DNA of 64,000 nt from Paenibacillus algicola (GTDB lineage Bacteria; Bacillota; Bacilli; Paenibacillales; Paenibacillaceae): the NCBI RefSeq assembly GCF_005577435.1, contig NZ_CP040396.1, positions 4,109,001 through 4,173,000 of the forward strand. The letters run 5' to 3'. The position numbers were made by a program, and so were the translations under genes. Positions 1 to 64,000 of the stretch are shown in pieces (the first letter of the stretch is position 1; each line of letters begins with the position of its first letter). Under the pieces are notes generated by a model. The model did not search any database. It had not been told where the DNA came from and saw only the letters and a list, made by a program, of their open reading frames with translations.

Positions 1-128
1 CCCATCTATTTAGCCCAGACATGCTGAACGTTAAAGTCTCTATTTAATAGACTTCATAGATTAGGAAAAGTTACGAAAATCCTGAAAGAAATGCTAGAGT
101 CCTTCCTCTTACTCGGTGAAAAAAACAC
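1..128. other. Window edge, no gene seen
   Basis: The stretch before the metK terminator holds no convincing reading frame. A weak inverted repeat (AGTCT...AGACT near 34-54) is visible, but without the context of the preceding sequence nothing can be assigned. Confidence 0.4.
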
Positions 129-175
129 AAAAAAAAGCCCGATACCCGCTCAGAAGAGCTAAGGTACCGGGCTTT
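129..175 (-). terminator. metK intrinsic terminator
   Basis: Read on the minus strand, AAAGCCCGGTACC pairs with GGGTATCGGGCTTT (one G-T wobble) and is followed by a run of T. It lies about 20 bases past the metK stop codon. Confidence 0.9.
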
Positions 176-194
176 GGTAACGATCAGTTAAGAA

Positions 195-1397
195 TTAGAT
201 GCCTGCTTGTTCCTTCAGGATGTCCGCTTTGTCGATACGCTCCCAAGGCAGATCCAGATCGGTACGGCCAAAATGTCCATACGCTGCAGTCTGCTTGTAG
301 ATCGGACGACGCAGATCCAGCATGCGGATAATGCCTGCAGGACGCAGATCGAAGTTATTGCGGATCAGGGAGACGAGCTTCTCTTCGCTCACCTTGCCTG
401 TGCCATAAGTGTCCACGCTGATCGATACCGGTGTAGCCACACCGATCGCATACGCCAGCTGGATTTCACACTTGTCAGCAAGGCCTGCAGCGACGAGGTT
501 CTTCGCCACATAACGTGCTGCATACGCTGCAGAACGGTCAACCTTCGTCGGATCCTTACCGGAGAACGCACCGCCGCCATGACGGGCATAACCGCCGTAG
601 GTATCTACGATAATCTTCCGTCCGGTCAGACCGGCATCCCCTTGAGGACCGCCAATGACGAAGCGCCCTGTCGGGTTAATATAATATTTCGTCTCGCCGT
701 CCAGCAGCTCTGCCGGAACAACAGGAAGAATAACTTGTTCTTTAATATCCTTCTGGATTTGCTCCAGAGTCACTTCTTCAGCATGCTGTGTAGATACAAC
801 AATGGCATCGACACGCACTGGCTGATCGCCATCATATTCGATCGTTACTTGCGTCTTACCGTCCGGACGCAGGTAATCCAGTGTACCGTTCTTACGCACT
901 TCCGACAAGCGGCGTGCAATACGATGGGACAAGGCGATCGGAAGCGGCATCAGCTCCGGGGTTTCATTCGTTGCGAAGCCGAACATCAGGCCTTGGTCAC
1001 CCGCACCAATGTTCTCGGTTTCCTTATCCATCTGGGCAGGATCACGATTCTCCAGCGCCGCGTTTACGCCTTGGGCGATATCCGCAGACTGTTCATTCAA
1101 GGATGTCAACACCGCACAGGTGTTGAAGTCAAAACCGTATTTAGCACGGGTATACCCGATTTCTTTCACGGTATTGCGTACGATGGACGGAATGTCCACA
1201 TATTCGGATTTGGTGCTGATTTCACCGATAACCAAAACCAGACCAGTAGCTACAGATACCTCGCATGCAACGCGCGCGTTGGGATCGTTGGCCAAAAAAG
1301 CGTCGAGTACAGCATCGGAAATCTGGTCACAGATCTTGTCCGGATGGCCTTCCGTCACGGATTCCGAGGTAAACAAGCGGCGCCCTTTTAAAGTCAT
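195..1397 (-). CDS. metK: S-adenosylmethionine synthetase
   Basis: Makes S-adenosylmethionine from methionine and ATP in the cytoplasm, the methyl donor for most methylation. The 400-residue product has the usual family length. Family signatures are visible: the N-terminal [13 protein letters not shown] segment, the [10 protein letters not shown] motif, and the GGGAFSGKD phosphate-binding loop. I chose the ATG at 1397 because GGGAGG lies 9 bases upstream; an in-frame TTG three codons earlier has no spacing to a ribosome binding site. The gene is monocistronic, between its own promoter (1504-1532) and terminator. A leader terminator at 1450-1481 suggests attenuation. No S-box fits in the roughly 100-base leader. 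Confidence 0.97.
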
Positions 1398-1449
1398 AAA
1401 GATCAACCTCCCATATGGATAGTGTGTTTAACAACGACAAGTCTTACAC

Positions 1450-1481
1450 AAAAAATGAACCTTTTCCGATTGGAAAAGGTT
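1450..1481 (-). terminator. Terminator-like hairpin inside the metK leader
   Basis: Minus-strand AACCTTTTCC-AATC-GGAAAAGGTT is a perfect 10-bp stem followed by CATTTTTTG. It sits between the metK promoter and the metK start codon, so it would stop both read-through from the spore-protein gene and, at least in part, metK transcripts. Confidence 0.8.
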
Positions 1482-1503
1482 TGATGTACAATCCTCAACA
1501 TGC

Positions 1504-1532
1504 ATAATATCGTATTTAATACCTGGTGTCAA
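1504..1532 (-). promoter_or_regulatory. metK sigma-A promoter
   Basis: Minus-strand TTGACA, 17-base spacer, TATTAT: a perfect -35 and a 5/6 -10. The predicted start is near 1497, giving a 5' leader of about 100 bases. Confidence 0.85.
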
Positions 1533-1594
1533 TCCAGATAGCCACCACTTTATATAGGGTATGCTGCACGGTGTTGAAACGTACCTTGCAAGGA

Positions 1595-1897
1595 TCAATC
1601 TCCCAACGAGCCGAACATCCCCTGCTCCGCCTGGCGGACCAGTCGCTTCGTAATTTCTCCGCCGACAGAACCATTTTGACGCGAGGTATAATGCCCCCAT
1701 CCAGGTCTGCGGGAAGTATTGTAGCCCCTGGTACCCATCTCGCCGAGCTCTCCGCCAAATTCCGTGTCGGCGCCATAGGCAGTAGGTGAGGAATGAGGAA
1801 TAATACCAAATTCGGCGGCGATTTCATACTTCATTTGATGCAGCATATGCCGGCTTTCTGGAACGACTTGCCGCTGTCTTGCATTTCTGCTGGCCAT
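1595..1897 (-). CDS. Alpha/beta-type small acid-soluble spore protein
   Basis: Small DNA-binding protein that coats the spore chromosome and protects it in the dormant spore. The 100-residue product carries both family blocks: [11 protein letters not shown] near residues 22-32 and [17 protein letters not shown] near 75-92. The segment between them (about residues 33-74) is longer than usual for the family and rich in Gly, Tyr and Arg. Start choice is supported by AGGAGGTG eight bases before the ATG. A sigma-G-like promoter lies at 1936-1965, fitting forespore expression. It may be a divergent minor SASP rather than a major one. Confidence 0.9.
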
Positions 1898-1935
1898 GGT
1901 TCACACACCTCCTGGAATAATAACATTCTCAACGA

Positions 1936-1965
1936 TAGTATGTGACCGTACTCAGGCCTTCACAC
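1936..1965 (-). promoter_or_regulatory. Sigma-G-like promoter of the spore protein gene
   Basis: Minus-strand GTGTG (4/5 to GHATR), 18-base spacer, CATACTA (7/7 to CATWHTA). The position upstream of a SASP gene matches the known sigma-G regulon. Confidence 0.6.
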
Positions 1966-2005
1966 GTATAAATGACTGCCTATCCTGGCAATAATTATAA
2001 CAAGC

Positions 2006-2524
2006 TTATTGTACAGCGTAGCCGCCGCGGACCATGACAACCAGACTTTGGCTCTGCCCTTGCTTCACCTGAATACCGCGTCCATCGCGCGGAAAAGATA
2101 ACAGATGATTCTTCGGTGCCGTCTCACCATTGACGAGGTCTTTACCGTCCGTCAGATCGGCAACGCCGTCTTTATCCTGCGTATAGATGACCGCAAGGCC
2201 GGAACGAACAATAAACTCAGCTCCAGCCTTGCCGATCAGAATTTGCCCGGGCTTCAAGGTTACAATATTCACCGCAGTGGGATCCACTGCCGGCGCTGTC
2301 GGCTCCAACGGATTCGGAGTCACTCCACCGCCTCCAAGTGCCTTCTGGATCTGCTGATCCACATAGCTCTTGGTAACGACGGGATCGTCAGCAGTGCCCG
2401 GCTGGGTGTTGGGGCTGGCGCTGTTGACAGGTGGGTTAAAGGCTATATTCAACCCAACAATACACGTGCCTATCAGACTAACAATTCCTGTTATTATTGA
2501 AACTTGTTTCAATCTGTTATTCAT
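2006..2524 (-). CDS. Hypothetical exported or membrane-anchored protein
   Basis: I do not recognise a family with certainty. The 172-residue product starts with a hydrophobic segment (about residues 8-30, signal peptide or membrane anchor). A Pro/Ser/Thr-rich linker follows, then a short helix-like stretch VTKSYVDQQIQKAL, a Gly/Pro linker, and a globular C-terminal part of about 90 residues ending in LVVMVRGGYAVQ. GGGAGG lies 10 bases before the ATG. It lies directly downstream of the S-layer gene, separated from it by that gene's terminator, so it may be expressed by read-through. A surface-layer accessory role is only a guess from position. Confidence 0.7.
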   Translation of the reverse strand: MNNRLKQVSIITGIVSLIGTCIVGLNIAFNPPVNSASPNTQPGTADDPVVTKSYVDQQIQKALGGGGVTPNPLEPTAPAVDPTAVNIVTLKPGQILIGKAGAEFIVRSGLAVIYTQDKDGVADLTDGKDLVNGETAPKNHLLSFPRDGRGIQVKQGQSQSLVVMVRGGYAVQ

Positions 2525-2555
2525 CAGACAAATTCCTCCCTACCCGGTTAAGTTA

Positions 2556-2586
2556 GAAAAAAAGAAGCCCGCCCGAAGGCGGACCT
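2556..2586 (-). terminator. S-layer gene terminator
   Basis: Minus-strand GTCCGCC-TTCG-GGCGGGC stem with a TTCG tetraloop, followed by TTCTTTTTTT, just past the stop codon at 2604. Confidence 0.85.
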
Positions 2587-2603
2587 CTTAAGGTCAACTA
2601 ATA

Positions 2604-5600
2604 TTAGTTGTTAGGAATAAATGTGGAGTAGAAGCTGTCGTTGCCAGATACAAGGTTACCTTCAGTATCCTTCAGGAAGCTTGGGTAAGGCTTGACGCGA
2701 ACATCAACCACTTTACCTTTGTTTGCAGTACCTACAGCATCAGCAAGGTCGACAACAACTACGTTAGTAGCTACATCACCATTGATACCAGTACCAACTC
2801 GGACTGTGTAGTCATTGCTAGCTCCTGCTTGCAGAGTCTTGCCGTCTACACGCACTTCAAAGTCGTAAGCGTTGTTAGCATCAGCTGCAATAGCCTCTGT
2901 GAATGTAACGTTAAAGGCATAAGTAGAAGTGCTCACAGTAGTTGCAACTTCTTTGATTGCTGGAGCAATTTTATCTTGAACAGTTGTGTTTGCCGCACCT
3001 GCGATTTGCTTACCAGCTGGAGTAGCCAAGGAAGCATTAGCCTTGACAGCTACACTAACTTGTTCACCATCATACTGGCCATTAGCATCCAATTTGTTGT
3101 TATCTGACAATGTCAGAACAACTTTCGAGCCGTCTACAACTGCAGAGTTTACAGCTAGTTCTTCATTATCAGCTGTCACAGTAAAGTCACTGATCTGTGC
3201 AGAACCGGATTGAAGAGCTTGGCTAAACACAACTTCAATCTTGTTTGTAGCTGTAGCGTTAGCTGCGTTTAATGCAATAGCATTTGCTTCACCAATTGTA
3301 TCTCTTGTGTCACGAAGATTCTCCAGGTAGTTACCTGCTACGTCTTTAACAAGTCTCACTTCAAAGCCTTTAACTTTAGAAGAAACACTTACGTCAGATG
3401 GGAACACCAAGATTGCAGACTTGCCGTCAGAAGAAACGTTAACCGTTGTACCCGAAGGCAGAGTTTGCCAAGCATTATTCTCATTTCTATAAGAATATTT
3501 CTCAGGCAGAACAATCGCGCCGTCGCCGCTAGTTGCCATCACTTCACTAAATGTAACAACGACACTGTTGTTTGCAGCCACATAAGATACATTAGTTACT
3601 GTAGGTGCAGTTGTATCTCCAATGGTCAGTTCCTTGGAGTAAGGAAGCATTACATTTTGAAGAGTTGTTGTATCAGCTACTCCTGCAATTTCAAGAGTAT
3701 ATTTCTTGCCTTGGGACAAGGCTTGATACAATTCTACTTCAACTGTTTTGGAATCACCACCAACACGAGTGACATCCTTCAGCTTAGAAACTTCTTTACC
3801 GTCAGCATCCTTAACTACATAGTTGGATGCAGTCAATGCAGAGCTACCTACGTTCTTGGAGAACTTCACAGTAATAGTCTTGTTATTGTTCTTCAGAGTT
3901 GCATTTACAACTTCTGGACGAGTTTGGTCGATAACTGGGCTCACTTGTACTTTAGTGTTAGCCGCAATCGCATTACCGGAGTAGTCTCTTACGCCTTCAA
4001 CCATCAGGTCAGTAGTGTATACAAGCTTGTTAGTAGAGTTGAAAGTAAACTTGTAAGTATCATCGCTGATTGCTTCTACACTAGAAGCAACACGCTTGCT
4101 GGAGCCTTGCATCCAGTAGATGTTAGAAGCCAGCACAGAAGCTTTGTCTACCGGCTCACTGAATTTCAGAGTTACTTCTTCGAATGTAGCTTTCTCAACG
4201 CCAGCTACAGTTGGAGCAGTAACATCTTCAACTACAGTGAATTTCAGATCGGAAGACAGGTTCTTCAGTCCGGAGAAGTCAGATACTCCAGTTACGTTCA
4301 GTGTGTGCTCGCCATTTGGCAGAGTGTTGTACACCTTCAAGATCACAACATTACCAGTTACTTCAGTAGCACCGAAAACGTTGTTGTTGTTGATTTTGAA
4401 GTTGTTAACTGTTGCGTTCATTACAGGCTCACTGAAAGTAACCTTGATTGTTTTGTTACCCAGAGCTTGAGCAGATTGAGCTACTGGAAGAGCAGCGTCA
4501 ACCGGTGTGAATTTAACGTCAGTTGCAGAGATTACTTTGCTTCCTGCACGAACGTTCATCACGCTCAGCTTGTATTCTTTTTGGTTGGTCAATCCTGCAT
4601 TAGCATTAGTGCTATCCGCAACTGTCAGAGTCACTGTTCTTCTGTCATTAGAAAGATCAGCATTCTTTACAGTAAAACCAGCAATACTGTAGTTGCTTTC
4701 ATCTTCAGCAGTAGTAGGATCTACCTCACCATCAAATCCTACAACAACTTCACGCAGGTTGGATGCAGATACATTCTCAACTTTAGTTGCGTCAGTTACA
4801 ACCCAAGTTACGCTCTCAGTGTAGTCGTAGCCACCGTTAGAGAACTTCACTTCAGTTGCTGTGTTAGGAGCCAAAGCAGTTTCCAGAGTTACTTTCACAG
4901 CTTCGTTGTTAGCCAGTTTGAAGGTAACAACTTTGCCGTTCTCGGAAACTTCGTAGGACATAACTTGTGGCTGTTGCTCAGCCAGGTAAATTGCGTAAGC
5001 AGTGTCTACCATTTGGGAACGTGTAGCGTTCGCAGTTGGGTTCGCAGAAGCGGAGATGATGTTGCTGTTGATTGCAGCTTGAACATATCCTTTAGCCCAA
5101 GTGGAAGCGTTGTTGTTCACTTCAGCAGGGATTTCCAGCTTCAGTGCACGTACCAGAACTGTAGCCATTTCCTGTACGGAAATTTTACCGTTGTAGTCGA
5201 AGATCATCTTCGTAGTGCTCTTACCTTCCATCAGGTTAGCAGAGTAAACTGCTTCGATGTAAGGAACAGCCCAGTTAGAGGATGTGTAGCCTTTGTCTTT
5301 GAAAGACAGCTGGCCAGTGATTGGCTGCAGACCCATCAGAGTGGATACTACTTTCGCGAACTCAGCGCGAGTCAGTTCTTTGTCAAGGTGAGCTTGGCCG
5401 TCTGGATATCCAGCTACGACTTTAGCTTCTTTAAGTACGTCAAACTTTTGTTGTGCAGTAAGATTGTCATCACCGAATGCAACACCAGCAAACATGGAGA
5501 ATGCCATTGCTGTAGACAGTGCTACGGATAAAATTTTCTTCATAACCTTTTTGTCTCCTCCTTGAATAGGAACATATAATGGATTTTCTTTAGATTGATA

Positions 5601-5615
5601 GCTCTTGTTACTCAT
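2604..5615 (-). CDS. S-layer protein with three N-terminal SLH domains
   Basis: Probable main surface-layer protein. After a signal peptide (MKKILSVALSTAMAFSMFAG) come three SLH domains with the binding motifs LTRAE, SVQE and ATRSQ, within about 200 residues of the mature start. A long Thr/Val/Asn-rich array of Ig-like, Ca-adhesin-like repeats follows to the C terminus. SLH domains bind pyruvylated cell-wall polymer, and csaB is 7 kb away. Two starts are possible: the ATG at 5615, nine bases after AAGGAGGTG (1003 residues, with 24 residues ahead of the signal peptide), and the ATG at 5543 after AAGGAGGAG (979 residues). Codon use (GTA, ACA, AAC-rich) differs from its neighbours, as expected for a very highly expressed gene. 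Confidence 0.92.
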   Translation of the reverse strand: MSNKSYQSKENPLYVPIQGGDKKVMKKILSVALSTAMAFSMFAGVAFGDDNLTAQQKFDVLKEAKVVAGYPDGQAHLDKELTRAEFAKVVSTLMGLQPITGQLSFKDKGYTSSNWAVPYIEAVYSANLMEGKSTTKMIFDYNGKISVQEMATVLVRALKLEIPAEVNNNASTWAKGYVQAAINSNIISASANPTANATRSQMVDTAYAIYLAEQQPQVMSYEVSENGKVVTFKLANNEAVKVTLETALAPNTATEVKFSNGGYDYTESVTWVVTDATKVENVSASNLREVVVGFDGEVDPTTAEDESNYSIAGFTVKNADLSNDRRTVTLTVADSTNANAGLTNQKEYKLSVMNVRAGSKVISATDVKFTPVDAALPVAQSAQALGNKTIKVTFSEPVMNATVNNFKINNNNVFGATEVTGNVVILKVYNTLPNGEHTLNVTGVSDFSGLKNLSSDLKFTVVEDVTAPTVAGVEKATFEEVTLKFSEPVDKASVLASNIYWMQGSSKRVASSVEAISDDTYKFTFNSTNKLVYTTDLMVEGVRDYSGNAIAANTKVQVSPVIDQTRPEVVNATLKNNNKTITVKFSKNVGSSALTASNYVVKDADGKEVSKLKDVTRVGGDSKTVEVELYQALSQGKKYTLEIAGVADTTTLQNVMLPYSKELTIGDTTAPTVTNVSYVAANNSVVVTFSEVMATSGDGAIVLPEKYSYRNENNAWQTLPSGTTVNVSSDGKSAILVFPSDVSVSSKVKGFEVRLVKDVAGNYLENLRDTRDTIGEANAIALNAANATATNKIEVVFSQALQSGSAQISDFTVTADNEELAVNSAVVDGSKVVLTLSDNNKLDANGQYDGEQVSVAVKANASLATPAGKQIAGAANTTVQDKIAPAIKEVATTVSTSTYAFNVTFTEAIAADANNAYDFEVRVDGKTLQAGASNDYTVRVGTGINGDVATNVVVVDLADAVGTANKGKVVDVRVKPYPSFLKDTEGNLVSGNDSFYSTFIPNN

Positions 5616-5665
5616 TAGCCGATACACCTCCTTCCCCGAGTTGAGCAGAAATCATATAAATGATG

Positions 5666-5685
5666 TCTGTGACGGGTATCACAGA
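5666..5685 (-). other. Stem-loop in the S-layer mRNA leader
   Basis: TCTGTGA-N6-TCACAGA is a perfect 7-bp inverted repeat in the transcribed leader, with a smaller one (ATCAT-N4-ATGAT, 5651-5664) between it and the first ribosome binding site. Leader structures in S-layer mRNAs are known to prolong message life; that role here is inferred. Confidence 0.5.
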
Positions 5686-5744
5686 AACTTGTAACCGGTC
5701 GAACACTGACCCTTTTTGTAGATTCCTAGAATCCCACCTAAGGT

Positions 5745-5773
5745 ATTATACAATGCTTGCCAAATGCCGTAAA
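5745..5773 (-). promoter_or_regulatory. S-layer gene sigma-A promoter
   Basis: Minus-strand TTTACG, 17 bases, TATAAT. The predicted transcript starts near 5738, leaving a leader of roughly 120 bases. Long A/T tracts lie further upstream (5885-5902), as in strong promoters with curved DNA. The rest of 5774-5966 holds no gene that I can see. Confidence 0.7.
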
Positions 5774-5966
5774 GAACATTTTTCTAAGGAAGAGATATGT
5801 TTCTTACGCCGGTATATGTTGGGCATCTCGTTGTGCTCTACATCTTAAACGTTAAGGGAGGGAAAAAGTTGCGGATGTTTCTCAATTTTTTTTCGTTTTT
5901 TTTGAAAGCCAAGATTGATTACCCCAAAAAGGTGCTAACAACGCAGTAATACGCCCCCTAAAGAGC

Positions 5967-5991
5967 AAAAAAAAGACGCCTCATCGGCGTC
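5967..5991 (-). terminator. Terminator of the 114-residue gene
   Basis: Minus-strand GACGCC-GATGA-GGCGTC followed by eight T. Confidence 0.88.
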
Positions 5992-6003
5992 CTCATTCCT
6001 GTC

Positions 6004-6348
6004 CTAACGAATCTTCATCGCGAGCTGAATAATCTGCGCCCGCATCTGCGGATCCTCGTTCAGCTTGCTGTACATGTTCTCAATGTGGTTCTTGTTGTCG
6101 CGGTATTCCTTCTCATGCTTGATCGTCACATGTGACCATTGAATCAAGGCGTTCTCCGCCAGCGTCAATTCATTAAAGGCATCATGGAAGCCTGTCTCCA
6201 GAACCAGCCCCTCCATGACCTCCTGAGTAATCTCTGGAACCTTCTTGCGAGTCAGCTCGATCTTCTTCTCCATAACCTTGGCTTTATCTTCGAACTGTGT
6301 CTTCGCTTTCATATAATCCAGCTGGGCTTTCGATAACTTCGGCTTCAT
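6004..6348 (-). CDS. Hypothetical helical protein, 114 residues
   Basis: Not recognised. The product is Lys/Glu-rich, lacks a signal peptide or membrane segment, and is predicted by eye to be mostly alpha-helical with coiled-coil potential (KAQLDYMKAKTQFEDKAKV and following heptads). It has its own promoter (6390-6418) and terminator, so it is a single-gene unit between two SLH protein genes. GAGGG lies about 13 bases before the ATG. Good start signal, strong promoter and terminator make it a real gene; function is unknown. Confidence 0.75.
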   Translation of the reverse strand: MKPKLSKAQLDYMKAKTQFEDKAKVMEKKIELTRKKVPEITQEVMEGLVLETGFHDAFNELTLAENALIQWSHVTIKHEKEYRDNKNHIENMYSKLNEDPQMRAQIIQLAMKIR

Positions 6349-6389
6349 AAAATCATTTCACCCTCTAAAAAATATTATGTGCTTTCGCT

Positions 6390-6418
6390 ATTGTAGCGCA
6401 TTCCCTATTTAATTTCAA
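6390..6418 (-). promoter_or_regulatory. Sigma-A promoter of the 114-residue gene
   Basis: Minus-strand TTGAAA, 17 bases, TACAAT, about 40 bases ahead of the start codon. Confidence 0.75.
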
Positions 6419-6463
6419 AGATCTGTAACTGGTCTGACAAATATTACTAGCTTTGATTCATGG

Positions 6464-6489
6464 AAAAAGAGCCGGGATTCCCCGGCTCT
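6464..6489 (-). terminator. Terminator of the large SLH protein gene
   Basis: Minus-strand AGAGCCGGG-loop-CCCGGCTCT followed by TTTTTCC. Confidence 0.88.
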
Positions 6490-6500
6490 CTCGCCTTCTA

Positions 6501-9500
6501 TTACATCTTAGGCAGCTTCTTAAGGTCTACCATGACACGCGCCACAATGATGGCGGCATCTGCACGCAGCGTTCTCGCCTTCGGGTTAAACATATAACCC
6601 TTCGACGGATCATTCGAGTCTACAAGAGAGCCTTGAATGAAGCCCTTCTTCGCAATCGCAAGTACGCTTGGACGTGCATAATAGTTAATCTCGGCATAAT
6701 CTTTGAAATACTTCTGCAGCCCTTTATCAATCTTGTCTCGATCGGTCTCCAGCTTCATATTTAGTGCGCCGGCAATAATGACCGCGGCATCCTGACGCTG
6801 AATGGAATTCGCAGCATCGAAATACTGCGGCTGAGTACCGCGGACAATACCAGCTCTTGCAGCTGTTTCGATGTATCGGAAATCATACAGCCCGTCCGGA
6901 TTCACAAGTGTCGGATCTGAAGGCAGCTCGGAGAAGTGCTTCGGTCCCATGTAGTTCAGCGGCAGGTTCAGCGACTTCACGATCATCGTTGTGAACTCGC
7001 CTCTGGATACATACTTGGACATCCCGAACTCATTCGTCGGATCAAATGCGTTCATGATTCCTTTAGCATACAGCGTCTCTGCAAAATCCTTGGCATATGG
7101 ATGGTCTACAATATCCTGATAAGAGTATCCCAGCTTCGCGACAACATAGTAGCCAAACCGATCAAACGGCACCTCGATGGTATGCTTCTTGGCATCCACT
7201 ACACCGCCAATATTTTCCCACTTCTTAATGTCCGGGTTGTAGCGGAAAACCGTAATCAGCTTGCCTGCCTCTACCGAAATGCTTGAATCGTAAGACAACT
7301 CAAGCGTTCCCACCTTGGATGGAACCAGCTCATCCTCTGGAATTCGGTCGTAGAACATTCTCATGCCGGAGCCCGCAAACTGGTACGGATCCACCCCGTA
7401 CGTGGTTGGGTCATAATCACTCTTCGTTGCTACCCGGTCTGCAATACCCGGATCAATCCAGAATACGGGACTCGACTTCACGAAACGTGACTGGAAGTTA
7501 CTGATAAACTCCCGGCGGCCTGTAGCTACCATGTTGTCGAAATCAATCGGCACACCTTCGAATTCATAACGGTTTACAACCCCGTCTTCACTGTTGCCGA
7601 TCGCAAACAGAATATCATGTCCTGTAAACACCTGATTCTTCAGCTGCTCCGGAATGTTATAATCTCTGCGGATCAGGCTGGTGCCCCGCTGGAACGTCAG
7701 GGAAAGCGCATTGTCGAACACTTTATGAGATGTCTTCATCTCCATCATGTACTGTGCTCCCGGAATATTAACCGGAACGTATTGAATGGAGATTGACTGC
7801 TCCACCTCATCATCGCCGACAACGGCCACAATATCGATCTCGTTCGCCTTGTTTGGCTTGAGATCCTTCACCAGAATACGGAAAGCATTCGGATAGTCAA
7901 TAACACCGTCATAATCAATATCATAGGCAAACTTCTCTGCCTTTTCCTTGCCAATCAAGATTTCAGAGGCCTGGTCGGAAGCAATGATCACCTCTACAAA
8001 GTTCTGGTTCACGATTCTCTTCCCGACTACAGGACGCAGCACGTTAATCGGCTTCGTAATCTTGATGACTTCAAGACGCTGGGAAGCAGAAGGTCCGCCG
8101 GCGCCATTGTTAAACACTTTCATCGTGTATACCTTCGGTGTGCCGTCAGCCGGTATTTCCTGGTCTCTCAGAATGAAGGAGAAGCTCTTCTTGTCCGGAT
8201 GGTAGTACACAGTCAGTCCCGGTACCGGATTGGAAGCATTCATGCTCACATTGTCTACAATAAACTCATGGTCCAGAGTCCAGGTATAAGTCTGGTCGCT
8301 GCCATCAATCTTCGGAGACACGATCTGGAGCATGTATTTCTGCTTGTCCGCAGTGGTCATCGTACCGAACTTGTTATTTACTTCGGTAGGGTTACCTCCG
8401 AGATTCAAAATATCAAAGGTGCCGTATACATTCATGCGGCTCTCTTCGGTCTTGTAGATGGAACCGGACTTCTCAAAACGTGCGTCCAGCTGGTCCGGTG
8501 CTCTGTCATTATAGCCCAGGTACGGGAACGGGATAATGCCCAAGGTGTCCTTCGCCGGAATTGTCGGTACGTTGAGCGGCAGCAGGTTCACCTTATAGGT
8601 TCTTTCGTACGTATTCTTGGTTGTACGGTACACAAAGCGCACCGTATTCTGTCCGGTACTAAACCGATTATATAAATCCTGATTGGTAAGGCCTCCCGCC
8701 AATCTGAAGCCATCGCTTCCGTCAGACTCCAGACGCACCTCTACATTATTCACATACAAGTACACAGTCTGTCCGGTTCCGCTGTAGATAATATCACTGC
8801 GGTTCGGGACATTGTTCAGTGTACCGCTCATACGGCTGAGCGCATCTGCTACGGTATCACTTGCCGAAGAAATATTGGAGGTATCCACTGAAATCATCTG
8901 CTCATCGACCATGCTTGTGAACTGGACAAACGGTCCATAGAGCAGTGTTACCGCAGCATCCTTCGTATCTCCTCCATTTGGACCGTCGATACGAAACGTC
9001 AGCTTCTGATACCCGTTGGCCGGCAGGCTGGTCAGCTCTAGAATGAACCGGTCAAGATAAGTTGGTCGGCCGTTAATATTCTTCACCACAGTATCCTGGT
9101 ATAGCTGAGGATACGTCGACAGCGCCAGGGTATTGCCTTTGGAGTCGGTTATGCGGCTGATTTGAATGTTATGTCCTGTACCGTTCACAACCAGCACTTC
9201 TACCGCAGTCGGCACGGAAGTGATGGTTGCGCCGTCCAGCGTACTGCCTGTCAAACCAAGCAGCCGCTGATTGGACATCCCGCTGGTATAGCCATTGAGA
9301 TAATTAATCTCGGCCACGTACGGGCGATTCATATCCCGCAGCGTCACATACGCATCTCCGGTCGTATCTCCCGCCCGCATGCTCAATGTTACTCTGCTGT
9401 CCAGCGTGTAGGAGCTGACATCACTCGTTACAAATTCCCCGATCATATACCCGTTAGAAGGGGATGACAACGGATCGAACGTCAGCGGAATCGTACCGGT

Positions 9501-10481
9501 CCCGGTTGCGCCGCCGCTGAAGGTGTATGTCAATGAGGTAGGGTAAGTTCCGTTCACTACAGGAACTATGACCTTACCCTTGGCGGAGATGGGATCGCCT
9601 GCTGTCGTTTCAATTGGAAAATCGGCTCCTGCCGTCATGTCTGTTGACTCTCTCAGCACGCTGCCACTGGCATTCTTCTGCAGCGCGGTTACATCATAGA
9701 AGGTCGTCCGGCCGTTAAAGAAGGTTATTTCCCGGATAGTTTCGAGCTTCTGATTCTTGTTATACACCGTCAGCTTCACAATATTCTTGCCGGAGTTAAC
9801 ACTGACTGGTGAAGCGATAAATTCGTAGTTATTATAGCTGGACAGATTGTAGCTCCAGATCTTGCCGTTCACTTCAACGGTAATCTTCTCTGCACTCGGA
9901 GCACTGCCTGTGATGCTGATATCCGCTTTATCCACTCCGTAGAATGGCGTCGCGACGGGAGCGATCAGCACTGCAGAATCGTTCTCCTTCAGCTCTACAT
10001 CCCGGCTGCCCTGAGACAGATACGCCTTCAAGTTGTAAAGGGACGGGCCATTCCGATACTCCACATAGATCGGATTGTCGGTGATTGTGCTGGAGCCCTG
10101 TCTGCCGTGGAACACAATCTTGTTCAGGCCTGGGAACAGCTGAATCTCACTGACTTGAATGTTCTGGCCACTGGCATTGATATTGCCCGTGATGCCCTCA
10201 CGACGGTCGATGATGTCCTTCTGGACGGTATTGCCGTTCCCATCCTGCGTCTTGGTGATCTGGTAAACATCATAGGAGATGTTGCTGTCACTGACGCCGG
10301 ACAGCGTACCGTTCAAGCTCAGCTTCTCTGAGATTGAGACCGGCGGGGACGCCAGATTGTAATATTCCTGCGGGAACAAGAATGATGTTCCTGCAGCCTT
10401 AACGCTTTCCATGAAGGCTGGGGGCATCAGGCCCGCAGCCATAACGACCGTCAGCATGATGGACAGTAGTCTTTTTAACAT
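6501..10481 (-). CDS. Large secreted SLH-domain protein
   Basis: Cell-surface protein of 1326 residues. A signal peptide (MLKRLLSIMLTVVMAAGLMP) is followed by a long extracellular part with Ig-like or bacterial beta-sandwich character. Three C-terminal SLH domains carry the motifs SRGEF, QRQDAA and LRADAA. It therefore anchors through its C terminus, the reverse of the S-layer protein next door. I start at the ATG at 10481, five bases after AAGGAGG; an in-frame TTG seven codons upstream overlaps that site. Substrate or partner is unknown. The related P. alvei locus (slhA near csaB, tagA, tagO) is a precedent for an SLH protein beside the anchoring genes. Confidence 0.9.
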   Translation of the reverse strand: MLKRLLSIMLTVVMAAGLMPPAFMESVKAAGTSFLFPQEYYNLASPPVSISEKLSLNGTLSGVSDSNISYDVYQITKTQDGNGNTVQKDIIDRREGITGNINASGQNIQVSEIQLFPGLNKIVFHGRQGSSTITDNPIYVEYRNGPSLYNLKAYLSQGSRDVELKENDSAVLIAPVATPFYGVDKADISITGSAPSAEKITVEVNGKIWSYNLSSYNNYEFIASPVSVNSGKNIVKLTVYNKNQKLETIREITFFNGRTTFYDVTALQKNASGSVLRESTDMTAGADFPIETTAGDPISAKGKVIVPVVNGTYPTSLTYTFSGGATGTGTIPLTFDPLSSPSNGYMIGEFVTSDVSSYTLDSRVTLSMRAGDTTGDAYVTLRDMNRPYVAEINYLNGYTSGMSNQRLLGLTGSTLDGATITSVPTAVEVLVVNGTGHNIQISRITDSKGNTLALSTYPQLYQDTVVKNINGRPTYLDRFILELTSLPANGYQKLTFRIDGPNGGDTKDAAVTLLYGPFVQFTSMVDEQMISVDTSNISSASDTVADALSRMSGTLNNVPNRSDIIYSGTGQTVYLYVNNVEVRLESDGSDGFRLAGGLTNQDLYNRFSTGQNTVRFVYRTTKNTYERTYKVNLLPLNVPTIPAKDTLGIIPFPYLGYNDRAPDQLDARFEKSGSIYKTEESRMNVYGTFDILNLGGNPTEVNNKFGTMTTADKQKYMLQIVSPKIDGSDQTYTWTLDHEFIVDNVSMNASNPVPGLTVYYHPDKKSFSFILRDQEIPADGTPKVYTMKVFNNGAGGPSASQRLEVIKITKPINVLRPVVGKRIVNQNFVEVIIASDQASEILIGKEKAEKFAYDIDYDGVIDYPNAFRILVKDLKPNKANEIDIVAVVGDDEVEQSISIQYVPVNIPGAQYMMEMKTSHKVFDNALSLTFQRGTSLIRRDYNIPEQLKNQVFTGHDILFAIGNSEDGVVNRYEFEGVPIDFDNMVATGRREFISNFQSRFVKSSPVFWIDPGIADRVATKSDYDPTTYGVDPYQFAGSGMRMFYDRIPEDELVPSKVGTLELSYDSSISVEAGKLITVFRYNPDIKKWENIGGVVDAKKHTIEVPFDRFGYYVVAKLGYSYQDIVDHPYAKDFAETLYAKGIMNAFDPTNEFGMSKYVSRGEFTTMIVKSLNLPLNYMGPKHFSELPSDPTLVNPDGLYDFRYIETAARAGIVRGTQPQYFDAANSIQRQDAAVIIAGALNMKLETDRDKIDKGLQKYFKDYAEINYYARPSVLAIAKKGFIQGSLVDSNDPSKGYMFNPKARTLRADAAIIVARVMVDLKKLPKM

Positions 10482-10584
10482 AGTAGCCTCCTTCGAATTC
10501 AACTCCAGTCCTGTACCAGATCTTTGGAGCAGTCATATACCCTTTTATATCGGCAGGTAACTCTCCATTAATTAGTCGAAATCA

Positions 10585-10615
10585 CAAAAAACCTCACCTG
10601 CTTCCAGGTGAGGTT
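10585..10615 (-). terminator. tagO terminator
   Basis: Minus-strand AACCTCACCTG-GAAG-CAGGTGAGGTT, perfect 11-bp stem, then TTTTG. Confidence 0.9.
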
Positions 10616-10665
10616 CGTACTTATGCGCTATATCACGAATAATAAATTTAGAATTGCTGACGCCA

Positions 10666-11799
10666 TTATTTACTGCCGGAATCGGCATTGGAGCGCACGC
10701 GCATCCGGCTAATCAGGCTGAGAAGCGGGCGCTTGGTCTTGCTAACCAGGCCGATGACCTCCGCACCAATCTGCATGAAGAACATCATGAAGCAGATGAC
10801 CACGAACGTAACCCAGTTTGCCTCATACAGTGCGGCGGAAGACTGAATGACCGCCAATACACCGAAGAAAGCAGCAATCGCATAGATCAGCAGCACCGTC
10901 TGGCGGTGGCTGAAGCCCAGCTCCCGCAGGCAATGGTGCAGGTGACCTTTATCCGGAGCAAAGATCGGCTTGTTCTGCAGCTTGCGGCGCACGATCGCGA
11001 AGAAGGTATCCGACAATGGAACACCGATAATAATGAGCGGTGTAATAAAGGACACGATCGCAATCTGCTTAAAGCCCAAGAGAGACAGCATCGCCAAGCT
11101 GAAGCCCAGGAAGAGCGAGCCTGCATCCCCCATGAAGATCTTCGCAGGATGAAAGTTAAAGAACAGGAAGCCGATAATTCCACCAAGCAGCAGCAGACAG
11201 AGCATCGCAACCATCGTATAGCCCATCAGCAGGGACATTACGAGGATCGTGCCGATGGCGATCCCGGAGACGCCGGCAGCAAGGCCGTCCAGTCCATCGA
11301 TCAGGTTAATCGCATTCGTCACACCGACAATCCAGAAGATCGTCAGCGGTACAGCAATCCAGGTCTCCAGTGAAGAGTAGGCATCCTGGAACGGAATATT
11401 TACAAAGTCAACGGTAATATTAAATCCGAATACGACCACACAAGCGGCCGCGATTTGAGCCAGAAATTTCACCTTGGCGGATAGCTGGAAACGATCATCC
11501 AGTGCTCCGATCAATACGATCATGGAGCCGCCAATCAGAAAGGCCTTCATAAAGTTAGCATCCCGCGCCGACAGGCTGTCCGGAATAAAGGGAAGTACGG
11601 CAATCAATCCGATCACAAATGCAAGATAAATGCCTAATCCGCCAAGCCGGGGCATAATTCTGGTATGCACTTTACGGGCATCCGGGACATCCACAGCACC
11701 GATTCTGATCGCGAACTTCTTCACGAGCGGTGTCAGCACCAGCGCCAGCGCCAGCGACACAATAAACCCGATTACGTATACTGGTAACATTGTAATCAT
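10666..11799 (-). CDS. tagO: Undecaprenyl-phosphate GlcNAc-1-phosphate transferase
   Basis: Integral membrane enzyme that transfers GlcNAc-1-phosphate to undecaprenyl phosphate, the first step of wall polymer synthesis. The 377-residue MraY/WecA-family protein shows many membrane helices and the family motifs: GALDDRFQLS (Asp pair), NAINLIDGLDGLAAG, and the cytoplasmic histidine motif GHLHHCL. It is last in the DUF5693-csaB-tagA-tagO run and is followed by a strong terminator. In Paenibacillus this lipid carrier serves both the pyruvylated secondary polymer and possibly teichoic acids. The start at 11799 follows GGGGG closely; the ATG at 11790 is an alternative. Confidence 0.93.
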   Translation of the reverse strand: MITMLPVYVIGFIVSLALALVLTPLVKKFAIRIGAVDVPDARKVHTRIMPRLGGLGIYLAFVIGLIAVLPFIPDSLSARDANFMKAFLIGGSMIVLIGALDDRFQLSAKVKFLAQIAAACVVVFGFNITVDFVNIPFQDAYSSLETWIAVPLTIFWIVGVTNAINLIDGLDGLAAGVSGIAIGTILVMSLLMGYTMVAMLCLLLLGGIIGFLFFNFHPAKIFMGDAGSLFLGFSLAMLSLLGFKQIAIVSFITPLIIIGVPLSDTFFAIVRRKLQNKPIFAPDKGHLHHCLRELGFSHRQTVLLIYAIAAFFGVLAVIQSSAALYEANWVTFVVICFMMFFMQIGAEVIGLVSKTKRPLLSLISRMRVRSNADSGSK

Positions 11800-11913
11800 T
11801 CAACCCCCATTATGGTTCTACCGTGTTGAATTATACTCCCTTCGTCCTTGAAATCCAATACCAATTTTCGGCGAATTTCAGTGATTTTCACGAAAAAAGC
11901 AGTACTGCCTGTC

Positions 11914-12666
11914 TCATTTCGTCACGTTTTCTTTCTCGCGCAGCACTTTTACGGCGAATTTCGGGAGAGCAAGCATCCGTTTGAAACGGGTCGGCTCGCG
12001 CAGCAAGCGGTAGAGCCATTCCATTCTCATCTTCTGCACCAGCTTCGGCGCCCGCTTGGACTTGCCGGAAACAATATCAAAGGTTCCGCCAACCCCCATC
12101 ATCAACGGGACACCGAGGTCCTCCTTGTACCTTGCAATCCAGGGCTCCTGCGTCTCTGCGCCGCGGGCCACGAGAAGAATATGTGGCTCTGCCTTGCGGA
12201 TGTCTGCAATAACCTCCTGATCCTGCTCCGGTCCAAAAAATCCATCACGGTATCCGGCCACAATTGCCGCCGGATACTGCATTTGTAACCGTTCCGCTGC
12301 TGCCTGAATCACTTCCGGCGTCGTGCCGAGGAGGTAAAACCTCCAGCGCTTCATCTCTCCGGCCCGAAACAGCTCATGTACCAGATCGAAGCCGGTTACC
12401 CGCTCCGCCACCGGCTCCCCGCCCTTGCTGGCTGCCCATACGATGCCGGTGCCATCCGGCACAATGATGTCTGCCCCCAGCATCATCTGCTTGTAGGCGG
12501 GTTTCTCAAGGGCCGCCATGACCATGATAGGATTGGCTGTAATAACTTGATGGGGACGCCCCGATTCCACGGCTTCCGTTAAATAAGCTACCGTATCCTT
12601 GAAATCCAGCTTGGAGAAAGGAATGCCGAAGATTGGAACGGTAGGAAAAGGCGATGCCTGCTTCAA
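11914..12666 (-). CDS. tagA: WecG/TagA/CpsF family ManNAc transferase
   Basis: Adds N-acetylmannosamine to the lipid-linked GlcNAc made by TagO. The product of about 250 residues has the family core with GADIIVPDGTGIVWAA (contains the proposed catalytic Asp) and a C-terminal basic, amphipathic segment (MRMEWLYRLLREPTRF) that docks the enzyme to the membrane. Start is uncertain: the TTG at 12666 lies well placed behind GAGGGTGAG, two bases after the csaB stop, suggesting translational coupling; GTG at 12675 and TTG at 12699 are less well spaced. UDP-ManNAc would come from mnaA at 34814-35971. Confidence 0.9.
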   Translation of the reverse strand: MKQASPFPTVPIFGIPFSKLDFKDTVAYLTEAVESGRPHQVITANPIMVMAALEKPAYKQMMLGADIIVPDGTGIVWAASKGGEPVAERVTGFDLVHELFRAGEMKRWRFYLLGTTPEVIQAAAERLQMQYPAAIVAGYRDGFFGPEQDQEVIADIRKAEPHILLVARGAETQEPWIARYKEDLGVPLMMGVGGTFDIVSGKSKRAPKLVQKMRMEWLYRLLREPTRFKRMLALPKFAVKVLREKENVTK

Positions 12667-12667
12667 C

Positions 12668-13789
12668 TTACTCACCCTCTGTACCCAAATATTGTGCAAT
12701 ATGGCGGGCAGGCAGCTGTGCCTCCTGCTTTAACCGCCCGATTTGTGCTTCATGCTCTGATTTCCAGCTTTCTGCATGGTCCAGCATGGAAATCAGCAGC
12801 CGCTTGAGATCCTCAGGGTCCAGTGCCTCGCTCCGGCCCACTGGAGCGCTGTCCAGGCGCTTCAGAAAATGATCGATTTTGGGATCATATGAGATTCCGA
12901 TCAGCGGAATGCTCTGATTGGCCGCATAGATGAGGCTGTGCAGCCGCATGCCGAGCACGACGTCACAGCGGCTGACCTCTGCCAACATATCCTGCGGCTG
13001 CTGCTCCTCCACATAATAGCTGATCTTTCCCCCATAGGTTGTAATATCACCCAAGCGCTCGGTAATATACCGGGACGCTTCCTCATCATCAGGACGATGA
13101 AAGGGCAGGAAACGAAGATGCACGGGACGCTGCCGCAGCAGTGCCTTCAGTCCTTCGGCAATCGCGTTCAGCTCCCGTCGCTGTGCATCCCAGAAGCGCA
13201 CCGAAATGCCGATTACCGGCAGCTCATCACCAGCGCGCTGATGCAATGCCTCCGGTAACGGAAGTCCCATGACCGGATCCGGGACAACCTGGATCACGTC
13301 TGGTGCAATGCCCATGGATTGAAGCAGCTCGCCGGACTGCGTATCCCGTACTGAAATATAGGTGCATTTCCGCAGGACTGAACGGATAGCAGGGTAGAAT
13401 AATCTCCGGTTCACAGGCCCGACACCCTGAGCATATATAAAAGTGGGCTTGCCCGCCCATTGCGCCAGCTTGATCACTCCGAGGTAGTACGGAATGGTCT
13501 TGGGACTCGTCACATCCTGAAGCAGACTTCCCCCGCCGCTGATGAGGCCGTCACTTGCCGCAATCGCTCTGCGCACCTCGCCTAGCTTCATGCGGTGAAC
13601 CGCAGAGACACCATAAGTAGCCGCAGTCCATTCCGGATCTATGGACAGAACGACAGGCTCAATCCTGATCCCTGCCGCCTTGCCCTCCTCCTCCAGCGCC
13701 GTCAAAATCGATTTCAGAACGGCTTCATCACCGCTGTTTCTGAAGCCGTAATAACCTGAGATTACAATGGTTTTAGCCGATGAGACCAT
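12668..13789 (-). CDS. csaB: Polysaccharide pyruvyl transferase CsaB
   Basis: Adds a pyruvate ketal to the wall polymer (on ManNAc in P. alvei), creating the ligand for SLH domains. The 373-residue protein belongs to the polysaccharide pyruvyl transferase family, with the N-terminal YGFRNSGDEAVLKSI motif, GGSLLQD, and the central RLHSLIYA segment. Start chosen at the ATG at 13789, ten bases after AAAGGA; a TTG three codons upstream is possible. Its 5' end overlaps the end of the DUF5693 gene by 28 bases, and tagA follows immediately, so the three are one transcript. It links directly to the two SLH proteins in this window. Confidence 0.95.
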   Translation of the reverse strand: MVSSAKTIVISGYYGFRNSGDEAVLKSILTALEEEGKAAGIRIEPVVLSIDPEWTAATYGVSAVHRMKLGEVRRAIAASDGLISGGGSLLQDVTSPKTIPYYLGVIKLAQWAGKPTFIYAQGVGPVNRRLFYPAIRSVLRKCTYISVRDTQSGELLQSMGIAPDVIQVVPDPVMGLPLPEALHQRAGDELPVIGISVRFWDAQRRELNAIAEGLKALLRQRPVHLRFLPFHRPDDEEASRYITERLGDITTYGGKISYYVEEQQPQDMLAEVSRCDVVLGMRLHSLIYAANQSIPLIGISYDPKIDHFLKRLDSAPVGRSEALDPEDLKRLLISMLDHAESWKSEHEAQIGRLKQEAQLPARHIAQYLGTEGE

Positions 13790-15783
13790 GATTTCCAAAT
13801 CCTTTCCCCGATCTGCCAGGCGAGAATCAGTCCAAGCCCGATGAGCAAGCCCAGCCCCAGTCCCAGCAGTCCGCGAACCGCCGAAATATAGAGCGGGGAA
13901 TGCAGATGCGTGAACGTACCTACGATGGACAGCTGGCCCATCGCTCCGATAATGAGCAGGTAGGCGGCATGGCGGTATTTAAAGGACAGGAACAGTCCCA
14001 GCAGCAGCACTGGATGCGCAAGCAGAAACTCCTTGTTCCGCGGCCGCACGCCAAATGTATTCTCCAGGAAGGATCGGAACGCCATTTCTATAGAAGAAAC
14101 GGATCCCGCATTGCCCGTCCGGCTTAAATAGTACATGCCTACAATGCCAATGATCCCGGCCGCTGCTACCCAGAGCAGTGTTATCGGCGTGTTCAATAAT
14201 GTCTGGATTCCGGCCCGTGAGGCCTGTCCTCCGCGATACAGCAGCACATAAATAGCAGTTAAGCCCATAGGAGCTACAGCCAAAAGATTCACGCCCCGGA
14301 ACTGATCCAGAACCAGCATGTAAGTTACATTGTTCAATAGTGCCACCAGCAGCGGCACAGCAGCCAGGGTGAGCACCGTCGTCTTGATGAACAGCACCAG
14401 TGCGTGAGTCAAGCGCCTGCCGGTGCTCATTGATCCCACACGGCTGCTGCTCTCGGTCACCTTGCGTACCGCCAGAATCATAGCCACGGTCGGACCGCTG
14501 ATCGTGACAGCAAGCGCGACCGCCTGCTCCATCAGCTCGCTGTTCAGAACGTACAAGCCTGCCGTTCCGATCAGTCCGATCACAAAGGCCGGAATAGTCA
14601 ACAGTGGAATAAAATACGAAATCATGAGCGTAATCAGCGCCAGAGCGCCGATCAGCGCGCCCAGCTTGAAGTAGCGCTGCAGCGAGGACTCGGACACCTC
14701 AAAGGCTTCCGCAGGCCCCATTGTAAAGCCGTTTTGTTCCATGTCCGAGATGGTGTGGCCTGTCTCTCCCAGTGCCTCCACCAGATTGTTAATGGGGTCC
14801 GTGATGGTTCCCTGTGTCCCGTCGCGAAGCGGCTCCGCGTTCAGATAGAACATGCGGATATTGCGGTCCTTCGACGCCAGCACGAAGCGGTCGCTGATCA
14901 CCTTCGGATCCAGCGCAGCATCCCGCTCGCTTAGAGAATACAGCCGGGCTACATTGTAATCCGTCAGATACGAGAGCAGCTCAAAGCCTTTTTGCGGCAC
15001 CTTGATGTTCTCAATCGCGATCAGGCCGATATCATATTGATTCAGCAGACCGGCAAAATGCGTCAGGCTCTTGTCCTCTTCATGATTCTTGAAGCCTTTG
15101 GCCGCATCGCCATCGAACAGAAGCCGCTGCACACCGTAATCCGCAAAGTAAGCCATCAGGCTGGTCATGTACTCTTCATTATACGGAAGCGTATCGGACA
15201 GTCTTGGAACAATGCTAAAACCCTTCTCCCGCAGCATGTCCATCGTGATCGGATCCGGCGCCATCGGCTTCAGCCCTGCCTCAACGCGCGGTATTTCCAG
15301 GATCAGACCGTCAGAGCCGTTATATTCCCAGTCTCTTACCGGAATGTCCAGGCGGGTAAAGGTCGCTTCAATGATTGGCTTGATGGTCTCCGCGCTTTCC
15401 GCTGTCGAGAAGACGACATACGTAAAGTTGTTGCGGCGCGACACCGCCTCTTCCGTTAAATCAGCCGCCTGCTGCGCATCATACACAACAATCCGGCCGG
15501 ACTTGATAAATTCCTCCAGCGTGCTCTCGAACAGTGCCATACTCGTGACACCGGCATCCTTCAGCTGGTCCAGCTGCTCCGTTATGTAAGCTTCCGGATA
15601 GGTTCGATACACGGAAATATCCAGTAAATCACGATAATCAAACACCAGCTCTACCTGCTTCGAGGTTGACTCCGTCTGCAGCCGGTCATAGCCTACCGGG
15701 AGCGCAGACAGCACACCCAGGGCAACCAGAATCCATAGCCACTTGCGGGCAGCCAGACTCCAGCGCTTCCATTGTTGAACCAC
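13762..15783 (-). CDS. DUF5693 family multi-pass membrane protein
   Basis: Function unknown. The 673-residue product has one membrane helix near residues 13-32 and an extracytoplasmic domain of about 330 residues (FDYRDLLDISVYR..., probably TIM-barrel-like). A C-terminal half with many hydrophobic helices follows, interrupted by a basic loop. Start at GTG 15783 is favoured because GAGGGGG lies eight bases upstream; in-frame upstream codons have no site. It overlaps csaB, and this arrangement is typical of Paenibacillus csaB loci, so a role in export or assembly of the wall polymer is plausible but unproven. Confidence 0.85.
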   Translation of the reverse strand: MVQQWKRWSLAARKWLWILVALGVLSALPVGYDRLQTESTSKQVELVFDYRDLLDISVYRTYPEAYITEQLDQLKDAGVTSMALFESTLEEFIKSGRIVVYDAQQAADLTEEAVSRRNNFTYVVFSTAESAETIKPIIEATFTRLDIPVRDWEYNGSDGLILEIPRVEAGLKPMAPDPITMDMLREKGFSIVPRLSDTLPYNEEYMTSLMAYFADYGVQRLLFDGDAAKGFKNHEEDKSLTHFAGLLNQYDIGLIAIENIKVPQKGFELLSYLTDYNVARLYSLSERDAALDPKVISDRFVLASKDRNIRMFYLNAEPLRDGTQGTITDPINNLVEALGETGHTISDMEQNGFTMGPAEAFEVSESSLQRYFKLGALIGALALITLMISYFIPLLTIPAFVIGLIGTAGLYVLNSELMEQAVALAVTISGPTVAMILAVRKVTESSSRVGSMSTGRRLTHALVLFIKTTVLTLAAVPLLVALLNNVTYMLVLDQFRGVNLLAVAPMGLTAIYVLLYRGGQASRAGIQTLLNTPITLLWVAAAGIIGIVGMYYLSRTGNAGSVSSIEMAFRSFLENTFGVRPRNKEFLLAHPVLLLGLFLSFKYRHAAYLLIIGAMGQLSIVGTFTHLHSPLYISAVRGLLGLGLGLLIGLGLILAWQIGERIWKSWSHRLKPL

Positions 15784-15870
15784 AAAAATTTCCCCCTCAT
15801 TCAAATGACGGGATTTATCGGTACTTGCCCGCAGCTCTGCGAGGCCATCCTTCAAAATCCCGGCCTGTTC

Positions 15871-15909
15871 AAAAAGGGCGGCGCCGTCGCTTCCTGCCTG
15901 CCGCCCTTT
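15871..15909 (-). terminator. pgcA terminator
   Basis: Minus-strand AAAGGGCGGC...GCCGCCCTTT with a 17-base loop and TTTTTG. It separates the fabZ-pgcA unit from the csaB operon. Confidence 0.85.
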
Positions 15910-15923
15910 CTTGAAATGTTATG

Positions 15924-17639
15924 TTATGCGTCTACGCGTGCCATCACGATCGATGACAAATCTTTCAGCTTCTGCTTCGCTTCTTCCGAGGAAGCTCCTC
16001 TTACAGCAAAGTATACTTTGATCTTCGGCTCCGTACCGGATGGACGCAGGCAGAACCAGGAGCCGTCCGAGAGCATGTACTTCAGCACATTCTCCTTAGG
16101 CAGTCCGTCCAGGCCTTCCGCGTAATCCAGCACCTTCTCTACAACAGCACTCCCCAGCTCCTGCGGCGGGTTGGAGCGCCAGTCGGACATGATGCCCTGT
16201 ATCTGCGCGATTCCGTTCTTTCCTTTCAAAGTACGGGATTCCAGGCCCTCCAGGAAATAGCCGAACTGCTCATACAGCTCCTGCAGCACGTCATACAGAG
16301 TCTTGCCCTGGCCTTTGTAATAGGCTGCTGCCTCACAGATCAGCATGGAGGCCAGCACTGCATCCTTGTCGCGGGCATAATTGCCGGCCAGGTAACCGTA
16401 GCTCTCCTCATAGCCGAACAGGAATGTATGCTGTCCGTTGTTCTCAAACTGGGTCATTTTCTCCCCGATATATTTGAAGCCGGTCAAGGTGTTCAGCACC
16501 GCCGCGCCGTAATGCTCTGCAATGACTGCACCCATCTCGCTCGTGACAATCGTCTTGATGACCGCTCCGTTCTGAGGCAGCTTGCCTGCTTCTTTAAGCT
16601 GGCTCAGCAAATAGTGAATCATGATCGCACCGGACTGGTTGCCCGTCAGCACTACATATTCGCCGTCACGGTTCTTCACGACAGCACCCATCCGGTCTGC
16701 ATCGGGATCTGTACCGATCAGAATGTCCGCATCCACCTGCTCTCCCAGCTTCATCGCCAGGGTAAAGGCTTCCCGCTCCTCCGGGTTCGGAGATTTCACA
16801 CTGGAGAAATCTGCATCGGGCTGCTCTTGCTCCTCTACCACATGCACATGCTTGAAGCCGATTCCTTCCAGGACGCGGCGCACCGGCTGATTACCTGTTC
16901 CGTGAAGCGGTGTAAACACGATCCGGAAATCGTCACTCAGGCTGGAGGCGATACGCTCGCGGTTCACACTAAGGCCTGACACCGTGTTTATGAAGGCTTC
17001 GTCCTCGTCATCACCCAGCCAGACCAGCAATCCCTGCTGCTCTGCTTCCTCCCGTGTCAGCTTCTTCACTGCGGCAAAAGAGTCTACCTCCTGAATCAGG
17101 CTGATCACCTGCTCCGCCTCATCCGGTACAAGCTGTCCACCTTCAGCGTTATACACCTTGTAGCCATTATACTCCGGCGGGTTATGGCTAGCCGTAATGA
17201 CAATCCCTGCCGAGGCGTTCAAGTAACGTACGCTGTAGGACAGCTGCGGCGTAGAACGAAGCGAAGGATACAGCTTGGCTGCAATGCCGTTCCCTGCCAG
17301 CACCAATGCTGCCTCTAAGGCAAACTCCGGAGAGAAGTGGCGGGAATCATGGGCAATGACCACCGATGGCTGGCCCGAGCCCTGATGCTGCTTCAGAATG
17401 AACTGCGCGAAGCCTTGCGTCGCACGGCCCACCGTATATTTGTTCATCCGGTTGCTGCCGGCACCGATAATGCCGCGAAGCCCTCCGGTTCCAAACTCCA
17501 GATCACGGTAAAAGCGCTCTTCCAGCTCCTGCGGATCGGTTTCAATCCCGCGAAGCTCGGCCTTGGTTTCTTCATCCACGTGGTGATCATTCAGCCAGCG
17601 CTGAACAGTTTCTACGGTTCTTTGACTCATTTCTGCCAT
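15924..17639 (-). CDS. pgcA: Phosphoglucomutase/phosphomannomutase family enzyme
   Basis: Interconverts glucose-6-phosphate and glucose-1-phosphate (family also handles mannose phosphates), feeding UDP-glucose and surface polysaccharides. The 571-residue alpha-D-phosphohexomutase shows the phosphoserine motif TASHNPPEYNGYK, the metal loop GTDPDADRMG, the sugar-binding GYEESYG, and the C-terminal RPSGTEPKIK phosphate-binding motif. Start at ATG 17639, ten bases after GAAGGGG. It follows fabZ by 54 bases on the same strand and ends at a strong terminator. Confidence 0.94.
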   Translation of the reverse strand: MAEMSQRTVETVQRWLNDHHVDEETKAELRGIETDPQELEERFYRDLEFGTGGLRGIIGAGSNRMNKYTVGRATQGFAQFILKQHQGSGQPSVVIAHDSRHFSPEFALEAALVLAGNGIAAKLYPSLRSTPQLSYSVRYLNASAGIVITASHNPPEYNGYKVYNAEGGQLVPDEAEQVISLIQEVDSFAAVKKLTREEAEQQGLLVWLGDDEDEAFINTVSGLSVNRERIASSLSDDFRIVFTPLHGTGNQPVRRVLEGIGFKHVHVVEEQEQPDADFSSVKSPNPEEREAFTLAMKLGEQVDADILIGTDPDADRMGAVVKNRDGEYVVLTGNQSGAIMIHYLLSQLKEAGKLPQNGAVIKTIVTSEMGAVIAEHYGAAVLNTLTGFKYIGEKMTQFENNGQHTFLFGYEESYGYLAGNYARDKDAVLASMLICEAAAYYKGQGKTLYDVLQELYEQFGYFLEGLESRTLKGKNGIAQIQGIMSDWRSNPPQELGSAVVEKVLDYAEGLDGLPKENVLKYMLSDGSWFCLRPSGTEPKIKVYFAVRGASSEEAKQKLKDLSSIVMARVDA

Positions 17640-17693
17640 GATGGTTTTCCCCTTCCCAATCTCTAATATATGGTGGTGCATGTTAAGAAGAAG

Positions 17694-18131
17694 CTATGCG
17701 GGGTCTGACAGTGCGAACATAATCTCGCCTTCCGCAACGACCTTGCCCTCTACGCTGGCGGTCGCTTTTCCCTTGCCGATGGAGCCTTTAAGACGTGTAA
17801 TCTCGACTTCAAGGCGCAGCGTGTCGCCCGGAACGACCTGTCCGCGGAAGCGGAAGCCATCCAGTCCGGCCAAAAAGCCCAGCTTGCCCTTGTTGCTCTC
17901 CACACTCAGCATGGCAATAGCGCCCACCTGAGCGAGCGCCTCGGTAATTAACACGCCCGGCATCACCGGATACTGCGGAAAATGGCCGGTGAAGAACGGC
18001 TCGTTCATGGTCACATTCTTGATGCCGACCGCGCGCTGGCCCTCTTCCATCTCAATAATCTTGTCCACCAGCAGAAACGGCGGGCGATGCGGAATAATGT
18101 CCTGGATTTGTCCGATATTCAGTACCGTCAC
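17694..18131 (-). CDS. fabZ: 3-hydroxyacyl-ACP dehydratase FabZ
   Basis: Dehydrates beta-hydroxyacyl-ACP in the type II fatty acid elongation cycle. The 145-residue hot-dog protein has the catalytic His and Glu in [20 protein letters not shown] and the N-terminal [13 protein letters not shown] block. GTG start with AAGGGAG seven bases upstream. In B. subtilis fabZ also lies close to flhP, so the position is syntenic. A perfect palindrome (18155-18169) sits just before the ribosome binding site and may regulate it. Confidence 0.96.
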
Positions 18132-18154
18132 AGTAAAACTCCCTTCCCATGTAT

Positions 18155-18169
18155 GTACCCTTAGGGTAC
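18155..18169 (-). promoter_or_regulatory. Palindrome in the fabZ leader
   Basis: GTACCC-TTA-GGGTAC is a perfect 6+6 inverted repeat 24 bases upstream of the fabZ GTG start. It could be a repressor site or a small RNA hairpin. It does not match the FapR box I know. The remainder of 18170-18347 shows only short imperfect repeats. Confidence 0.4.
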
Positions 18170-18347
18170 GCCTTTTGATTGATCACTTATGTAAAAAATG
18201 CATAAATCCACGGCCTTACGGCAACAATGATGATACCCTTTATGACTGCAGACATGAAGGTTGATATAAGGGGTTCTCGGTCCTTTCAGCGCAGCCTGAG
18301 GCCAGGGGGCCCTTTTCAGCGTTAACCCCTACATTATAACGTTTAAC

Positions 18348-18377
18348 GAAAAAAAAAGAAAACTCCCGCAAGGGAGT
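18348..18377 (-). terminator. Terminator of the flhO-flhP-epuA unit
   Basis: Minus-strand ACTCCC-TTGC-GGGAGT followed by TTTCTTTTTTTTT. Confidence 0.88.
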
Positions 18378-18416
18378 CTACGAACAGCATATTAAGACTG
18401 GATTGGATCAGCCTGG

Positions 18417-18617
18417 TTAAGGTGCAAATACCAGGTCATACACATGCTTCCAGGTTTCCCATTGCAGCGCATCACTCAGCTCTCCGCCGCCCAAAACGAC
18501 ATAGCCAACCACCATGCCTCCGGCAAGCGCCAGGAGCAGCATCAAGGGAACGATGATGCGGCGTGCAATTTTCCACCCGGAGGCCTTGCGGCGCTTGGGC
18601 TCGCTTGCTTCACTCAC
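18417..18617 (-). CDS. EpuA-like small membrane protein
   Basis: A 66-residue protein with a basic N-terminal half (EPKRRKASGWKIARR), one membrane helix (about residues 22-44) and a short extracytoplasmic tail. This family (Pfam EpuA) is often labelled DNA-directed RNA polymerase subunit beta, which is misleading. GTG start, with AGGTGAT overlapping the flhP stop region, so it is co-translated with flhP. Function is unknown. Confidence 0.8.
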   Translation of the reverse strand: MSEASEPKRRKASGWKIARRIIVPLMLLLALAGGMVVGYVVLGGGELSDALQWETWKHVYDLVFAP

Positions 18618-18628
18618 GGTATAATCAC

Positions 18629-19435
18629 CTATCCTCGCATTGTGTTGGCAAGGTTCATCATGGTATCGCTGGAGCTCAGGGCTCGCGCGGATAGCTGATA
18701 GGCCCGCTGGACCTCCATCATTTTCATCATCTGATCAGATAAATCTACATTGGACTGCTCCAGAAAACCGGAACGCACCTGCGACAAATTCTGGCCTGCA
18801 GGACCGAACACTTCATCCTCCGTCAGGCCGCCGCGCAGCATGAACAGGTTGCCATCCATCTGCACCAGACCTTCCGGACGATCCAGCTCCGCAATCTTCA
18901 GCACCTGTCCCTGAACTCTGCCGGCTGGCGTCTCAATCCAGATCTGGCCGCCGGCATCCACAGCGATTGCTGCGCCTTGCGGCAGTGAGATTGGCTCGTT
19001 ATTCTGATCCAGCACGAAATAGCCCTGATTGTTGACCAGCTGAACGCGTCCCTCATTCTCAGGGTCTGGGGAGACGTGAAATCCGCCCTCGCGCGTATAT
19101 GCAATATTCTCGCCGCTTCGGACAGCGAACATGCCACGGCCCTCAATGCCAAGATCCAGCGGATTGCCGGTTTCCTTCAGAACGCCCTGCTCCATATTCT
19201 GCTCCACCGTGGACAGCTTCATGCCGAAGCCGATATTGTAGCCCGGAGGCGTCACACGCCCGGAGAGCTTGAAATCCTTATGGTGCTGCTGCACCCGGTT
19301 CAGCACATCCTCAAACACAGCATCCTTGCTCTTGTAGCCCGTTGTGTTTGCATTTGCAATATTGTCCGCGATCACATCCAGCTTCTGCTGCATGCTGTTC
19401 ATGGATACCATGGCGCTGATCATGGAGTTATTCAT
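18629..19435 (-). CDS. flhP: Flagellar hook-basal body protein FlhP
   Basis: Rod/hook-type protein of the flagellar axis, FlgG/FlgF family, 268 residues. The N-terminal rod signature (LDVIADNIANANTTGYKSKDAVFEDVL) and the C-terminal SNVDLSDQMMKMMEVQRAYQ block are complete, so both axial coiled-coil ends are present. GGGAGGG lies upstream of the ATG. It is the second gene after flhO (33-base gap) and presumably uses the sigma-D-like promoter at 20417-20444. Confidence 0.94.
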   Translation of the reverse strand: MNNSMISAMVSMNSMQQKLDVIADNIANANTTGYKSKDAVFEDVLNRVQQHHKDFKLSGRVTPPGYNIGFGMKLSTVEQNMEQGVLKETGNPLDLGIEGRGMFAVRSGENIAYTREGGFHVSPDPENEGRVQLVNNQGYFVLDQNNEPISLPQGAAIAVDAGGQIWIETPAGRVQGQVLKIAELDRPEGLVQMDGNLFMLRGGLTEDEVFGPAGQNLSQVRSGFLEQSNVDLSDQMMKMMEVQRAYQLSARALSSSDTMMNLANTMRG

Positions 19436-19468
19436 CGCTTTCCCTCCCGATGGGTGTCATGTAGACAG

Positions 19469-20344
19469 TTAGACTCTGCCAATTTCGTTCACGGCCTTTT
19501 CCAGCGATCTGTCATAGAATTGAACGACCTTCTGATTGGTTTCGTAGGCCCGAAGGGCCGCTGTCAGCTCGACCATGGATTTCGATGCATCCACGTTGGA
19601 GGCTTCAATATAGCCCTGCCGGATGATAACATTATCGCCCGCCGCGAGCATTCGGAAGCCATCCTCGTTATTCAGCCGATACAGGCCGTTGCCTTCCTTC
19701 ACCAGATCATTTGGAGCAGACACGACCGCAACGCCCAGCGTCTGTCCCGTCGGGTTTCCGGCTCCATCCAAAATAAATCCTTGCTCATTCACTGTAAGGT
19801 CCGCCGCTCCGCCTGTCAATACAATGGGCTGATTGTCCGCGCCCAGCACCTGAAACCCGGCTGACGTCAGAACCTGACCTTCCGGCCCTACCCGAAACTC
19901 GCCGCTGCGGGTGTAGCGCAGATTTCCGTTATTGTCCTGCACCGTAAAGAAGGCTTGGGGGCGATAGGTTACCTCGCCATCTTCGCCAACATGCCTGCCC
20001 GATCCGTCAAAGACCATGCCAAGGCCTGTATCCTCATCAATGACGTTCAGCTCTGATACAATTGCAAAATCAGAGGCTTGTCCCGTTTCTCGGAGATCGC
20101 CCTGCAGGTGCAGCGCGATGCTCTCCTCTGCGAATACGCCTGTGTTCAGCTTGCCGATTACATGCCTCGGATTGCCAGGCTCCCCGCCAATCATGGACAC
20201 CAGCACTTCCGGGAATGAACGGATCACCGTATCATTCTGCTTATACCCGGCGGTGTTCACATTTGATATATTCTGCGTTACTGTATCATGACGCCGCTGC
20301 TGGGTCACCATTCCGGCCGCCGCATTATATAAACCTCTCAGCAC
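19469..20344 (-). CDS. flhO: Flagellar hook-basal body protein FlhO
   Basis: Rod/hook-type flagellar axial protein, paralogue of FlhP, 291 residues. It begins MLRGLYNAAAGMVTQQRRHD, has the TQNISNVNTAGYKQNDTV rod motif, and ends with SNVDASKSMVELTAALRAYETNQKVVQ. I chose GTG at 20344, because AGGAAGGGAA lies about nine bases ahead; the longer frame has no ribosome binding site. It precedes flhP and follows mbl, as in B. subtilis. Confidence 0.93.
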   Translation of the reverse strand: MLRGLYNAAAGMVTQQRRHDTVTQNISNVNTAGYKQNDTVIRSFPEVLVSMIGGEPGNPRHVIGKLNTGVFAEESIALHLQGDLRETGQASDFAIVSELNVIDEDTGLGMVFDGSGRHVGEDGEVTYRPQAFFTVQDNNGNLRYTRSGEFRVGPEGQVLTSAGFQVLGADNQPIVLTGGAADLTVNEQGFILDGAGNPTGQTLGVAVVSAPNDLVKEGNGLYRLNNEDGFRMLAAGDNVIIRQGYIEASNVDASKSMVELTAALRAYETNQKVVQFYDRSLEKAVNEIGRV

Positions 20345-20416
20345 ATCAAGCACTTCCCTTCCTGATCCAAGCGATAACAAGCAAACTCTATCCGTCAGCA
20401 AACTTCCTATCCTTAT

Positions 20417-20444
20417 ATATCGGAAGATTAGAACTTTTTCTTTA
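20417..20444 (-). promoter_or_regulatory. Sigma-D-like promoter of flhO-flhP
   Basis: Minus-strand TAAA, 16 bases, TCCGATAT, close to the flagellar consensus TAAA-N15-GCCGATAA. It overlaps the 3' end of mbl, about 65 bases before flhO. Confidence 0.6.
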
Positions 20445-21429
20445 CGACTTTATCCAAATGATCCAGCATCATGCCCGTACCCTTTACCACACAGTGCATC
20501 GGGTCTTCCGCGACGAGCACCGGGACGCGAAGCTCCTCCATTAACAGCTCGTCCACGCCGTGAAGCAGCGCGCCGCCGCCGGTCAGGATAACGCCCCGGT
20601 CAATAATATCCGCTGACAGCTCCGGTGGTGTCCGCTCCAGCACCTGCTTGGCCGCTGTAACAATGGCAGACATGGGATCTAACAGCGCTTCCTGAATTTC
20701 GGCCGAGGTGACGGTAATGGTCAGCGGGAGGCCCGATACCATATCGCGCCCGCGGATGTCCATCTCCTCAATCCGGCCGCCGGGCCGCACGGTTCCGATC
20801 GACATCTTGAGCTCCTCCGACGTCCGTTCCCCGATCAGCAATTTATATTTATGCTTGATGTACTTGATAATCGCCTCGTCGAACTTGTCCCCCGCCATTT
20901 TGAGCGAAGAGGAAGTGACGATATCGCCCATGGACAGGACGGCCACATCCGTCGTGCCCCCTCCGATATCCACTACCATATTGCCGCTGGGCTGAAAAAT
21001 ATCCATGCCTGCCCCGATGGCAGCAGCCTTCGGCTCTTCCTCCAGGAACACATCCTTTGCCCCGCTGCGCTCGGCCGCTTCCCGGATCGACTTCTGCTCT
21101 ACGGATGTAATATTCGTAGGCGCACAGATCAGAATACGGGGGCGGCTGTGCCAGCTTCGGGCGCCAACGCGGTCGATAAAGTACCTCAGCATGCTTTCCG
21201 TAATGTCAAAATCGGCGATAACCCCGTCCCTCAGCGGGCGGATCGCCGTAATGTTGCCGGGGGTGCGGCCTACCATACGCCGTGCTGCCTCCCCGACGGC
21301 AAGGACTCGCCGATTCTCGCTTTCGATCGCCACGACAGAGGGCTCATTCAAGACGACACCTCTGCCCTTGACGTGGATTAATACGTTCGCTGTTCCGAGA
21401 TCGATCCCGATATCCTTGCTAAACATCAT
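20428..21429 (-). CDS. mbl: Rod-shape protein Mbl (MreB family)
   Basis: Actin-like cytoskeletal ATPase that guides lateral wall synthesis. The 333-residue sequence has the phosphate loops DIGIDLGTANVLIHVKG and VVDIGGGTTDVAVLS and the adenosine motif GVILTGGGALLHGVDEL. Context (spoIIID upstream, flhO downstream) identifies it as Mbl rather than MreB. Two adjacent ATG codons follow GGGGG; either could be used. Confidence 0.95.
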   Translation of the reverse strand: MMFSKDIGIDLGTANVLIHVKGRGVVLNEPSVVAIESENRRVLAVGEAARRMVGRTPGNITAIRPLRDGVIADFDITESMLRYFIDRVGARSWHSRPRILICAPTNITSVEQKSIREAAERSGAKDVFLEEEPKAAAIGAGMDIFQPSGNMVVDIGGGTTDVAVLSMGDIVTSSSLKMAGDKFDEAIIKYIKHKYKLLIGERTSEELKMSIGTVRPGGRIEEMDIRGRDMVSGLPLTITVTSAEIQEALLDPMSAIVTAAKQVLERTPPELSADIIDRGVILTGGGALLHGVDELLMEELRVPVLVAEDPMHCVVKGTGMMLDHLDKVVKKKF

Positions 21430-21641
21430 GAAAAGCCCCCAAAGTGTTATTTTATGATAAAAGTGTACCGGTTATCGGTAGTAGTAATAGAATTTGCGGC
21501 ATTAACAAACTGACATATAACGACATTTCCGGTGAAAAACCGGCACAGCCCGGGATAAAATCGTCGATCTTATACCAGCTTTTAACATATCATACTTTAG
21601 GGGAGGGATTCAACGCCATTTTCGCGACCTTTGACCTATAA

Positions 21642-21929
21642 TCAGGATTTAGCAGAAATCACAGGCTCGCGGGAACCGGAGGCCGTTTTTTTGTACTTGA
21701 TCTTGGTCGCTTCGCCGCCCCGGAGATGGCGGATGGACTTGTGGTACTCCAAGATATGCTTAACCTGATCCGCCAGGTCCGGGTTGATCTCCGGCAGACG
21801 CTCGGTTAAATCCTTATGCACCGTGCTTTTTGACACGCCAAACTCTTTGGCAATCGTTCGGACTGTATGCCTGGTTTCCACGATGCAGCGTCCGATTTTA
21901 ATGGTCCGCTCTTTGATGTAATCGTGCAC
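21642..21929 (-). CDS. spoIIID: Sporulation transcription factor SpoIIID
   Basis: Mother-cell DNA-binding protein that activates and represses sigma-E- and sigma-K-dependent genes. The 95-residue product contains one helix-turn-helix (TVRTIAKEFGVSKSTVHKDL, about residues 23-42) and a basic C-terminal region, as in B. subtilis. GTG start, AGGGAGG seven bases upstream. A good sigma-E-like promoter is at 21965-21992. The 21430-21641 gap downstream holds a weak CCGGT/ACCGG hairpin and no gene. Confidence 0.97.
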   Translation of the reverse strand: MHDYIKERTIKIGRCIVETRHTVRTIAKEFGVSKSTVHKDLTERLPEINPDLADQVKHILEYHKSIRHLRGGEATKIKYKKTASGSREPVISAKS

Positions 21930-21964
21930 GCTCCCGCCTCCCTACTGTGTGGATAGTTTGGTAC

Positions 21965-21992
21965 ATTATATGAGTGGCATGACGGGATATTC
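21965..21992 (-). promoter_or_regulatory. Sigma-E-like promoter of spoIIID
   Basis: Minus-strand GAATATC (6/7 to KMATATT), 13 bases, CATATAAT (7/8 to CATACAMT). spoIIID is a known sigma-E gene in B. subtilis. Confidence 0.7.
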
Positions 21993-22124
21993 GCGGTTTC
22001 ACGGGGTGACAAGCTGCGCGGGGCCCAATTATTTTGCGGACATGCCGGCTGGGCTGCTTCTCGCAGAGGCAGGGGCGCGCTGACACGCTGGAGCAGCGGC
22101 AGCCTGTACAGCCCTTGCCACAGC

Positions 22125-22156
22125 ACAAAAAAAGCGGGGGAACAAGCCCCCGCTTT
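22125..22156 (-). terminator. spoIIQ terminator
   Basis: Minus-strand AAAGCGGGGG-CTTGTT-CCCCCGCTTT followed by TTTTG. Confidence 0.9.
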
Positions 22157-22202
22157 CCTCTTGTCCATCCGGCAGCGCACGGCCTGCCAAGGCTGGTCGG
22201 TA

Positions 22203-22937
22203 TTATTTTTTGCTGAACAGTGTTTCCGGGTTCACGAGATTACCGGCCTGATACACTTCGAAGTGCAGATGGTTGCCGAGATCCTTCTCGAACTCGCTGC
22301 GTCCGGCCTGGCCGATCACATCGCCCTGCTTCACTTCGCTGCCTTCTTCAACCGCGGCACCGCTAAGGCTCTGGTATACGGTTTTCAGCTCACCGGCATG
22401 GGTAATTTCGACTACGGTTCCGTTTACGGGATGCTCTTCTACCCGGGTAACCTGACCGCTTTGTACAGCTTGTACATCAAAAGGCTTGTTGTCCTGGCGC
22501 GCCAGGTCGATACCGGTGTTCGGTGTAAACGTGTCATTGTACTGAACCATCGCTGCCGCATGCTCTTCTTCCGGAGCTTCTGCATCAAAGAACGATTTGA
22601 CGATGACCGCTTCCGCTTGATCGGCGGCCGGCCAAATCATGTTCTCCGCACTGGCAATCACTTCTACCGCTTCCCCGTCCTTGCCTTCCGCAGCCGTTGT
22701 CGTTCCTGCGCCTTGAGCGTCATTCACGGCGTTCTGCGGGTTCAGCGGTTGCTGGTCGGTGTCCTGGTAGACCCACACGAGGGTTAGTATAATTGCCGCT
22801 GCTGCTACATAAGCTGCCGGGAACACCCACCGTCTGGACAACATTTTTTTCCACGAAGACGGCGCTTGAGCCGGCTCTCCCTGTGCAGTTTTGGGAGCTT
22901 CTTCGCGGTTTGGAGCATTTTTGTTTGATTCATTCAT
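22203..22937 (-). CDS. spoIIQ: SpoIIQ-type LytM/M23 domain protein
   Basis: Forespore membrane protein that meets SpoIIIAH across the septum to form the engulfment zipper and feeding channel. It has one membrane helix (about residues 35-55), a linker, and a C-terminal LytM domain. The domain keeps GIDLA and GNHLHFEV, but the first zinc-ligand position, normally His before TGID or PGID, is Asn (NTGID), so it is probably not an active endopeptidase. The ATG at 22937 is preferred, seven bases after GAGGTG. A sigma-F-like promoter lies directly upstream; spoIID precedes it, as in B. subtilis. Confidence 0.93.
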   Translation of the reverse strand: MNESNKNAPNREEAPKTAQGEPAQAPSSWKKMLSRRWVFPAAYVAAAAIILTLVWVYQDTDQQPLNPQNAVNDAQGAGTTTAAEGKDGEAVEVIASAENMIWPAADQAEAVIVKSFFDAEAPEEEHAAAMVQYNDTFTPNTGIDLARQDNKPFDVQAVQSGQVTRVEEHPVNGTVVEITHAGELKTVYQSLSGAAVEEGSEVKQGDVIGQAGRSEFEKDLGNHLHFEVYQAGNLVNPETLFSKK

Positions 22938-22956
22938 TTGCAATCACCTCAGTAAC

Positions 22957-22985
22957 CATTGTTACCGGGGTGTTTTCTTTTATAC
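22957..22985 (-). promoter_or_regulatory. Sigma-F-like promoter of spoIIQ
   Basis: Minus-strand GTATA, 14 bases, GGTAACAATG. The -10 fits GGNRANAHTR at every position; the spacer is one base shorter than usual. Confidence 0.7.
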
Positions 22986-22997
22986 GTGGGCTATCTA

Positions 22998-24464
22998 TTA
23001 TTTTTTCGAGGGCAGTAGTTTATCAGTTTCAGCAAAAGAAATGCCTGTGTAGTAGTGGCTCAGAATCTCTTTCGCCAGGTAGCCTTCGCGCGCCATCCCC
23101 TCTGCACCGTACTGGCTCATGCCCACACCATGCCCGAAGCCATAGGTCGTAATGATGACCTCCTCCCCGCGCAGCTCAAGATCGAATTGACTGGAGCGCA
23201 GATCCAGCCTCTCGCGGATTTCCCGGCCGGTAAAGGCTTGACCGCCCAGCAGCGCCTGCTTGATCCTCCCGCCCTCCGTGTAGGCAGTGACCTTGAAAAA
23301 GCTCGCGCTGCCCTCTCCCGACTTCGACACCGGAACCGCGGCACTGGCCAATCCCAGCTGATTCACAAGCTCCTTGCGCTTCATCGTGACGACCGTCTTG
23401 TATTTCGGCGAAACTTCCAGATCCCATGGGCTCTCTACGCTTCGGAGATAGGGAAAGGCGTTACTCCAGTAGTCTTCTGAATTCTCGGTATACCCATTAC
23501 TGGTGGAGAAAAAAGAAGCAGTGATCGGCTCCCCCTCATACGTCATCACGATGCCTCGCGTGTCATTCACGGCTTGTTGAATCTTGTCCAGCTCCGGCTG
23601 CTTGCCGCCTGCCTTCCATTCCTTCTCCAGCATGTCCCGGGAAATATAGGCCTGGTGCGCCACCGTGTCGGTGACCAGAGCCTTGTCCCCCGGGACTCCG
23701 CTGGTATCACCGCTGCGCAGGCGCTGCACGATATAGGTGCGGGCGGCGATCGCCTGAGCCTTTAAGGCCTCGAGCTGGAACGCCGCCGGCATTTCGGCGG
23801 CGACGACGCCGACGAGGTAGCGCTCCAGCGGGAGCTGCTCCACCGTGTCCGTCCCCGACAGGTAGACGGACACGGTCGGCTCTTCCGCCGCCTTCGGCAT
23901 GGCGGAAGGGGCGGCGGGCGCCGGCCCGGGCGCGGGCGGTGCGGGCTGGTGGGTGCCCCCCGGGGCAACCACCAGCAGCGGCAGCGCCAGCGCGAGGGCC
24001 AGCAGGCCCGCCAGGGCCCACGCAGCGGGGTGCAGCTGCACCCGCTGCGGGCGGGCCGGGCGCCGCGCGGCGCGGCCGCGGCGCCATGGGCGCGGGAGGC
24101 GCGCACGGGACGTGCGTGCGGGGCTCCCGCGCAGCGCGCCGCCAGGCGCAGCCGCGGCCGCGCCCGGCACGGGCAGCGGCGCCGCCTCCGCTGCGCGGGC
24201 CCGCGCGCTGCCTTGCTCTGCCCTTGCCGTCCCGTGCTTCGCCGCCACTCTCGTGCCCGCGCTCGGCCGCCCCGGCTCTCTCGCCGCCCCGTGCTCCCCA
24301 GCGGAACCGCCCGGGAAGCTCCACGTAATCATAGGCTGCGGCTCTGCCATCTGCTCCTGCTCATGCTTATGCTCGCCCTCTCCTGCCTCTCTTGTATCTA
24401 TGGCAGCGTCGCTGCCGCGCTGAGCCGGGATCGAAACTTGAATACGAACCTTGGAATCTTTCAT
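22998..24464 (-). CDS. spoIID: SpoIID, with a long low-complexity N-terminal extension
   Basis: Lytic transglycosylase of the SpoIIDMP engulfment machine. The C-terminal two thirds are canonical: VAAEMPAAFQLEALKAQAIA with the catalytic Glu, and GFGHGVGMSQYGAEGMA. The protein is 488 residues against about 343 in B. subtilis. The surplus is mostly an Ala/Arg/Gly/Pro-rich cytoplasmic region (about residues 51-143) before the membrane helix (about 148-167) and an Ala/Pro linker after it (168-195). The DNA there (about 23880-24314) is extremely G+C-rich. The start is well supported by AGGAGG nine bases upstream. A CATACATA near 24530 resembles a sigma-E -10, without a clear -35. Confidence 0.94.
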   Translation of the reverse strand: MKDSKVRIQVSIPAQRGSDAAIDTREAGEGEHKHEQEQMAEPQPMITWSFPGGSAGEHGAAREPGRPSAGTRVAAKHGTARAEQGSARARAAEAAPLPVPGAAAAAPGGALRGSPARTSRARLPRPWRRGRAARRPARPQRVQLHPAAWALAGLLALALALPLLVVAPGGTHQPAPPAPGPAPAAPSAMPKAAEEPTVSVYLSGTDTVEQLPLERYLVGVVAAEMPAAFQLEALKAQAIAARTYIVQRLRSGDTSGVPGDKALVTDTVAHQAYISRDMLEKEWKAGGKQPELDKIQQAVNDTRGIVMTYEGEPITASFFSTSNGYTENSEDYWSNAFPYLRSVESPWDLEVSPKYKTVVTMKRKELVNQLGLASAAVPVSKSGEGSASFFKVTAYTEGGRIKQALLGGQAFTGREIRERLDLRSSQFDLELRGEEVIITTYGFGHGVGMSQYGAEGMAREGYLAKEILSHYYTGISFAETDKLLPSKK

Positions 24465-24597
24465 TCTGCTCTCCCTCCTGAATCCCTAAGCTTTCACGCC
24501 AAGTGCGTCCATATTTTTGAATTGATATATATGTATGAGAGAGTAACAGATGATAGAACCGGATCCGAACGTAGTGTGCTCCCTAGCATTCCCTAGA

Positions 24598-24655
24598 AAC
24601 AAACAAAGACATGGCGGTACCGGGAACAGCTTCCTGGTATCACCATGTCTTTGTT
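24598..24655 (-). terminator. murA terminator
   Basis: Minus-strand AACAAAGACATGG...CCATGTCTTTGTT long stem with an inner TACC/GGTA extension, then TGTTT. Confidence 0.85.
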
Positions 24656-24747
24656 CATGTTACTTCTATCGCAGGCTGTTATTTCTAAGCAGCAGCTTCT
24701 CCCCCGGCTTCATCCGCCGTTTTAAGAGAACTCTAGAAGTCGTTTCC

Positions 24748-26094
24748 TTACACCCAGCTTGGCTGAACCTTGAACACCTTCGTGTCTTCGGTTTCTGCAA
24801 CAGCCGGCTTCGCCGTCTCCTGTGTGCTGCGCTCTTCTGTCGAAATACGCCAGATGTCTGCGCCAAGACCGGACAGCTTCTCTGCCAGATTCACATAGCC
24901 GCGATCAATATGATGCGTACCTGTGACCTCTGTCGTTCCTTCAGCCACCAATCCAGCCATAATCAAGGCTGCGCCTGCGCGAAGGTCCGTTGCGCATACC
25001 TTTGCTCCGGTCAGCTTGGCGTCTCCTGTTACGATGGAGGAGCGTCCTTCAATCTTGATTTCCGCATTCATAAGCTGGAATTCTTCCACATGCATGAAGC
25101 GGTTCTCAAAAACGGTCTCCGTAACCACACTGGTTCCCTTGGATTTCAGCAGCAGCGCCATCATCTGGGACTGCATATCGGTCGGAAAGCCCGGGTATGG
25201 GAGAGTTTTCACATCCACAGCCTTCAGCGGCTTGTCGGCAATCACCCGGATCCCGTTCTCATCCGGCTGTACCGTCACACCCATTTCCTCCATCTTCGCA
25301 ATCAAAGAGCCCAAATGGTCCGCAATCGCACCTTCCACATACACATCTCCACCCGTAATGGCGGCAGCCGCCATGAAGGTCCCGGCTTCAATCCGGTCCG
25401 GAATGACATGATGCTTCACGCCGTGCAGCTTCTCTACACCTTCGATCCGAATGACCCCGGTGCCTGCACCGCGAACCACAGCGCCCATTCCGTTCAGGTA
25501 GTTCGCCAAATCGACAATTTCCGGCTCTTTCGCCGCATTTTCGATCGTGGTTACGCCTTCAGCCAGCGTAGCCGCCATCATGATGTTCTGGGTTGCGCCT
25601 ACGCTGGCAACATCCAGATATATTTTTGCACCGCGCAGTCTTCCATTGCTCTTGGCTTCAATGAATCCCTGGCCCAAGCTGATCTCTGCACCCAATGCTT
25701 CAAAGCCCTTCAAATGCTGGTCAATCGGTCTGGTCCCGATGGCACAGCCACCCGGCAGAGAAATCTTCGTGCTGCCACAGCGAGCAAGCAAAGGTCCCAT
25801 CACCAGGAACGAGGCACGCATTTTCCGCACCCATTCATACGGTGCTTCACATGTGGAGATGTTCTCCGCGTTCACGGTGATCACATCATCCTTATATGTA
25901 ACTGCAGCCCCTAAAGATTCCAACACCTTGCTAATGGTCATCACATCGTCAAGAGGAGGGGCGTCAATAATGACACTTTCTCCTTCTTCCCCGAGAAGAG
26001 AGGCGGCGATGATCGGAAGAACTGAATTCTTTGCTCCGCTGACTTTGACACTTCCGGCCAGTCTTTTGCCACCGCGGACGATAAATTTGCTCAT
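24748..26094 (-). CDS. murA: UDP-GlcNAc 1-carboxyvinyltransferase
   Basis: First committed step of peptidoglycan synthesis: transfers enolpyruvate from PEP to UDP-GlcNAc. The 448-residue EPSP-synthase-fold protein has the GAKNSVLPI substrate motif and the catalytic cysteine in [15 protein letters not shown], so it should be fosfomycin-sensitive. The canonical end (GLGADIWRI) is followed by a hydrophilic tail of about 33 residues not usual for the family. The ATG at 26094 follows GGAGGG; upstream in-frame codons lack a site. Monocistronic by promoter and terminator; spoIID is the next gene, as in B. subtilis murAA. Confidence 0.96.
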
Positions 26095-26127
26095 CTTGGT
26101 TTCCCTCCGCGTCCATAAATTCTGATT

Positions 26128-26156
26128 ATCATACATTCTTATCAATGACGTTACAA
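26128..26156 (-). promoter_or_regulatory. murA sigma-A promoter
   Basis: Minus-strand TTGTAA, 17 bases, TATGAT, 34 bases upstream of the murA start codon. Confidence 0.7.
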
Positions 26157-26564
26157 ATACCTGCTAAATTTCCAACTTACATCTTACCATTGCCATTTCC
26201 AGACGTACAAGGTTACCAAGGACTATTTCCCATACACTTCGTCCCGTCCGATGATCTGTTTCTACGATTATCCAACTGACCCCTGTCTACATCCTTAAAC
26301 ACATTTCAATTCCTCTAACAAGCATTTCAATACATTAGTTGTATGCGACATAGACCTCAAAAGGTTCCCACGCGTTATTCCTGACCTGTCATTTCATTCA
26401 GGAGCGGGTGAACGTTTTAGTTCAGAAGTCATGTTCGTCCGCCCGATTATTATGCTTATTGTCATTGTTAACATAATAATTCACGTTTATTCGACATCTG
26501 TCTCAGGCAGCCTATCAGACTTATAACCAATCAAGACCCCGTTAAAACACAGCTAGCAATAAAC
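26157..26564. other. Gene-free interval between DUF1146 and murA
   Basis: About 400 A+T-rich bases with no plausible reading frame. The only structures I see are the 9-bp inverted repeat at 26447-26481 and a CCTGA/TCAGG pair near 26379-26403. No terminator with a T-run is obvious for DUF1146. Confidence 0.5.
26447..26481. repeat. 9-bp inverted repeat, 17-base loop
   Basis: ATTATTATG ... CATAATAAT, perfect arms. Could be a weak hairpin at the end of the DUF1146 transcript or a protein-binding site. Confidence 0.45.
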
Positions 26565-26822
26565 CTAAAAAATATATCGGATCATTTGGCTCCAAATCAA
26601 ATAGTCATTGAGAAATTCAGCTACAAAACGACCCAGCACTACAGCTAGCAGCACATGCAGCAGCCTTCCTTGGGGACTTTTGGGATTTCGGATCACCAAA
26701 TCCAGTTTTAATGTTTGTAATGCCCACCATGCCAGTGCAATGCATAAGAGCGATACGGTGATGGAGATAAGTCCGCTTACGCCTACCGCACTGTCTACGG
26801 CACTTGAAATGTCTTGATTCAT
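26565..26822 (-). CDS. DUF1146 (YwzB-like) membrane protein
   Basis: An 85-residue protein with two hydrophobic helices (about residues 16-36 and 55-75) and the basic loop IRNPKSPQGR between them. The DUF1146 family sits next to the atp operon and murA in many Bacillales, as here, but has no known function. GGAGGAGGG precedes the ATG. It lies behind the atp operon terminators, so it is probably transcribed separately. Confidence 0.85.
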   Translation of the reverse strand: MNQDISSAVDSAVGVSGLISITVSLLCIALAWWALQTLKLDLVIRNPKSPQGRLLHVLLAVVLGRFVAEFLNDYLIWSQMIRYIF

Positions 26823-26929
26823 ATTCCCTCCTCCAGGCTCAGATGTTAGGCCCGAAAAGGACCGACTTCTCTATCATACTTGGCAAAGCCTGAAGAATCC
26901 ACCCCTATATCCCACCATTTCCTCGGAAA

Positions 26930-26956
26930 TAAAAAAAAATGATCACTTATGGTCAT
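26930..26956 (-). terminator. Second terminator-like hairpin after the atp operon
   Basis: Minus-strand ATGACCA-TAAG-TGATCAT (one mismatch) followed by nine T in a row. A backup for the stronger hairpin at 27051-27089. Confidence 0.55.
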
Positions 26957-27050
26957 TTTCATGAACTTTTTCATGACTTATGGCCCTAAACCGCGCTATA
27001 TCAGGATTCATCGCTCTTTTTACTTTGAAAACGCCAAGATTTTTTCCAAT

Positions 27051-27089
27051 GAAAAAAGCGATTCGGCTGCTTGCACAGCTGAATCGCTT
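27051..27089 (-). terminator. atp operon terminator
   Basis: Minus-strand AAGCGATTCAGCTG...CAGCCGAATCGCTT followed by TTTTTC, 20 bases after atpC. Confidence 0.9.
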
Positions 27090-27110
27090 CTTTAGTGACT
27101 ATGATAAATC

Positions 27111-27515
27111 TTAGTTTCCGCCGGAAACCTTGATCCGGTTCATCGCCCGCTGCAGAGACAGCTCGGCACGGCGATGGTCTATTTCATCCTGGCGGCTTGC
27201 GCCCAGACGGGCTTCTGCCCGGCTCTTTGCAGCCTCAGCACGCTCAAGATCAATTTCAGTCGCTTTCTCGGCGCTTTCTGCCAAGATCACCACTTTGTCC
27301 TTCCGGACCTCAACAAACCCGCCCTGAACCGCAAATGCGGTAGTCTGATTTCCGATTTTCACGAAAACCGGAGCGACCTGCAGCGGCGTTACGAATGGGA
27401 TATGCCCCGGCAAAATGCCCAGCTCCCCTTCCACACCACGCACAGTAATGCTGTTGGCCTGCTCGGAATACACCAGGCGGTCCGGAGTTACAATCTCTAA
27501 CAAAAAGGTGCTCAC
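27111..27515 (-). CDS. atpC: ATP synthase epsilon subunit
   Basis: Central-stalk subunit of F1 that couples rotation and inhibits hydrolysis. The 134-residue protein has the N-terminal beta-sandwich (EIVTPDRLVYS, GELGILPGHIPFVTPL, GGFVEV) and the C-terminal two-helix arm rich in Arg, Glu and Ala. GTG at 27515 is chosen, seven bases after GAGGAGG; the ATG at 27521 abuts the site. Last gene of the operon. Confidence 0.96.
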   Translation of the reverse strand: MSTFLLEIVTPDRLVYSEQANSITVRGVEGELGILPGHIPFVTPLQVAPVFVKIGNQTTAFAVQGGFVEVRKDKVVILAESAEKATEIDLERAEAAKSRAEARLGASRQDEIDHRRAELSLQRAMNRIKVSGGN

Positions 27516-27557
27516 TTCCATCCCTCCTCACCGTTTTCCGCAGAAAACCCGCAGCAG

Positions 27558-27594
27558 CAGGCAAGACACGCTGAATTATCAGCGTCCCGCCTGT
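27558..27594 (-). other. Stem-loop between atpD and atpC
   Basis: ACGCTGA-N4-TCAGCGT nested in CAGGC...GCCTG, with no T-run. A possible RNA processing or stability hairpin in the intercistronic spacer. Confidence 0.45.
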
Positions 27595-27613
27595 CTGATA
27601 CGAGAGCGTCAGC

Positions 27614-29044
<1,431 letters not shown>

Positions 29045-29125
29045 TTATGCACGGCGAGCGATCATCGTAAAGCAGCACGATCTGTGCTGCCAGTATTTCT
29101 TCATGTTGAAGCTAGGTTTAGCACG

Positions 29126-29983
29126 TTACTGTGCGTCGGCACCGGCAACAATCTCGGAGATTTCCTGAGTGATTGCAGCCTGACGGGCACGGTTGTATGT
29201 CAATTTCAGCTCGCCGATCAGCTTGCTGGCGTTCTTCGTTGCAGCACCCATCGCGGTCATCTTGGCACCGAGCTCACTTGCCTTGGCGTTCAGCATTGCG
29301 CTGAAGATGAGCGTTTCTGCATATTTCGGAAGCAAAGCCTCCAGAACCGCCTCTGGCGAAGGCTCGTATTCATGACCGGATGCACTTGCGCCGGCTCCGA
29401 TATTTTCCATAGGCAGAAGCTGGTCCACTTCCGGGGTTTGTGTCAAAGCATTCAAGAAACGGTTATAGCAAAGGTATAGCTCGTCAATATGACCCAGCTC
29501 ATACTGCTGTACCGCAGCCGATGCAATCGACTTGATGTCCCCATATGTAGGGCTGTCTGACAAATCTGTCAGCGCTTCTGAAACCGGAAGCTCGCGGCGG
29601 CGGAAGTAATCGCGGCCTTTACGGCCAATGACGAAGATCGTGTACTCGTCCTTGGACTTATGGCGCTCAGCCAGAATCGCCGAGACTTTACGCAAAACGT
29701 TGGAGTTGGAAGCCCCTGCAAGACCGCGGTCGGAAGTGATGACCAGGTAACCGGTCTTCTTCACCTCGCGCTTTTCCAGCATGGGATGGCTGATGCCTTT
29801 GGTGCCGGCTGCAATGCTGCCGACTACCTCTTTCAGCTTCTCGGAGTAAGGAAGGGCGGATGTCGCCTTCTCCTGCGCTCTTCTCAGCTTGGCCGCAGCG
29901 ACCATTTCCATTGCCTTGGTGATCTGCTTGGTGTTCTGGATACTTTTGATCTGCCGTTTGATATCGCGTAATCCTCTTGCCAT
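29126..29983 (-). CDS. atpG: ATP synthase gamma subunit
   Basis: Rotating central shaft of F1, 285 residues. Begins MARGLRDIKRQIKSIQNTKQITKAMEMVAAAKLRRAQ, and ends with the matching C-terminal coil (ASKLIGELKLTYNRARQAAITQEISEIVAGA). GAGGTGGTG precedes the ATG. Separated from atpA by 281 bases carrying the tandem hairpin array, an unusually long gap for this gene pair. Confidence 0.98.
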   Translation of the reverse strand: MARGLRDIKRQIKSIQNTKQITKAMEMVAAAKLRRAQEKATSALPYSEKLKEVVGSIAAGTKGISHPMLEKREVKKTGYLVITSDRGLAGASNSNVLRKVSAILAERHKSKDEYTIFVIGRKGRDYFRRRELPVSEALTDLSDSPTYGDIKSIASAAVQQYELGHIDELYLCYNRFLNALTQTPEVDQLLPMENIGAGASASGHEYEPSPEAVLEALLPKYAETLIFSAMLNAKASELGAKMTAMGAATKNASKLIGELKLTYNRARQAAITQEISEIVAGADAQ

Positions 29984-30000
29984 GTTTTCACCACCTCAAA

Positions 30001-30183
30001 ACTTTGGCGAAGCCAAAGTTACTTCGTAAGCATCAACATAAACTTTGGCGAAGCCAAAGTTACTTCGTAAGCATCAACATAAACTTTGGCGAAGCCAAAG
30101 TTACTTCGTAAGCATCAACATAAACTTTGGCGAAGCCAAAGTTACTTCGTAAGCATCAGCATAAGCTTTGGCGAAGCCAAAGC
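30001..30183. repeat. 41-bp tandem hairpin repeat array between atpA and atpG
   Basis: Four near-identical 41-base units start at 30001, 30042, 30083 and 30124, and a partial fifth at 30165. Each full unit contains AACTTTGGC-GAA-GCCAAAGTT (perfect 9-bp stem) and TTAC-TTC-GTAA. The last partial copy has a paired change (A to G and T to C) that keeps the stem. The array is inside the atp transcript. It is not a CRISPR array because the whole unit repeats. Confidence 0.95.
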
Positions 30184-30264
30184 GGTACCTGATTATGATG
30201 AAAGAGGATACCGGACGTGCGCCACGCGGCTCCCCTTCCATTGTATTACTGAGAATGCCGAGCC

Positions 30265-31797
<1,533 letters not shown>

Positions 31798-32337
31798 CTA
31801 AACTCTGAAAGATTTCTCGAGACGCTGCAGCTTGCCAGCCAGACTGCCGTCGTACAGCTTATCGCCGATTACAACCTTCAGTCCTCCCAGCAGGCTCTCG
31901 TCCACTACATTACTAACACGAATCTTCTTCTGGGCCATCTGTCCGAATTCGGCAGACACCTGATTCTGCTCCTGCTCGCTCAGGGGATAGGTCGAATACA
32001 CGATTGCATCCGCCATTCCCAGGCTGTCTCCCTGAATCTTCACATAGCTGTCAAGCAGGTCGCTGATCAGCTCTGCGCGTCCACGGTTCAAGAGCAGCTC
32101 CATTGTATTCATAACCGGCGCTGACACTTTCCCTGCCAATGCCTTGCTAAGCACTTCCATCTTCACGGACTGAGGCACATTCGGAGTGGAGATAAACTTC
32201 TGAATGTCGGTATCGCCTTCAATGGCTTGGACTACCGAACGAAGCTCCTCTTCCACTTCCAGACCCTTCTGCTGCTGAGCCGCCACTTCGAACAGCGCCC
32301 GCGCATACCGCTTCGCTGCTACAGTTTCCTGGCTCAT
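31798..32337 (-). CDS. atpH: ATP synthase delta subunit
   Basis: Peripheral-stalk cap joining F1 alpha to subunit b, 179 residues. N-terminal helix bundle starts AAKRYARALFEVA, and the C-terminal LLGGLKVVIGDKLYDGSLAGKLQRLEKSF block is typical. Its ATG overlaps the atpF stop (ATGA), so the two are translationally coupled. Confidence 0.97.
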   Translation of the reverse strand: MSQETVAAKRYARALFEVAAQQQKGLEVEEELRSVVQAIEGDTDIQKFISTPNVPQSVKMEVLSKALAGKVSAPVMNTMELLLNRGRAELISDLLDSYVKIQGDSLGMADAIVYSTYPLSEQEQNQVSAEFGQMAQKKIRVSNVVDESLLGGLKVVIGDKLYDGSLAGKLQRLEKSFRV

Positions 32338-32822
32338 GGTCTGCCCCCTACCTCTTTAAGGTATTGGTCTACCAATTCTTCCTGGGCTTTGCCGTTGCTC
32401 ACTTCACGTTGAATCAGCTTCGATGCGATCTTCACGGATACCGTGCCCAGCTCGCTGCGCAGCTCTTCAACAGCCTTGTTCTTCTCATTCTCGATGTCGC
32501 GAACAGCTTCCGTCTTCAGACGTACAGCCTCTTCCTTCGCTTGCTCCAGCATTTGCTCAGCCTGCTTGCTGCTGGTCTGTCTGGAACGTTCAATAATTTC
32601 TTGAGCATCCTTACGAGCCTGCTCCAGTGCCTTCTTCTGATCTTCTACATATTGAGCCGCCTGCTGGCGGGTTTGTGCTGCTTCATTCATTTGACCCATG
32701 ACAAGCTCGCGGCGCTGCTCCATAATCGCAAACAGCTTGCTGAATGCGAACTTCTGAAGCAGAACATAAAGCAAGATAAATGAAATTATCGTAATTGCAA
32801 TGTTTTCCCACAAAATATGCAT
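32334..32822 (-). CDS. atpF: ATP synthase b subunit
   Basis: Peripheral stator stalk, 162 residues: one N-terminal membrane helix (ITIISFILLYVLLQKFAF) and a long charged coiled coil rich in Glu, Lys and Gln. I chose the ATG at 32822, eight bases after AAAGGAG, over a GTG three codons upstream. Confidence 0.97.
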   Translation of the reverse strand: MHILWENIAITIISFILLYVLLQKFAFSKLFAIMEQRRELVMGQMNEAAQTRQQAAQYVEDQKKALEQARKDAQEIIERSRQTSSKQAEQMLEQAKEEAVRLKTEAVRDIENEKNKAVEELRSELGTVSVKIASKLIQREVSNGKAQEELVDQYLKEVGGRP

Positions 32823-32917
32823 TAAAGTCACTCCTTTCCGTTAACACGAAGTGCGGTGTTTAACAAAACGAAGGCGCGGATGGCATCGGCCCTCCCCGCC
32901 AAACCGTTGTATTGTTA

Positions 32918-33151
<234 letters not shown>

Positions 33152-33237
33152 TTAAATTAAGTTGCTTTGAATTGGTAAAGCTATAAATAATATCTCTTTC
33201 GAATCACACCGCTTGCACGGGCAATTCTCGGAGTTCA

Positions 33238-33999
33238 TTAATGCTCTTCGTGAATCGAAGCCTGCGAGATGTACACCATCGTCAGGATGGTAAAGATAAA
33301 CGCCTGCAGCGCGCCGACAAAGATACTGAAGCCCTGCCATGCCGCCATAAACGGAATGCCGTAGAAGCCTGTCTTCAGAATAACCGTAATCAATACCTCA
33401 CCTGCAAAAATGTTTGCGTACAGCCGGATCGACAAAGCGATAGGCTTTGCCAGGTTCTCAACAATGTTGAGCGGCAGGAAGATTGGAAACGGCTCGATGT
33501 AGTGCTTCAGGTAATGCTTGCGGTTCAGCTTCAATCCCAGGTAGTTCATCAAGATGAAAACGACGATGGCCAGACCTGCGGTAACCGAGATGTCAGCCGT
33601 TGGCGATTTCCACCACAGAACGTGTGCATAGTAATCCGGCTTGAGATCCTTCGTCGCCTCGATCACGTGTCCAAACACAGTGAAATTGGCTGGAAGATCT
33701 GTAATGACGGAGAACGGCAAGCCCAGAAGGTTCGCTACAAAAATGAACAAAATCAGAGTCAGGCCGAGCGATATGTACTGCCTTCCCTTATTCAGGTCCA
33801 TTGCACTAGCGACGATGCCCTGCACAAATTCTACTACCCATTCCATGAAGTTTTGCAGTTTGGAAGGGTTTTCGACAGACAGATTACGGACAGACAGCAT
33901 CACGAGTGCAAAGACCACCACGCAGGTGACCAGGAGCATCAGAACCGCTGACAAGTCAATATGTAGCCCGCCGAGAATAATAACCGGTGAATCATGCAT
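33238..33999 (-). CDS. atpB: ATP synthase a subunit
   Basis: Membrane stator forming the two proton half-channels, 253 residues, five to six helices. The essential arginine is in LSIRLYANIFAGE, and the last helix is SIFVGALQAFIFTILTMVYI. The start follows AAAGGGGTG at a rather long spacing of 12 bases. Confidence 0.97.
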   Translation of the reverse strand: MHDSPVIILGGLHIDLSAVLMLLVTCVVVFALVMLSVRNLSVENPSKLQNFMEWVVEFVQGIVASAMDLNKGRQYISLGLTLILFIFVANLLGLPFSVITDLPANFTVFGHVIEATKDLKPDYYAHVLWWKSPTADISVTAGLAIVVFILMNYLGLKLNRKHYLKHYIEPFPIFLPLNIVENLAKPIALSIRLYANIFAGEVLITVILKTGFYGIPFMAAWQGFSIFVGALQAFIFTILTMVYISQASIHEEH

Positions 34000-34034
34000 G
34001 TATTAGTTTTCACCCCTTTCCAAGTTAGCGTTGG

Positions 34035-34412
34035 TCATTGGTTGTTTCTCAAACTGAACACAATGCTGACAGGAATCGTCAACATCTGGGGGATGAACAA
34101 ACCGGCGACAGCCGCACCCAATGATACCTGCTCCAGCTTGATGGCCACAGCTGCGATCAGCACACCGATGCACAGGCGGGTAATGAAGCCGAAGCTGAGC
34201 CGCTTGTCATGGTTGTCGACCGCCATTTGGGCCACCTGCCGCACCTTCAGGGAAAGGAAGCGAAAGTTAAACAGCCCTGCTGTCATGCCCAGAATCCCTC
34301 CGGCAAACTCTGGCCGAAATTCCGGATATACAGCCCATCCCAGAAACAGCGCTGCCATAATGAGATAGGAAATCCTCGTCACGGCGCCCACAATGGATGT
34401 CAGATCATTCAC
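34035..34412 (-). CDS. atpI: ATP synthase subunit I (AtpI-like)
   Basis: Small membrane protein of 125 residues with about four helices, thought to help assemble the c ring. GTG start after GGGGG. Overlaps the preceding small gene by 8 bases, second gene in the operon. Confidence 0.88.
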   Translation of the reverse strand: MNDLTSIVGAVTRISYLIMAALFLGWAVYPEFRPEFAGGILGMTAGLFNFRFLSLKVRQVAQMAVDNHDKRLSFGFITRLCIGVLIAAVAIKLEQVSLGAAVAGLFIPQMLTIPVSIVFSLRNNQ

Positions 34413-34638
34413 GTTGTGCCCCCAGAAACTTTTTAATGAGAAGAGATATATTCAAAATCCCCAAAGCGAGTCCGGTCAAGGTTCCAATGGCCAGCCAGTA
34501 CCTAGGCCCGTCCATCCATTCCATGACCCACCTTCCTGCAAAAAAACCAATTACGATGTAGGCTGCCAGCAGTCCGCCGGATCCGCCGAGATAAAGCGCA
34601 ATCATCCAAGGGTTATCTTGACTGTTCGGATTTTTCAT
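34405..34638 (-). CDS. AtpZ/ATPase gene 1 family protein
   Basis: A 77-residue protein with two membrane helices (GGLLAAYIVIGFFAGRWV and YWLAIGTLTGLALGI), matching the small first-gene product of many atp operons; linked to Mg or Ca handling or assembly in alkaliphiles. AGAGAGG precedes the ATG. First gene of the operon, 20 bases after the predicted transcription start region. Confidence 0.85.
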   Translation of the reverse strand: MKNPNSQDNPWMIALYLGGSGGLLAAYIVIGFFAGRWVMEWMDGPRYWLAIGTLTGLALGILNISLLIKKFLGAQRE

Positions 34639-34660
34639 AGTACCTCTCTAATCCCAACTC

Positions 34661-34690
34661 ATTTTACTGAATAACAGAAGAGTTTGTCAA
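34661..34690 (-). promoter_or_regulatory. atp operon sigma-A promoter
   Basis: Minus-strand TTGACA, 18 bases, TAAAAT. The predicted start lies about 15 bases before the first gene, so the operon has a very short leader. Confidence 0.8.
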
Positions 34691-34714
34691 TGAATCACTT
34701 TGACTGATTTTCCT

Positions 34715-34756
34715 TATAAAACGGGCGTTTCAGGGTATTTAAAATCCCGAAACGCC
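34715..34756 (-). terminator. mnaA terminator
   Basis: Minus-strand GGCGTTTC...GAAACGCC with an inner GGG/CCC pair, followed by CGTTTTAT. A separate palindrome TACAGTT-C-AACTGTA lies at 34768-34782. Confidence 0.75.
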
Positions 34757-34813
34757 GCGTCAACCGTACAGTTCAACTGTATACTGCGCTGCTGTACTGC
34801 AGCTTATATTTTT

Positions 34814-35971
34814 TTAACGGTTTGTGAACATTCTGTGAAACTCCGACGGACGCTCGCTCTGCACGCCAAAATGATGCAAAATCGCATTCACGATCCGCTC
34901 CGAGGCTTGTCCATCCCCATACGGATTCGCGGCTTTGCTCATGGACTCATACAGATCCTGATCCGTAAGCAGGCTGCGCGTCTTCTCATAAACCTCTTGC
35001 TCGTGGGTTCCGGCGAGCGACAGCGTCCCTGCTTCAACGCCTTCCGGCCGCTCCGTCGTATCCCGAAGCACCAGCACGGGCACGCCGTAAGAAGGCGCCT
35101 CCTCCTGAAGTCCGCCGGAATCCGTCAGGATCAGGTGGGTGTGCGGGTAGAAATTGTGGAAGTCCACCACATCCATCGGATCGATCAGACGGATGCGGGG
35201 ATGGCCTCCCAGAATCTCATGAGCCGGCTCCAGCACCGCAGGGCTGGGATGAACAGGATACACGATCGCAACGTCCTCAAACTCATCCGCAATCCGCTTC
35301 ACAGCGCGGAACACATTACGATGCGGCTCCCCCTGCGACTCCCGCCGGTGGGCGGTCATCAGAATCAGCCGTTTGCCTTTGGCCCAGTCCAGCATCGGGT
35401 GGGTATAATCCGGCTTCACGGTATAACGGAACACATCGGTAATGGTGTTGCCTGTCACATAGATCGAGTCTTCATTCTTGTTCTCGCTTCTCAAATTGCC
35501 CGCAGACAGATCGGTTGGCGCAAAATGAATATCAGCCAGCACCCCGGTCAGCTGGCGGTTCATCTCCTCCGGATACGGAGAAAGCTTGTTCCATGTTCGA
35601 AGACCGGCTTCAACATGGCCCACCTGGATCTTCTGAAGAAAAGCCGCATAGCTGGCGAGGAAGGTCGTCAGCGTGTCGCCGTGAACGAGCACAATGTCCG
35701 GCTTCGCTTCGCGCAGCACGGGCTCCAGCCCCTCCAGCACGCGAACCGTAATTTCATTCAGCGTCTGGCGGTCCTTCATTACATTCAGATCATAATCCGG
35801 CACGATGCCGAATACGTCCAGCACTTGATCAAGCATCTGGCGGTGCTGCGCGGTCACGCAGACCACAGATTCAATGTGCTCGGGATGGCGCTGAAGCTCC
35901 AGAATGAGCGGCGCCATTTTGATCGCCTCCGGCCGGACGCCGAAGATCGTCATCACTTTAATTTTGGACAT
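34814..35971 (-). CDS. mnaA: UDP-GlcNAc 2-epimerase, non-hydrolysing
   Basis: Interconverts UDP-GlcNAc and UDP-ManNAc, the sugar donor that TagA needs. The 385-residue WecB/MnaA protein has FGVRPEAIKMAPLI, HVEAGLRTWN, YPEEMNRQ and LTDSGGLQEEAPS, including the conserved acids and the UDP-binding Glu and Arg. GAGGAG precedes the ATG. Its position between upp and the atp operon breaks the B. subtilis order, but it completes the wall-polymer pathway with tagO, tagA and csaB. Confidence 0.96.
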   Translation of the reverse strand: MSKIKVMTIFGVRPEAIKMAPLILELQRHPEHIESVVCVTAQHRQMLDQVLDVFGIVPDYDLNVMKDRQTLNEITVRVLEGLEPVLREAKPDIVLVHGDTLTTFLASYAAFLQKIQVGHVEAGLRTWNKLSPYPEEMNRQLTGVLADIHFAPTDLSAGNLRSENKNEDSIYVTGNTITDVFRYTVKPDYTHPMLDWAKGKRLILMTAHRRESQGEPHRNVFRAVKRIADEFEDVAIVYPVHPSPAVLEPAHEILGGHPRIRLIDPMDVVDFHNFYPHTHLILTDSGGLQEEAPSYGVPVLVLRDTTERPEGVEAGTLSLAGTHEQEVYEKTRSLLTDQDLYESMSKAANPYGDGQASERIVNAILHHFGVQSERPSEFHRMFTNR

Positions 35972-36068
35972 GTTGGACTAACTCCTCTTCTCCCGCTATA
36001 CAGCAAAGACCTTCCATGCGAAAGCATGGATCAAAGCATCACAGCGTTTATATCTCGGCTTGCGGCGG

Positions 36069-36698
36069 CTACTTCGTGCCGTACAGCCGGTCACCGGCAT
36101 CGCCAAGGCCAGGCACAATGTACCCGTGATCATCCAGACCCTCGTCCAGCGCCGCTACATAAATATCGACATCCGGATGAGCATCATGCACAGCCTTCAC
36201 GCCCTCCGGCGCGGCAACCAGGTTCATCATCTTGATCTGTGTGCAGCCGCGCTTCTTCAGCACATCAATGGCCGCAATCGCCGAGCCGCCGGTAGCCAGC
36301 ATGGGATCGATCACGATCAGCTCGCGCTCGGTCACATCGGTTGGCAGCTTGGTATAATATTCGACCGGCTGCAGCGTTTCCGGATCCCGGAACAAGCCGA
36401 CATGTCCGACCTTCGCCGCCGGCAGCAGCTTCACGACGCCATCCAGCATCCCCAGCCCGGCGCGAAGAATCGGGATGAGCCCCAGCATGCGGCCGGAAAT
36501 GACCTTGCCCTCCGTCTGCGCCACCGGTGTCGTTACAGCAATGGACTCCAATGAAATATTGCGTGTAATTTCATACGCCATCAAGGTAGCGACCTCATCC
36601 ACCAGCTCCCGAAAATCCTTCGTGTTGGTCTGCTTATCGCGTATAAAAGTTAGTTTGTGTTGAATTAAAGGGTGATCACAAATCACCAATTTTCCCAT
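36069..36698 (-). CDS. upp: Uracil phosphoribosyltransferase
   Basis: Salvages uracil to UMP with PRPP. The 209-residue protein shows the PRPP loop [17 protein letters not shown] and the uracil-binding end [23 protein letters not shown] precedes the ATG. Has its own extended -10 promoter behind the glyA terminator. A small hairpin (CCATGC/GCATGG, 36017-36032) lies between it and mnaA. Confidence 0.97.
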
Positions 36699-36787
36699 GT
36701 CAGGTCCCTCCGGTTGGTTACGTATATGTTCTTATATATTCTTCAATATGGGCTGCAAGCAGGATTGTGGCTCCATAAATCTTGTCT

Positions 36788-36816
36788 ATTATATCACTCC
36801 CGGATGTGATTTTACA
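36788..36816 (-). promoter_or_regulatory. upp promoter with extended -10
   Basis: Minus-strand TGTAAA, 17 bases, TATAAT preceded by TG-A, giving an extended -10. About 90 bases upstream of upp. Confidence 0.65.
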
Positions 36817-36881
36817 CCTGCAAGACCGATGAATGTTTTCCACCTGTAGAAGCGGCGTTTCCCGCTCTGTAAAGAATATGC

Positions 36882-36907
36882 AAGAAACCCCGTCATACCT
36901 GACGGGG
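36882..36907 (-). terminator. glyA terminator
   Basis: Minus-strand CCCCGTCA-GGTA-TGACGGGG followed by TTTCTTG. Confidence 0.8.
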
Positions 36908-36933
36908 CCTTGGTAATAGCAGTCGATAAAGGA

Positions 36934-38184
36934 TTAGTATTTCATTTCAGGATACAGCGGGTATTGGTCCGTCAGCTCAGCCACCATACGGGCGGCCTTC
37001 GCCAGATTCTCCTCGTCCTTCGGCTGGCGAAGTGTCATGGCAATGACCTTGCCGATCGTCTTCATTGCAGCTTCGTCCATGCCGCGGGAGGTGACTGCCG
37101 GCGTACCAAGCCGGATGCCGCTGGTAACAAACGGAGATGTCGGGTCAAACGGAATGGCGTTCTTGTTCACCGTGATGCCGATGGAGTCGAGCACTTTTTC
37201 CGCGTCCTTGCCGGTGATGTCCATATTGCGGGTATCGAGCAGCATCAGGTGATTGTCAGTGCCGCCGGATACAATGTTCAGGCCTTCCTCAATCAGCGTT
37301 TCGCACAGCACCTTCGCGTTGTTCACCACCTGCTGGCAGTATTCCTTGAAGGAAGGCTGCAGCGCTTCACCGAAAGCCACCGCCTTGGAAGCAATGACGT
37401 GCATCAAAGGACCGCCCTGGGAGCCAGGGAACACAGCCTTGTCAATAGCCGTCGCCCATGGCTGCTTGCACAGAATCAAGCCGCCGCGAGGTCCGCGCAG
37501 TGTCTTGTGCGTAGTTGTCGTTACAAAATGCGCATGCGGAACCGGGCTCGGATGCAGACCGGCTGCAACAAGGCCGGCGATGTGCGCCATGTCTACCATG
37601 AAGAGCGCGCCGACGTCGTTTGCGATGGAAGCCATTTTTTCGAAATCAATGATCCGCGGGTATGCACTCGCGCCGGCTACAATCAGGCGAGGGCGGTGCT
37701 TGAACGCCGCTTTGCGGACTTCATCATAGTCGATGAGGAAGCTGTCTTCCTGTACGCCATAGGCAACGAAGTTGTACAGCAGGCCCGAAGCGTTCACAGG
37801 GCTGCCGTGCGTCAGATGTCCGCCATGAGCAAGGTTCATACCCAGTACGGTATCTCCAGGCTTCAGCACAGCCAGGTAAACGGCCATGTTCGCTTGTGCG
37901 CCGGAGTGAGGCTGTACATTCGCATGATCTGCTCCGAACAGCTCCTTCGCACGGTCACGCGCCAGATCCTCAACAATATCTACACGCTCACAGCCGCCGT
38001 AGTAGCGCTTGCCCGGCAGGCCTTCCGCGTATTTGTTCGTCAGCACGGAGCCCATAGCTTCCATAACAGCCTCGCTGACAATGTTCTCTGATGCAATCAG
38101 CTCAATGTTGCTGCGCTGGCGGGAAAGCTCCAGATTCATGGCTTCCAGTACAGCCGGGTCGGCCTTGCGCAAATGTTCCATCAT
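36934..38184 (-). CDS. glyA: Serine hydroxymethyltransferase
   Basis: PLP enzyme that converts serine and tetrahydrofolate to glycine and 5,10-methylene-THF, the main source of one-carbon units for purines and thymidylate. The 416-residue fold-type I protein has the PLP-lysine motif [14 protein letters not shown] and the SGTRIGTPA-like end of the substrate loop ([15 protein letters not shown]). Third gene behind the ZTP riboswitch, which makes metabolic sense because ZTP/ZMP accumulates when 10-formyl-THF is short. Confidence 0.98.
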
Positions 38185-38242
38185 AATTATTTCCTCCCTG
38201 AATCTACATAGTATTTATATAAAAGTAAGGTAAATAACGTCA

Positions 38243-38836
38243 TCAATCACAAAAACCGGCTCCGCTCTCGTTCTCCAGCCTGTACACGGCGCGTTCGCCG
38301 CCGATCAGCTTCGGGCGGGTAAATGCCGCGGTTACTCTCGCCTCGCCGATGCTGCGGCGCGAAGGGCGGAAGGGCACCGCGACATGCTTCAAATGCATGC
38401 CAATCAGCGTCTCGCCAATATCGAGCCCCGCATCTGCCGCGACATGCTCCGCCAGGCACGGCTGCCGGAAGCTGCGGTAAGCGGCCGCGGCCATCGAGCC
38501 GCCGGCTTTAGGGACGGGAATCGCTGCAACCTCATTCAAGGACAGCCGCTCCAGCACCTTCCGCTCCATAACCAGCGCGCGGTTCAGATGCTCGCAGCAC
38601 TGATAAACCGTATCAAAGCCCAGCTCCTGCTGCACCTCTTGAATGCCTTGAAGCAGCTGCTCCGCGATGTCCAGGGCGCCGCTTGTGCCGATCCGCCGGC
38701 CCGCCGCTTCACTCGTGCTTGTGCCGACCACCAGCACCTTGCCCGACCTGAGACCGGCTGCTTCCGCCAGCTCTCTCAACACCTGCACCGTCTGCTCCTT
38801 CAAGCTCATGTCTCTCACTTCTGCCCCATGCTCCAT
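38243..38836 (-). CDS. ywlG: TIGR01440 / YwlG family protein
   Basis: A 197-residue cytoplasmic protein of unknown biochemical function, conserved between rpiB and glyA in Bacillales. Visible family blocks are KVLVVGTSTSEAAGRRIGTSG, CCEHLNRALVMER and VPKAGGSMAAAAY; the Cys-Cys-Glu-His cluster could be a metal or catalytic site. GGGAGG lies 11 bases before the ATG at 38836; an inner ATG (MSLKEQ) is possible. Its place in the riboswitch operon points to one-carbon or pentose metabolism, by inference only. Confidence 0.85.
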   Translation of the reverse strand: MEHGAEVRDMSLKEQTVQVLRELAEAAGLRSGKVLVVGTSTSEAAGRRIGTSGALDIAEQLLQGIQEVQQELGFDTVYQCCEHLNRALVMERKVLERLSLNEVAAIPVPKAGGSMAAAAYRSFRQPCLAEHVAADAGLDIGETLIGMHLKHVAVPFRPSRRSIGEARVTAAFTRPKLIGGERAVYRLENESGAGFCD

Positions 38837-38957
38837 CCAGTGGACCGCCTCCCGCCTGTATATTGTATGGAAGTGTTCTTATGCCAAGTTGAACCGTATC
38901 CTTAGAAGGGCCGCAGCCTCGGCTTCCCCCGAAGCAACAAGCTCCAGGCTCCAGGGT

Positions 38958-39413
38958 TTAGGCTTTCAGATACCGATCCTCGATGGCCTTAATCTTGCTT
39001 ACACGCCCGATGTGGCGCTCACCTTGGCTGAATTCCGTAGTCAGCCAGGCCGTTACGATCTCCGCAGCCAGCCCCGGCCCCACGACACGCTCGCCCAGTG
39101 CCAGCACATTGCTGTCGTTATGCTCCCGCGTCGCTTTGGCGGAGAATACATCATGGGTCAACGCGCAGCGGATGCCCGGCACCTTGTTCGCTGCAATGCT
39201 CATGCCGATCCCCGTTCCGCAAATCAGAATGCCCCGGTCAGCTTCACCGGCGATGACCCGCTCGCAGACGGGCAGAGCATAATCCGGATAATCCACAGAC
39301 GTCTCACAGCCGCAGCTTAAATCCTCGACCTCATGCCCCAGCTCCTGAATGACCTTGATCATCTCTTCCTTCAAGCGTATACCGGCGTGATCCGTGCCCA
39401 ATGCGATTCTCAT
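38958..39413 (-). CDS. rpiB: Ribose-5-phosphate isomerase B
   Basis: Interconverts ribose-5-phosphate and ribulose-5-phosphate (some members act on other sugar phosphates). The 151-residue LacAB/RpiB-family protein shows IALGTDHAG, the catalytic cysteine in ICGTGIGMSIAANK, and HNDSNVLALGERVVG. ATG at 39413 follows GAGGAGG. First gene downstream of the ZTP riboswitch and its terminator; supplies the ribose for PRPP and so for purine synthesis. Confidence 0.95.
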   Translation of the reverse strand: MRIALGTDHAGIRLKEEMIKVIQELGHEVEDLSCGCETSVDYPDYALPVCERVIAGEADRGILICGTGIGMSIAANKVPGIRCALTHDVFSAKATREHNDSNVLALGERVVGPGLAAEIVTAWLTTEFSQGERHIGRVSKIKAIEDRYLKA

Positions 39414-39492
39414 GATTGAAAAACCTCCTCGTGATTTCATCCTCTGGTTCAAATACTAGTTATAGTATAACCCATGGTCTGGCCAAAAGACG

Positions 39493-39536
39493 AAAAAAGA
39501 GCAGTCTGCACACGCATAACGTGCACAAATGCTCTT
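39493..39536 (-). terminator. Riboswitch expression-platform terminator
   Basis: Minus-strand AAGAGCA...TGCTCTT outer stem with an inner GTGCAC/GTGTGC stem, followed by TTTTTTCG. It begins one base after the aptamer, the usual layout for a transcription-terminating ZTP switch. Confidence 0.9.
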
Positions 39537-39608
39537 TGCCCAGGCGACCGGCCGTATGTCTCCGATGCTCCATCGTGGTTTACTCCACTTCGTCGCCAGT
39601 TACATCGG
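39537..39608 (-). ncRNA. ZTP (pfl-type) riboswitch aptamer
   Basis: Binds ZTP or ZMP (AICAR), the alarmone of 10-formyl-THF shortage. On the minus strand I read every conserved element. P1 is CCGATG/CATCGG (39603-39608 with 39562-39567). The ACTGGCGAC core and the GTGG-loop-CCAC hairpin follow, then GGAGC before the closing of P1. A short linker leads to CCGGTCGCCTGGGC. GGCGAC (39592-39597) can pair with GTCGCC (39543-39548) to make the class-defining pseudoknot. It precedes rpiB-ywlG-glyA, and glyA is a recognised type of target. Confidence 0.94.
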
Positions 39609-39628
39609 AATCTCACTTTTTCCACTTC

Positions 39629-39657
39629 ATCTTAAATCAAAACATCCCCAAAAGCAA
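39629..39657 (-). promoter_or_regulatory. Promoter of the riboswitch-rpiB-ywlG-glyA transcript
   Basis: Minus-strand TTGCTT, 17 bases, TAAGAT: weak hexamers but correct spacing. Predicted start is near 39622, so the RNA would begin about 14 bases before P1. Confidence 0.5.
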
Positions 39658-39730
39658 GGGAGACATTTGGACCATTTACGTCGATGTGCAGCCGTCCCTC
39701 ATTCTCATAAACAGCAGGATGAAAGACTGC

Positions 39731-39755
39731 AAAAAACCGGCTCTCTAAAGCCAGC
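39731..39755 (-). terminator. ywlE terminator
   Basis: Minus-strand CTGGCT-TTAGAG-AGCCGG followed by TTTTTTG, starting right at the ywlE stop codon. Confidence 0.8.
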
Positions 39756-39756
39756 C

Positions 39757-40341
39757 TCAGCGCGCTTCTCCCTCCAGCTTGTCCAGCAGGCGGAACAGCG
39801 CGGTCCGGATCTCGGCCGCCGTCGCCTCATAGTCCTCCAGCGAGCCGCCATAAGGATCCGAGATATCAAAGCTCGGAATCCGCTGGCGCAGCTCGATCAA
39901 GCGCTCCCGCTCCTGGCTGGACTGGGCACCCCCGAGCGAACGGGTCAGCTCTGCCGATACATAGAGCCGGTCCAGCTCCTGCAGATCCTGCATGACCTGC
40001 TCATCCGCTCCGGCAAATTCCTTCAGCGTGTGCACCTTGTCTGCTGCCTCCGGAAACCGGGAAATCGCGAACTGCTTGTGGGACTGAGTCAGTGTCAGAA
40101 TCAAATCTGCCCATGCTACCAGCTCCCGGCTGAGCGGCTTCGAGGTGAATTCCCCCTCAATGCTCTGATCCCGCAGCACCGCCTGGGCGTGACGCGAAAT
40201 CGGCATGCCCTCCACGGCAGCTACCCCGGCAGAGCGTACCTCAAGCTTCATGGACCTTCCGGCCGCCAGCTTGCGCAGCATGCCTTCTGCCATGGGGCTG
40301 CGGCACGTATTGCCTGTGCACAGAAACAAAATATTAGTCAC
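39757..40341 (-). CDS. ywlE: Protein arginine phosphatase YwlE (LMW-PTP family)
   Basis: Removes phosphate from phosphoarginine, reversing the McsB kinase mark that sends proteins to ClpCP. The 194-residue protein has the P-loop CTGNTCRSPMAE at residues 8-19; the Thr inside it (rather than Ile) is the feature that favours phosphoarginine over phosphotyrosine in B. subtilis YwlE. The general-acid loop is DISDPYGGSLEDY. It is longer than B. subtilis YwlE, with extra Glu/Leu-rich sequence before that loop. GTG start after AGGAGG. Confidence 0.92.
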   Translation of the reverse strand: MTNILFLCTGNTCRSPMAEGMLRKLAAGRSMKLEVRSAGVAAVEGMPISRHAQAVLRDQSIEGEFTSKPLSRELVAWADLILTLTQSHKQFAISRFPEAADKVHTLKEFAGADEQVMQDLQELDRLYVSAELTRSLGGAQSSQERERLIELRQRIPSFDISDPYGGSLEDYEATAAEIRTALFRLLDKLEGEAR

Positions 40342-40385
40342 GGCTTCTCGCCTCCTGTCGCCTGTAAAGATCTGCGGTTATTGTA

Positions 40386-40946
40386 TCAAAAGATAAACAT
40401 CAAGCCAAACAGAAGCAAAATCGCGCCCCCTGCCAGCTCGCCGTATTCCCCCAGACGGCTTGCCGCCTTCCGTCCCAGCAGCAGGCCGCAGATGGACATC
40501 AGCCCGCCGACAATACCGAAGGCATTGACGATCAATGCCGCGTGGCTGTTGAACATCCCCAGGGAGACTCCGACCGAGAAGGAGTCGATGCTGACGCTCA
40601 AGGAAAATAGAAGCATCCCCAGCAGGGTCGTATGGTTCACGGGACGGGATTCCCCCTGTTGAAAGGAGTTCCAGATCATATGTCCGCCCAGCAGCACGAG
40701 CAGCCCTCCCGCTGCAATCCCCGTAATCTCGCCCAGCAGAGCGCCGACATATCGGCCGAAGATGAGCCCCAGCAGAGGCATCAGCATATGAAACAGCGCC
40801 GTCATGAGCCCGATGCCCAGAACATGCCGAAGGCGTACCCCCTTCATGCCGACTCCGATGCCCAGCGAAAAAGCATCCAGCCCCAGGGCCACGGCCATCA
40901 TCAAGATCGCGGCCAGCTGCCCGGTCTGGACAGATGTCTCCAGCAT
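40386..40946 (-). CDS. mntP: Manganese efflux pump MntP
   Basis: Exports excess Mn(II) across the cytoplasmic membrane. The 186-residue protein has six hydrophobic helices and the repeated acidic motifs GLDAFSLGIG and SIDSFSVGVS that mark the family. ATG at 40946 follows GGAGG; longer frames lack a site. No yybP-ykoY manganese riboswitch is visible upstream. Matches ywlD in the B. subtilis order. Confidence 0.92.
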   Translation of the reverse strand: MLETSVQTGQLAAILMMAVALGLDAFSLGIGVGMKGVRLRHVLGIGLMTALFHMLMPLLGLIFGRYVGALLGEITGIAAGGLLVLLGGHMIWNSFQQGESRPVNHTTLLGMLLFSLSVSIDSFSVGVSLGMFNSHAALIVNAFGIVGGLMSICGLLLGRKAASRLGEYGELAGGAILLLFGLMFIF

Positions 40947-41008
40947 GCGCTTTCCTCCAAGTCCTATGGTCTTGTACACCATATGCGGACAAGGAGGAAA
41001 TCATTCCG

Positions 41009-41076
41009 CGCGGGCGCGGGAGGCCAGGGCCGGAGCGGGCGCTATGGGCGCGTTGAGCATCGCGGGCGCGGGAGGC
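41009..41076. repeat. 16-bp direct repeat in the ywlC-mntP gap
   Basis: CGCGGGCGCGGGAGGC occurs at 41009-41024 and again at 41061-41076. The interval is extremely G+C-rich, like the extended part of spoIID. No function can be assigned. Confidence 0.6.
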
Positions 41077-41103
41077 TAGGGGCGGGGCAGCGCGTCCCGC
41101 TGA

Positions 41104-42348
41104 TTAGGCGTCGGCATCTATGATGTGATGCCCCGCCGCCTTCAGGAGCCGGTTCATCACTGCGGCACCGAGGCCTTCCTCCGGGCAGGTTTCCGCCAGG
41201 AGGAAGGCCGCGCCGGCCTCATCGAATTGCCGCAGGCCGGCGTACAGCCGCCGTGCCGCTTCCTCTGGCGCGGCCAAGCTGCCGAGCGAGACGGCAACGT
41301 CCGCGCGGTAGAAGCCGATGTGCTCGTCGAACGACAGCACACCGGTCTTCTCCCCGCGCGTGCGGGCCGCGTCCAGCTCGGCCTGGATGCGGGCGGACAC
41401 GGCAGCTGCTGTCCGCCCGGTGACCACGCACAGCGCGCCCTGAGGCGCATAGTGCGTGTACTTCATGCCCGGCGAGCGCGGCGCCGGGCTGTCTGTGCCC
41501 CCGGCGTGCGCCAGCGCCGGGTCGCGCCGCACGCTTGCCGCAATGCCGGCAAGCTGCTCCTCGGTGATGCCGCCGGGGCGAAGCACCGTAACGGCGCCGT
41601 CCGGGGCGGCCTGCACGACTGTCGATTCGACGCCGACGCCTGCCGGTCCGCCGTCGAGCACACCGTCGATGGCCCCGGACAGGTCCTCCAGCACATGCGC
41701 GGCCAGCGTCGGGCTGGGACGGCCCGAGCGGTTCGCGCTCGGTGCGGCCAGCGGACAGCCGGAGGCGCGGATCAGCGCCAGCGCCGCCGGATGATCCGGC
41801 ATCCGCACGGCGACCGTATCCAGTCCGGCCGTCACCCGCGGCGATACCGCGCCGGGCTTCACCGGCAGCACCAGCGTCAGCGGACCGGGCCAGAACTGCG
41901 CCATCAGGCGCCGCTCGGTGTCATTCACGCCGGTCACCAGCTCCTGCAGCTGTGCCGGATCTGCAATGTGTACGATGAGCGGATTGTCCGAAGGCCGTCC
42001 CTTCGCGGCAAAAATCTGCTCCACCGCAGCCGTGCTGCGCGCATCCGCGCCGAGCCCGTACACCGTTTCCGTCGGAAAAGCGACGGTTCCGCCTGCCGCC
42101 AGAACGGCTCCTGCTTCCTGCAGCGCACAAGTGTCTGGTGCATCCGCAATGCCGAGGATCTCCTCCTGCCCTCTCCCGCTCCCAGCTGACAGTCTGCGGG
42201 AATCCGCATGGAACAAAGCCGCAGCGCCCCCTTCAGCCTCAGCCCCATCAAGGGCGCTTCCGCCCAGCATCCACAGCTTCGTTGCACGCTTGCCGCCTGT
42301 CAGCGGCTGTCTTTCTTTTGCTGCATCTTGCCATTTCTCATGCTTCAT
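41104..42348 (-). CDS. ywlC: L-threonylcarbamoyladenylate synthase, Sua5 type
   Basis: Makes the threonylcarbamoyl-AMP used for the t6A37 modification of ANN-decoding tRNAs. The YrdC/TsaC core shows AFPTETVYGLGADARS, KGRPSDNPLIVHI and the SANRSGRPSPT motif; a C-terminal Sua5 domain follows after SPGMKYTHYAP. The 414-residue product is longer than the usual 340-350 because of an N-terminal region of about 75 residues that I cannot match; the family Trp near residue 26 suggests a genuine but expanded N terminus. Only a weak site (GGGATATAG) precedes the ATG, so the true start could be internal. Confidence 0.92.
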   Translation of the reverse strand: MKHEKWQDAAKERQPLTGGKRATKLWMLGGSALDGAEAEGGAAALFHADSRRLSAGSGRGQEEILGIADAPDTCALQEAGAVLAAGGTVAFPTETVYGLGADARSTAAVEQIFAAKGRPSDNPLIVHIADPAQLQELVTGVNDTERRLMAQFWPGPLTLVLPVKPGAVSPRVTAGLDTVAVRMPDHPAALALIRASGCPLAAPSANRSGRPSPTLAAHVLEDLSGAIDGVLDGGPAGVGVESTVVQAAPDGAVTVLRPGGITEEQLAGIAASVRRDPALAHAGGTDSPAPRSPGMKYTHYAPQGALCVVTGRTAAAVSARIQAELDAARTRGEKTGVLSFDEHIGFYRADVAVSLGSLAAPEEAARRLYAGLRQFDEAGAAFLLAETCPEEGLGAAVMNRLLKAAGHHIIDADA

Positions 42349-42382
42349 CTATATCCCAAGCTTTCTCTTCGAATTCAATCAC

Positions 42383-42457
42383 AAAAAGTGCTTCCAGCCC
42401 TGAGCGCTCCCCGCCGCTTGGCAAGCGGTCGTGGCGGCGCTGAAGAGAACAAGCACT
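42383..42457 (-). terminator. spoIIR terminator
   Basis: Minus-strand AGTGCTT...AAGCACT closes over AGCGC/GCGCT and CCGCTT-GCC-AAGCGG, ending in TTTTTG. Confidence 0.75.
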
Positions 42458-42487
42458 CTTTTGCTAGAAAGTGTATCATATTCCACC

Positions 42488-43177
42488 CTACTTAAACAGT
42501 CCGCTAACCCAGCTCCACAGCGACGCCAGCAGGTCCAAGAGGAAGAACCGTACCTCCGGCGCACTCGCCTCTGCCTCTGCCGTCTCAGACGGAGCGGGCT
42601 CGGCAGAAGCCGTGCGTGTTCCTGCAGCCTCCTTTGGCGCACTCACATCTCCATTGTCCCCGATGAAGCACAGCGGCGGAAACAGCACGCACCACCAGTT
42701 CTTGCCCTTGCCGGATCCCAGTGTAATGCGAACCGCCTCGTAATCACCTGCGGGATAAATCACTCTTCCGTACATTTTGGTCGGAAAAGGGACCTCGCCC
42801 AGCTCCACCTGGTAAGCATACGTGATACCCCGTACATCCAGCTCCTGTGCAACCAGCGCCTCGATCTCCGGCAAGTGATTTCTCGTCATCGCCTTCGCCT
42901 GCTCCAGGCTCTCCGGTGCCAGCTCACCCACCCAGCTCTTCATCTGCATCACGACAGCGTCACGAATGTCCTGCTTCACCAGCTGGTCCTCCGGGGCGTC
43001 GGAATGAGCAAGAATGCGGAGCCGAATGGACTCCTCCGGGATGGCGCCTTCCGTGACAGCAGCATCAATGCGCTGCTCCTCCCAGGACATGACAACCAGA
43101 AACAAGATGGATAACAGCACGACAATTTGCTTGACTGCAGTACGCAGTGGATCACGGGATGGATGGGATGATTGCAT
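42488..43177 (-). CDS. spoIIR: Stage II sporulation protein R
   Basis: Forespore-made secreted signal that activates the SpoIIGA protease and so pro-sigma-E in the mother cell. The 229-residue protein has an N-terminal membrane or signal segment (IVVLLSILFLVVMSW), the core IRLRILAHSDAPEDQLVKQDIRDAV, and GRVIYPAGDYEAVRITLGSGKGKNWWCVLFPPLC. An Ala/Glu/Pro-rich linker precedes a hydrophobic C terminus. GAGG precedes the ATG. A weak forespore-type promoter is seen at 43217-43246. Confidence 0.95.
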   Translation of the reverse strand: MQSSHPSRDPLRTAVKQIVVLLSILFLVVMSWEEQRIDAAVTEGAIPEESIRLRILAHSDAPEDQLVKQDIRDAVVMQMKSWVGELAPESLEQAKAMTRNHLPEIEALVAQELDVRGITYAYQVELGEVPFPTKMYGRVIYPAGDYEAVRITLGSGKGKNWWCVLFPPLCFIGDNGDVSAPKEAAGTRTASAEPAPSETAEAEASAPEVRFFLLDLLASLWSWVSGLFK

Positions 43178-43216
43178 TGGACAGCCGCCTCTCTTACGAT
43201 AACTCTATGATACTAC

Positions 43217-43246
43217 CAGTATGTCCGGCAGCTTTGAGAGATAAAC
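43217..43246 (-). promoter_or_regulatory. Possible forespore promoter of spoIIR
   Basis: Minus-strand GTTTA, 18 bases, CATACTGG. One or two mismatches in each box relative to sigma-F/sigma-G consensus. spoIIR is sigma-F dependent in B. subtilis, so the location fits. Confidence 0.35.
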
Positions 43247-43286
43247 GTGGCGGTCTATGATTTTTTGATAGACTTCTTCTCCATCC

Positions 43287-43309
43287 AAAAAAAAGCCCCG
43301 CACGGGGGC
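43287..43309 (-). terminator. Terminator of the SEDS gene
   Basis: Minus-strand GCCCC-loop-GGGGC followed by eight T. Confidence 0.85.
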
Positions 43310-43418
43310 CTTCAGCTTTGGGATCTTTATGGTTCATCTCATCTTGAGCATCCCCGCCAAACTCATCCTGCTGCCAACCAGGCATGGCGGCACCCCGCCA
43401 CGCCCTGCTGGACTGACA

Positions 43419-44621
43419 TCAACGGTTCTGCGGACGAATCCGCGCCGCCTGGGTGCGGTAGGTTTTGGGCTCGGGGAAATCCTCCTCGATGTCCTGCCCG
43501 TGCAGCTTGACGCTCATGGCCACGCCCAGCGAAGCCATGCTGATCACGAGCGACGTTCCGCCGTAGCTAATGAACGGCAGCGTAATGCCTGTCAGCGGCA
43601 TCAGCCCGATAAACATCCCGATGTTCTCGAAAATCTGATAGAGCAGCATCGACACAATACCAACGATCATGAACGGACCTGCCCGCTCCCGGCTTTCCAG
43701 CGCGATCAGAATCATCCGGTGGATGAGAATGAAATACAGCAGCAGGACGACCGAGGACCCGACAAACCCGTATTCCTCCGCAATTTGCACAAAAATCGAA
43801 TCCGAATACGTATAAGGCACGCGACCCGACTGAACCGACGTCCCCTGCATAAAGCCTTCCCCGTTCATCCCGCCGCTCGCAATAGCCAGCTTGGCATTAT
43901 ACGTATGCCAGCCTGCGCCGGACGTATCCACACTGGAGGCCATCAGCCAGGGATCGATCCGGTCCATCCAGTGCGCACGGGAGCCCTTGCCCAAGAACTC
44001 CTCAATCTGATCATGATAATGAATGTAGGCCTGAATCCCGCCAAAAGCCGTCCCTGCCACCAGCACCAGACCGATCAGCGCATGAGTCACCTTGACGTTT
44101 CCGATCCACAGCAGGCCAAGCAGAATGACCACATACGCCAGTGCATTCCCCAGGTCATTCTGAATCATGACGAGCGCGAACGGAATGAAGGTCAGCAGGC
44201 CGATCGGAATAATATCCTTGATAAAGGAAAGCTCCGGCTTGTTTCTCATAATGAGCACATGAGTGACAAAAATAATAAGAATGAGCTTGAACATCTCTGC
44301 CGGCTGCAGGTTCACAATCCCGAGATCCAGCCAGCCCTGGGCGCCATTAATTGTCTTCCCGAAAAATAGCGTAAATACCAGGATGCCGATGCCGCCCAAA
44401 TAAATATACAGGGCGTATTTGTGAAGCAGCCGGTAATCCAGCAGGCTCATGCCGAAAAATGCAATAAACGCGACGACATAGTAAGCCATCATCGTCAGAT
44501 GGCTTCCATCCATATCCGCTGTATCTTTGGTAACGCTGTATATAGACGTAATGCTGACGATCATCATCCCTACCAGGGCGGTGACGATGAGGTAGTCGAT
44601 TTTTTTAAGCTTATTCAGCAT
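43419..44621 (-). CDS. FtsW/RodA/SpoVE (SEDS) family peptidoglycan polymerase
   Basis: Membrane glycosyltransferase that polymerises lipid II with a class B penicillin-binding protein. The 400-residue protein has ten or so helices, the extracytoplasmic catalytic Asp in WMDRIDPW, GWLDLGIVNLQPAEMFKL, and the C-terminal PLTGITLPFISYGGTSL signature. Which paralogue (RodA, FtsW or SpoVE) cannot be told from sequence alone; the partner PBP is not in the window. GGAGGG precedes the ATG, and a promoter is at 44691-44720. Confidence 0.93.
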   Translation of the reverse strand: MLNKLKKIDYLIVTALVGMMIVSITSIYSVTKDTADMDGSHLTMMAYYVVAFIAFFGMSLLDYRLLHKYALYIYLGGIGILVFTLFFGKTINGAQGWLDLGIVNLQPAEMFKLILIIFVTHVLIMRNKPELSFIKDIIPIGLLTFIPFALVMIQNDLGNALAYVVILLGLLWIGNVKVTHALIGLVLVAGTAFGGIQAYIHYHDQIEEFLGKGSRAHWMDRIDPWLMASSVDTSGAGWHTYNAKLAIASGGMNGEGFMQGTSVQSGRVPYTYSDSIFVQIAEEYGFVGSSVVLLLYFILIHRMILIALESRERAGPFMIVGIVSMLLYQIFENIGMFIGLMPLTGITLPFISYGGTSLVISMASLGVAMSVKLHGQDIEEDFPEPKTYRTQAARIRPQNR

Positions 44622-44690
44622 GTCATCCCTCCATGCAAGAGCCGGGCAAGCTCTTTAGTGTTTCCATTTTCAAGTTCATATCCTCCATCT

Positions 44691-44720
44691 ATTGTAAAAG
44701 AAAACCTTCCCGCAGTACAA
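44691..44720 (-). promoter_or_regulatory. Promoter of the SEDS gene
   Basis: Minus-strand TTGTAC, 18 bases, TACAAT, about 70 bases upstream of the start codon. Confidence 0.55.
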
Positions 44721-44761
44721 TGCCAGCGCTCATGATGGACTCCTTGACTGCACACTTGCAG

Positions 44762-45652
44762 CTAGCGCCCCACCCCAAGCACATGGCGCTCAATGCCTGC
44801 CAGGTCCTTAACGGTCACAATATCCTGCCAGTGCCCGGCACGGCGCAGCAGCTCCGCCACCTCCGGCGCCTGGCCCATGCCCAGCTCCAGAGCTATAAGG
44901 CGCGGCGGCGCCTGCAGCAGCTGAAGCTGCTCCATCATAGCCCGGTATGGGTCCAGCCCATCGGGGCCGCCATCCAGTGCAGTGCGCGGCTCATGGTCCC
45001 TGACCTCCGGCTGCAGCTCCTCTATATCCCGCGCCGGGATATAAGGAGGATTGGAGACGAGAATGTGAATCATAAGTCCGCTGAACGGCTCCAGCAGATT
45101 CCCTTGGCGGAAATCTACCCGAGCGCCGCATTTCCGGGCATTCTCTTCGGCAGCGTTCAGGGCCGCCGGGGATATATCGCTGGCGAGCACACGCCAGCGG
45201 GGCGATTCCAGCGCCAGGGTTACGGCTATAGCACCGCTGCCGGTTCCGATATCCACCACATTCAGCTCGCCGCCGGGACCGGCCGCAAGCTTCTGTCCAT
45301 ACTGCAGCACCGCCTCCACCAGCAGCTCGGTTTCAGGGCGGGGAATCAGCACGGCGGGCGACACCTTAAATTCCCGGCCGTAAAACTCCTGTACCCCTGT
45401 AATATACTGAGCCGGAACTCCCTGTGCCTTCCGGGTGATCCCTTCCTCTAGCTCTCCCTGCTTCTCGGCAGGAAAAGGATCTCCCAAGGCTACGTAATAA
45501 GACGTTCCCGACAGCCCCAGCACATGCTCCAGCAGCAGCTGGGCATTGCGCTGCGGCTCCATCACTTCATGGGCCTTCAAAAAAGAAGAAGCCTCTGCAA
45601 AGGCTTCCCGTATCGTCTGCTCCGGCGTCATGCTGAACCTTTGTCGCTCCAA
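44762..45652 (-). CDS. prmC: Release factor glutamine methyltransferase PrmC
   Basis: Methylates the Gln of the GGQ motif in release factors, here presumably RF1 encoded just upstream. The 296-residue protein has the N-terminal helical domain, SAM motif VVDIGTGSGAIAVTLA and the catalytic NPPYIP. TTG at 45652 is favoured because AAAGGAG overlaps the last prfA codons nine bases before it; an ATG seven codons later is possible. Four bases separate it from prfA, so the pair is coupled. Confidence 0.95.
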   Translation of the reverse strand: MERQRFSMTPEQTIREAFAEASSFLKAHEVMEPQRNAQLLLEHVLGLSGTSYYVALGDPFPAEKQGELEEGITRKAQGVPAQYITGVQEFYGREFKVSPAVLIPRPETELLVEAVLQYGQKLAAGPGGELNVVDIGTGSGAIAVTLALESPRWRVLASDISPAALNAAEENARKCGARVDFRQGNLLEPFSGLMIHILVSNPPYIPARDIEELQPEVRDHEPRTALDGGPDGLDPYRAMMEQLQLLQAPPRLIALELGMGQAPEVAELLRRAGHWQDIVTVKDLAGIERHVLGVGR

Positions 45653-45656
45653 AGCG

Positions 45657-46724
45657 TTATTCTCCTTTATCCATCATTTCTGCCTGCTCTGCAATCGTCA
45701 GGGCTGAAACGATTTCCTCAATTTCACCGTTCATGATCTGATCCAGCTTGTGTACCGTCAAGCCGATCCGGTGATCTGTGACACGGCTTTGCGGGAAGTT
45801 ATAGGTCCGGATCCGCTCACTGCGGTCTCCTGTGCCGACCTTGCTCTTCCGCTCACCGGCATACTTCGCTTCCTCTTCCTGGCGCATCATGTCATAGATC
45901 CGGGTCCGAAGCACCTGCAGCGCCTTCTCCTTATTGGAGTTCTGGGATTTCCCATCCTGACACGTTGCCACAATGCCCGTTGGAACGTGGGTTACACGAA
46001 CCGCCGATTTCGTCGTGTTAACGGACTGGCCGCCAGCACCGCTGGAGCAGAAGGTATCCACGCGGATGTCTTTGTCGTGAATCTCGATGTCCACTTCCTC
46101 CGCCTCCGGCAGCACCGCTACCGTTGAAGTGGAGGTATGAATCCGGCCGCCGGATTCCGTAGCCGGTATCCGCTGCACCCGGTGTGCCCCGCTCTCAAAC
46201 TTCAGCTTGCTGTATGCTCCCCGGCCGATAATCTGGAAAATAACCTCTTTAAAACCGCCGAGATCATTCGTATTGACATCCATCACTTCGACCTTCCAGC
46301 CCTGAGTATCGGCATAGCGGGTATACATCCGGTATAAATCGGAGGCGAACAGCGCGGCCTCATCGCCGCCGGCTGCGCCGCGAATCTCCACAATGACGTT
46401 CTTGTCGTCATTAGGGTCCTTCGGCAGAAGCAGGACGCGGATGGTCTCCTCCAGCTGCTGCTTCCGTCCGGACAGCTCGTCGATCTCCATCTTGACCATT
46501 TCGCGCATGTCATCATCCAGCTTCTCGCCCTGCATTTCCTTGGCGGCATCCAGCTCTTCGCTGACCTGCTTGTATTCATTGTACGCCTCATACGTCGGCT
46601 GGAGATCGGACTGCTCCTTAGAGTATTCCCGCAGCTTCTTCGTATCGCTGGCCACATCCGGATCGCAGAGTAGCTCGCTGAGCTTCTCATAACGATCCGC
46701 TAATGCCTGTAATTTATCCAACAT
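45657..46724 (-). CDS. prfA: Peptide chain release factor 1
   Basis: Terminates translation at UAA and UAG. The 355-residue protein has the stop-codon-reading PAT motif ([13 protein letters not shown]) and the GGQ motif in [23 protein letters not shown] precedes the ATG. It has an extended -10 promoter with a leader of almost 200 bases, in which a 52-codon frame overlaps the prfA start. Confidence 0.98.
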
Positions 46725-46926
46725 GGCTTGTCACCTCATGGTATGGTATGTTCTTCACGCCCCGGGTACACTTTGTCCGGAAGCATGCTTCTATTTCATT
46801 CATTATCAGATCGCCAGCTGCTGCAGAATTTCGGCCGCCAGCGTACAAAAACGCTCCGTCTCCCCTGCACATCTCGCTTTACGTCATTTCATCATTAGTT
46901 TCAAAACACTAGTCATACGACTCTTA

Positions 46927-46935
46927 ATTATATCA
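46927..46935 (-). promoter_or_regulatory. prfA promoter, extended -10
   Basis: Minus-strand TGATATAAT with no good -35. The gap from 46936 to the ychF terminator holds no gene that I can see. Confidence 0.6.
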
Positions 46936-47074
46936 TATTCTACAGGCTTTGAATAGCAACAGCTTTTCGGGAAAGACAGCTACAACGACAACGGCAAAGA
47001 CCGTGCAGCACGCCTAGCGATAGACATCGCGCTGACTCCGCGAGAACACGATAACCCCTGGCAATTCCCGCCAA

Positions 47075-47120
47075 GACAAACAAGCCAGCCCGCCGCGCTT
47101 CTAAAGCGCGGCGGGCTGGC
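47075..47120 (-). terminator. ychF terminator
   Basis: A perfect 17-bp G+C-rich stem (GCCAGCCCGCCGCGCTT and complement) with a 3-base loop, followed by TTGTTTGTCTT. Confidence 0.85.
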
Positions 47121-47131
47121 ACCGTTCTCTG

Positions 47132-48232
47132 CTATACGTTGAAACGGAAATGCATCACATCGCCGTCCTGCACGACATATTCCTTGCCTTCCAGGCGAAG
47201 CTGCCCCCGCTCCTTGGCTCCGTTCATGGAGCCGGCAGCGACCAGATCCTCGTAGGACACGACCTCGGCCCGAATGAAGCCGCGCTCGAAATCGCTGTGA
47301 ATGACACCGGCTGCTCCCGGAGCCTTCGTGCCCTTGCGAATCGTCCAGGCACGAACCTCCTGCACACCGGCGGTAAAGTAAGTGTACAAGCCGAGCAGCT
47401 TGTATGCTGCTTTAATAAGCAGGTTCAGGCCGGACTCCTGAATACCCAGCTCATCCAGGAACATCTGCTTGTCTTCTCCCTCAAGCTCGCAAATCTCCTC
47501 TTCCACCTTGGCACTGATGGGCACGACCTCGGCATTCTCCGCCGCTGCGAAATCACGAACCTTCTGCACATAGGCATTGTTCGCGACATCGCCAATCTCA
47601 TGCTCCGCTACGTTCGCCGCATATAGCACCGGCTTCAGTGTCAGCAGATGAAGATCGCGGACCAGCAGGCGCTCGTCTTCGGTCAGGTCCATGCTGCGGG
47701 CTGGCTTGTCCTCATAGAGCACCGCCTTGACCTTCTCCAGCACCTCAACCTCTTGAACAAACTGCTTGTTGCCGCCCTTCATATTCTTCTTGGAGCGTTC
47801 AATCTTCTTCTCCACGCTCTCGATATCCGCCAGAATCAGCTCCAGATTGATCGTCTGAATGTCGCTGACGGGATCAATCTTGCCGTCGACGTGGGTAATG
47901 TTCTCGTCCTCGAAGCAGCGGACGACATGCACGATCGCATCCACTTCACGGATATGTGCCAGGAACTTGTTGCCCAGCCCCTCGCCCTTGCTCGCTCCCC
48001 GGACCAGCCCGGCAATGTCCACAAATTCAAAGGCGGTCGGCACGGTCTTCTTCGGCTCCACCATCTCTGTCAGCTTGTCCAGGCGCTCATCCGGCACCTC
48101 AACAATACCTACGTTCGGATCAATCGTACAAAACGGATAGTTGGCCGATTCCGCACCTGCCTGCGTAATTGCGTTAAACAACGTCGATTTGCCGACGTTC
48201 GGCAAACCTACAATCCCTGCTTTCAAAGCCAT
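47132..48232 (-). CDS. ychF: Redox-regulated ATPase/GTPase YchF
   Basis: Obg-family P-loop NTPase that binds ribosomes and prefers ATP. The 366-residue protein has G1 [16 protein letters not shown]3 [16 protein letters not shown], a G4 that is NVAE-like instead of NKxD (the reason for ATP preference), a coiled-coil insert, and a C-terminal TGS domain ([21 protein letters not shown]). AAGGAG precedes the ATG. Promoter with extended -10 at 48295. Confidence 0.97.
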
Positions 48233-48294
48233 GTATATGACAACTCCTTATGAATAATCATCCTCAAATATCTTGCCGCTAAACAATCCTATTA

Positions 48295-48303
48295 ATTATA
48301 GCA
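48295..48303 (-). promoter_or_regulatory. ychF promoter, extended -10
   Basis: Minus-strand TGCTATAAT, about 65 bases before the ychF start; the -35 (TTTCAA at 17 bases) is weak. Confidence 0.6.
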
Positions 48304-48340
48304 GATGATCCCGGTTGTTGAAACTGAAGTTTACACAGCA

Positions 48341-48377
48341 GAACAGGCCGGCTCGCCCCTGGCGTTCCGGCCTGTTC
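48341..48377 (-). terminator. Hairpin after fni
   Basis: Minus-strand GAACAGGCCGG...CCGGCCTGTTC, 11-bp perfect stem, without a T-run. Probably a terminator or 3'-end stabiliser of the carH-fni transcript. Between it and the fni stop is about 100 bases with no gene. Confidence 0.55.
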
Positions 48378-48476
48378 CATTCCATTTGCACGGTCTTTAC
48401 TGCCAAGGCTGCCGCACGGCAAGCTCCCTGCCGGTTCTTCCCAAGCTCCGGCTGCTCCGCACATCCCGTTTACGGC

Positions 48477-49595
48477 CTATCCCAGCCTGATCAGCCGCTT
48501 ATGACCCTGCAGCTCTTCAATGGTAGCGGCTCCGATGCCGAACATGGCGATGCTCAGCTCCAGCTCGACCTGAGCCAGCCGGGCATCCAGCGCCTCCTCC
48601 GAGGCCACCGCCGAGCCCAGCAGACCCCGGCCGAAGCCGGCAATGTCTGCGCCAAGCGCAATGGTCTTGGCGGCGTCCACTCCGCTGGTAAGACCGCCGC
48701 TGCCGATGAGCTCGGTCTGCGGCAGCGCAGCCCGCACCTCAGCAATGCAATCCGCCGTGGAGTTGCCCCAATCCGCGAAGGCTTCTGCCGCGGCCTTGCG
48801 CACCGGGTCAGGACTGCGAAACTTCTCCACCTGACTCCAGGAGGTGCCGCCTGCGCCGGCAACATCAATGAAGGAGGCTCCGGCTTCCACCAGCTGTACG
48901 GCGACTTCCGCGTCGATGCCCCAGCCGACCTCCTTGATGCCGACAGGCACCTCCAGCGCCCCGCACAGCTGCTCAATTTGTTTCAGCAGCCCTTTGAAGG
49001 AAAGGTTGCCTTCCGGCTGAAACACTTCCTGCAGGCTGTTCAGATGCAGCACGAGCATGTCGGCTCCCGCAATGTCCACGGCTCTGCGGCATTGATCTGC
49101 CCCGAAGCCATAGTTCAGCTGCACAGCACCCAGATTCGCAATGACAGGAATGTCAGGCGCCGATTCCCTGACCCGGAACGTGGCAGCCAGGTCCTCCTGC
49201 TCCACCGCTGCACGGACTGAGCCGACGCCAAGCATCCATCCGCGCCGCTGCGCAGCAGCAGCCAGACGCTGATTAATCTCGCCCGTCGCCCGGCTGCCCC
49301 CGGTCATGGAGCTGATCAGGAGCGGTGTGCGCATACGGTGGGACAAGAAGGAGGCCGAGAGCTCCACCTGCTCAAAGTCCAGCTCCGGCAGAGCGTGATG
49401 GCGAAAGCGGTAGCGCTCCAGCCCCGTGGTAATCCCGCGTCCCCCCACCTCTTCCTCCAGACAGAGGCGGACGTGCTCGATTTTGCGTTCCCCGGTAGGC
49501 ACCTCCGGAATCAGCATGCCCGGATTTCCCCCTGCCGGCTGCTCACGGTGCTCCTGCGGTAAGCCTTCACGCTCCTTATTTGACTCCTTCATCAT
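48477..49595 (-). CDS. fni: Isopentenyl-diphosphate delta-isomerase, type 2
   Basis: FMN- and NADPH-dependent isomerase that balances IPP and DMAPP, the isoprenoid building blocks. The 372-residue TIM barrel shows RKIEHVRLCLE at the N terminus, LISSMTGGS, LNSLQEVFQPEGN, VAGAGGTSW and GGLTSGVDAAKTIALGAD. I start at ATG 49595, six bases after GGGGG; an upstream ATG lacks a site. It follows the CarH-like regulator by 22 bases, so both should be on one transcript, implying control by light or B12. Confidence 0.94.
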   Translation of the reverse strand: MMKESNKEREGLPQEHREQPAGGNPGMLIPEVPTGERKIEHVRLCLEEEVGGRGITTGLERYRFRHHALPELDFEQVELSASFLSHRMRTPLLISSMTGGSRATGEINQRLAAAAQRRGWMLGVGSVRAAVEQEDLAATFRVRESAPDIPVIANLGAVQLNYGFGADQCRRAVDIAGADMLVLHLNSLQEVFQPEGNLSFKGLLKQIEQLCGALEVPVGIKEVGWGIDAEVAVQLVEAGASFIDVAGAGGTSWSQVEKFRSPDPVRKAAAEAFADWGNSTADCIAEVRAALPQTELIGSGGLTSGVDAAKTIALGADIAGFGRGLLGSAVASEEALDARLAQVELELSIAMFGIGAATIEELQGHKRLIRLG

Positions 49596-49617
49596 GAGAT
49601 CCCCCATCCAATAGGTT

Positions 49618-50541
49618 TTACGGCCTCAGCTGGTGCTGGGCCAAAAATCGGCTCAGCCACTCCTGCCATTGCTCTGCCGGCTCGTTCATCACCCATTGGG
49701 TGTACCGGCTCTTTGTTCCGCTTCCGTACCCTTTGCCGCCAAGCAGAAAGAGCACCTCGGGGAACGCTTCCGAAATATAATCCACAAGCTCGTCCGCCCG
49801 TCCTACATATCTGGCATTCGTCACCGAGAGGCACACGATCCCGATTCCCTGGGAATCAATGATATCCAGCAGACCTTCTCTCGGCGTGTTGGGGCCCAGG
49901 TAGGCTACATCCAGTCCATTGCGCCGCAGCAGCAGTGAGAAGAGCATCAGGCCGACCTGATGATATTCTCCCTCCGGACAAAGCGAAAGCACCTTCGGCA
50001 TGTAAGAATGAACGGGAAATAAATGAAAAAACTGAAAAAACCGCCGTGAGATGAGCTCCGTCATGAAATGCTCCTGCGCCACCGATGCCGTGCCCGCTTC
50101 CCATGCATCTCCGACTTTCACGAGAACAGGCACCAGCACTTTGTAGAACATGGCATCATAGCCGTAAATTGAAAAGCCATAATCAATCAGGCGGTTCGCC
50201 CGCTCACTTTGAAACGTAAACAAAGCATTGAAAATCTGGCCGCTAAGCTCTTCATAAGGACCTTCCTGCTGCTCAGCGCCAAGAGTCGGAAATGGCTCAC
50301 CGCGGCCCGGTCCCGGAAAGGATTTCCCGGCCTTCAGCATCAGCACGGCCTGAGAAATGCTCATGCCCTTCTCCTCCACCTGCTCCTTCAGCCATTTCAA
50401 ATCTTCTATGTCATCCGGACTATACATCCGGTAGCCTGATTCTGTCCGCAGCGGCTTCACGGCCCCATACCGGTTCTCCCAGGCCCGGATCGTTACACTC
50501 GGCATATCCAGCATTGTGGATACTTGTTTAATAGAGTACAC
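49618..50541 (-). CDS. CarH-like MerR/B12-binding photoreceptor repressor
   Basis: Predicted adenosylcobalamin-dependent transcriptional repressor released from DNA by light. The N-terminal MerR helix-turn-helix (TIRAWENRYGAVKP, residues 18-30) is followed by a helical cap with the CarH hallmark W-x9-EH (Trp147, Glu157, His158). A B12-binding Rossmann domain with EYHQVG (His194), LSVTN and LLGGKGY follows. The residue right after Trp147 is Glu, where Thermus CarH has, as I recall, the His that ligates cobalt after light. GTG start behind GGCAGGGAA. It heads an operon with fni, and its promoter carries three 11-bp repeats. Confidence 0.88.
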   Translation of the reverse strand: MYSIKQVSTMLDMPSVTIRAWENRYGAVKPLRTESGYRMYSPDDIEDLKWLKEQVEEKGMSISQAVLMLKAGKSFPGPGRGEPFPTLGAEQQEGPYEELSGQIFNALFTFQSERANRLIDYGFSIYGYDAMFYKVLVPVLVKVGDAWEAGTASVAQEHFMTELISRRFFQFFHLFPVHSYMPKVLSLCPEGEYHQVGLMLFSLLLRRNGLDVAYLGPNTPREGLLDIIDSQGIGIVCLSVTNARYVGRADELVDYISEAFPEVLFLLGGKGYGSGTKSRYTQWVMNEPAEQWQEWLSRFLAQHQLRP

Positions 50542-50599
50542 GCGGTTCCCTGCCTTTCGATCGGTAAGAGTGATTCCCTAAATATCACGTCGCACTTTA

Positions 50600-50632
50600 T
50601 ACAAATCCAGTACATCGATTATACATAGTTTC
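50600..50632. promoter_or_regulatory. Three tandem 11-bp repeats, probable CarH operator
   Basis: On the plus strand TACA starts at 50600, 50611 and 50622, each opening an 11-base unit (TACAAATCCAG, TACATCGATTA, TACATAGTTTC). The second and third units cover the -10 box of the carH promoter. Thermus CarH is known to bind tandem 11-bp repeats with three of its four DNA-binding domains. Confidence 0.7.
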
Positions 50633-50646
50633 GCTTCCGCTGTCGA
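50618..50646 (-). promoter_or_regulatory. carH-fni promoter
   Basis: Minus-strand TCGACA, 17 bases, TATAAT. The -10 lies inside the tandem repeats, which fits autorepression. Confidence 0.75.
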
Positions 50647-50744
50647 CCAGGAAGACGGCTTCTTTCCCGCCGTACAGCTTGCTTCAATTATGGCCGAGGT
50701 TGGTAAATGGTTTTAACGACCCTTATACAGAAAGAAGGATGGCT

Positions 50745-52256
50745 ATGATTCTGTTCAGCCTATTTAACAACTTACCGGAAGCATCGGCTGGGGCTCAGCC
50801 TGCACACACCCGCCGCCGTTCTCCCCGCTTCTGGGTAAAAACAGCGGTGCTGCTTCTTTTTGCCTGGCTGCTGGCTGTCCTCGTGTACCATACTCAAAAG
50901 CCGCTGCCGGACGGCATTTCCTACGAAAGCCCGCTGTACCAAAGTACGGAGGTTGCCTTCTGGCATGACCTGACCTATCCGGGGCCGGACGGCCAGGCAG
51001 TGCACGAGCAGCAAATTTATGATCGAATGCATGAAATCATTGACGAGTCGAGACAATTTCTCGTGATCGACATGTTTCTTTTTAATGACTATACCCATAA
51101 AGACCAATCCTTCCCTCAGGTCAGCCGCGAAATGACAGACCATCTGATCTCGCACAAGAGCAAGCATCCGGAAATGGACATGTTCTTGATTACCGATGAG
51201 GTCAACACAAACTACGGCTCTTCCAAAAACCCGCTGCTAGAGGATCTGAAGCAGGCAGGCATTACCGTCATCATCACAAATGTGGAGCCGCTTCGTGATT
51301 CCACGCCAATCTATTCGGCTTTCTGGAGAACCTTTATTCAATGGTTCGGGCAAGCCGGGGAGGGCCAGGTGCCCAACCTGATGGCGGAGGAGGCCCCGGA
51401 TATGACGGTCCGCTCGTACATGAAGCTGCTGAACGTCAAGGCCAATCACCGTAAGGTGATCGTGAGCGAACGTACCGCCCTCGTCTCCTCCGCCAATGTG
51501 CATGCGGCCAGTGCCTACCACTCCAACATCGCCTTTGAGGCCGGCGGTGAAGTCATCCGGGATGTGCTTGCAGCAGAGCAGGCGGCTGCCAGTCTGAGCG
51601 GCCCGTATACATTGCCGGTCTATACTCCGTCGGAAGAAACACAGCCGGCACCGGGGCTGTCTGCTGACATCCGATATTTGACGGAAGGCAAGGTGTACAA
51701 ATATGTGCTGAAGGCGATTGAAGAAGCGGAAGCCGGCGATACCCTGTGGATGGGTATGTTCTATCTCGCTGAGGGCGAGGTGATGGACGAGCTTGTCGCC
51801 GCATCACAGCGCGGCGTGCAGGTGCGGCTGATTCTGGACCCCAATCAGAACGCTTTTGGTCGGGACAAGATCGGCATTCCGAACCGCCCGGCCGCCGCAG
51901 AGCTGAAGGAGCGCTCCGGAAACAGCATTGATATTCGCTGGTACAACACAGGCGAGGAGCAGTATCACACCAAGCTTCTGTTTATTTCCAAGCCCTCCAA
52001 GCCGTCCATCATGATTGGCGGCTCGACCAATTTTACCCCCCGCAACCTGAAGGATTACAACCTGGAGAACAACTTTTGGCTGTCCGCTGAGAAGGAGCAT
52101 GAGGTCACGAAACAGGTCAATGACTATTTCAACAGGCTGTGGAACAACGTGGATGCGGAGTACACCTTGGAGCTGAGCGCTTACGAAGAAGACACCGTCT
52201 GGCTCAAAAGCGTGGCGTTCCGGATTCAGAAGCTGCTGGGCTTTACGACCTTTTAA
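50745..52256 (+). CDS. Membrane-anchored phospholipase D-like protein
   Basis: The 503-residue protein has one N-terminal membrane helix (FWVKTAVLLLFAWLLAVLVY) and two phospholipase D-type domains outside or inside the membrane. The first HKD-like site is NHRKVIVSERTALVSSAN, the second QYHTKLLFISK...GGSTNFTPRN; both keep His and Lys. It may be a cardiolipin-synthase-like or nuclease-like enzyme; substrate is not clear. AAGG precedes the ATG at 50745 (ATG 50739 is the alternative). It diverges from carH across the operator region, so CarH could also affect it. Confidence 0.85.
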   Translation: MILFSLFNNLPEASAGAQPAHTRRRSPRFWVKTAVLLLFAWLLAVLVYHTQKPLPDGISYESPLYQSTEVAFWHDLTYPGPDGQAVHEQQIYDRMHEIIDESRQFLVIDMFLFNDYTHKDQSFPQVSREMTDHLISHKSKHPEMDMFLITDEVNTNYGSSKNPLLEDLKQAGITVIITNVEPLRDSTPIYSAFWRTFIQWFGQAGEGQVPNLMAEEAPDMTVRSYMKLLNVKANHRKVIVSERTALVSSANVHAASAYHSNIAFEAGGEVIRDVLAAEQAAASLSGPYTLPVYTPSEETQPAPGLSADIRYLTEGKVYKYVLKAIEEAEAGDTLWMGMFYLAEGEVMDELVAASQRGVQVRLILDPNQNAFGRDKIGIPNRPAAAELKERSGNSIDIRWYNTGEEQYHTKLLFISKPSKPSIMIGGSTNFTPRNLKDYNLENNFWLSAEKEHEVTKQVNDYFNRLWNNVDAEYTLELSAYEEDTVWLKSVAFRIQKLLGFTTF

Positions 52257-52312
52257 GCTTCCGCTTTCAATCTCTACCTTCCAAGCTTAGCAGCTTCATG
52301 ATGCTTAGAACC

Positions 52313-52344
52313 AAATAACTCCTGCTAAACAGCAGGAGCTATTT
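52313..52344. terminator. Bidirectional terminator
   Basis: AATAACTCCTGCT-AAAC-AGCAGGAGCTATT, between convergent genes; T-runs on both sides are modest. Confidence 0.65.
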
Positions 52345-52363
52345 GAGATGATTAATGCTTTTA

Positions 52364-53074
52364 TCACTTGTGGGAGTTCTCCTTCTCGGTGATCGGATAA
52401 CCTCTAGTGCCATCTGTGTTAGGATCTACATTTTGAAACTGGGCCTGCTTAAGATAACTTATTGTTTTATCGGAATCCCATAACTGATTTTGATCCATGC
52501 CACTCATTAAAGCCATTTTCTCTGAGGTGAAATCTGGAATATTGACTTCTTTGCCATCTACGTTTGTCACAAGATACCTGACATTTCCATCTTTTATTAA
52601 GGCTAGTTCAATGTGTTCACTTGCTGAAGCAAGTGAGCTTGTCATCTTCGCTAATGACTTGGACAATCCGGATGCATCTCCTCCTGCAGATATGACTCTG
52701 AAACGACCTCCGTTTCTTTCAACGGTTAAAAAGGATTTACCTTCCCCATTAGACAGAACAATAAATTCATATTGTCCTGTTGGTTTTGAAACGTCTATTA
52801 AACTTGATTTAACGTTTGCAAATTTGTCGGCATCAATCCAATTTATTTGAAAGCCGGGCCCTAGTGTAACTTGACCTACTTCTTCTATGTCCTTATATCC
52901 AAATCCAATCGGATCCTCGGAAATCAGTTTCTTAAACTCTTCAAGTCCGGCGTCGTTAGCATAATGTCGAATATCATCCGGGACCCTGACACTAGCATCA
53001 ATGTTTGAGAACAAAGAAGCAGAGCAAATGGTAACACCAACCAACAATATATAGAAATATTTCAGATATTTCAT
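52364..53074 (-). CDS. Hypothetical secreted protein
   Basis: Not recognised. The 236-residue product has a signal peptide (MKYLKYFYILLVGVTICSAS) and a soluble remainder with DPIGFGYKDIEEVGQVTLG and a C-terminal Asp/Asn-rich part. AAAGGAGG precedes the ATG. The gene is visibly more A+T-rich than its neighbours, suggesting transfer or weak constraint. It is alone on its strand between the phospholipase-like gene and a TetR operon. Confidence 0.75.
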   Translation of the reverse strand: MKYLKYFYILLVGVTICSASLFSNIDASVRVPDDIRHYANDAGLEEFKKLISEDPIGFGYKDIEEVGQVTLGPGFQINWIDADKFANVKSSLIDVSKPTGQYEFIVLSNGEGKSFLTVERNGGRFRVISAGGDASGLSKSLAKMTSSLASASEHIELALIKDGNVRYLVTNVDGKEVNIPDFTSEKMALMSGMDQNQLWDSDKTISYLKQAQFQNVDPNTDGTRGYPITEKENSHK

Positions 53075-53184
53075 GGATAACTTCCTCCTTTGTTTTCTGG
53101 GTATTCCATATACCTAATAACGCCCACAAATGAAATAAGTTACCTTTTCAAGTAAAAGCCATGACGGAAAATCACAAGGCAAAC

Positions 53185-53213
53185 TTGACAAGGAAAGTTA
53201 GGTTTGCAACAAT
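53185..53213 (+). promoter_or_regulatory. Promoter of the TetR-SMR operon
   Basis: TTGACA, 17 bases, AACAAT, immediately upstream of the operator palindrome. Confidence 0.7.
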
Positions 53214-53217
53214 AGTG

Positions 53218-53233
53218 CCTAACGATCGTTAGG
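53218..53233 (+). promoter_or_regulatory. TetR operator palindrome
   Basis: CCTAACGATCGTTAGG, a perfect 16-bp palindrome between the -10 box and the ribosome binding site; typical position and sequence for TetR autorepression. Confidence 0.75.
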
Positions 53234-53246
53234 TAGGAGGTGGGCG

Positions 53247-53828
53247 ATGCACAGCTCCAAACAGATTTTGCAGGCCGCGCTGGCTCATTTTGCCCGGGAC
53301 GGCTATGAGGGCGCTTCACTTCAGGGGATTGCCGAGGACTGCGGCATCCGGAAGCCGTCCATTTATGCCCATTACAGCAGTAAAGGCGATTTGTTCCTGC
53401 AGGCCGTAAAGGATGTATTCCAGCGGCAGGAGCAGAACATTGTCGGCTTTTTCAGTCAGCATCAGGAGCTTTCGCTGGAAGAGATGCTGAAGAGCTTTTT
53501 GCAGCAGCGGCTGGAGCAATATACCCGGGACGATGAGGCACGGTTTTTTTTGCGGGTGTCCTTTTTCCCGCCGAGGGCACTCTATGAAGAGGTCATGAAT
53601 ATTGTATATCCGTTTCTTGACCGTCATGAGGCCTGTCTTTCGCAGCTGCTCGCGGCAGGATGTCCGCAGCACGGCAGGATTATTTCCCGGCCTGATCAGG
53701 CAGCCTCGGTCTTTTTGACGTTGCTGGACGGCATTCATGTAGAAATTCTGTATGGCGGTGAAGAGCGTGCCGCCCGGCGGCTGGCTCATGCCTGGCCGGT
53801 GTACTGGCAAGGGGTAACACGCTCTTGA
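53247..53828 (+). CDS. TetR family repressor of the SMR exporter
   Basis: DNA-binding repressor of 193 residues with the N-terminal helix-turn-helix (GASLQGIAEDCGIRKPSIYAHYSSKGDLF) and a divergent ligand-binding helical domain. AGGAGG lies six bases before the ATG. The palindrome just upstream and the two SMR genes downstream indicate an autoregulated, ligand-inducible export operon. Confidence 0.92.
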   Translation: MHSSKQILQAALAHFARDGYEGASLQGIAEDCGIRKPSIYAHYSSKGDLFLQAVKDVFQRQEQNIVGFFSQHQELSLEEMLKSFLQQRLEQYTRDDEARFFLRVSFFPPRALYEEVMNIVYPFLDRHEACLSQLLAAGCPQHGRIISRPDQAASVFLTLLDGIHVEILYGGEERAARRLAHAWPVYWQGVTRS

Positions 53829-53890
53829 GCGAAGGGACGGACCTTCTAAACATAAACGTCAGATCAGATTGATAAAGGAGTATCGGAATC

Positions 53891-54250
53891 ATGAGTCGGA
53901 ATTGGCTTTATGTGTGGATTGGCGGCTTGATCGAGATTGTGTGGGTATCCGGCCTGAAGCATTCCACCACCGCGCTGGAGTGGATCGGCACGGTGTCAGC
54001 GATTATCGCAAGCTTTTATTTAATTGTACAGGCGTCCAAGCGGCTTCCCGTCGGAACCGTGTACGCTGTATTTACAGGGATCGGAACGGCCGGCACCGTA
54101 GCCGCGGAGATGCTGCTGTTCGGCGAGCCGTTCTCGCTGAGCAAGGTCCTGCTGATCGGAGTGCTGCTGGGCGGCGTCATCGGCTTGAAGCTCGTAACGG
54201 CAGAGCCCTCGGGTAAAGAAGGCTCTTCTGTAAGGGAGGTGCGCCTCTAA
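53891..54250 (+). CDS. Paired SMR exporter subunit, YkkC-like
   Basis: Small multidrug resistance protein of 119 residues, four helices. The substrate-coupling Glu is in GLIEIVWVSGLKHS (residue 15), and PVGTVYAVFTGIGTAG is closest to B. subtilis YkkC. AAAGGAG precedes the ATG. Its stop overlaps the start of the next SMR gene by one base, so the two are made in equal amounts, probably as a heterodimer. Confidence 0.92.
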   Translation: MSRNWLYVWIGGLIEIVWVSGLKHSTTALEWIGTVSAIIASFYLIVQASKRLPVGTVYAVFTGIGTAGTVAAEMLLFGEPFSLSKVLLIGVLLGGVIGLKLVTAEPSGKEGSSVREVRL

Positions 54251-54564
54251 TGGCTTGGCTGGCTTTGATCTTGGCGGGCGGCTTCGAGGTGCTCGGCGTC
54301 ATCGGCATCAAAGGGGTCTCGGAGCGCAAGGGCCTGCGGTACGGAGGGCTGATGGCTTTGTCTTTTCTGTGCAGCTTCTCACTGCTCTCTTACGCCATGA
54401 CCTTCCTTCCGATGGGAACGGCTTACGCGGTATGGACGGGCATCGGGACGGTGGGCAGCACGCTCGCCGGCATGCTGTTATTCGGGGAACCGAAGGAATG
54501 GCGCCGCATGGTGTTCATTACGATGATTCTAGGCTCTGCAGTAGGCTTGAAGGTTCTGACATAG
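54250..54564 (+). CDS. Paired SMR exporter subunit, YkkD-like
   Basis: Second SMR subunit, 104 residues, four helices, with the conserved Glu in GGFEVLGVIGIKG and PMGTAYAVWTGIGTVG, closest to B. subtilis YkkD. GGGAGGTG lies eight bases before the ATG. The usual guanidine riboswitch of ykkCD is absent; control is by TetR instead. Confidence 0.92.
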   Translation: MAWLALILAGGFEVLGVIGIKGVSERKGLRYGGLMALSFLCSFSLLSYAMTFLPMGTAYAVWTGIGTVGSTLAGMLLFGEPKEWRRMVFITMILGSAVGLKVLT

Positions 54565-54577
54565 ACTTTATTTGTTC

Positions 54578-54624
54578 AAGAAACGGACACACGGCAACAT
54601 TTGTGCTGACCGTTTCTTTTTTAT
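54578..54624 (+). terminator. SMR operon terminator
   Basis: AAGAAACGG...CCGTTTCTT perfect 9-bp stem, then TTTTAT. Confidence 0.85.
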
Positions 54625-54630
54625 ATAATA
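54602..54630 (+). promoter_or_regulatory. Promoter of the second tetR
   Basis: TTGTGC, 17 bases, TATAAT. It overlaps the SMR terminator. Confidence 0.55.
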
Positions 54631-54634
54631 AGTT

Positions 54635-54650
54635 TGACCGATGGGTCAAT
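54635..54650 (+). promoter_or_regulatory. Second TetR operator
   Basis: TTGACC-GATG-GGTCAA, perfect inverted repeat directly after the -10 box. Confidence 0.75.
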
Positions 54651-54685
54651 TCAAGAACTGACAGGTTCTTAAGAGGGGTGAAAGC

Positions 54686-55606
54686 TTGGCTGACAAGGCG
54701 ACGGAGAAGCGTCAACAGATATTAAGCACAGCCCTTCAGCTCTTCTCCACGAAAGGATCCGCAGGCACCTCCATGCAGGAAATTGCAGAGGTATGCGGCA
54801 TGTCCAAAGGCAGTCTGTACTTGCATTTCAAGTCTAAAGAGGAGCTGGAGAGAAGCATCTACGAGTTTATTGCCCACCGGATTTGGGATGCGTTCGTGCA
54901 GGTGGAGCAGCAGACCGGCATCACCCCCCGGGAGCAGCTGCGCAAGCAGGCGGAAATTCTGCTCGTGCACTTTCTGGAGGTGCGGGAGTTTCTGCTCCGT
55001 CAGCTGTTCGATTCCCCCGGCAAGCACCCGATGGATGTAGAAAGATGCTTTCAGAGTGAGCTGGTCCAGGCGCAGATCTGGTTCAAGAACAAGCTCTGCA
55101 CAGTGTACGGAGAGGATATCGAGCCTTATACGATGGAAATCGCCATGTTTGTGACCGGTATGCTCGGTTCTTACATACGCTTTCTGTTTGTTCCGGGACT
55201 GCCGCTGAACGTAGGCACCCTGGCCTCCCATCTGGTTACGATGCTGGAGGATGTCGCTGCCAGCCTGCTGCGCCGGCGTCCCGAGCCGCTCGTGTCTCTG
55301 GAGGTGTGGGAGTCGATGGGCTTGATTCCGCCAGAGAAGGCGTATCATACCCGGCATCCGCTCGTGGTGATCAAGGCTCTGCGAACCGAGCTCAAGCAGC
55401 TGCCGATGAATGCGGCTGACCGCAGTGATGCCTTGGAATCTCTGGATGTGCTGGAGCGCGAGCTGGTCGATTTACAGCCCCGGCGAGCCGTATTGAAAGG
55501 AATGCTTGCCAATCTCGTGGAGATCGGACAAGGCGGAGAGCTGCTGGAGGAGCTGAGAAGCACCCTGCAGAGCGTGACCGATTTCTTTTTGCCCGCCCAG
55601 AAGTAA
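54686..55606 (+). CDS. TetR family regulator, YerO-like
   Basis: Repressor of 306 residues, long for the family. The helix-turn-helix is GTSMQEIAEVCGMSKGSLYLHFKSKEEL; the C-terminal half is extended with a helical segment of about 100 residues. TTG start, five bases after AGGGGTG. It precedes an RND exporter as B. subtilis yerO precedes swrC (yerP), and the operator at 54635 suggests autoregulation plus control of the exporter. Confidence 0.9.
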   Translation: MADKATEKRQQILSTALQLFSTKGSAGTSMQEIAEVCGMSKGSLYLHFKSKEELERSIYEFIAHRIWDAFVQVEQQTGITPREQLRKQAEILLVHFLEVREFLLRQLFDSPGKHPMDVERCFQSELVQAQIWFKNKLCTVYGEDIEPYTMEIAMFVTGMLGSYIRFLFVPGLPLNVGTLASHLVTMLEDVAASLLRRRPEPLVSLEVWESMGLIPPEKAYHTRHPLVVIKALRTELKQLPMNAADRSDALESLDVLERELVDLQPRRAVLKGMLANLVEIGQGGELLEELRSTLQSVTDFFLPAQK

Positions 55607-55738
55607 CCCTGTGCTGCTGAAGCGGCACAGCCCCTGCCTTCGATAGATGAAGCGCAGATGAACACGGTGTTTACAGCCCTAACCGGCTGGACAGAAAGAT
55701 AAAGATTGTTATTTTGGAGAGGAGAGAAGCAACGTCCT

Positions 55739-58700
55739 ATGAAAGGTCTTATTAATTTCTCACTTCGCAACAAGTTCGCCATCTGGCTGCTCACCATCAT
55801 TGTTGTTGCCGGAGGTTTGTACAGCGGACTCACGATGAAGCAGGAAACCATCCCGAACATTAACGTGCCGTTCCTGAACGTGACGGCCATCTATCCCGGT
55901 GCCGCACCGGAAGGCGTCGTTCAGGATGTCAGCAAGCCGCTGGAGACGCGCCTTCGCAACGTAGACGGCGTGAAGACGGTGACCTCCACTTCCCTGGAGA
56001 ATGCCGCGAATGTCACGATTGAGTTTAACTATGGCGCAGATCTGGACAATGCGACAGCTGCGGTTCGGGAGGCGCTGAATGATGTGAAGCTGCCGGAGGG
56101 TGTGCAGAAGCCGCAGATTACCCGCTTCAGCCTGAATTCCTTCCCCGTCACTTCAGTCAGCATCAGCAACAAGGAGAGCGATGATCTCGATGAGCTGACG
56201 CGAATCGTAGAGAACGACATCATCCCGGAGCTGGAGAAGCTGGAGGGCGTATCTTCCCTGCAGGTGGCTGGTCAGTTTGTTAACGAGGTTCAATTAACCT
56301 TTGATCAGGACAAAATGGCTGAGCTGGGTCTGACCGAGGATACAGTCAAAGGCATTGTGCAAGGCTCTTCCATTTACGCTCCCCTGGGCCTGTTCGAAAT
56401 GGACCAGTCTCAGAAAGCGGTCGCCGTGGACGGCGGCATTATCGGCATTGACGACCTGAACAACCTCGCGATTCCGGTTCTGCCGAGCGGTGCAGGCCAA
56501 AACAGTGCGCCAGGCGCAGGCAATGCGCCTGAGGCGGGAGCTTCACCGGGTGCCGGTGCAGCTGATCCCGGCGCTGCAGCAGGTCAAGGCGCTGCAGGTG
56601 CTGAAGGCCAGCAGCCGGCTGAAGGCGCAGCCCCAGCACCACAAGGCGCTGCAGGTCAGGGCGCTGCAGGTCAAGGTGCCGCTAACCCGGCAGCAGCCGG
56701 TATTCCTACCGTTAAGCTGAGCGAGATCGCTGCCATTGAGGTGATCGGCAAGGCCGAATCCATCTCCCGCACGAACGGCAGCGAGTCGATCGGCATCCAG
56801 GTTATTAAGGCTAACGATGCCAATACTGTGGATGTTGTCAATGCGGTAAAAGACAGGATTGCAGAGCTTTCCGAGCTGTACCCGGGCACCGAAATGACGA
56901 TTATGCTCGACCAGGGCAAGCCGATTGAGGATTCTGTGCATACGATGCTCTTCAAAGCATTGTACGGCGCCCTGTTCGCAGTCATTATCATTTTGATCTT
57001 CCTGCGTAATATCCGTTCCACCATTATCTCGATTATTTCGATTCCATTGTCGCTCCTGATCGCTGTTCTGTGTCTGCGTCAAATGGACATCACCCTGAAC
57101 ATGATGTCACTCGGCGCCATGACGGTTGCGATCGGCCGGGTTGTCGACGACTCCATTGTTGTTATCGAGAACATTTACCGCCGGATGTCTCTTTCCACCG
57201 AGAAGCTGAAGGGCCGTGAGCTTATCAGTGCGGCTACGCGTGAAATGTTCGCGCCAATTATGTCCTCGACCATCGTCACCATCGCGGTATTCCTGCCGCT
57301 GGTGCTCGTCAGCGGTATGGTGGGCGAGCTGTTCATTCCTTTTGCCCTGACGATGGTATTCGCCCTGCTGGCATCTCTGCTCGTCGCCGTTACGCTCGTT
57401 CCGGCACTGGCACACAGCCTGTTCAGCAAAGGCCTTAAGAACAAGCATAACCATGAAGAGAAGCCAGGCGGCCTTGCCCTCAGATACCAGAAGATTCTGA
57501 GATGGTCGCTGAACCACAAGCTCGTCACCTTCGGCCTCGCCGTCGTGCTGCTTGTCGGCAGCTTGTTCCTGACCCCGTTCCTCGGCGTCAGCTTCCTGCC
57601 GGAGCAGGAGGATAAGTATGTGATGGTAACCTACAGTCCACAGCCGGGCGACCGTCTGGAGGATGTGGAAGAGCGCGCTCTGGAAGCGGAGAAGCTGATC
57701 CTGGAGCAGGATCAAGTTCAGAACATGCAGTACTCCATTGGCGGCAGCAACCCGCTGGGTATGGGCTCCTCCAATTCCGGACTGTTCTACGTCTTGTATG
57801 ATCCGGAAACAGAGAACTTCGAGGATGTTAAAGCGCAGCTGATCGAGGATCTGGAGCAGCGCGTTCCGGAAGGCGAATGGACCAATATGGATATCGGCGG
57901 CTTCGGCGGCTCCCAGCTTACGATCAATGTGTTCGGAGACTCGCTGGAGCAGATCAAGCCTGTAGCGGACCAGATTCTGAAGCTGACGCAGCAGGACACC
58001 GCGAATTTTGAAAATGCGGAATCCAGCCTGGCGGAAGCTTACAGCCAGTACACTCTGGTTGCGGATCAGGAGAAGCTCAGCTCCCTGGGCCTCACGGCCG
58101 GACAGCTGGCAATGAAGCTGAGCCCGGTGCGCGAGCGTCCGGTGCTGACCGAAATTCAGATCGAAGACAAAACGTATGAGGTCTATATCGAAGCAGATAA
58201 CGAGACCTATAACAGCATCGAAGAGATTCAGAATGAAACACTTACCTCTCCGCTCGGTATTGAAGTGCCTATTAAAGATGTGGCCACCGTGGAAGAAGGA
58301 ACGTCACCGGACACCATCACCCGGATGGACGGAAAAATGACTGTAACCGTGAACGCCGACTTCGTGACCGATGATATCGGCAGTGCTTCTGCGAAGCTGC
58401 AGGAAGAAGTCGAGGCTATGGATCTGCCGGACGGTATTTCTGTATCCTTCGGCGGTGCCACTGAGCAGATTAATGACACCTTTGGCCAGCTTGGCCTGGC
58501 TATGCTGGCAGCCATCGCGATCGTGTACTTCGTACTCGTCGTTACCTTTGGCGGTGCACTGGCTCCATTTGCCATCCTGTTCTCACTGCCGTTTATCGTC
58601 ATCGGTGCCATTGTTGCCCTGCTTATTACCAAAGAAACGCTTAGCGTCTCTGCATTGATGGGTGTGCTGATGCTGATCGGTATCGTCGTCACGAACGCGA

Positions 58701-58993
58701 TCGTTCTCATCGACCGCGTGATTCACAAGGAGCGCGAGGGTCTCTCAACACGAGAAGCGCTTCTGGAAGCTGGCGCAACCCGCCTGCGTCCAATTCTGAT
58801 GACGGCCCTGGCTACAATCGGCGCCTTGCTGCCGCTTGTATTCGGCTGGGAAAACAGTGCGGGCATCATCTCCCGCGGCCTCGGCATTACGGTTATCGGC
58901 GGTCTGATCAGCTCCACGCTGCTGACGCTGGTCGTCGTGCCGATCGTATACGAATTCCTGATGAAATTCAGCCGCAAGCGGCACGTCGAATAA
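55739..58993 (+). CDS. RND family exporter, SwrC/AcrB-like
   Basis: Proton-driven efflux transporter of 1084 residues, 12 membrane helices. Visible features are the first helix, the porter loops, FLRNIRSTIISIISIPLSLL, the TM4 proton-relay aspartates in VGRVVDDSIVVIENIYRR, and the repeat-related C-terminal half (VVTNAIVLIDRVIHKEREG). Closest by eye to SwrC, which exports surfactin and dyes. An Ala/Gly/Pro/Gln-rich stretch of about 72 residues (residues 250-321) interrupts the first extracytoplasmic domain. The ATG at 55739 has a distant AGGAGAG. Confidence 0.93.
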   Translation: MKGLINFSLRNKFAIWLLTIIVVAGGLYSGLTMKQETIPNINVPFLNVTAIYPGAAPEGVVQDVSKPLETRLRNVDGVKTVTSTSLENAANVTIEFNYGADLDNATAAVREALNDVKLPEGVQKPQITRFSLNSFPVTSVSISNKESDDLDELTRIVENDIIPELEKLEGVSSLQVAGQFVNEVQLTFDQDKMAELGLTEDTVKGIVQGSSIYAPLGLFEMDQSQKAVAVDGGIIGIDDLNNLAIPVLPSGAGQNSAPGAGNAPEAGASPGAGAADPGAAAGQGAAGAEGQQPAEGAAPAPQGAAGQGAAGQGAANPAAAGIPTVKLSEIAAIEVIGKAESISRTNGSESIGIQVIKANDANTVDVVNAVKDRIAELSELYPGTEMTIMLDQGKPIEDSVHTMLFKALYGALFAVIIILIFLRNIRSTIISIISIPLSLLIAVLCLRQMDITLNMMSLGAMTVAIGRVVDDSIVVIENIYRRMSLSTEKLKGRELISAATREMFAPIMSSTIVTIAVFLPLVLVSGMVGELFIPFALTMVFALLASLLVAVTLVPALAHSLFSKGLKNKHNHEEKPGGLALRYQKILRWSLNHKLVTFGLAVVLLVGSLFLTPFLGVSFLPEQEDKYVMVTYSPQPGDRLEDVEERALEAEKLILEQDQVQNMQYSIGGSNPLGMGSSNSGLFYVLYDPETENFEDVKAQLIEDLEQRVPEGEWTNMDIGGFGGSQLTINVFGDSLEQIKPVADQILKLTQQDTANFENAESSLAEAYSQYTLVADQEKLSSLGLTAGQLAMKLSPVRERPVLTEIQIEDKTYEVYIEADNETYNSIEEIQNETLTSPLGIEVPIKDVATVEEGTSPDTITRMDGKMTVTVNADFVTDDIGSASAKLQEEVEAMDLPDGISVSFGGATEQINDTFGQLGLAMLAAIAIVYFVLVVTFGGALAPFAILFSLPFIVIGAIVALLITKETLSVSALMGVLMLIGIVVTNAIVLIDRVIHKEREGLSTREALLEAGATRLRPILMTALATIGALLPLVFGWENSAGIISRGLGITVIGGLISSTLLTLVVVPIVYEFLMKFSRKRHVE

Positions 58994-59024
58994 GACCGGC
59001 TGCTGCCCTCAGGCCCTAACACGA

Positions 59025-59073
59025 AGAGCCGCCCCCACAGATGCTTGGGATCTGTCGGGGGCGGCTCTTTTTC
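59025..59073 (+). terminator. RND gene terminator
   Basis: AGAGCCGCCCCC-CAGAT...ATCTG-GGGGGCGGCTCT followed by TTTTT. Confidence 0.9.
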
Positions 59074-59208
59074 CTGAACACTTTACTCCAGCACCCAAGA
59101 CATAGAGGGGAATTGTTTGTTAATATAAAGAAGTGTCCACATCAAGAACAACCAAGGCTTGCTGCAGAATACAACTCAACCAAGCCTGCAAAAGGAGGAT
59201 TGCCGATC

Positions 59209-60210
59209 ATGAAGCCGTTAACGGATTCCTTTGGCCGCGTTCACGATTATATCCGTATTTCGGTCACCGACCGCTGCAATCTGCGCTGTGTGTACTGCAT
59301 GCCTGCCGAAGGGATGGAGTTTCAGCCGCATGACGAAATTATGACCTATGAAGAGATCACGGCCGTTCTTCGCGTGCTCGCTCCCATGGGCGTATCCAAG
59401 GTGCGCCTTACCGGCGGAGAGCCGCTCGTCCGCAAGGATTTGGAGCAGCTGGTAGCGATGATCTCGGCCATTGACGGGATTGAGGATATTTCGCTGACCA
59501 CCAATGGCATGTTTCTACCGGCGAAGGCCGAAGCACTCCAAAAAGCGGGCCTGACCCGTATTAATATCAGCCTGGATTCACTGCAGCAGGAGCGGTTCGC
59601 CTCCATTACCCGCGGGGGAGATGTCCAGCGCGTGCTGGATGGCATCGAAGCTGCTTACCGTGCGGGACTGGACCCGATCAAGCTCAATGTGGTGTTAATG
59701 AAGGGCTTTAACCAGGACGAAATCAAGGATTTCATTGCGATGACCTTGGACCGTCCGCTGCATGTCCGCTTTATAGAATACATGCCGATCGGTCAGTCTT
59801 CAGAAGAATGGCGCCGGACCTATCTGCCGCTCAGCCATGTGACCGAGGTGTGTGAGGAGGCCGGCTGGAGCGTCGCTCCGCATGAAGGCCCCGGCGGGAA
59901 CGGGCCGTCCCGGAACCTGAAGGTGAAGGGCGCACAAGGCACGTTCGGTTTGATTCATCCGGTCAGTGAGCATTTCTGCGATTCCTGCAATCGGCTGCGC
60001 CTGACCGCTGACGGCAACATCAAGGCGTGCCTCTACTGGTCCGATGAGCTGAACGTTCGCAGGGTCGCCCATGATCCAGCTTTGATTGAAGCTTTGTTTC
60101 GCAAGGCGCTGGGTGAGAAGCCGCAGAACCATGAAATGGCGCTGGCGCTGGAGAAAAAGGCACAGAGCCACACGCCGACCGGACGCCGGATGTCTCAAAT
60201 CGGCGGCTAA
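59209..60210 (+). CDS. moaA: GTP 3',8-cyclase MoaA
   Basis: Radical SAM enzyme of molybdenum cofactor synthesis. The 333-residue protein has the N-terminal cluster motif [10 protein letters not shown], the LTGGEPL SAM motif, the C-terminal cluster cysteines in [21 protein letters not shown], and the terminal Gly-Gly (SQIGG). AAAGGAGG lies ten bases before the ATG. Convergent with mobA; the rest of the pathway is elsewhere. Confidence 0.96.
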
Positions 60211-60255
60211 AGAAGCAGCCCCGTCCTCATATGTAGGAAAGGGGCCCTTTACCAT

Positions 60256-60306
60256 AAATAACCACCGTAACACAGGGCTGACCGCCTTGTCTTCCGGTGG
60301 TTATTT
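60256..60306. terminator. Bidirectional terminator between moaA and mobA
   Basis: AAATAACCACCG...CGGTGGTTATTT, 12-bp stem with a 27-base loop, A/T runs at both ends. A smaller GCCCC/GGGGC hairpin follows moaA at 60220-60246. Confidence 0.7.
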
Positions 60307-60310
60307 GTAG

Positions 60311-60931
60311 TTATAGGCGGTGAAGTCCTTTTAAACGCTCGTAATCTTTCGGCTCGTTCATGTTGAATAATCCTTCACGCCAGCGGTGAAGGCTTTCGCA
60401 CACCGCCAGCTCTTCGAGAGGCACCCACTTCACCGTCAGTTCTCCCAGAGCATCCATCATCCGCAGCTCCCCGCGCTGCAAGCGCTGCTCCAGCACAGTC
60501 GCTGCGCTGTCGTGATAGGCTGCAAACAGCGGCTGAGGCCGTCCCTCCGCCACCGGTACCACAGCCTGTACCTTTCCCATCGGTGTCAGACTGCGGACCA
60601 TCCGCGCCAGATCGCTCGCCATGCCCTCCGTAACAAGAGGCATATCGCAGGCTGACACGAGGCTCCAGGAGGTCCTGGCCGCCTTCAAACCGGCGTGCAG
60701 ACCGGCGAGCGGGCCTTGGCCAGGATACTGATCCTCGACCCTTGGAAGGCCGAGAAAGTCATAGCTGCGAGAAGCATTCGCAGAAATCAGCAGGTCTGAA
60801 CAAACCACAGACAGCGCGCTCTGCACCTGCTCGATACAGGAGAGACGGCCGAAGCGCAGCAGCGCCTTATCCTGTCCCATCCGCCGGGAGCGTCCGCCCG
60901 CAAGCAGAATGCCTGTTATAGACTCCGCCAT
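60311..60931 (-). CDS. mobA: Molybdenum cofactor guanylyltransferase MobA
   Basis: Transfers GMP to molybdopterin. The 206-residue nucleotidyltransferase-fold protein has the signature GILLAGGRSRRMGQDKALL, the Asp-containing VSACDMPLV, and GPLAGLHAGL. AAAGGAGG precedes the ATG. Convergent with moaA. Confidence 0.93.
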   Translation of the reverse strand: MAESITGILLAGGRSRRMGQDKALLRFGRLSCIEQVQSALSVVCSDLLISANASRSYDFLGLPRVEDQYPGQGPLAGLHAGLKAARTSWSLVSACDMPLVTEGMASDLARMVRSLTPMGKVQAVVPVAEGRPQPLFAAYHDSAATVLEQRLQRGELRMMDALGELTVKWVPLEELAVCESLHRWREGLFNMNEPKDYERLKGLHRL

Positions 60932-60998
60932 CTCTATCTTCCTCCTTTCGTGAACAAGCCGGCTGACCCAGCATACTTATGTCACAATATGATAATAA

Positions 60999-61038
60999 TT
61001 GTAAAAGTGTATACAATATGGTTTGTATCCCTTTACAA
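60999..61038. promoter_or_regulatory. Inverted repeat before the MFS gene
   Basis: TTGTAAA...TTTACAA, with inner ATACAA/TTGTAT partly matching, spanning about 40 bases. Likely an operator overlapping the MFS promoter (TTGTAT-17-TACATT, 61022-61050). Confidence 0.45.
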
Positions 61039-61117
61039 TGCGTGATACATTGAAGAAGATATCCGGTCTGTGGCCGGACTGTTGATGTGCATCTTCAGTG
61101 TGAAAGGAATGACCCAT

Positions 61118-62353
61118 TTGCGGGACCAAGATCACAGCCATCCGTCTTTACCTTCGTTAAAAATGTTCAACTTCTTCATCTATGGCGCGATGGTCATCTT
61201 TACCGGCTTCTTTCAGCTTTATTTGCAGGATATCGGGATGGACAAGCTGGAAATCGGCAGTCTGATGGCGATCGCTCCGTTTGTATCGATTCTTGCCAAT
61301 CCCTTCTGGGGATACCGCGGTGACAGAGCCAGCAGCCTGAAGCGCGTGCTGCTGTTCATGATGGCAGGGGCTTTGATATCGGTTCAATTTGTTTTTCAGG
61401 CGAATACATATGTTTTTATTTATATATCTATGATTTTCTTCTATTTTTTTCAAATCCCGATCTTTTCTCAGAGCAACACGCTCATTCTGAACTATATTGA
61501 CGGCACGCCGCTGAAGTTCGGCGCGTTCCGCCTGTGGGGCTCTCTTGGCTGGGCGCTGACGGCGGTCGCCGTCGGTCCCGTCATTGAGCGGCTGGGCACC
61601 GGGCGCATTTCCTTCGTCTTTTCGGCGATGCTGATCATCTCGGCACTATTCATCTGGGTGCTTCCGGATATTCAAAAGAACGCGCATACCGCTACCGTCA
61701 GCTTCAAGGGCGTGACACGGCTGTTTCTGAATCCGTACTTTACGGGCTTTATTCTGCTGGGCATTCTGGTCTCCATCCCCAGCACCGCCAACAATACGTT
61801 TATGTCCCTGTACATTCTGGAGCTTGGAGGCAGCACGGAAACCGTGGGCCTGGCCCTCTTCCTCTCCTCCGTCTTCGAGGTGGCGGTATTTCTGCTGTTC
61901 GACCGGTTCCTGAAACGTAAGATCAGCGTTCTCGTCGCCTGCCTGGCCGTCGTCAGCCTGCTGTTCTCGCTGCGCTGGCTGCTGATGGCTGAGGCCTCCT
62001 CCCCGCTGGAGGTCGCGTTCATTCAGCTGCTGCACTGTATCACCTTCGGGGGATACTTCTATGTCGGCACCCAGCTGACGATGCTGTTCGTGCCCCGGCC
62101 ATTCCGCGCGACAGGACAAGCGCTGTACACCCTGTCCTGGAGCGGGATTTCCGGCGTCATTGGCGGCATTGCCGGCGGCTGGATCTTTCAAAGCTTCGGC
62201 GCCCAGACCATGTACCGCACGGGCATGATGCTTGCCCTGATCGGCGCCCTCGGCTTTGCATGGATGTGGTTCCTGCTTCGCACCCAGGGCTACCGGCCGC
62301 AGATGGTGGAGTCGTGGGACGCCGAGGAGGACGATGAGGAGGACCGGCGATAG
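61118..62353 (+). CDS. MFS permease, LacY-like subfamily
   Basis: Twelve-helix transporter of 411 residues resembling the LacY/MFS_1-like group (as B. subtilis YwbF). Typical elements are the cytoplasmic loop GYRGDRASSLKRVL, FGAFRLWGSLGWAL, and the second-half loop FDRFLKRKIS. Substrate unknown; nucleoside or sugar transport is possible. Start uncertain: the TTG at 61118 is nine bases after AAAGGA; the ATG at 61109 abuts it. The C terminus is acidic (DAEEDDEED). Confidence 0.85.
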   Translation: MRDQDHSHPSLPSLKMFNFFIYGAMVIFTGFFQLYLQDIGMDKLEIGSLMAIAPFVSILANPFWGYRGDRASSLKRVLLFMMAGALISVQFVFQANTYVFIYISMIFFYFFQIPIFSQSNTLILNYIDGTPLKFGAFRLWGSLGWALTAVAVGPVIERLGTGRISFVFSAMLIISALFIWVLPDIQKNAHTATVSFKGVTRLFLNPYFTGFILLGILVSIPSTANNTFMSLYILELGGSTETVGLALFLSSVFEVAVFLLFDRFLKRKISVLVACLAVVSLLFSLRWLLMAEASSPLEVAFIQLLHCITFGGYFYVGTQLTMLFVPRPFRATGQALYTLSWSGISGVIGGIAGGWIFQSFGAQTMYRTGMMLALIGALGFAWMWFLLRTQGYRPQMVESWDAEEDDEEDRR

Positions 62354-62371
62354 CCGCTCTTTGGATAGCTT

Positions 62372-62417
62372 ATGAAGAAAAGGCCCCCTGCCTGAGCAGC
62401 CGGGGCCTTTTCTTCAT
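62372..62417. terminator. Bidirectional terminator between MFS gene and glnS
   Basis: ATGAAGAAAAGGCCCC...GGGGCCTTTTCTTCAT, perfect 16-bp stem, functional in both directions. Confidence 0.88.
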
Positions 62418-62491
62418 GAATTGATGCACCTCACCATAGCTGTTTCCTGTTCCCAATGCCCGGATGCTCAAGCCTTTGCCTGCACGGCAGC

Positions 62492-64000
62492 TTAGGCCTT
62501 GGGCAGCTGGAAGGAGCTTTTGAGGGAAACGACCCGGTTAAAGACCGGCTGACCGGGCTTCGAGTACCGGGAGTCCACGTTAAAGTACCCATGGCGGAAG
62601 AACTGGAACTTGTCCTGTGGGCGGGCTTCCTTCATCTCCGGCTCTACAAAGCCATGCACAATCTCCAATGAGTTGGGATTAATGTGGTCCAGGAAGGACT
62701 TCTCCGGAGAGGCCTCGGCCTGCATCCCCTCTTCGGCAGTGACGTCTCCCGCTACCTGCGGCTGCACCTCTGCCTCCGCCTCGGTCTCTTCCTCCAGGAT
62801 CAAAGGCTCGTACAGGCGGAACTCCGCAGGAACCGCTTGAGAAGCCTCTACCCAGTGAATGGTGCCCTTCACCTTGCGTCCGGTAAAGCCGCTGCCGCTC
62901 TTCGTTTCGGGATCGTAGGTGCAGTGCAGCTCAACCACCTTGCCGTTCTCGTCCTTGATCACCTCATTGCACTTGATGAAGTACGCATGCTTCAGACGCA
63001 CCTCGTTGCCCGGGAACAGCCGGAAATATTTGCTCGGCGGGTCCTCCATGAAATCCTCCTGCTCGATGTAGATTTCACGGGAAAAAGGAATCTGCCGCAC
63101 GCCCATCTCCGGGTTCTCCGTATTGTTCTCTGCATCCAGCCACTCCACCTGTCCTTCCGGATAGTTGGTAATGACCACCTTCAGCGGGTCCAATACAGCC
63201 ATCGTGCGCGGCGCCTTCAGCTTCAGATCCTCGCGGATGAAATGCTCCAGCATCTGGCGGTCCACCGTGCCATACGCCTTGGAAATGCCCGTCTCATATA
63301 CAAAGCTGCGGATCGCTTCCGGGGTAAAGCCCAGGCGACGCATTCCTGAAATGGTCGGCATGCGCGGATCATCCCAGCCGTCTACAATGTTCTCATCCAC
63401 CAGCAGCTTCAGCTTCCGCTTGCTCGTGACCGTCTGCTGCAGATTCAAGCGCCCGAACTCATATTGATGCGGTGCCGCTTCCATCTCGCATTCGGCAACG
63501 ACCCAGTCATAGAAGGGGCGCTGATCCTCAAACTCCAGGGAGCAAAGGGAATGCGTGATGCCTTCAATAGCGTCCTCCAGCGGATGGGCAAAGGCATACA
63601 TCGGATAGATGCACCACGTATCGCCGGTGTTATGGTGATGCGCATGGGCAATTCGGTAAATGACGGGATCGCGCAGATTAATGTTCGGGGAGGACATGTC
63701 GATTTTGGCGCGGAGCACCTTTTCCCCGTTACCGAATTCGCCGGCTCGCATGTCACTGAACAAATCCAGATTCTCCTCGACACTGCGATTGCGGTATGGG
63801 CTGTTCTGACCCGGCTCAGTCAGCGTACCCCGGCTCATGCGGATTTCGTCGGCACTCTGATCATCCACGTAGGCCTTGCCTTTTTGAATCAGAATGACGG
63901 CGCGCTTGTACATTTCCTCGAAATAATCCGATGCAAAACGCAGCTCCTCCCACTCATAGCCCAGCCACTTCACATCTTCCTTGATGGAGTTAACATACTC
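62492..64000 (-). CDS. glnS: Glutaminyl-tRNA synthetase (5' end outside window)
   Basis: Charges tRNA-Gln with glutamine. The visible 503 residues run from just after the Rossmann start to the C terminus. They include [12 protein letters not shown], the [20 protein letters not shown] segment (VTSKRKL is the KMSKS equivalent), [18 protein letters not shown], and the anticodon-binding barrels. An acidic Glu/Ala/Gln-rich insertion of about 35 residues lies in the distal barrel ([14 protein letters not shown]). The N-terminal HIGH region is beyond base 64000. B. subtilis has no glnS and uses GatCAB, so this gene points to a lineage with direct glutaminylation. Confidence 0.95.

Follow-up and report, generated by a model that had tools for sequence, protein, structure and literature searches.

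In the CarH systems of Bacillus (Priestia) megaterium and Thermus thermophilus, an operator of tandem 11-bp repeats lies over the promoter (PMC9304148; PMC8156234). The published repeat is nnnnTnnACAn (the TnnACA rule), and pseudo-repeats are tolerated (PMC9304148). An intact Wx9EH motif alongside the B12-binding motif has been suggested to help tell CarH from CarA (PMC9304148). For the myxobacterial CarH/CarA systems, carotenogenic genes are described at several unlinked loci in Sorangiineae, and the operators are plastic, with full and partial repeats and, in an M. xanthus operator, inverted repeats (PMC9304148). Within Paenibacillus, P. aurantius MBLB1776 has genes for type 2 IDI, crtM/crtN-type proteins, a carotenoid-biosynthesis protein, an acyltransferase, and a glycosyltransferase clustered with a gene for a cobalamin B12-binding domain protein (PMC10673419). 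That gene is listed there only as a B12-binding protein and is not named CarH. A light-responsive isolate closest to Paenibacillus alvei has also been reported (PMC6739363). Among the literature matches listed, no title or abstract opening deals with CarH/LitR regulation in Paenibacillus.

The window analyzed here (a stretch of 64,000 nucleotides from Paenibacillus algicola) carries a carH-like gene followed by fni. Its tandem 11-bp operator over the promoter resembles those of B. megaterium and T. thermophilus. The protein shares domain order, Wx9EH, and the B12 motif with T. thermophilus CarH, and the likeness to B. megaterium CarH is drawn from the published operator and mechanism (PMC9304148; PMC8156234). 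In contrast to both systems, the local operon holds fni in place of crt genes, and the presumed crt operator of this genome is distant and half inverted. Compared with P. aurantius MBLB1776, in which all genes are in one cluster (PMC10673419), those of the window species are split over two loci. The dispersed loci and plastic operators of myxobacteria offer a parallel, although the window species belongs to another phylum, its distant crt operon was apparently acquired, and the half-sites there are two forward and two reversed. We rate the window system as a variant of the known CarH/LitR system. The reading that we favor, with reasonable confidence, is a CarH/LitR-type repressor of its own carH-fni operon, itself a cluster remnant, which probably also induces an unlinked crt operon and perhaps a gene for a SpoIIAA-like protein. 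Operator binding, the light response, and control of crt in trans are the parts of this reading that we infer.

Features of the regulator

The carH-like gene (49618..50541, minus strand) has a GTG start and encodes 307 amino acids, with a MerR helix-turn-helix domain and helical and Rossmann B12-binding domains. The original prediction of a CarH-like MerR-B12 regulator agrees with a profile search in which PF13411, PF00376, PF02607, and PF02310 all score above their cut-offs, and both motifs on which it relied, W-x9-EH and E-x-H-x2-G, are confirmed in the product, the latter extending to E-x-H-x2-G...S-x-T...GG. By sequence, the closest solved relatives are the T. thermophilus CarH entries. 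Wx9EH is present in all 21 proteins compared (the window protein and 20 relatives), and the strictly spaced pattern D/ExHx2G/P-x41-SxT/V-x22-27-GG in four of them, namely the window protein and three of the 20 relatives. The recognition helix reads RAWENRY, one position different from the family form RxWERRY, and RxWExRY is found in 20 of the 21.

With what we take to be the T. thermophilus residue numbers, which agree with the chain offset found in the alignment, Trp131, Glu141, His142, and His177 correspond to Trp147, Glu157, His158, and His194 and are conserved in the window protein. Two features differ from T. thermophilus CarH. His132, directly after the key Trp, is replaced by Glu148, and the Arg176/Asp201 pair of the dimer interface is replaced by Tyr193/Asn218, with no Glu/Asp-Arg equivalent. 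In T. thermophilus CarH, the His after the motif Trp serves as the upper ligand after light (a bis-His adduct), and it is described for many, not all, homologues, as is the Arg-Asp salt-bridge pair or its Glu/Asp-Arg equivalent (PMC9304148). These substitutions may suggest a B12-independent or differently triggered relative that lacks AdoCbl light sensing, and such kinds have been described, namely CarA (PMC9304148), class III LitR (PMC6739363), and class II LitR (PMC9758184). However, the window protein has both Wx9EH and the B12 motif, and the His after Trp is not family-defining, since it is given for many CarH homologues only (PMC9304148). We consider a relative of that kind improbable.

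The window protein misses the cut-off of the NCBIfam CarH equivalog NF052513 (140.7 of 400 bits), which is a naming threshold rather than a biological feature. Six other homologues scanned against this model score 127.7–159.5 bits, all under the cut-off, so the model appears to be narrow. The comparison of carH with its P. lemnae counterpart gives a low dN/dS (0.158/1.63), a value that is rough because dS is near saturation. A cobalamin adenosyltransferase is encoded in the same genome. Assignment of the regulator to the CarH/LitR type is supported by its sequence. Photoreceptors of this family bind AdoCbl, form a tetramer in the dark, and disassemble and let go of DNA in the light; the window protein would be expected to bind AdoCbl and respond to light.

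Promoter and operator of the carH-fni operon

Downstream of carH, the predicted type 2 isopentenyl-diphosphate isomerase gene (fni; 48477..49607, minus strand) passes the TIGR02151 equivalog (386.7 bits, cut-off 281.3). The intergenic gap of 22 bases given earlier holds for the internal ATG at 49595; from the longest start at 49607, it is 10 bases. Read along the minus strand, 48477-50646 contains promoter, operator, carH-like gene, and fni, all in the same direction. The search for terminator-like sites gave none between carH and fni, in line with a single transcript, and Rfam gave no match in 47000-53500.

The promoter TCGACA-17-TATAAT (minus strand, 50646..50618) has its -35 box at 50641..50646 and its -10 box at 50618..50623. 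It matches 11 of 12 positions and ranks first among three promoter-like sites in 47100-52300 (shuffles give 2.5). The operator (50598..50625, plus-strand coordinates) consists of three units spaced by 11 bp, TATACA, AGTACA, and TATACA, the third of which overlaps the -10 box. The TACA motifs at 50600, 50611, and 50622 are exactly 11 bp apart and cover the -10 box, as had been noted, and they form the sole such triple on both strands of the 64 kb. The description of this site as a three-repeat operator needs one qualification: units 1 and 3 are full repeats, whereas unit 2 lacks the T of TnnACA and is a pseudo-repeat under the published rule (PMC9304148).

The genome scan for 11-bp TACA triples that the original prediction proposed was less discriminating, with four exact triples compared with three for a reversed control pattern. 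It is the position and not the string that is rare. Given these counts, we do not use the exact triple alone as genome-wide evidence, and conservation is the real argument. The other three exact triples in the genome, at L004, L005, and L006, were read for neighboring open reading frames, and the L005 site has a matrix score of 16.0. The scoring matrix was built from 115 distinct sites of 44 related loci, with the window, P. lemnae, and genome G096 excluded from training; it was trained on TACA pairs and thus favors TACA-pair sites. Its top site in the 64 kb is 50594-50618 (score 20.6), followed by the overlapping next pair (13.7), and the best non-target score is 9.4. The sequence supports carH-fni as an operon with an autoregulatory tandem-repeat operator.

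The divergent phospholipase-D-like gene (50679-52256, plus strand; one PLD domain match) had been proposed as a possible further target. Among 20 wide loci, 13 have this gene as the immediate divergent neighbor of carH. Where another gene intervenes (L039, L040, and L041), the operator stays beside carH, and the same is true in L038, L053, and L055, in which the phospholipase-D-like gene is not seen within 5.5 kb. In addition, no sigma-70-like promoter was found on the plus strand of 47100-52300. Because the operator stays with carH and no such promoter was found in that interval, regulation of this gene by CarH is unsupported.

Conservation of the operator

Among 100 same-genus genomes searched, 45 (the window genome included) have a full-length carH match, and 30 loci from these, again including the window locus, were examined for the operator. 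Three in-phase nACA units occur within 140 bp upstream of carH in all 30 loci, and in 26 of them the units are TACA. A second triple-TACA array is present 0.9–1.4 kb from the carH start in 24 of the 30; the window, P. lemnae, and G096 belong to the six loci without this downstream array. A count against background comes from 46 named loci, drawn from 76, that belong to the Paenibacillus carH clade (one is titled Neobacillus, and two are from one genome). The 140 bp upstream of carH hold 35 exact triples (in 35 of the 46 loci), the segment immediately after carH holds 38 (in 20 of the 46), and all other DNA of these loci holds five (959,376 bp in total). An alignment of the window with P. lemnae and G096 shows no variation in 30 of 33 operator columns. 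TGTCGA at the -35 position and a block of 14 columns close to the ribosome-binding site are also invariant, and most other intergenic columns are variable.

Apparent loss of crt genes from the carH locus

The gene content of related loci suggests an origin for the carH-fni pair. Of the 46 named loci, 43 have a crtI1 match after carH (in P. pabuli only as a fragment), and 44 have fni downstream of carH, inside the 10-kb flank. The genes typically follow one another as carH, crtI1, crtI2, squalene/phytoene-synthase gene, CruF-like gene, acyltransferase, glycosyltransferase, crtI3, and fni. In the window genome, P. lemnae, and G096, fni directly follows carH. Since both crt genes and fni follow carH in nearly all relatives, carH-fni looks like the two ends of this cluster without its middle, and the pair is apparently what a larger carH-crt-fni cluster left behind after losing its crt genes. 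Between carH and fni, only crt fragments are found in P. pabuli, only crtI3 in P. dokdonensis, and no crt gene in P. zeisoli.

This staged loss could mean that carH-fni is itself a decaying leftover whose regulation no longer works. Such decay is very unlikely here: the signature residues are intact, dN/dS is low, and conservation of the operator contrasts with change across much of the intergenic DNA around it.

Several individual loci deserve mention. In P. pabuli (L079), the fragments between carH and fni match crtI1 and crtI3 only and lie 1.1–2.3 kb after the carH start, a pattern that a deletion from one of these related genes into the other would leave. Paenibacillus sp. OVF10 has the carH-crt cluster twice (L083 and L084), near both ends of one chromosome record, possibly as an assembly overlap. 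Downstream of carH-fni in G096 (L038, 12158-14843, plus strand) are LpxC, LpxD, and LpxA homologues, followed by ychF; these are lipid A-type genes in a single-membraned group. Two carH-like matches are in tandem in L125, L137, and L138; a CarH-type site precedes the upstream copy at a distance of about 0.1 kb in L137 and 0.8 kb in L125.

An unlinked crt operon

The observation that no carotenoid gene is present nearby is correct for the operon in the window, but it misleads as a pointer to a general isoprenoid boost, as a seven-gene crt operon is found elsewhere in the genome. It starts at G000:C1:2108528, about 2.05 Mb from carH-fni on the 4.475-Mb contig, and has all seven genes in the typical order. 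The same seven-gene operon is present in P. lemnae, on its contig C5. Reading of the open reading frames beside the operon in the window genome did not identify a regulator gene.

The history of this operon appears to differ from that of carH. A family-wide search with crtI1 of the window genome gave matches in 143 of 394 genomes at E 1e-120. In 24 of 30 loci taken from this search, carH lies within 1.5 kb upstream of crtI1; the other six are the window genome, P. lemnae, and four loci with a glycosyltransferase-like match in that position. The carH phylogeny, which has many long branches, unites the window, P. lemnae, and G096 with support 100 and places them near P. dokdonensis. In the crtI1 phylogeny, the window and P. 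lemnae group with eight rows (support 100); seven of these carry other genus codes of the family, and the eighth is named Paenibacillus sp. J5C2022. Both are trees of the quick kind with one support value. Constraining crtI1 of the window with 20 same-genus rows was rejected (AU p 0.0008). The crtM tree, which contains no other-genus rows from the family search, gives only a long isolated branch for the window and P. lemnae. Because the crtI1 tree places the first desaturase of the operon outside the genus, unlike carH, the crt operon was probably acquired. Loss of the crt genes and subsequent acquisition of another crt operon is the simplest reading of the discordant trees.

No tandem triple is present at the promoter of the distant operon. 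Instead, the promoter contains TTTGCAAACCT TATACAAATAA AGTATAATGTT TGTAAA in the window genome and TTTACAAACAT TATACATATGA TGTATAATGTT TGTAAA in P. lemnae. These stretches comprise four TnnACA-type half-sites at successive 11-bp steps, two of them in forward and two in reversed orientation; two of the four are exact in the window genome, and the other two have one mismatch each. This geometry is unlike the CarH arrays mapped in T. thermophilus and B. megaterium, which are tandem. The site is a near-palindrome, with perfect 18-bp arms in P. lemnae, and covers the -10 region. The half-sites have matrix scores of 19.8 and 16.9 in the window genome and of 23.2 and 18.8 in P. lemnae. The remainder of the locus scores far lower, except that an unrelated site reaches 13.2 in P. 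lemnae. With up to two mismatches, the 2+2 pattern is found at two places in the 4.475 Mb, one of which is the crt promoter, and the control pattern at one place.

A near-palindrome over the -10 region is what ordinary dyad-binding regulators use, and together with the lack of a tandem triple it raises the possibility that another regulator controls the distant operon through this inverted repeat, with CarH restricted to carH-fni. We regard this as a credible alternative, but not the expected one. The half-sites have the TnnACA form, are exactly 11 bp apart, and share the core AAACnTTATACA with the CarH operators of relatives. With the exception noted for P. lemnae, they outscore the rest of the locus under a matrix derived from CarH operators, and the neighboring open reading frames offer no recognized regulator gene. 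The half-sites of the crt promoter are suggestive of a CarH target.

The same evidence bears on the proposal that carH-fni provides a light-controlled general isoprenoid boost with no tie to carotenoids. The local operon has no crt gene. Moreover, among seven genomes tested that have carH and fni without a full linked cluster, five lack a match to SQS_PSY (phytoene/squalene synthase) and still keep both genes, although for two of the five (P. zeisoli and P. pabuli) completeness is unstated. The operator is intact in G096, one of the five. The two genomes with a SQS_PSY match are the window genome and P. lemnae. Against this proposal, the related loci link fni and crt matches to carH in the proportions given above, and the window genome has its own seven-gene crt operon with CarH-type half-sites. 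Because the relatives have a single carH-crt-fni cluster and the distant crt operon carries such half-sites, a general boost is not indicated in the window genome, and we consider it unlikely. It may yet apply to the five relatives that have carH-fni and lack an SQS_PSY match.

Search for additional target sites

The tandem pattern with one mismatch has nine hits in the genome, compared with two for the control, and the core pattern has four hits at three places, compared with none. Both patterns find TTGACAAACATTATACATACATCATACA, a CarH-type tandem site just upstream of a gene for a SpoIIAA-like protein of 129 amino acids (G000:C1:2980210-2980640; L179). The product matches PF11964 with 22 bits, under the cut-off of 25. 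The site scores 28.2, the highest among the scored stretches of the window genome; this score is less special than it looks, because the reversed matrix used as a control reaches 23.1 in the same locus. The SpoIIAA-like gene has matches in five of 100 same-genus genomes, one of them weak. By eye, in-phase half-sites are present upstream of the P. lemnae orthologue, and none are seen upstream of those in P. antarcticus and G034. The SpoIIAA-like gene is perhaps a third CarH target.

The nine tandem hits also include the window operator and two overlapping hits at one site (also L006). For the five remaining hits, the nearby open reading frames were read and the best matrix score was 14.9; they were left aside. 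The core-pattern hit at G000:C1:452558 was dropped, as it lies inside an open reading frame.

A control of the matrix on real flanking DNA also counts against our reading. In 1,386,237 bp of flanking DNA, seven sites score at least 18, equivalent to about 23 per genome, compared with about one per genome in the random-sequence control. These seven sites are in L123, L125, L130, and L137. The 46 Paenibacillus carH-clade loci contain none of them, and the best flanking-DNA score within those loci is 17.3 (L082).

Discussion

By analogy with CarH (PMC8156234; PMC9304148), the AdoCbl-bound protein would occupy the repeats over the -10 box in the dark and block RNA polymerase. Light would break the Co-C bond and release the protein, such that carH and fni would be induced. 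In the history proposed here, the crt genes would have been lost from an ancestral carH-crt-fni cluster, with carH-fni left behind, and the window species, like P. lemnae, would have obtained a separate crt operon elsewhere in the genome, probably by acquisition. Because the crt promoter has CarH-type half-sites, the same regulator probably acts at two unlinked loci to induce pigment genes together with the gene for their precursor enzyme. The fni product would provide isomerised precursor for pigment synthesis. The SpoIIAA-like gene is perhaps under the same regulator.

A bolder form of this reading is that one native CarH rules a horizontally acquired crt operon in trans through a new 2+2 geometry, in addition to carH-fni and the SpoIIAA-like gene. 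The light regulon would then have shed its own pigment genes, taken up foreign ones at another site, and been rewired. We put this forward tentatively, as somewhat short of an even prospect.

The carH-fni locus may offer a natural case for testing how a repressor that senses light keeps up with its targets when a gene cluster breaks: the sensor and the precursor enzyme stay in place, and the pigment genes disappear and are regained from another lineage. For Paenibacillus, a set of CarH-type operators defined by sequence is now available, and light control of carotenoids is predicted in these common soil bacteria.
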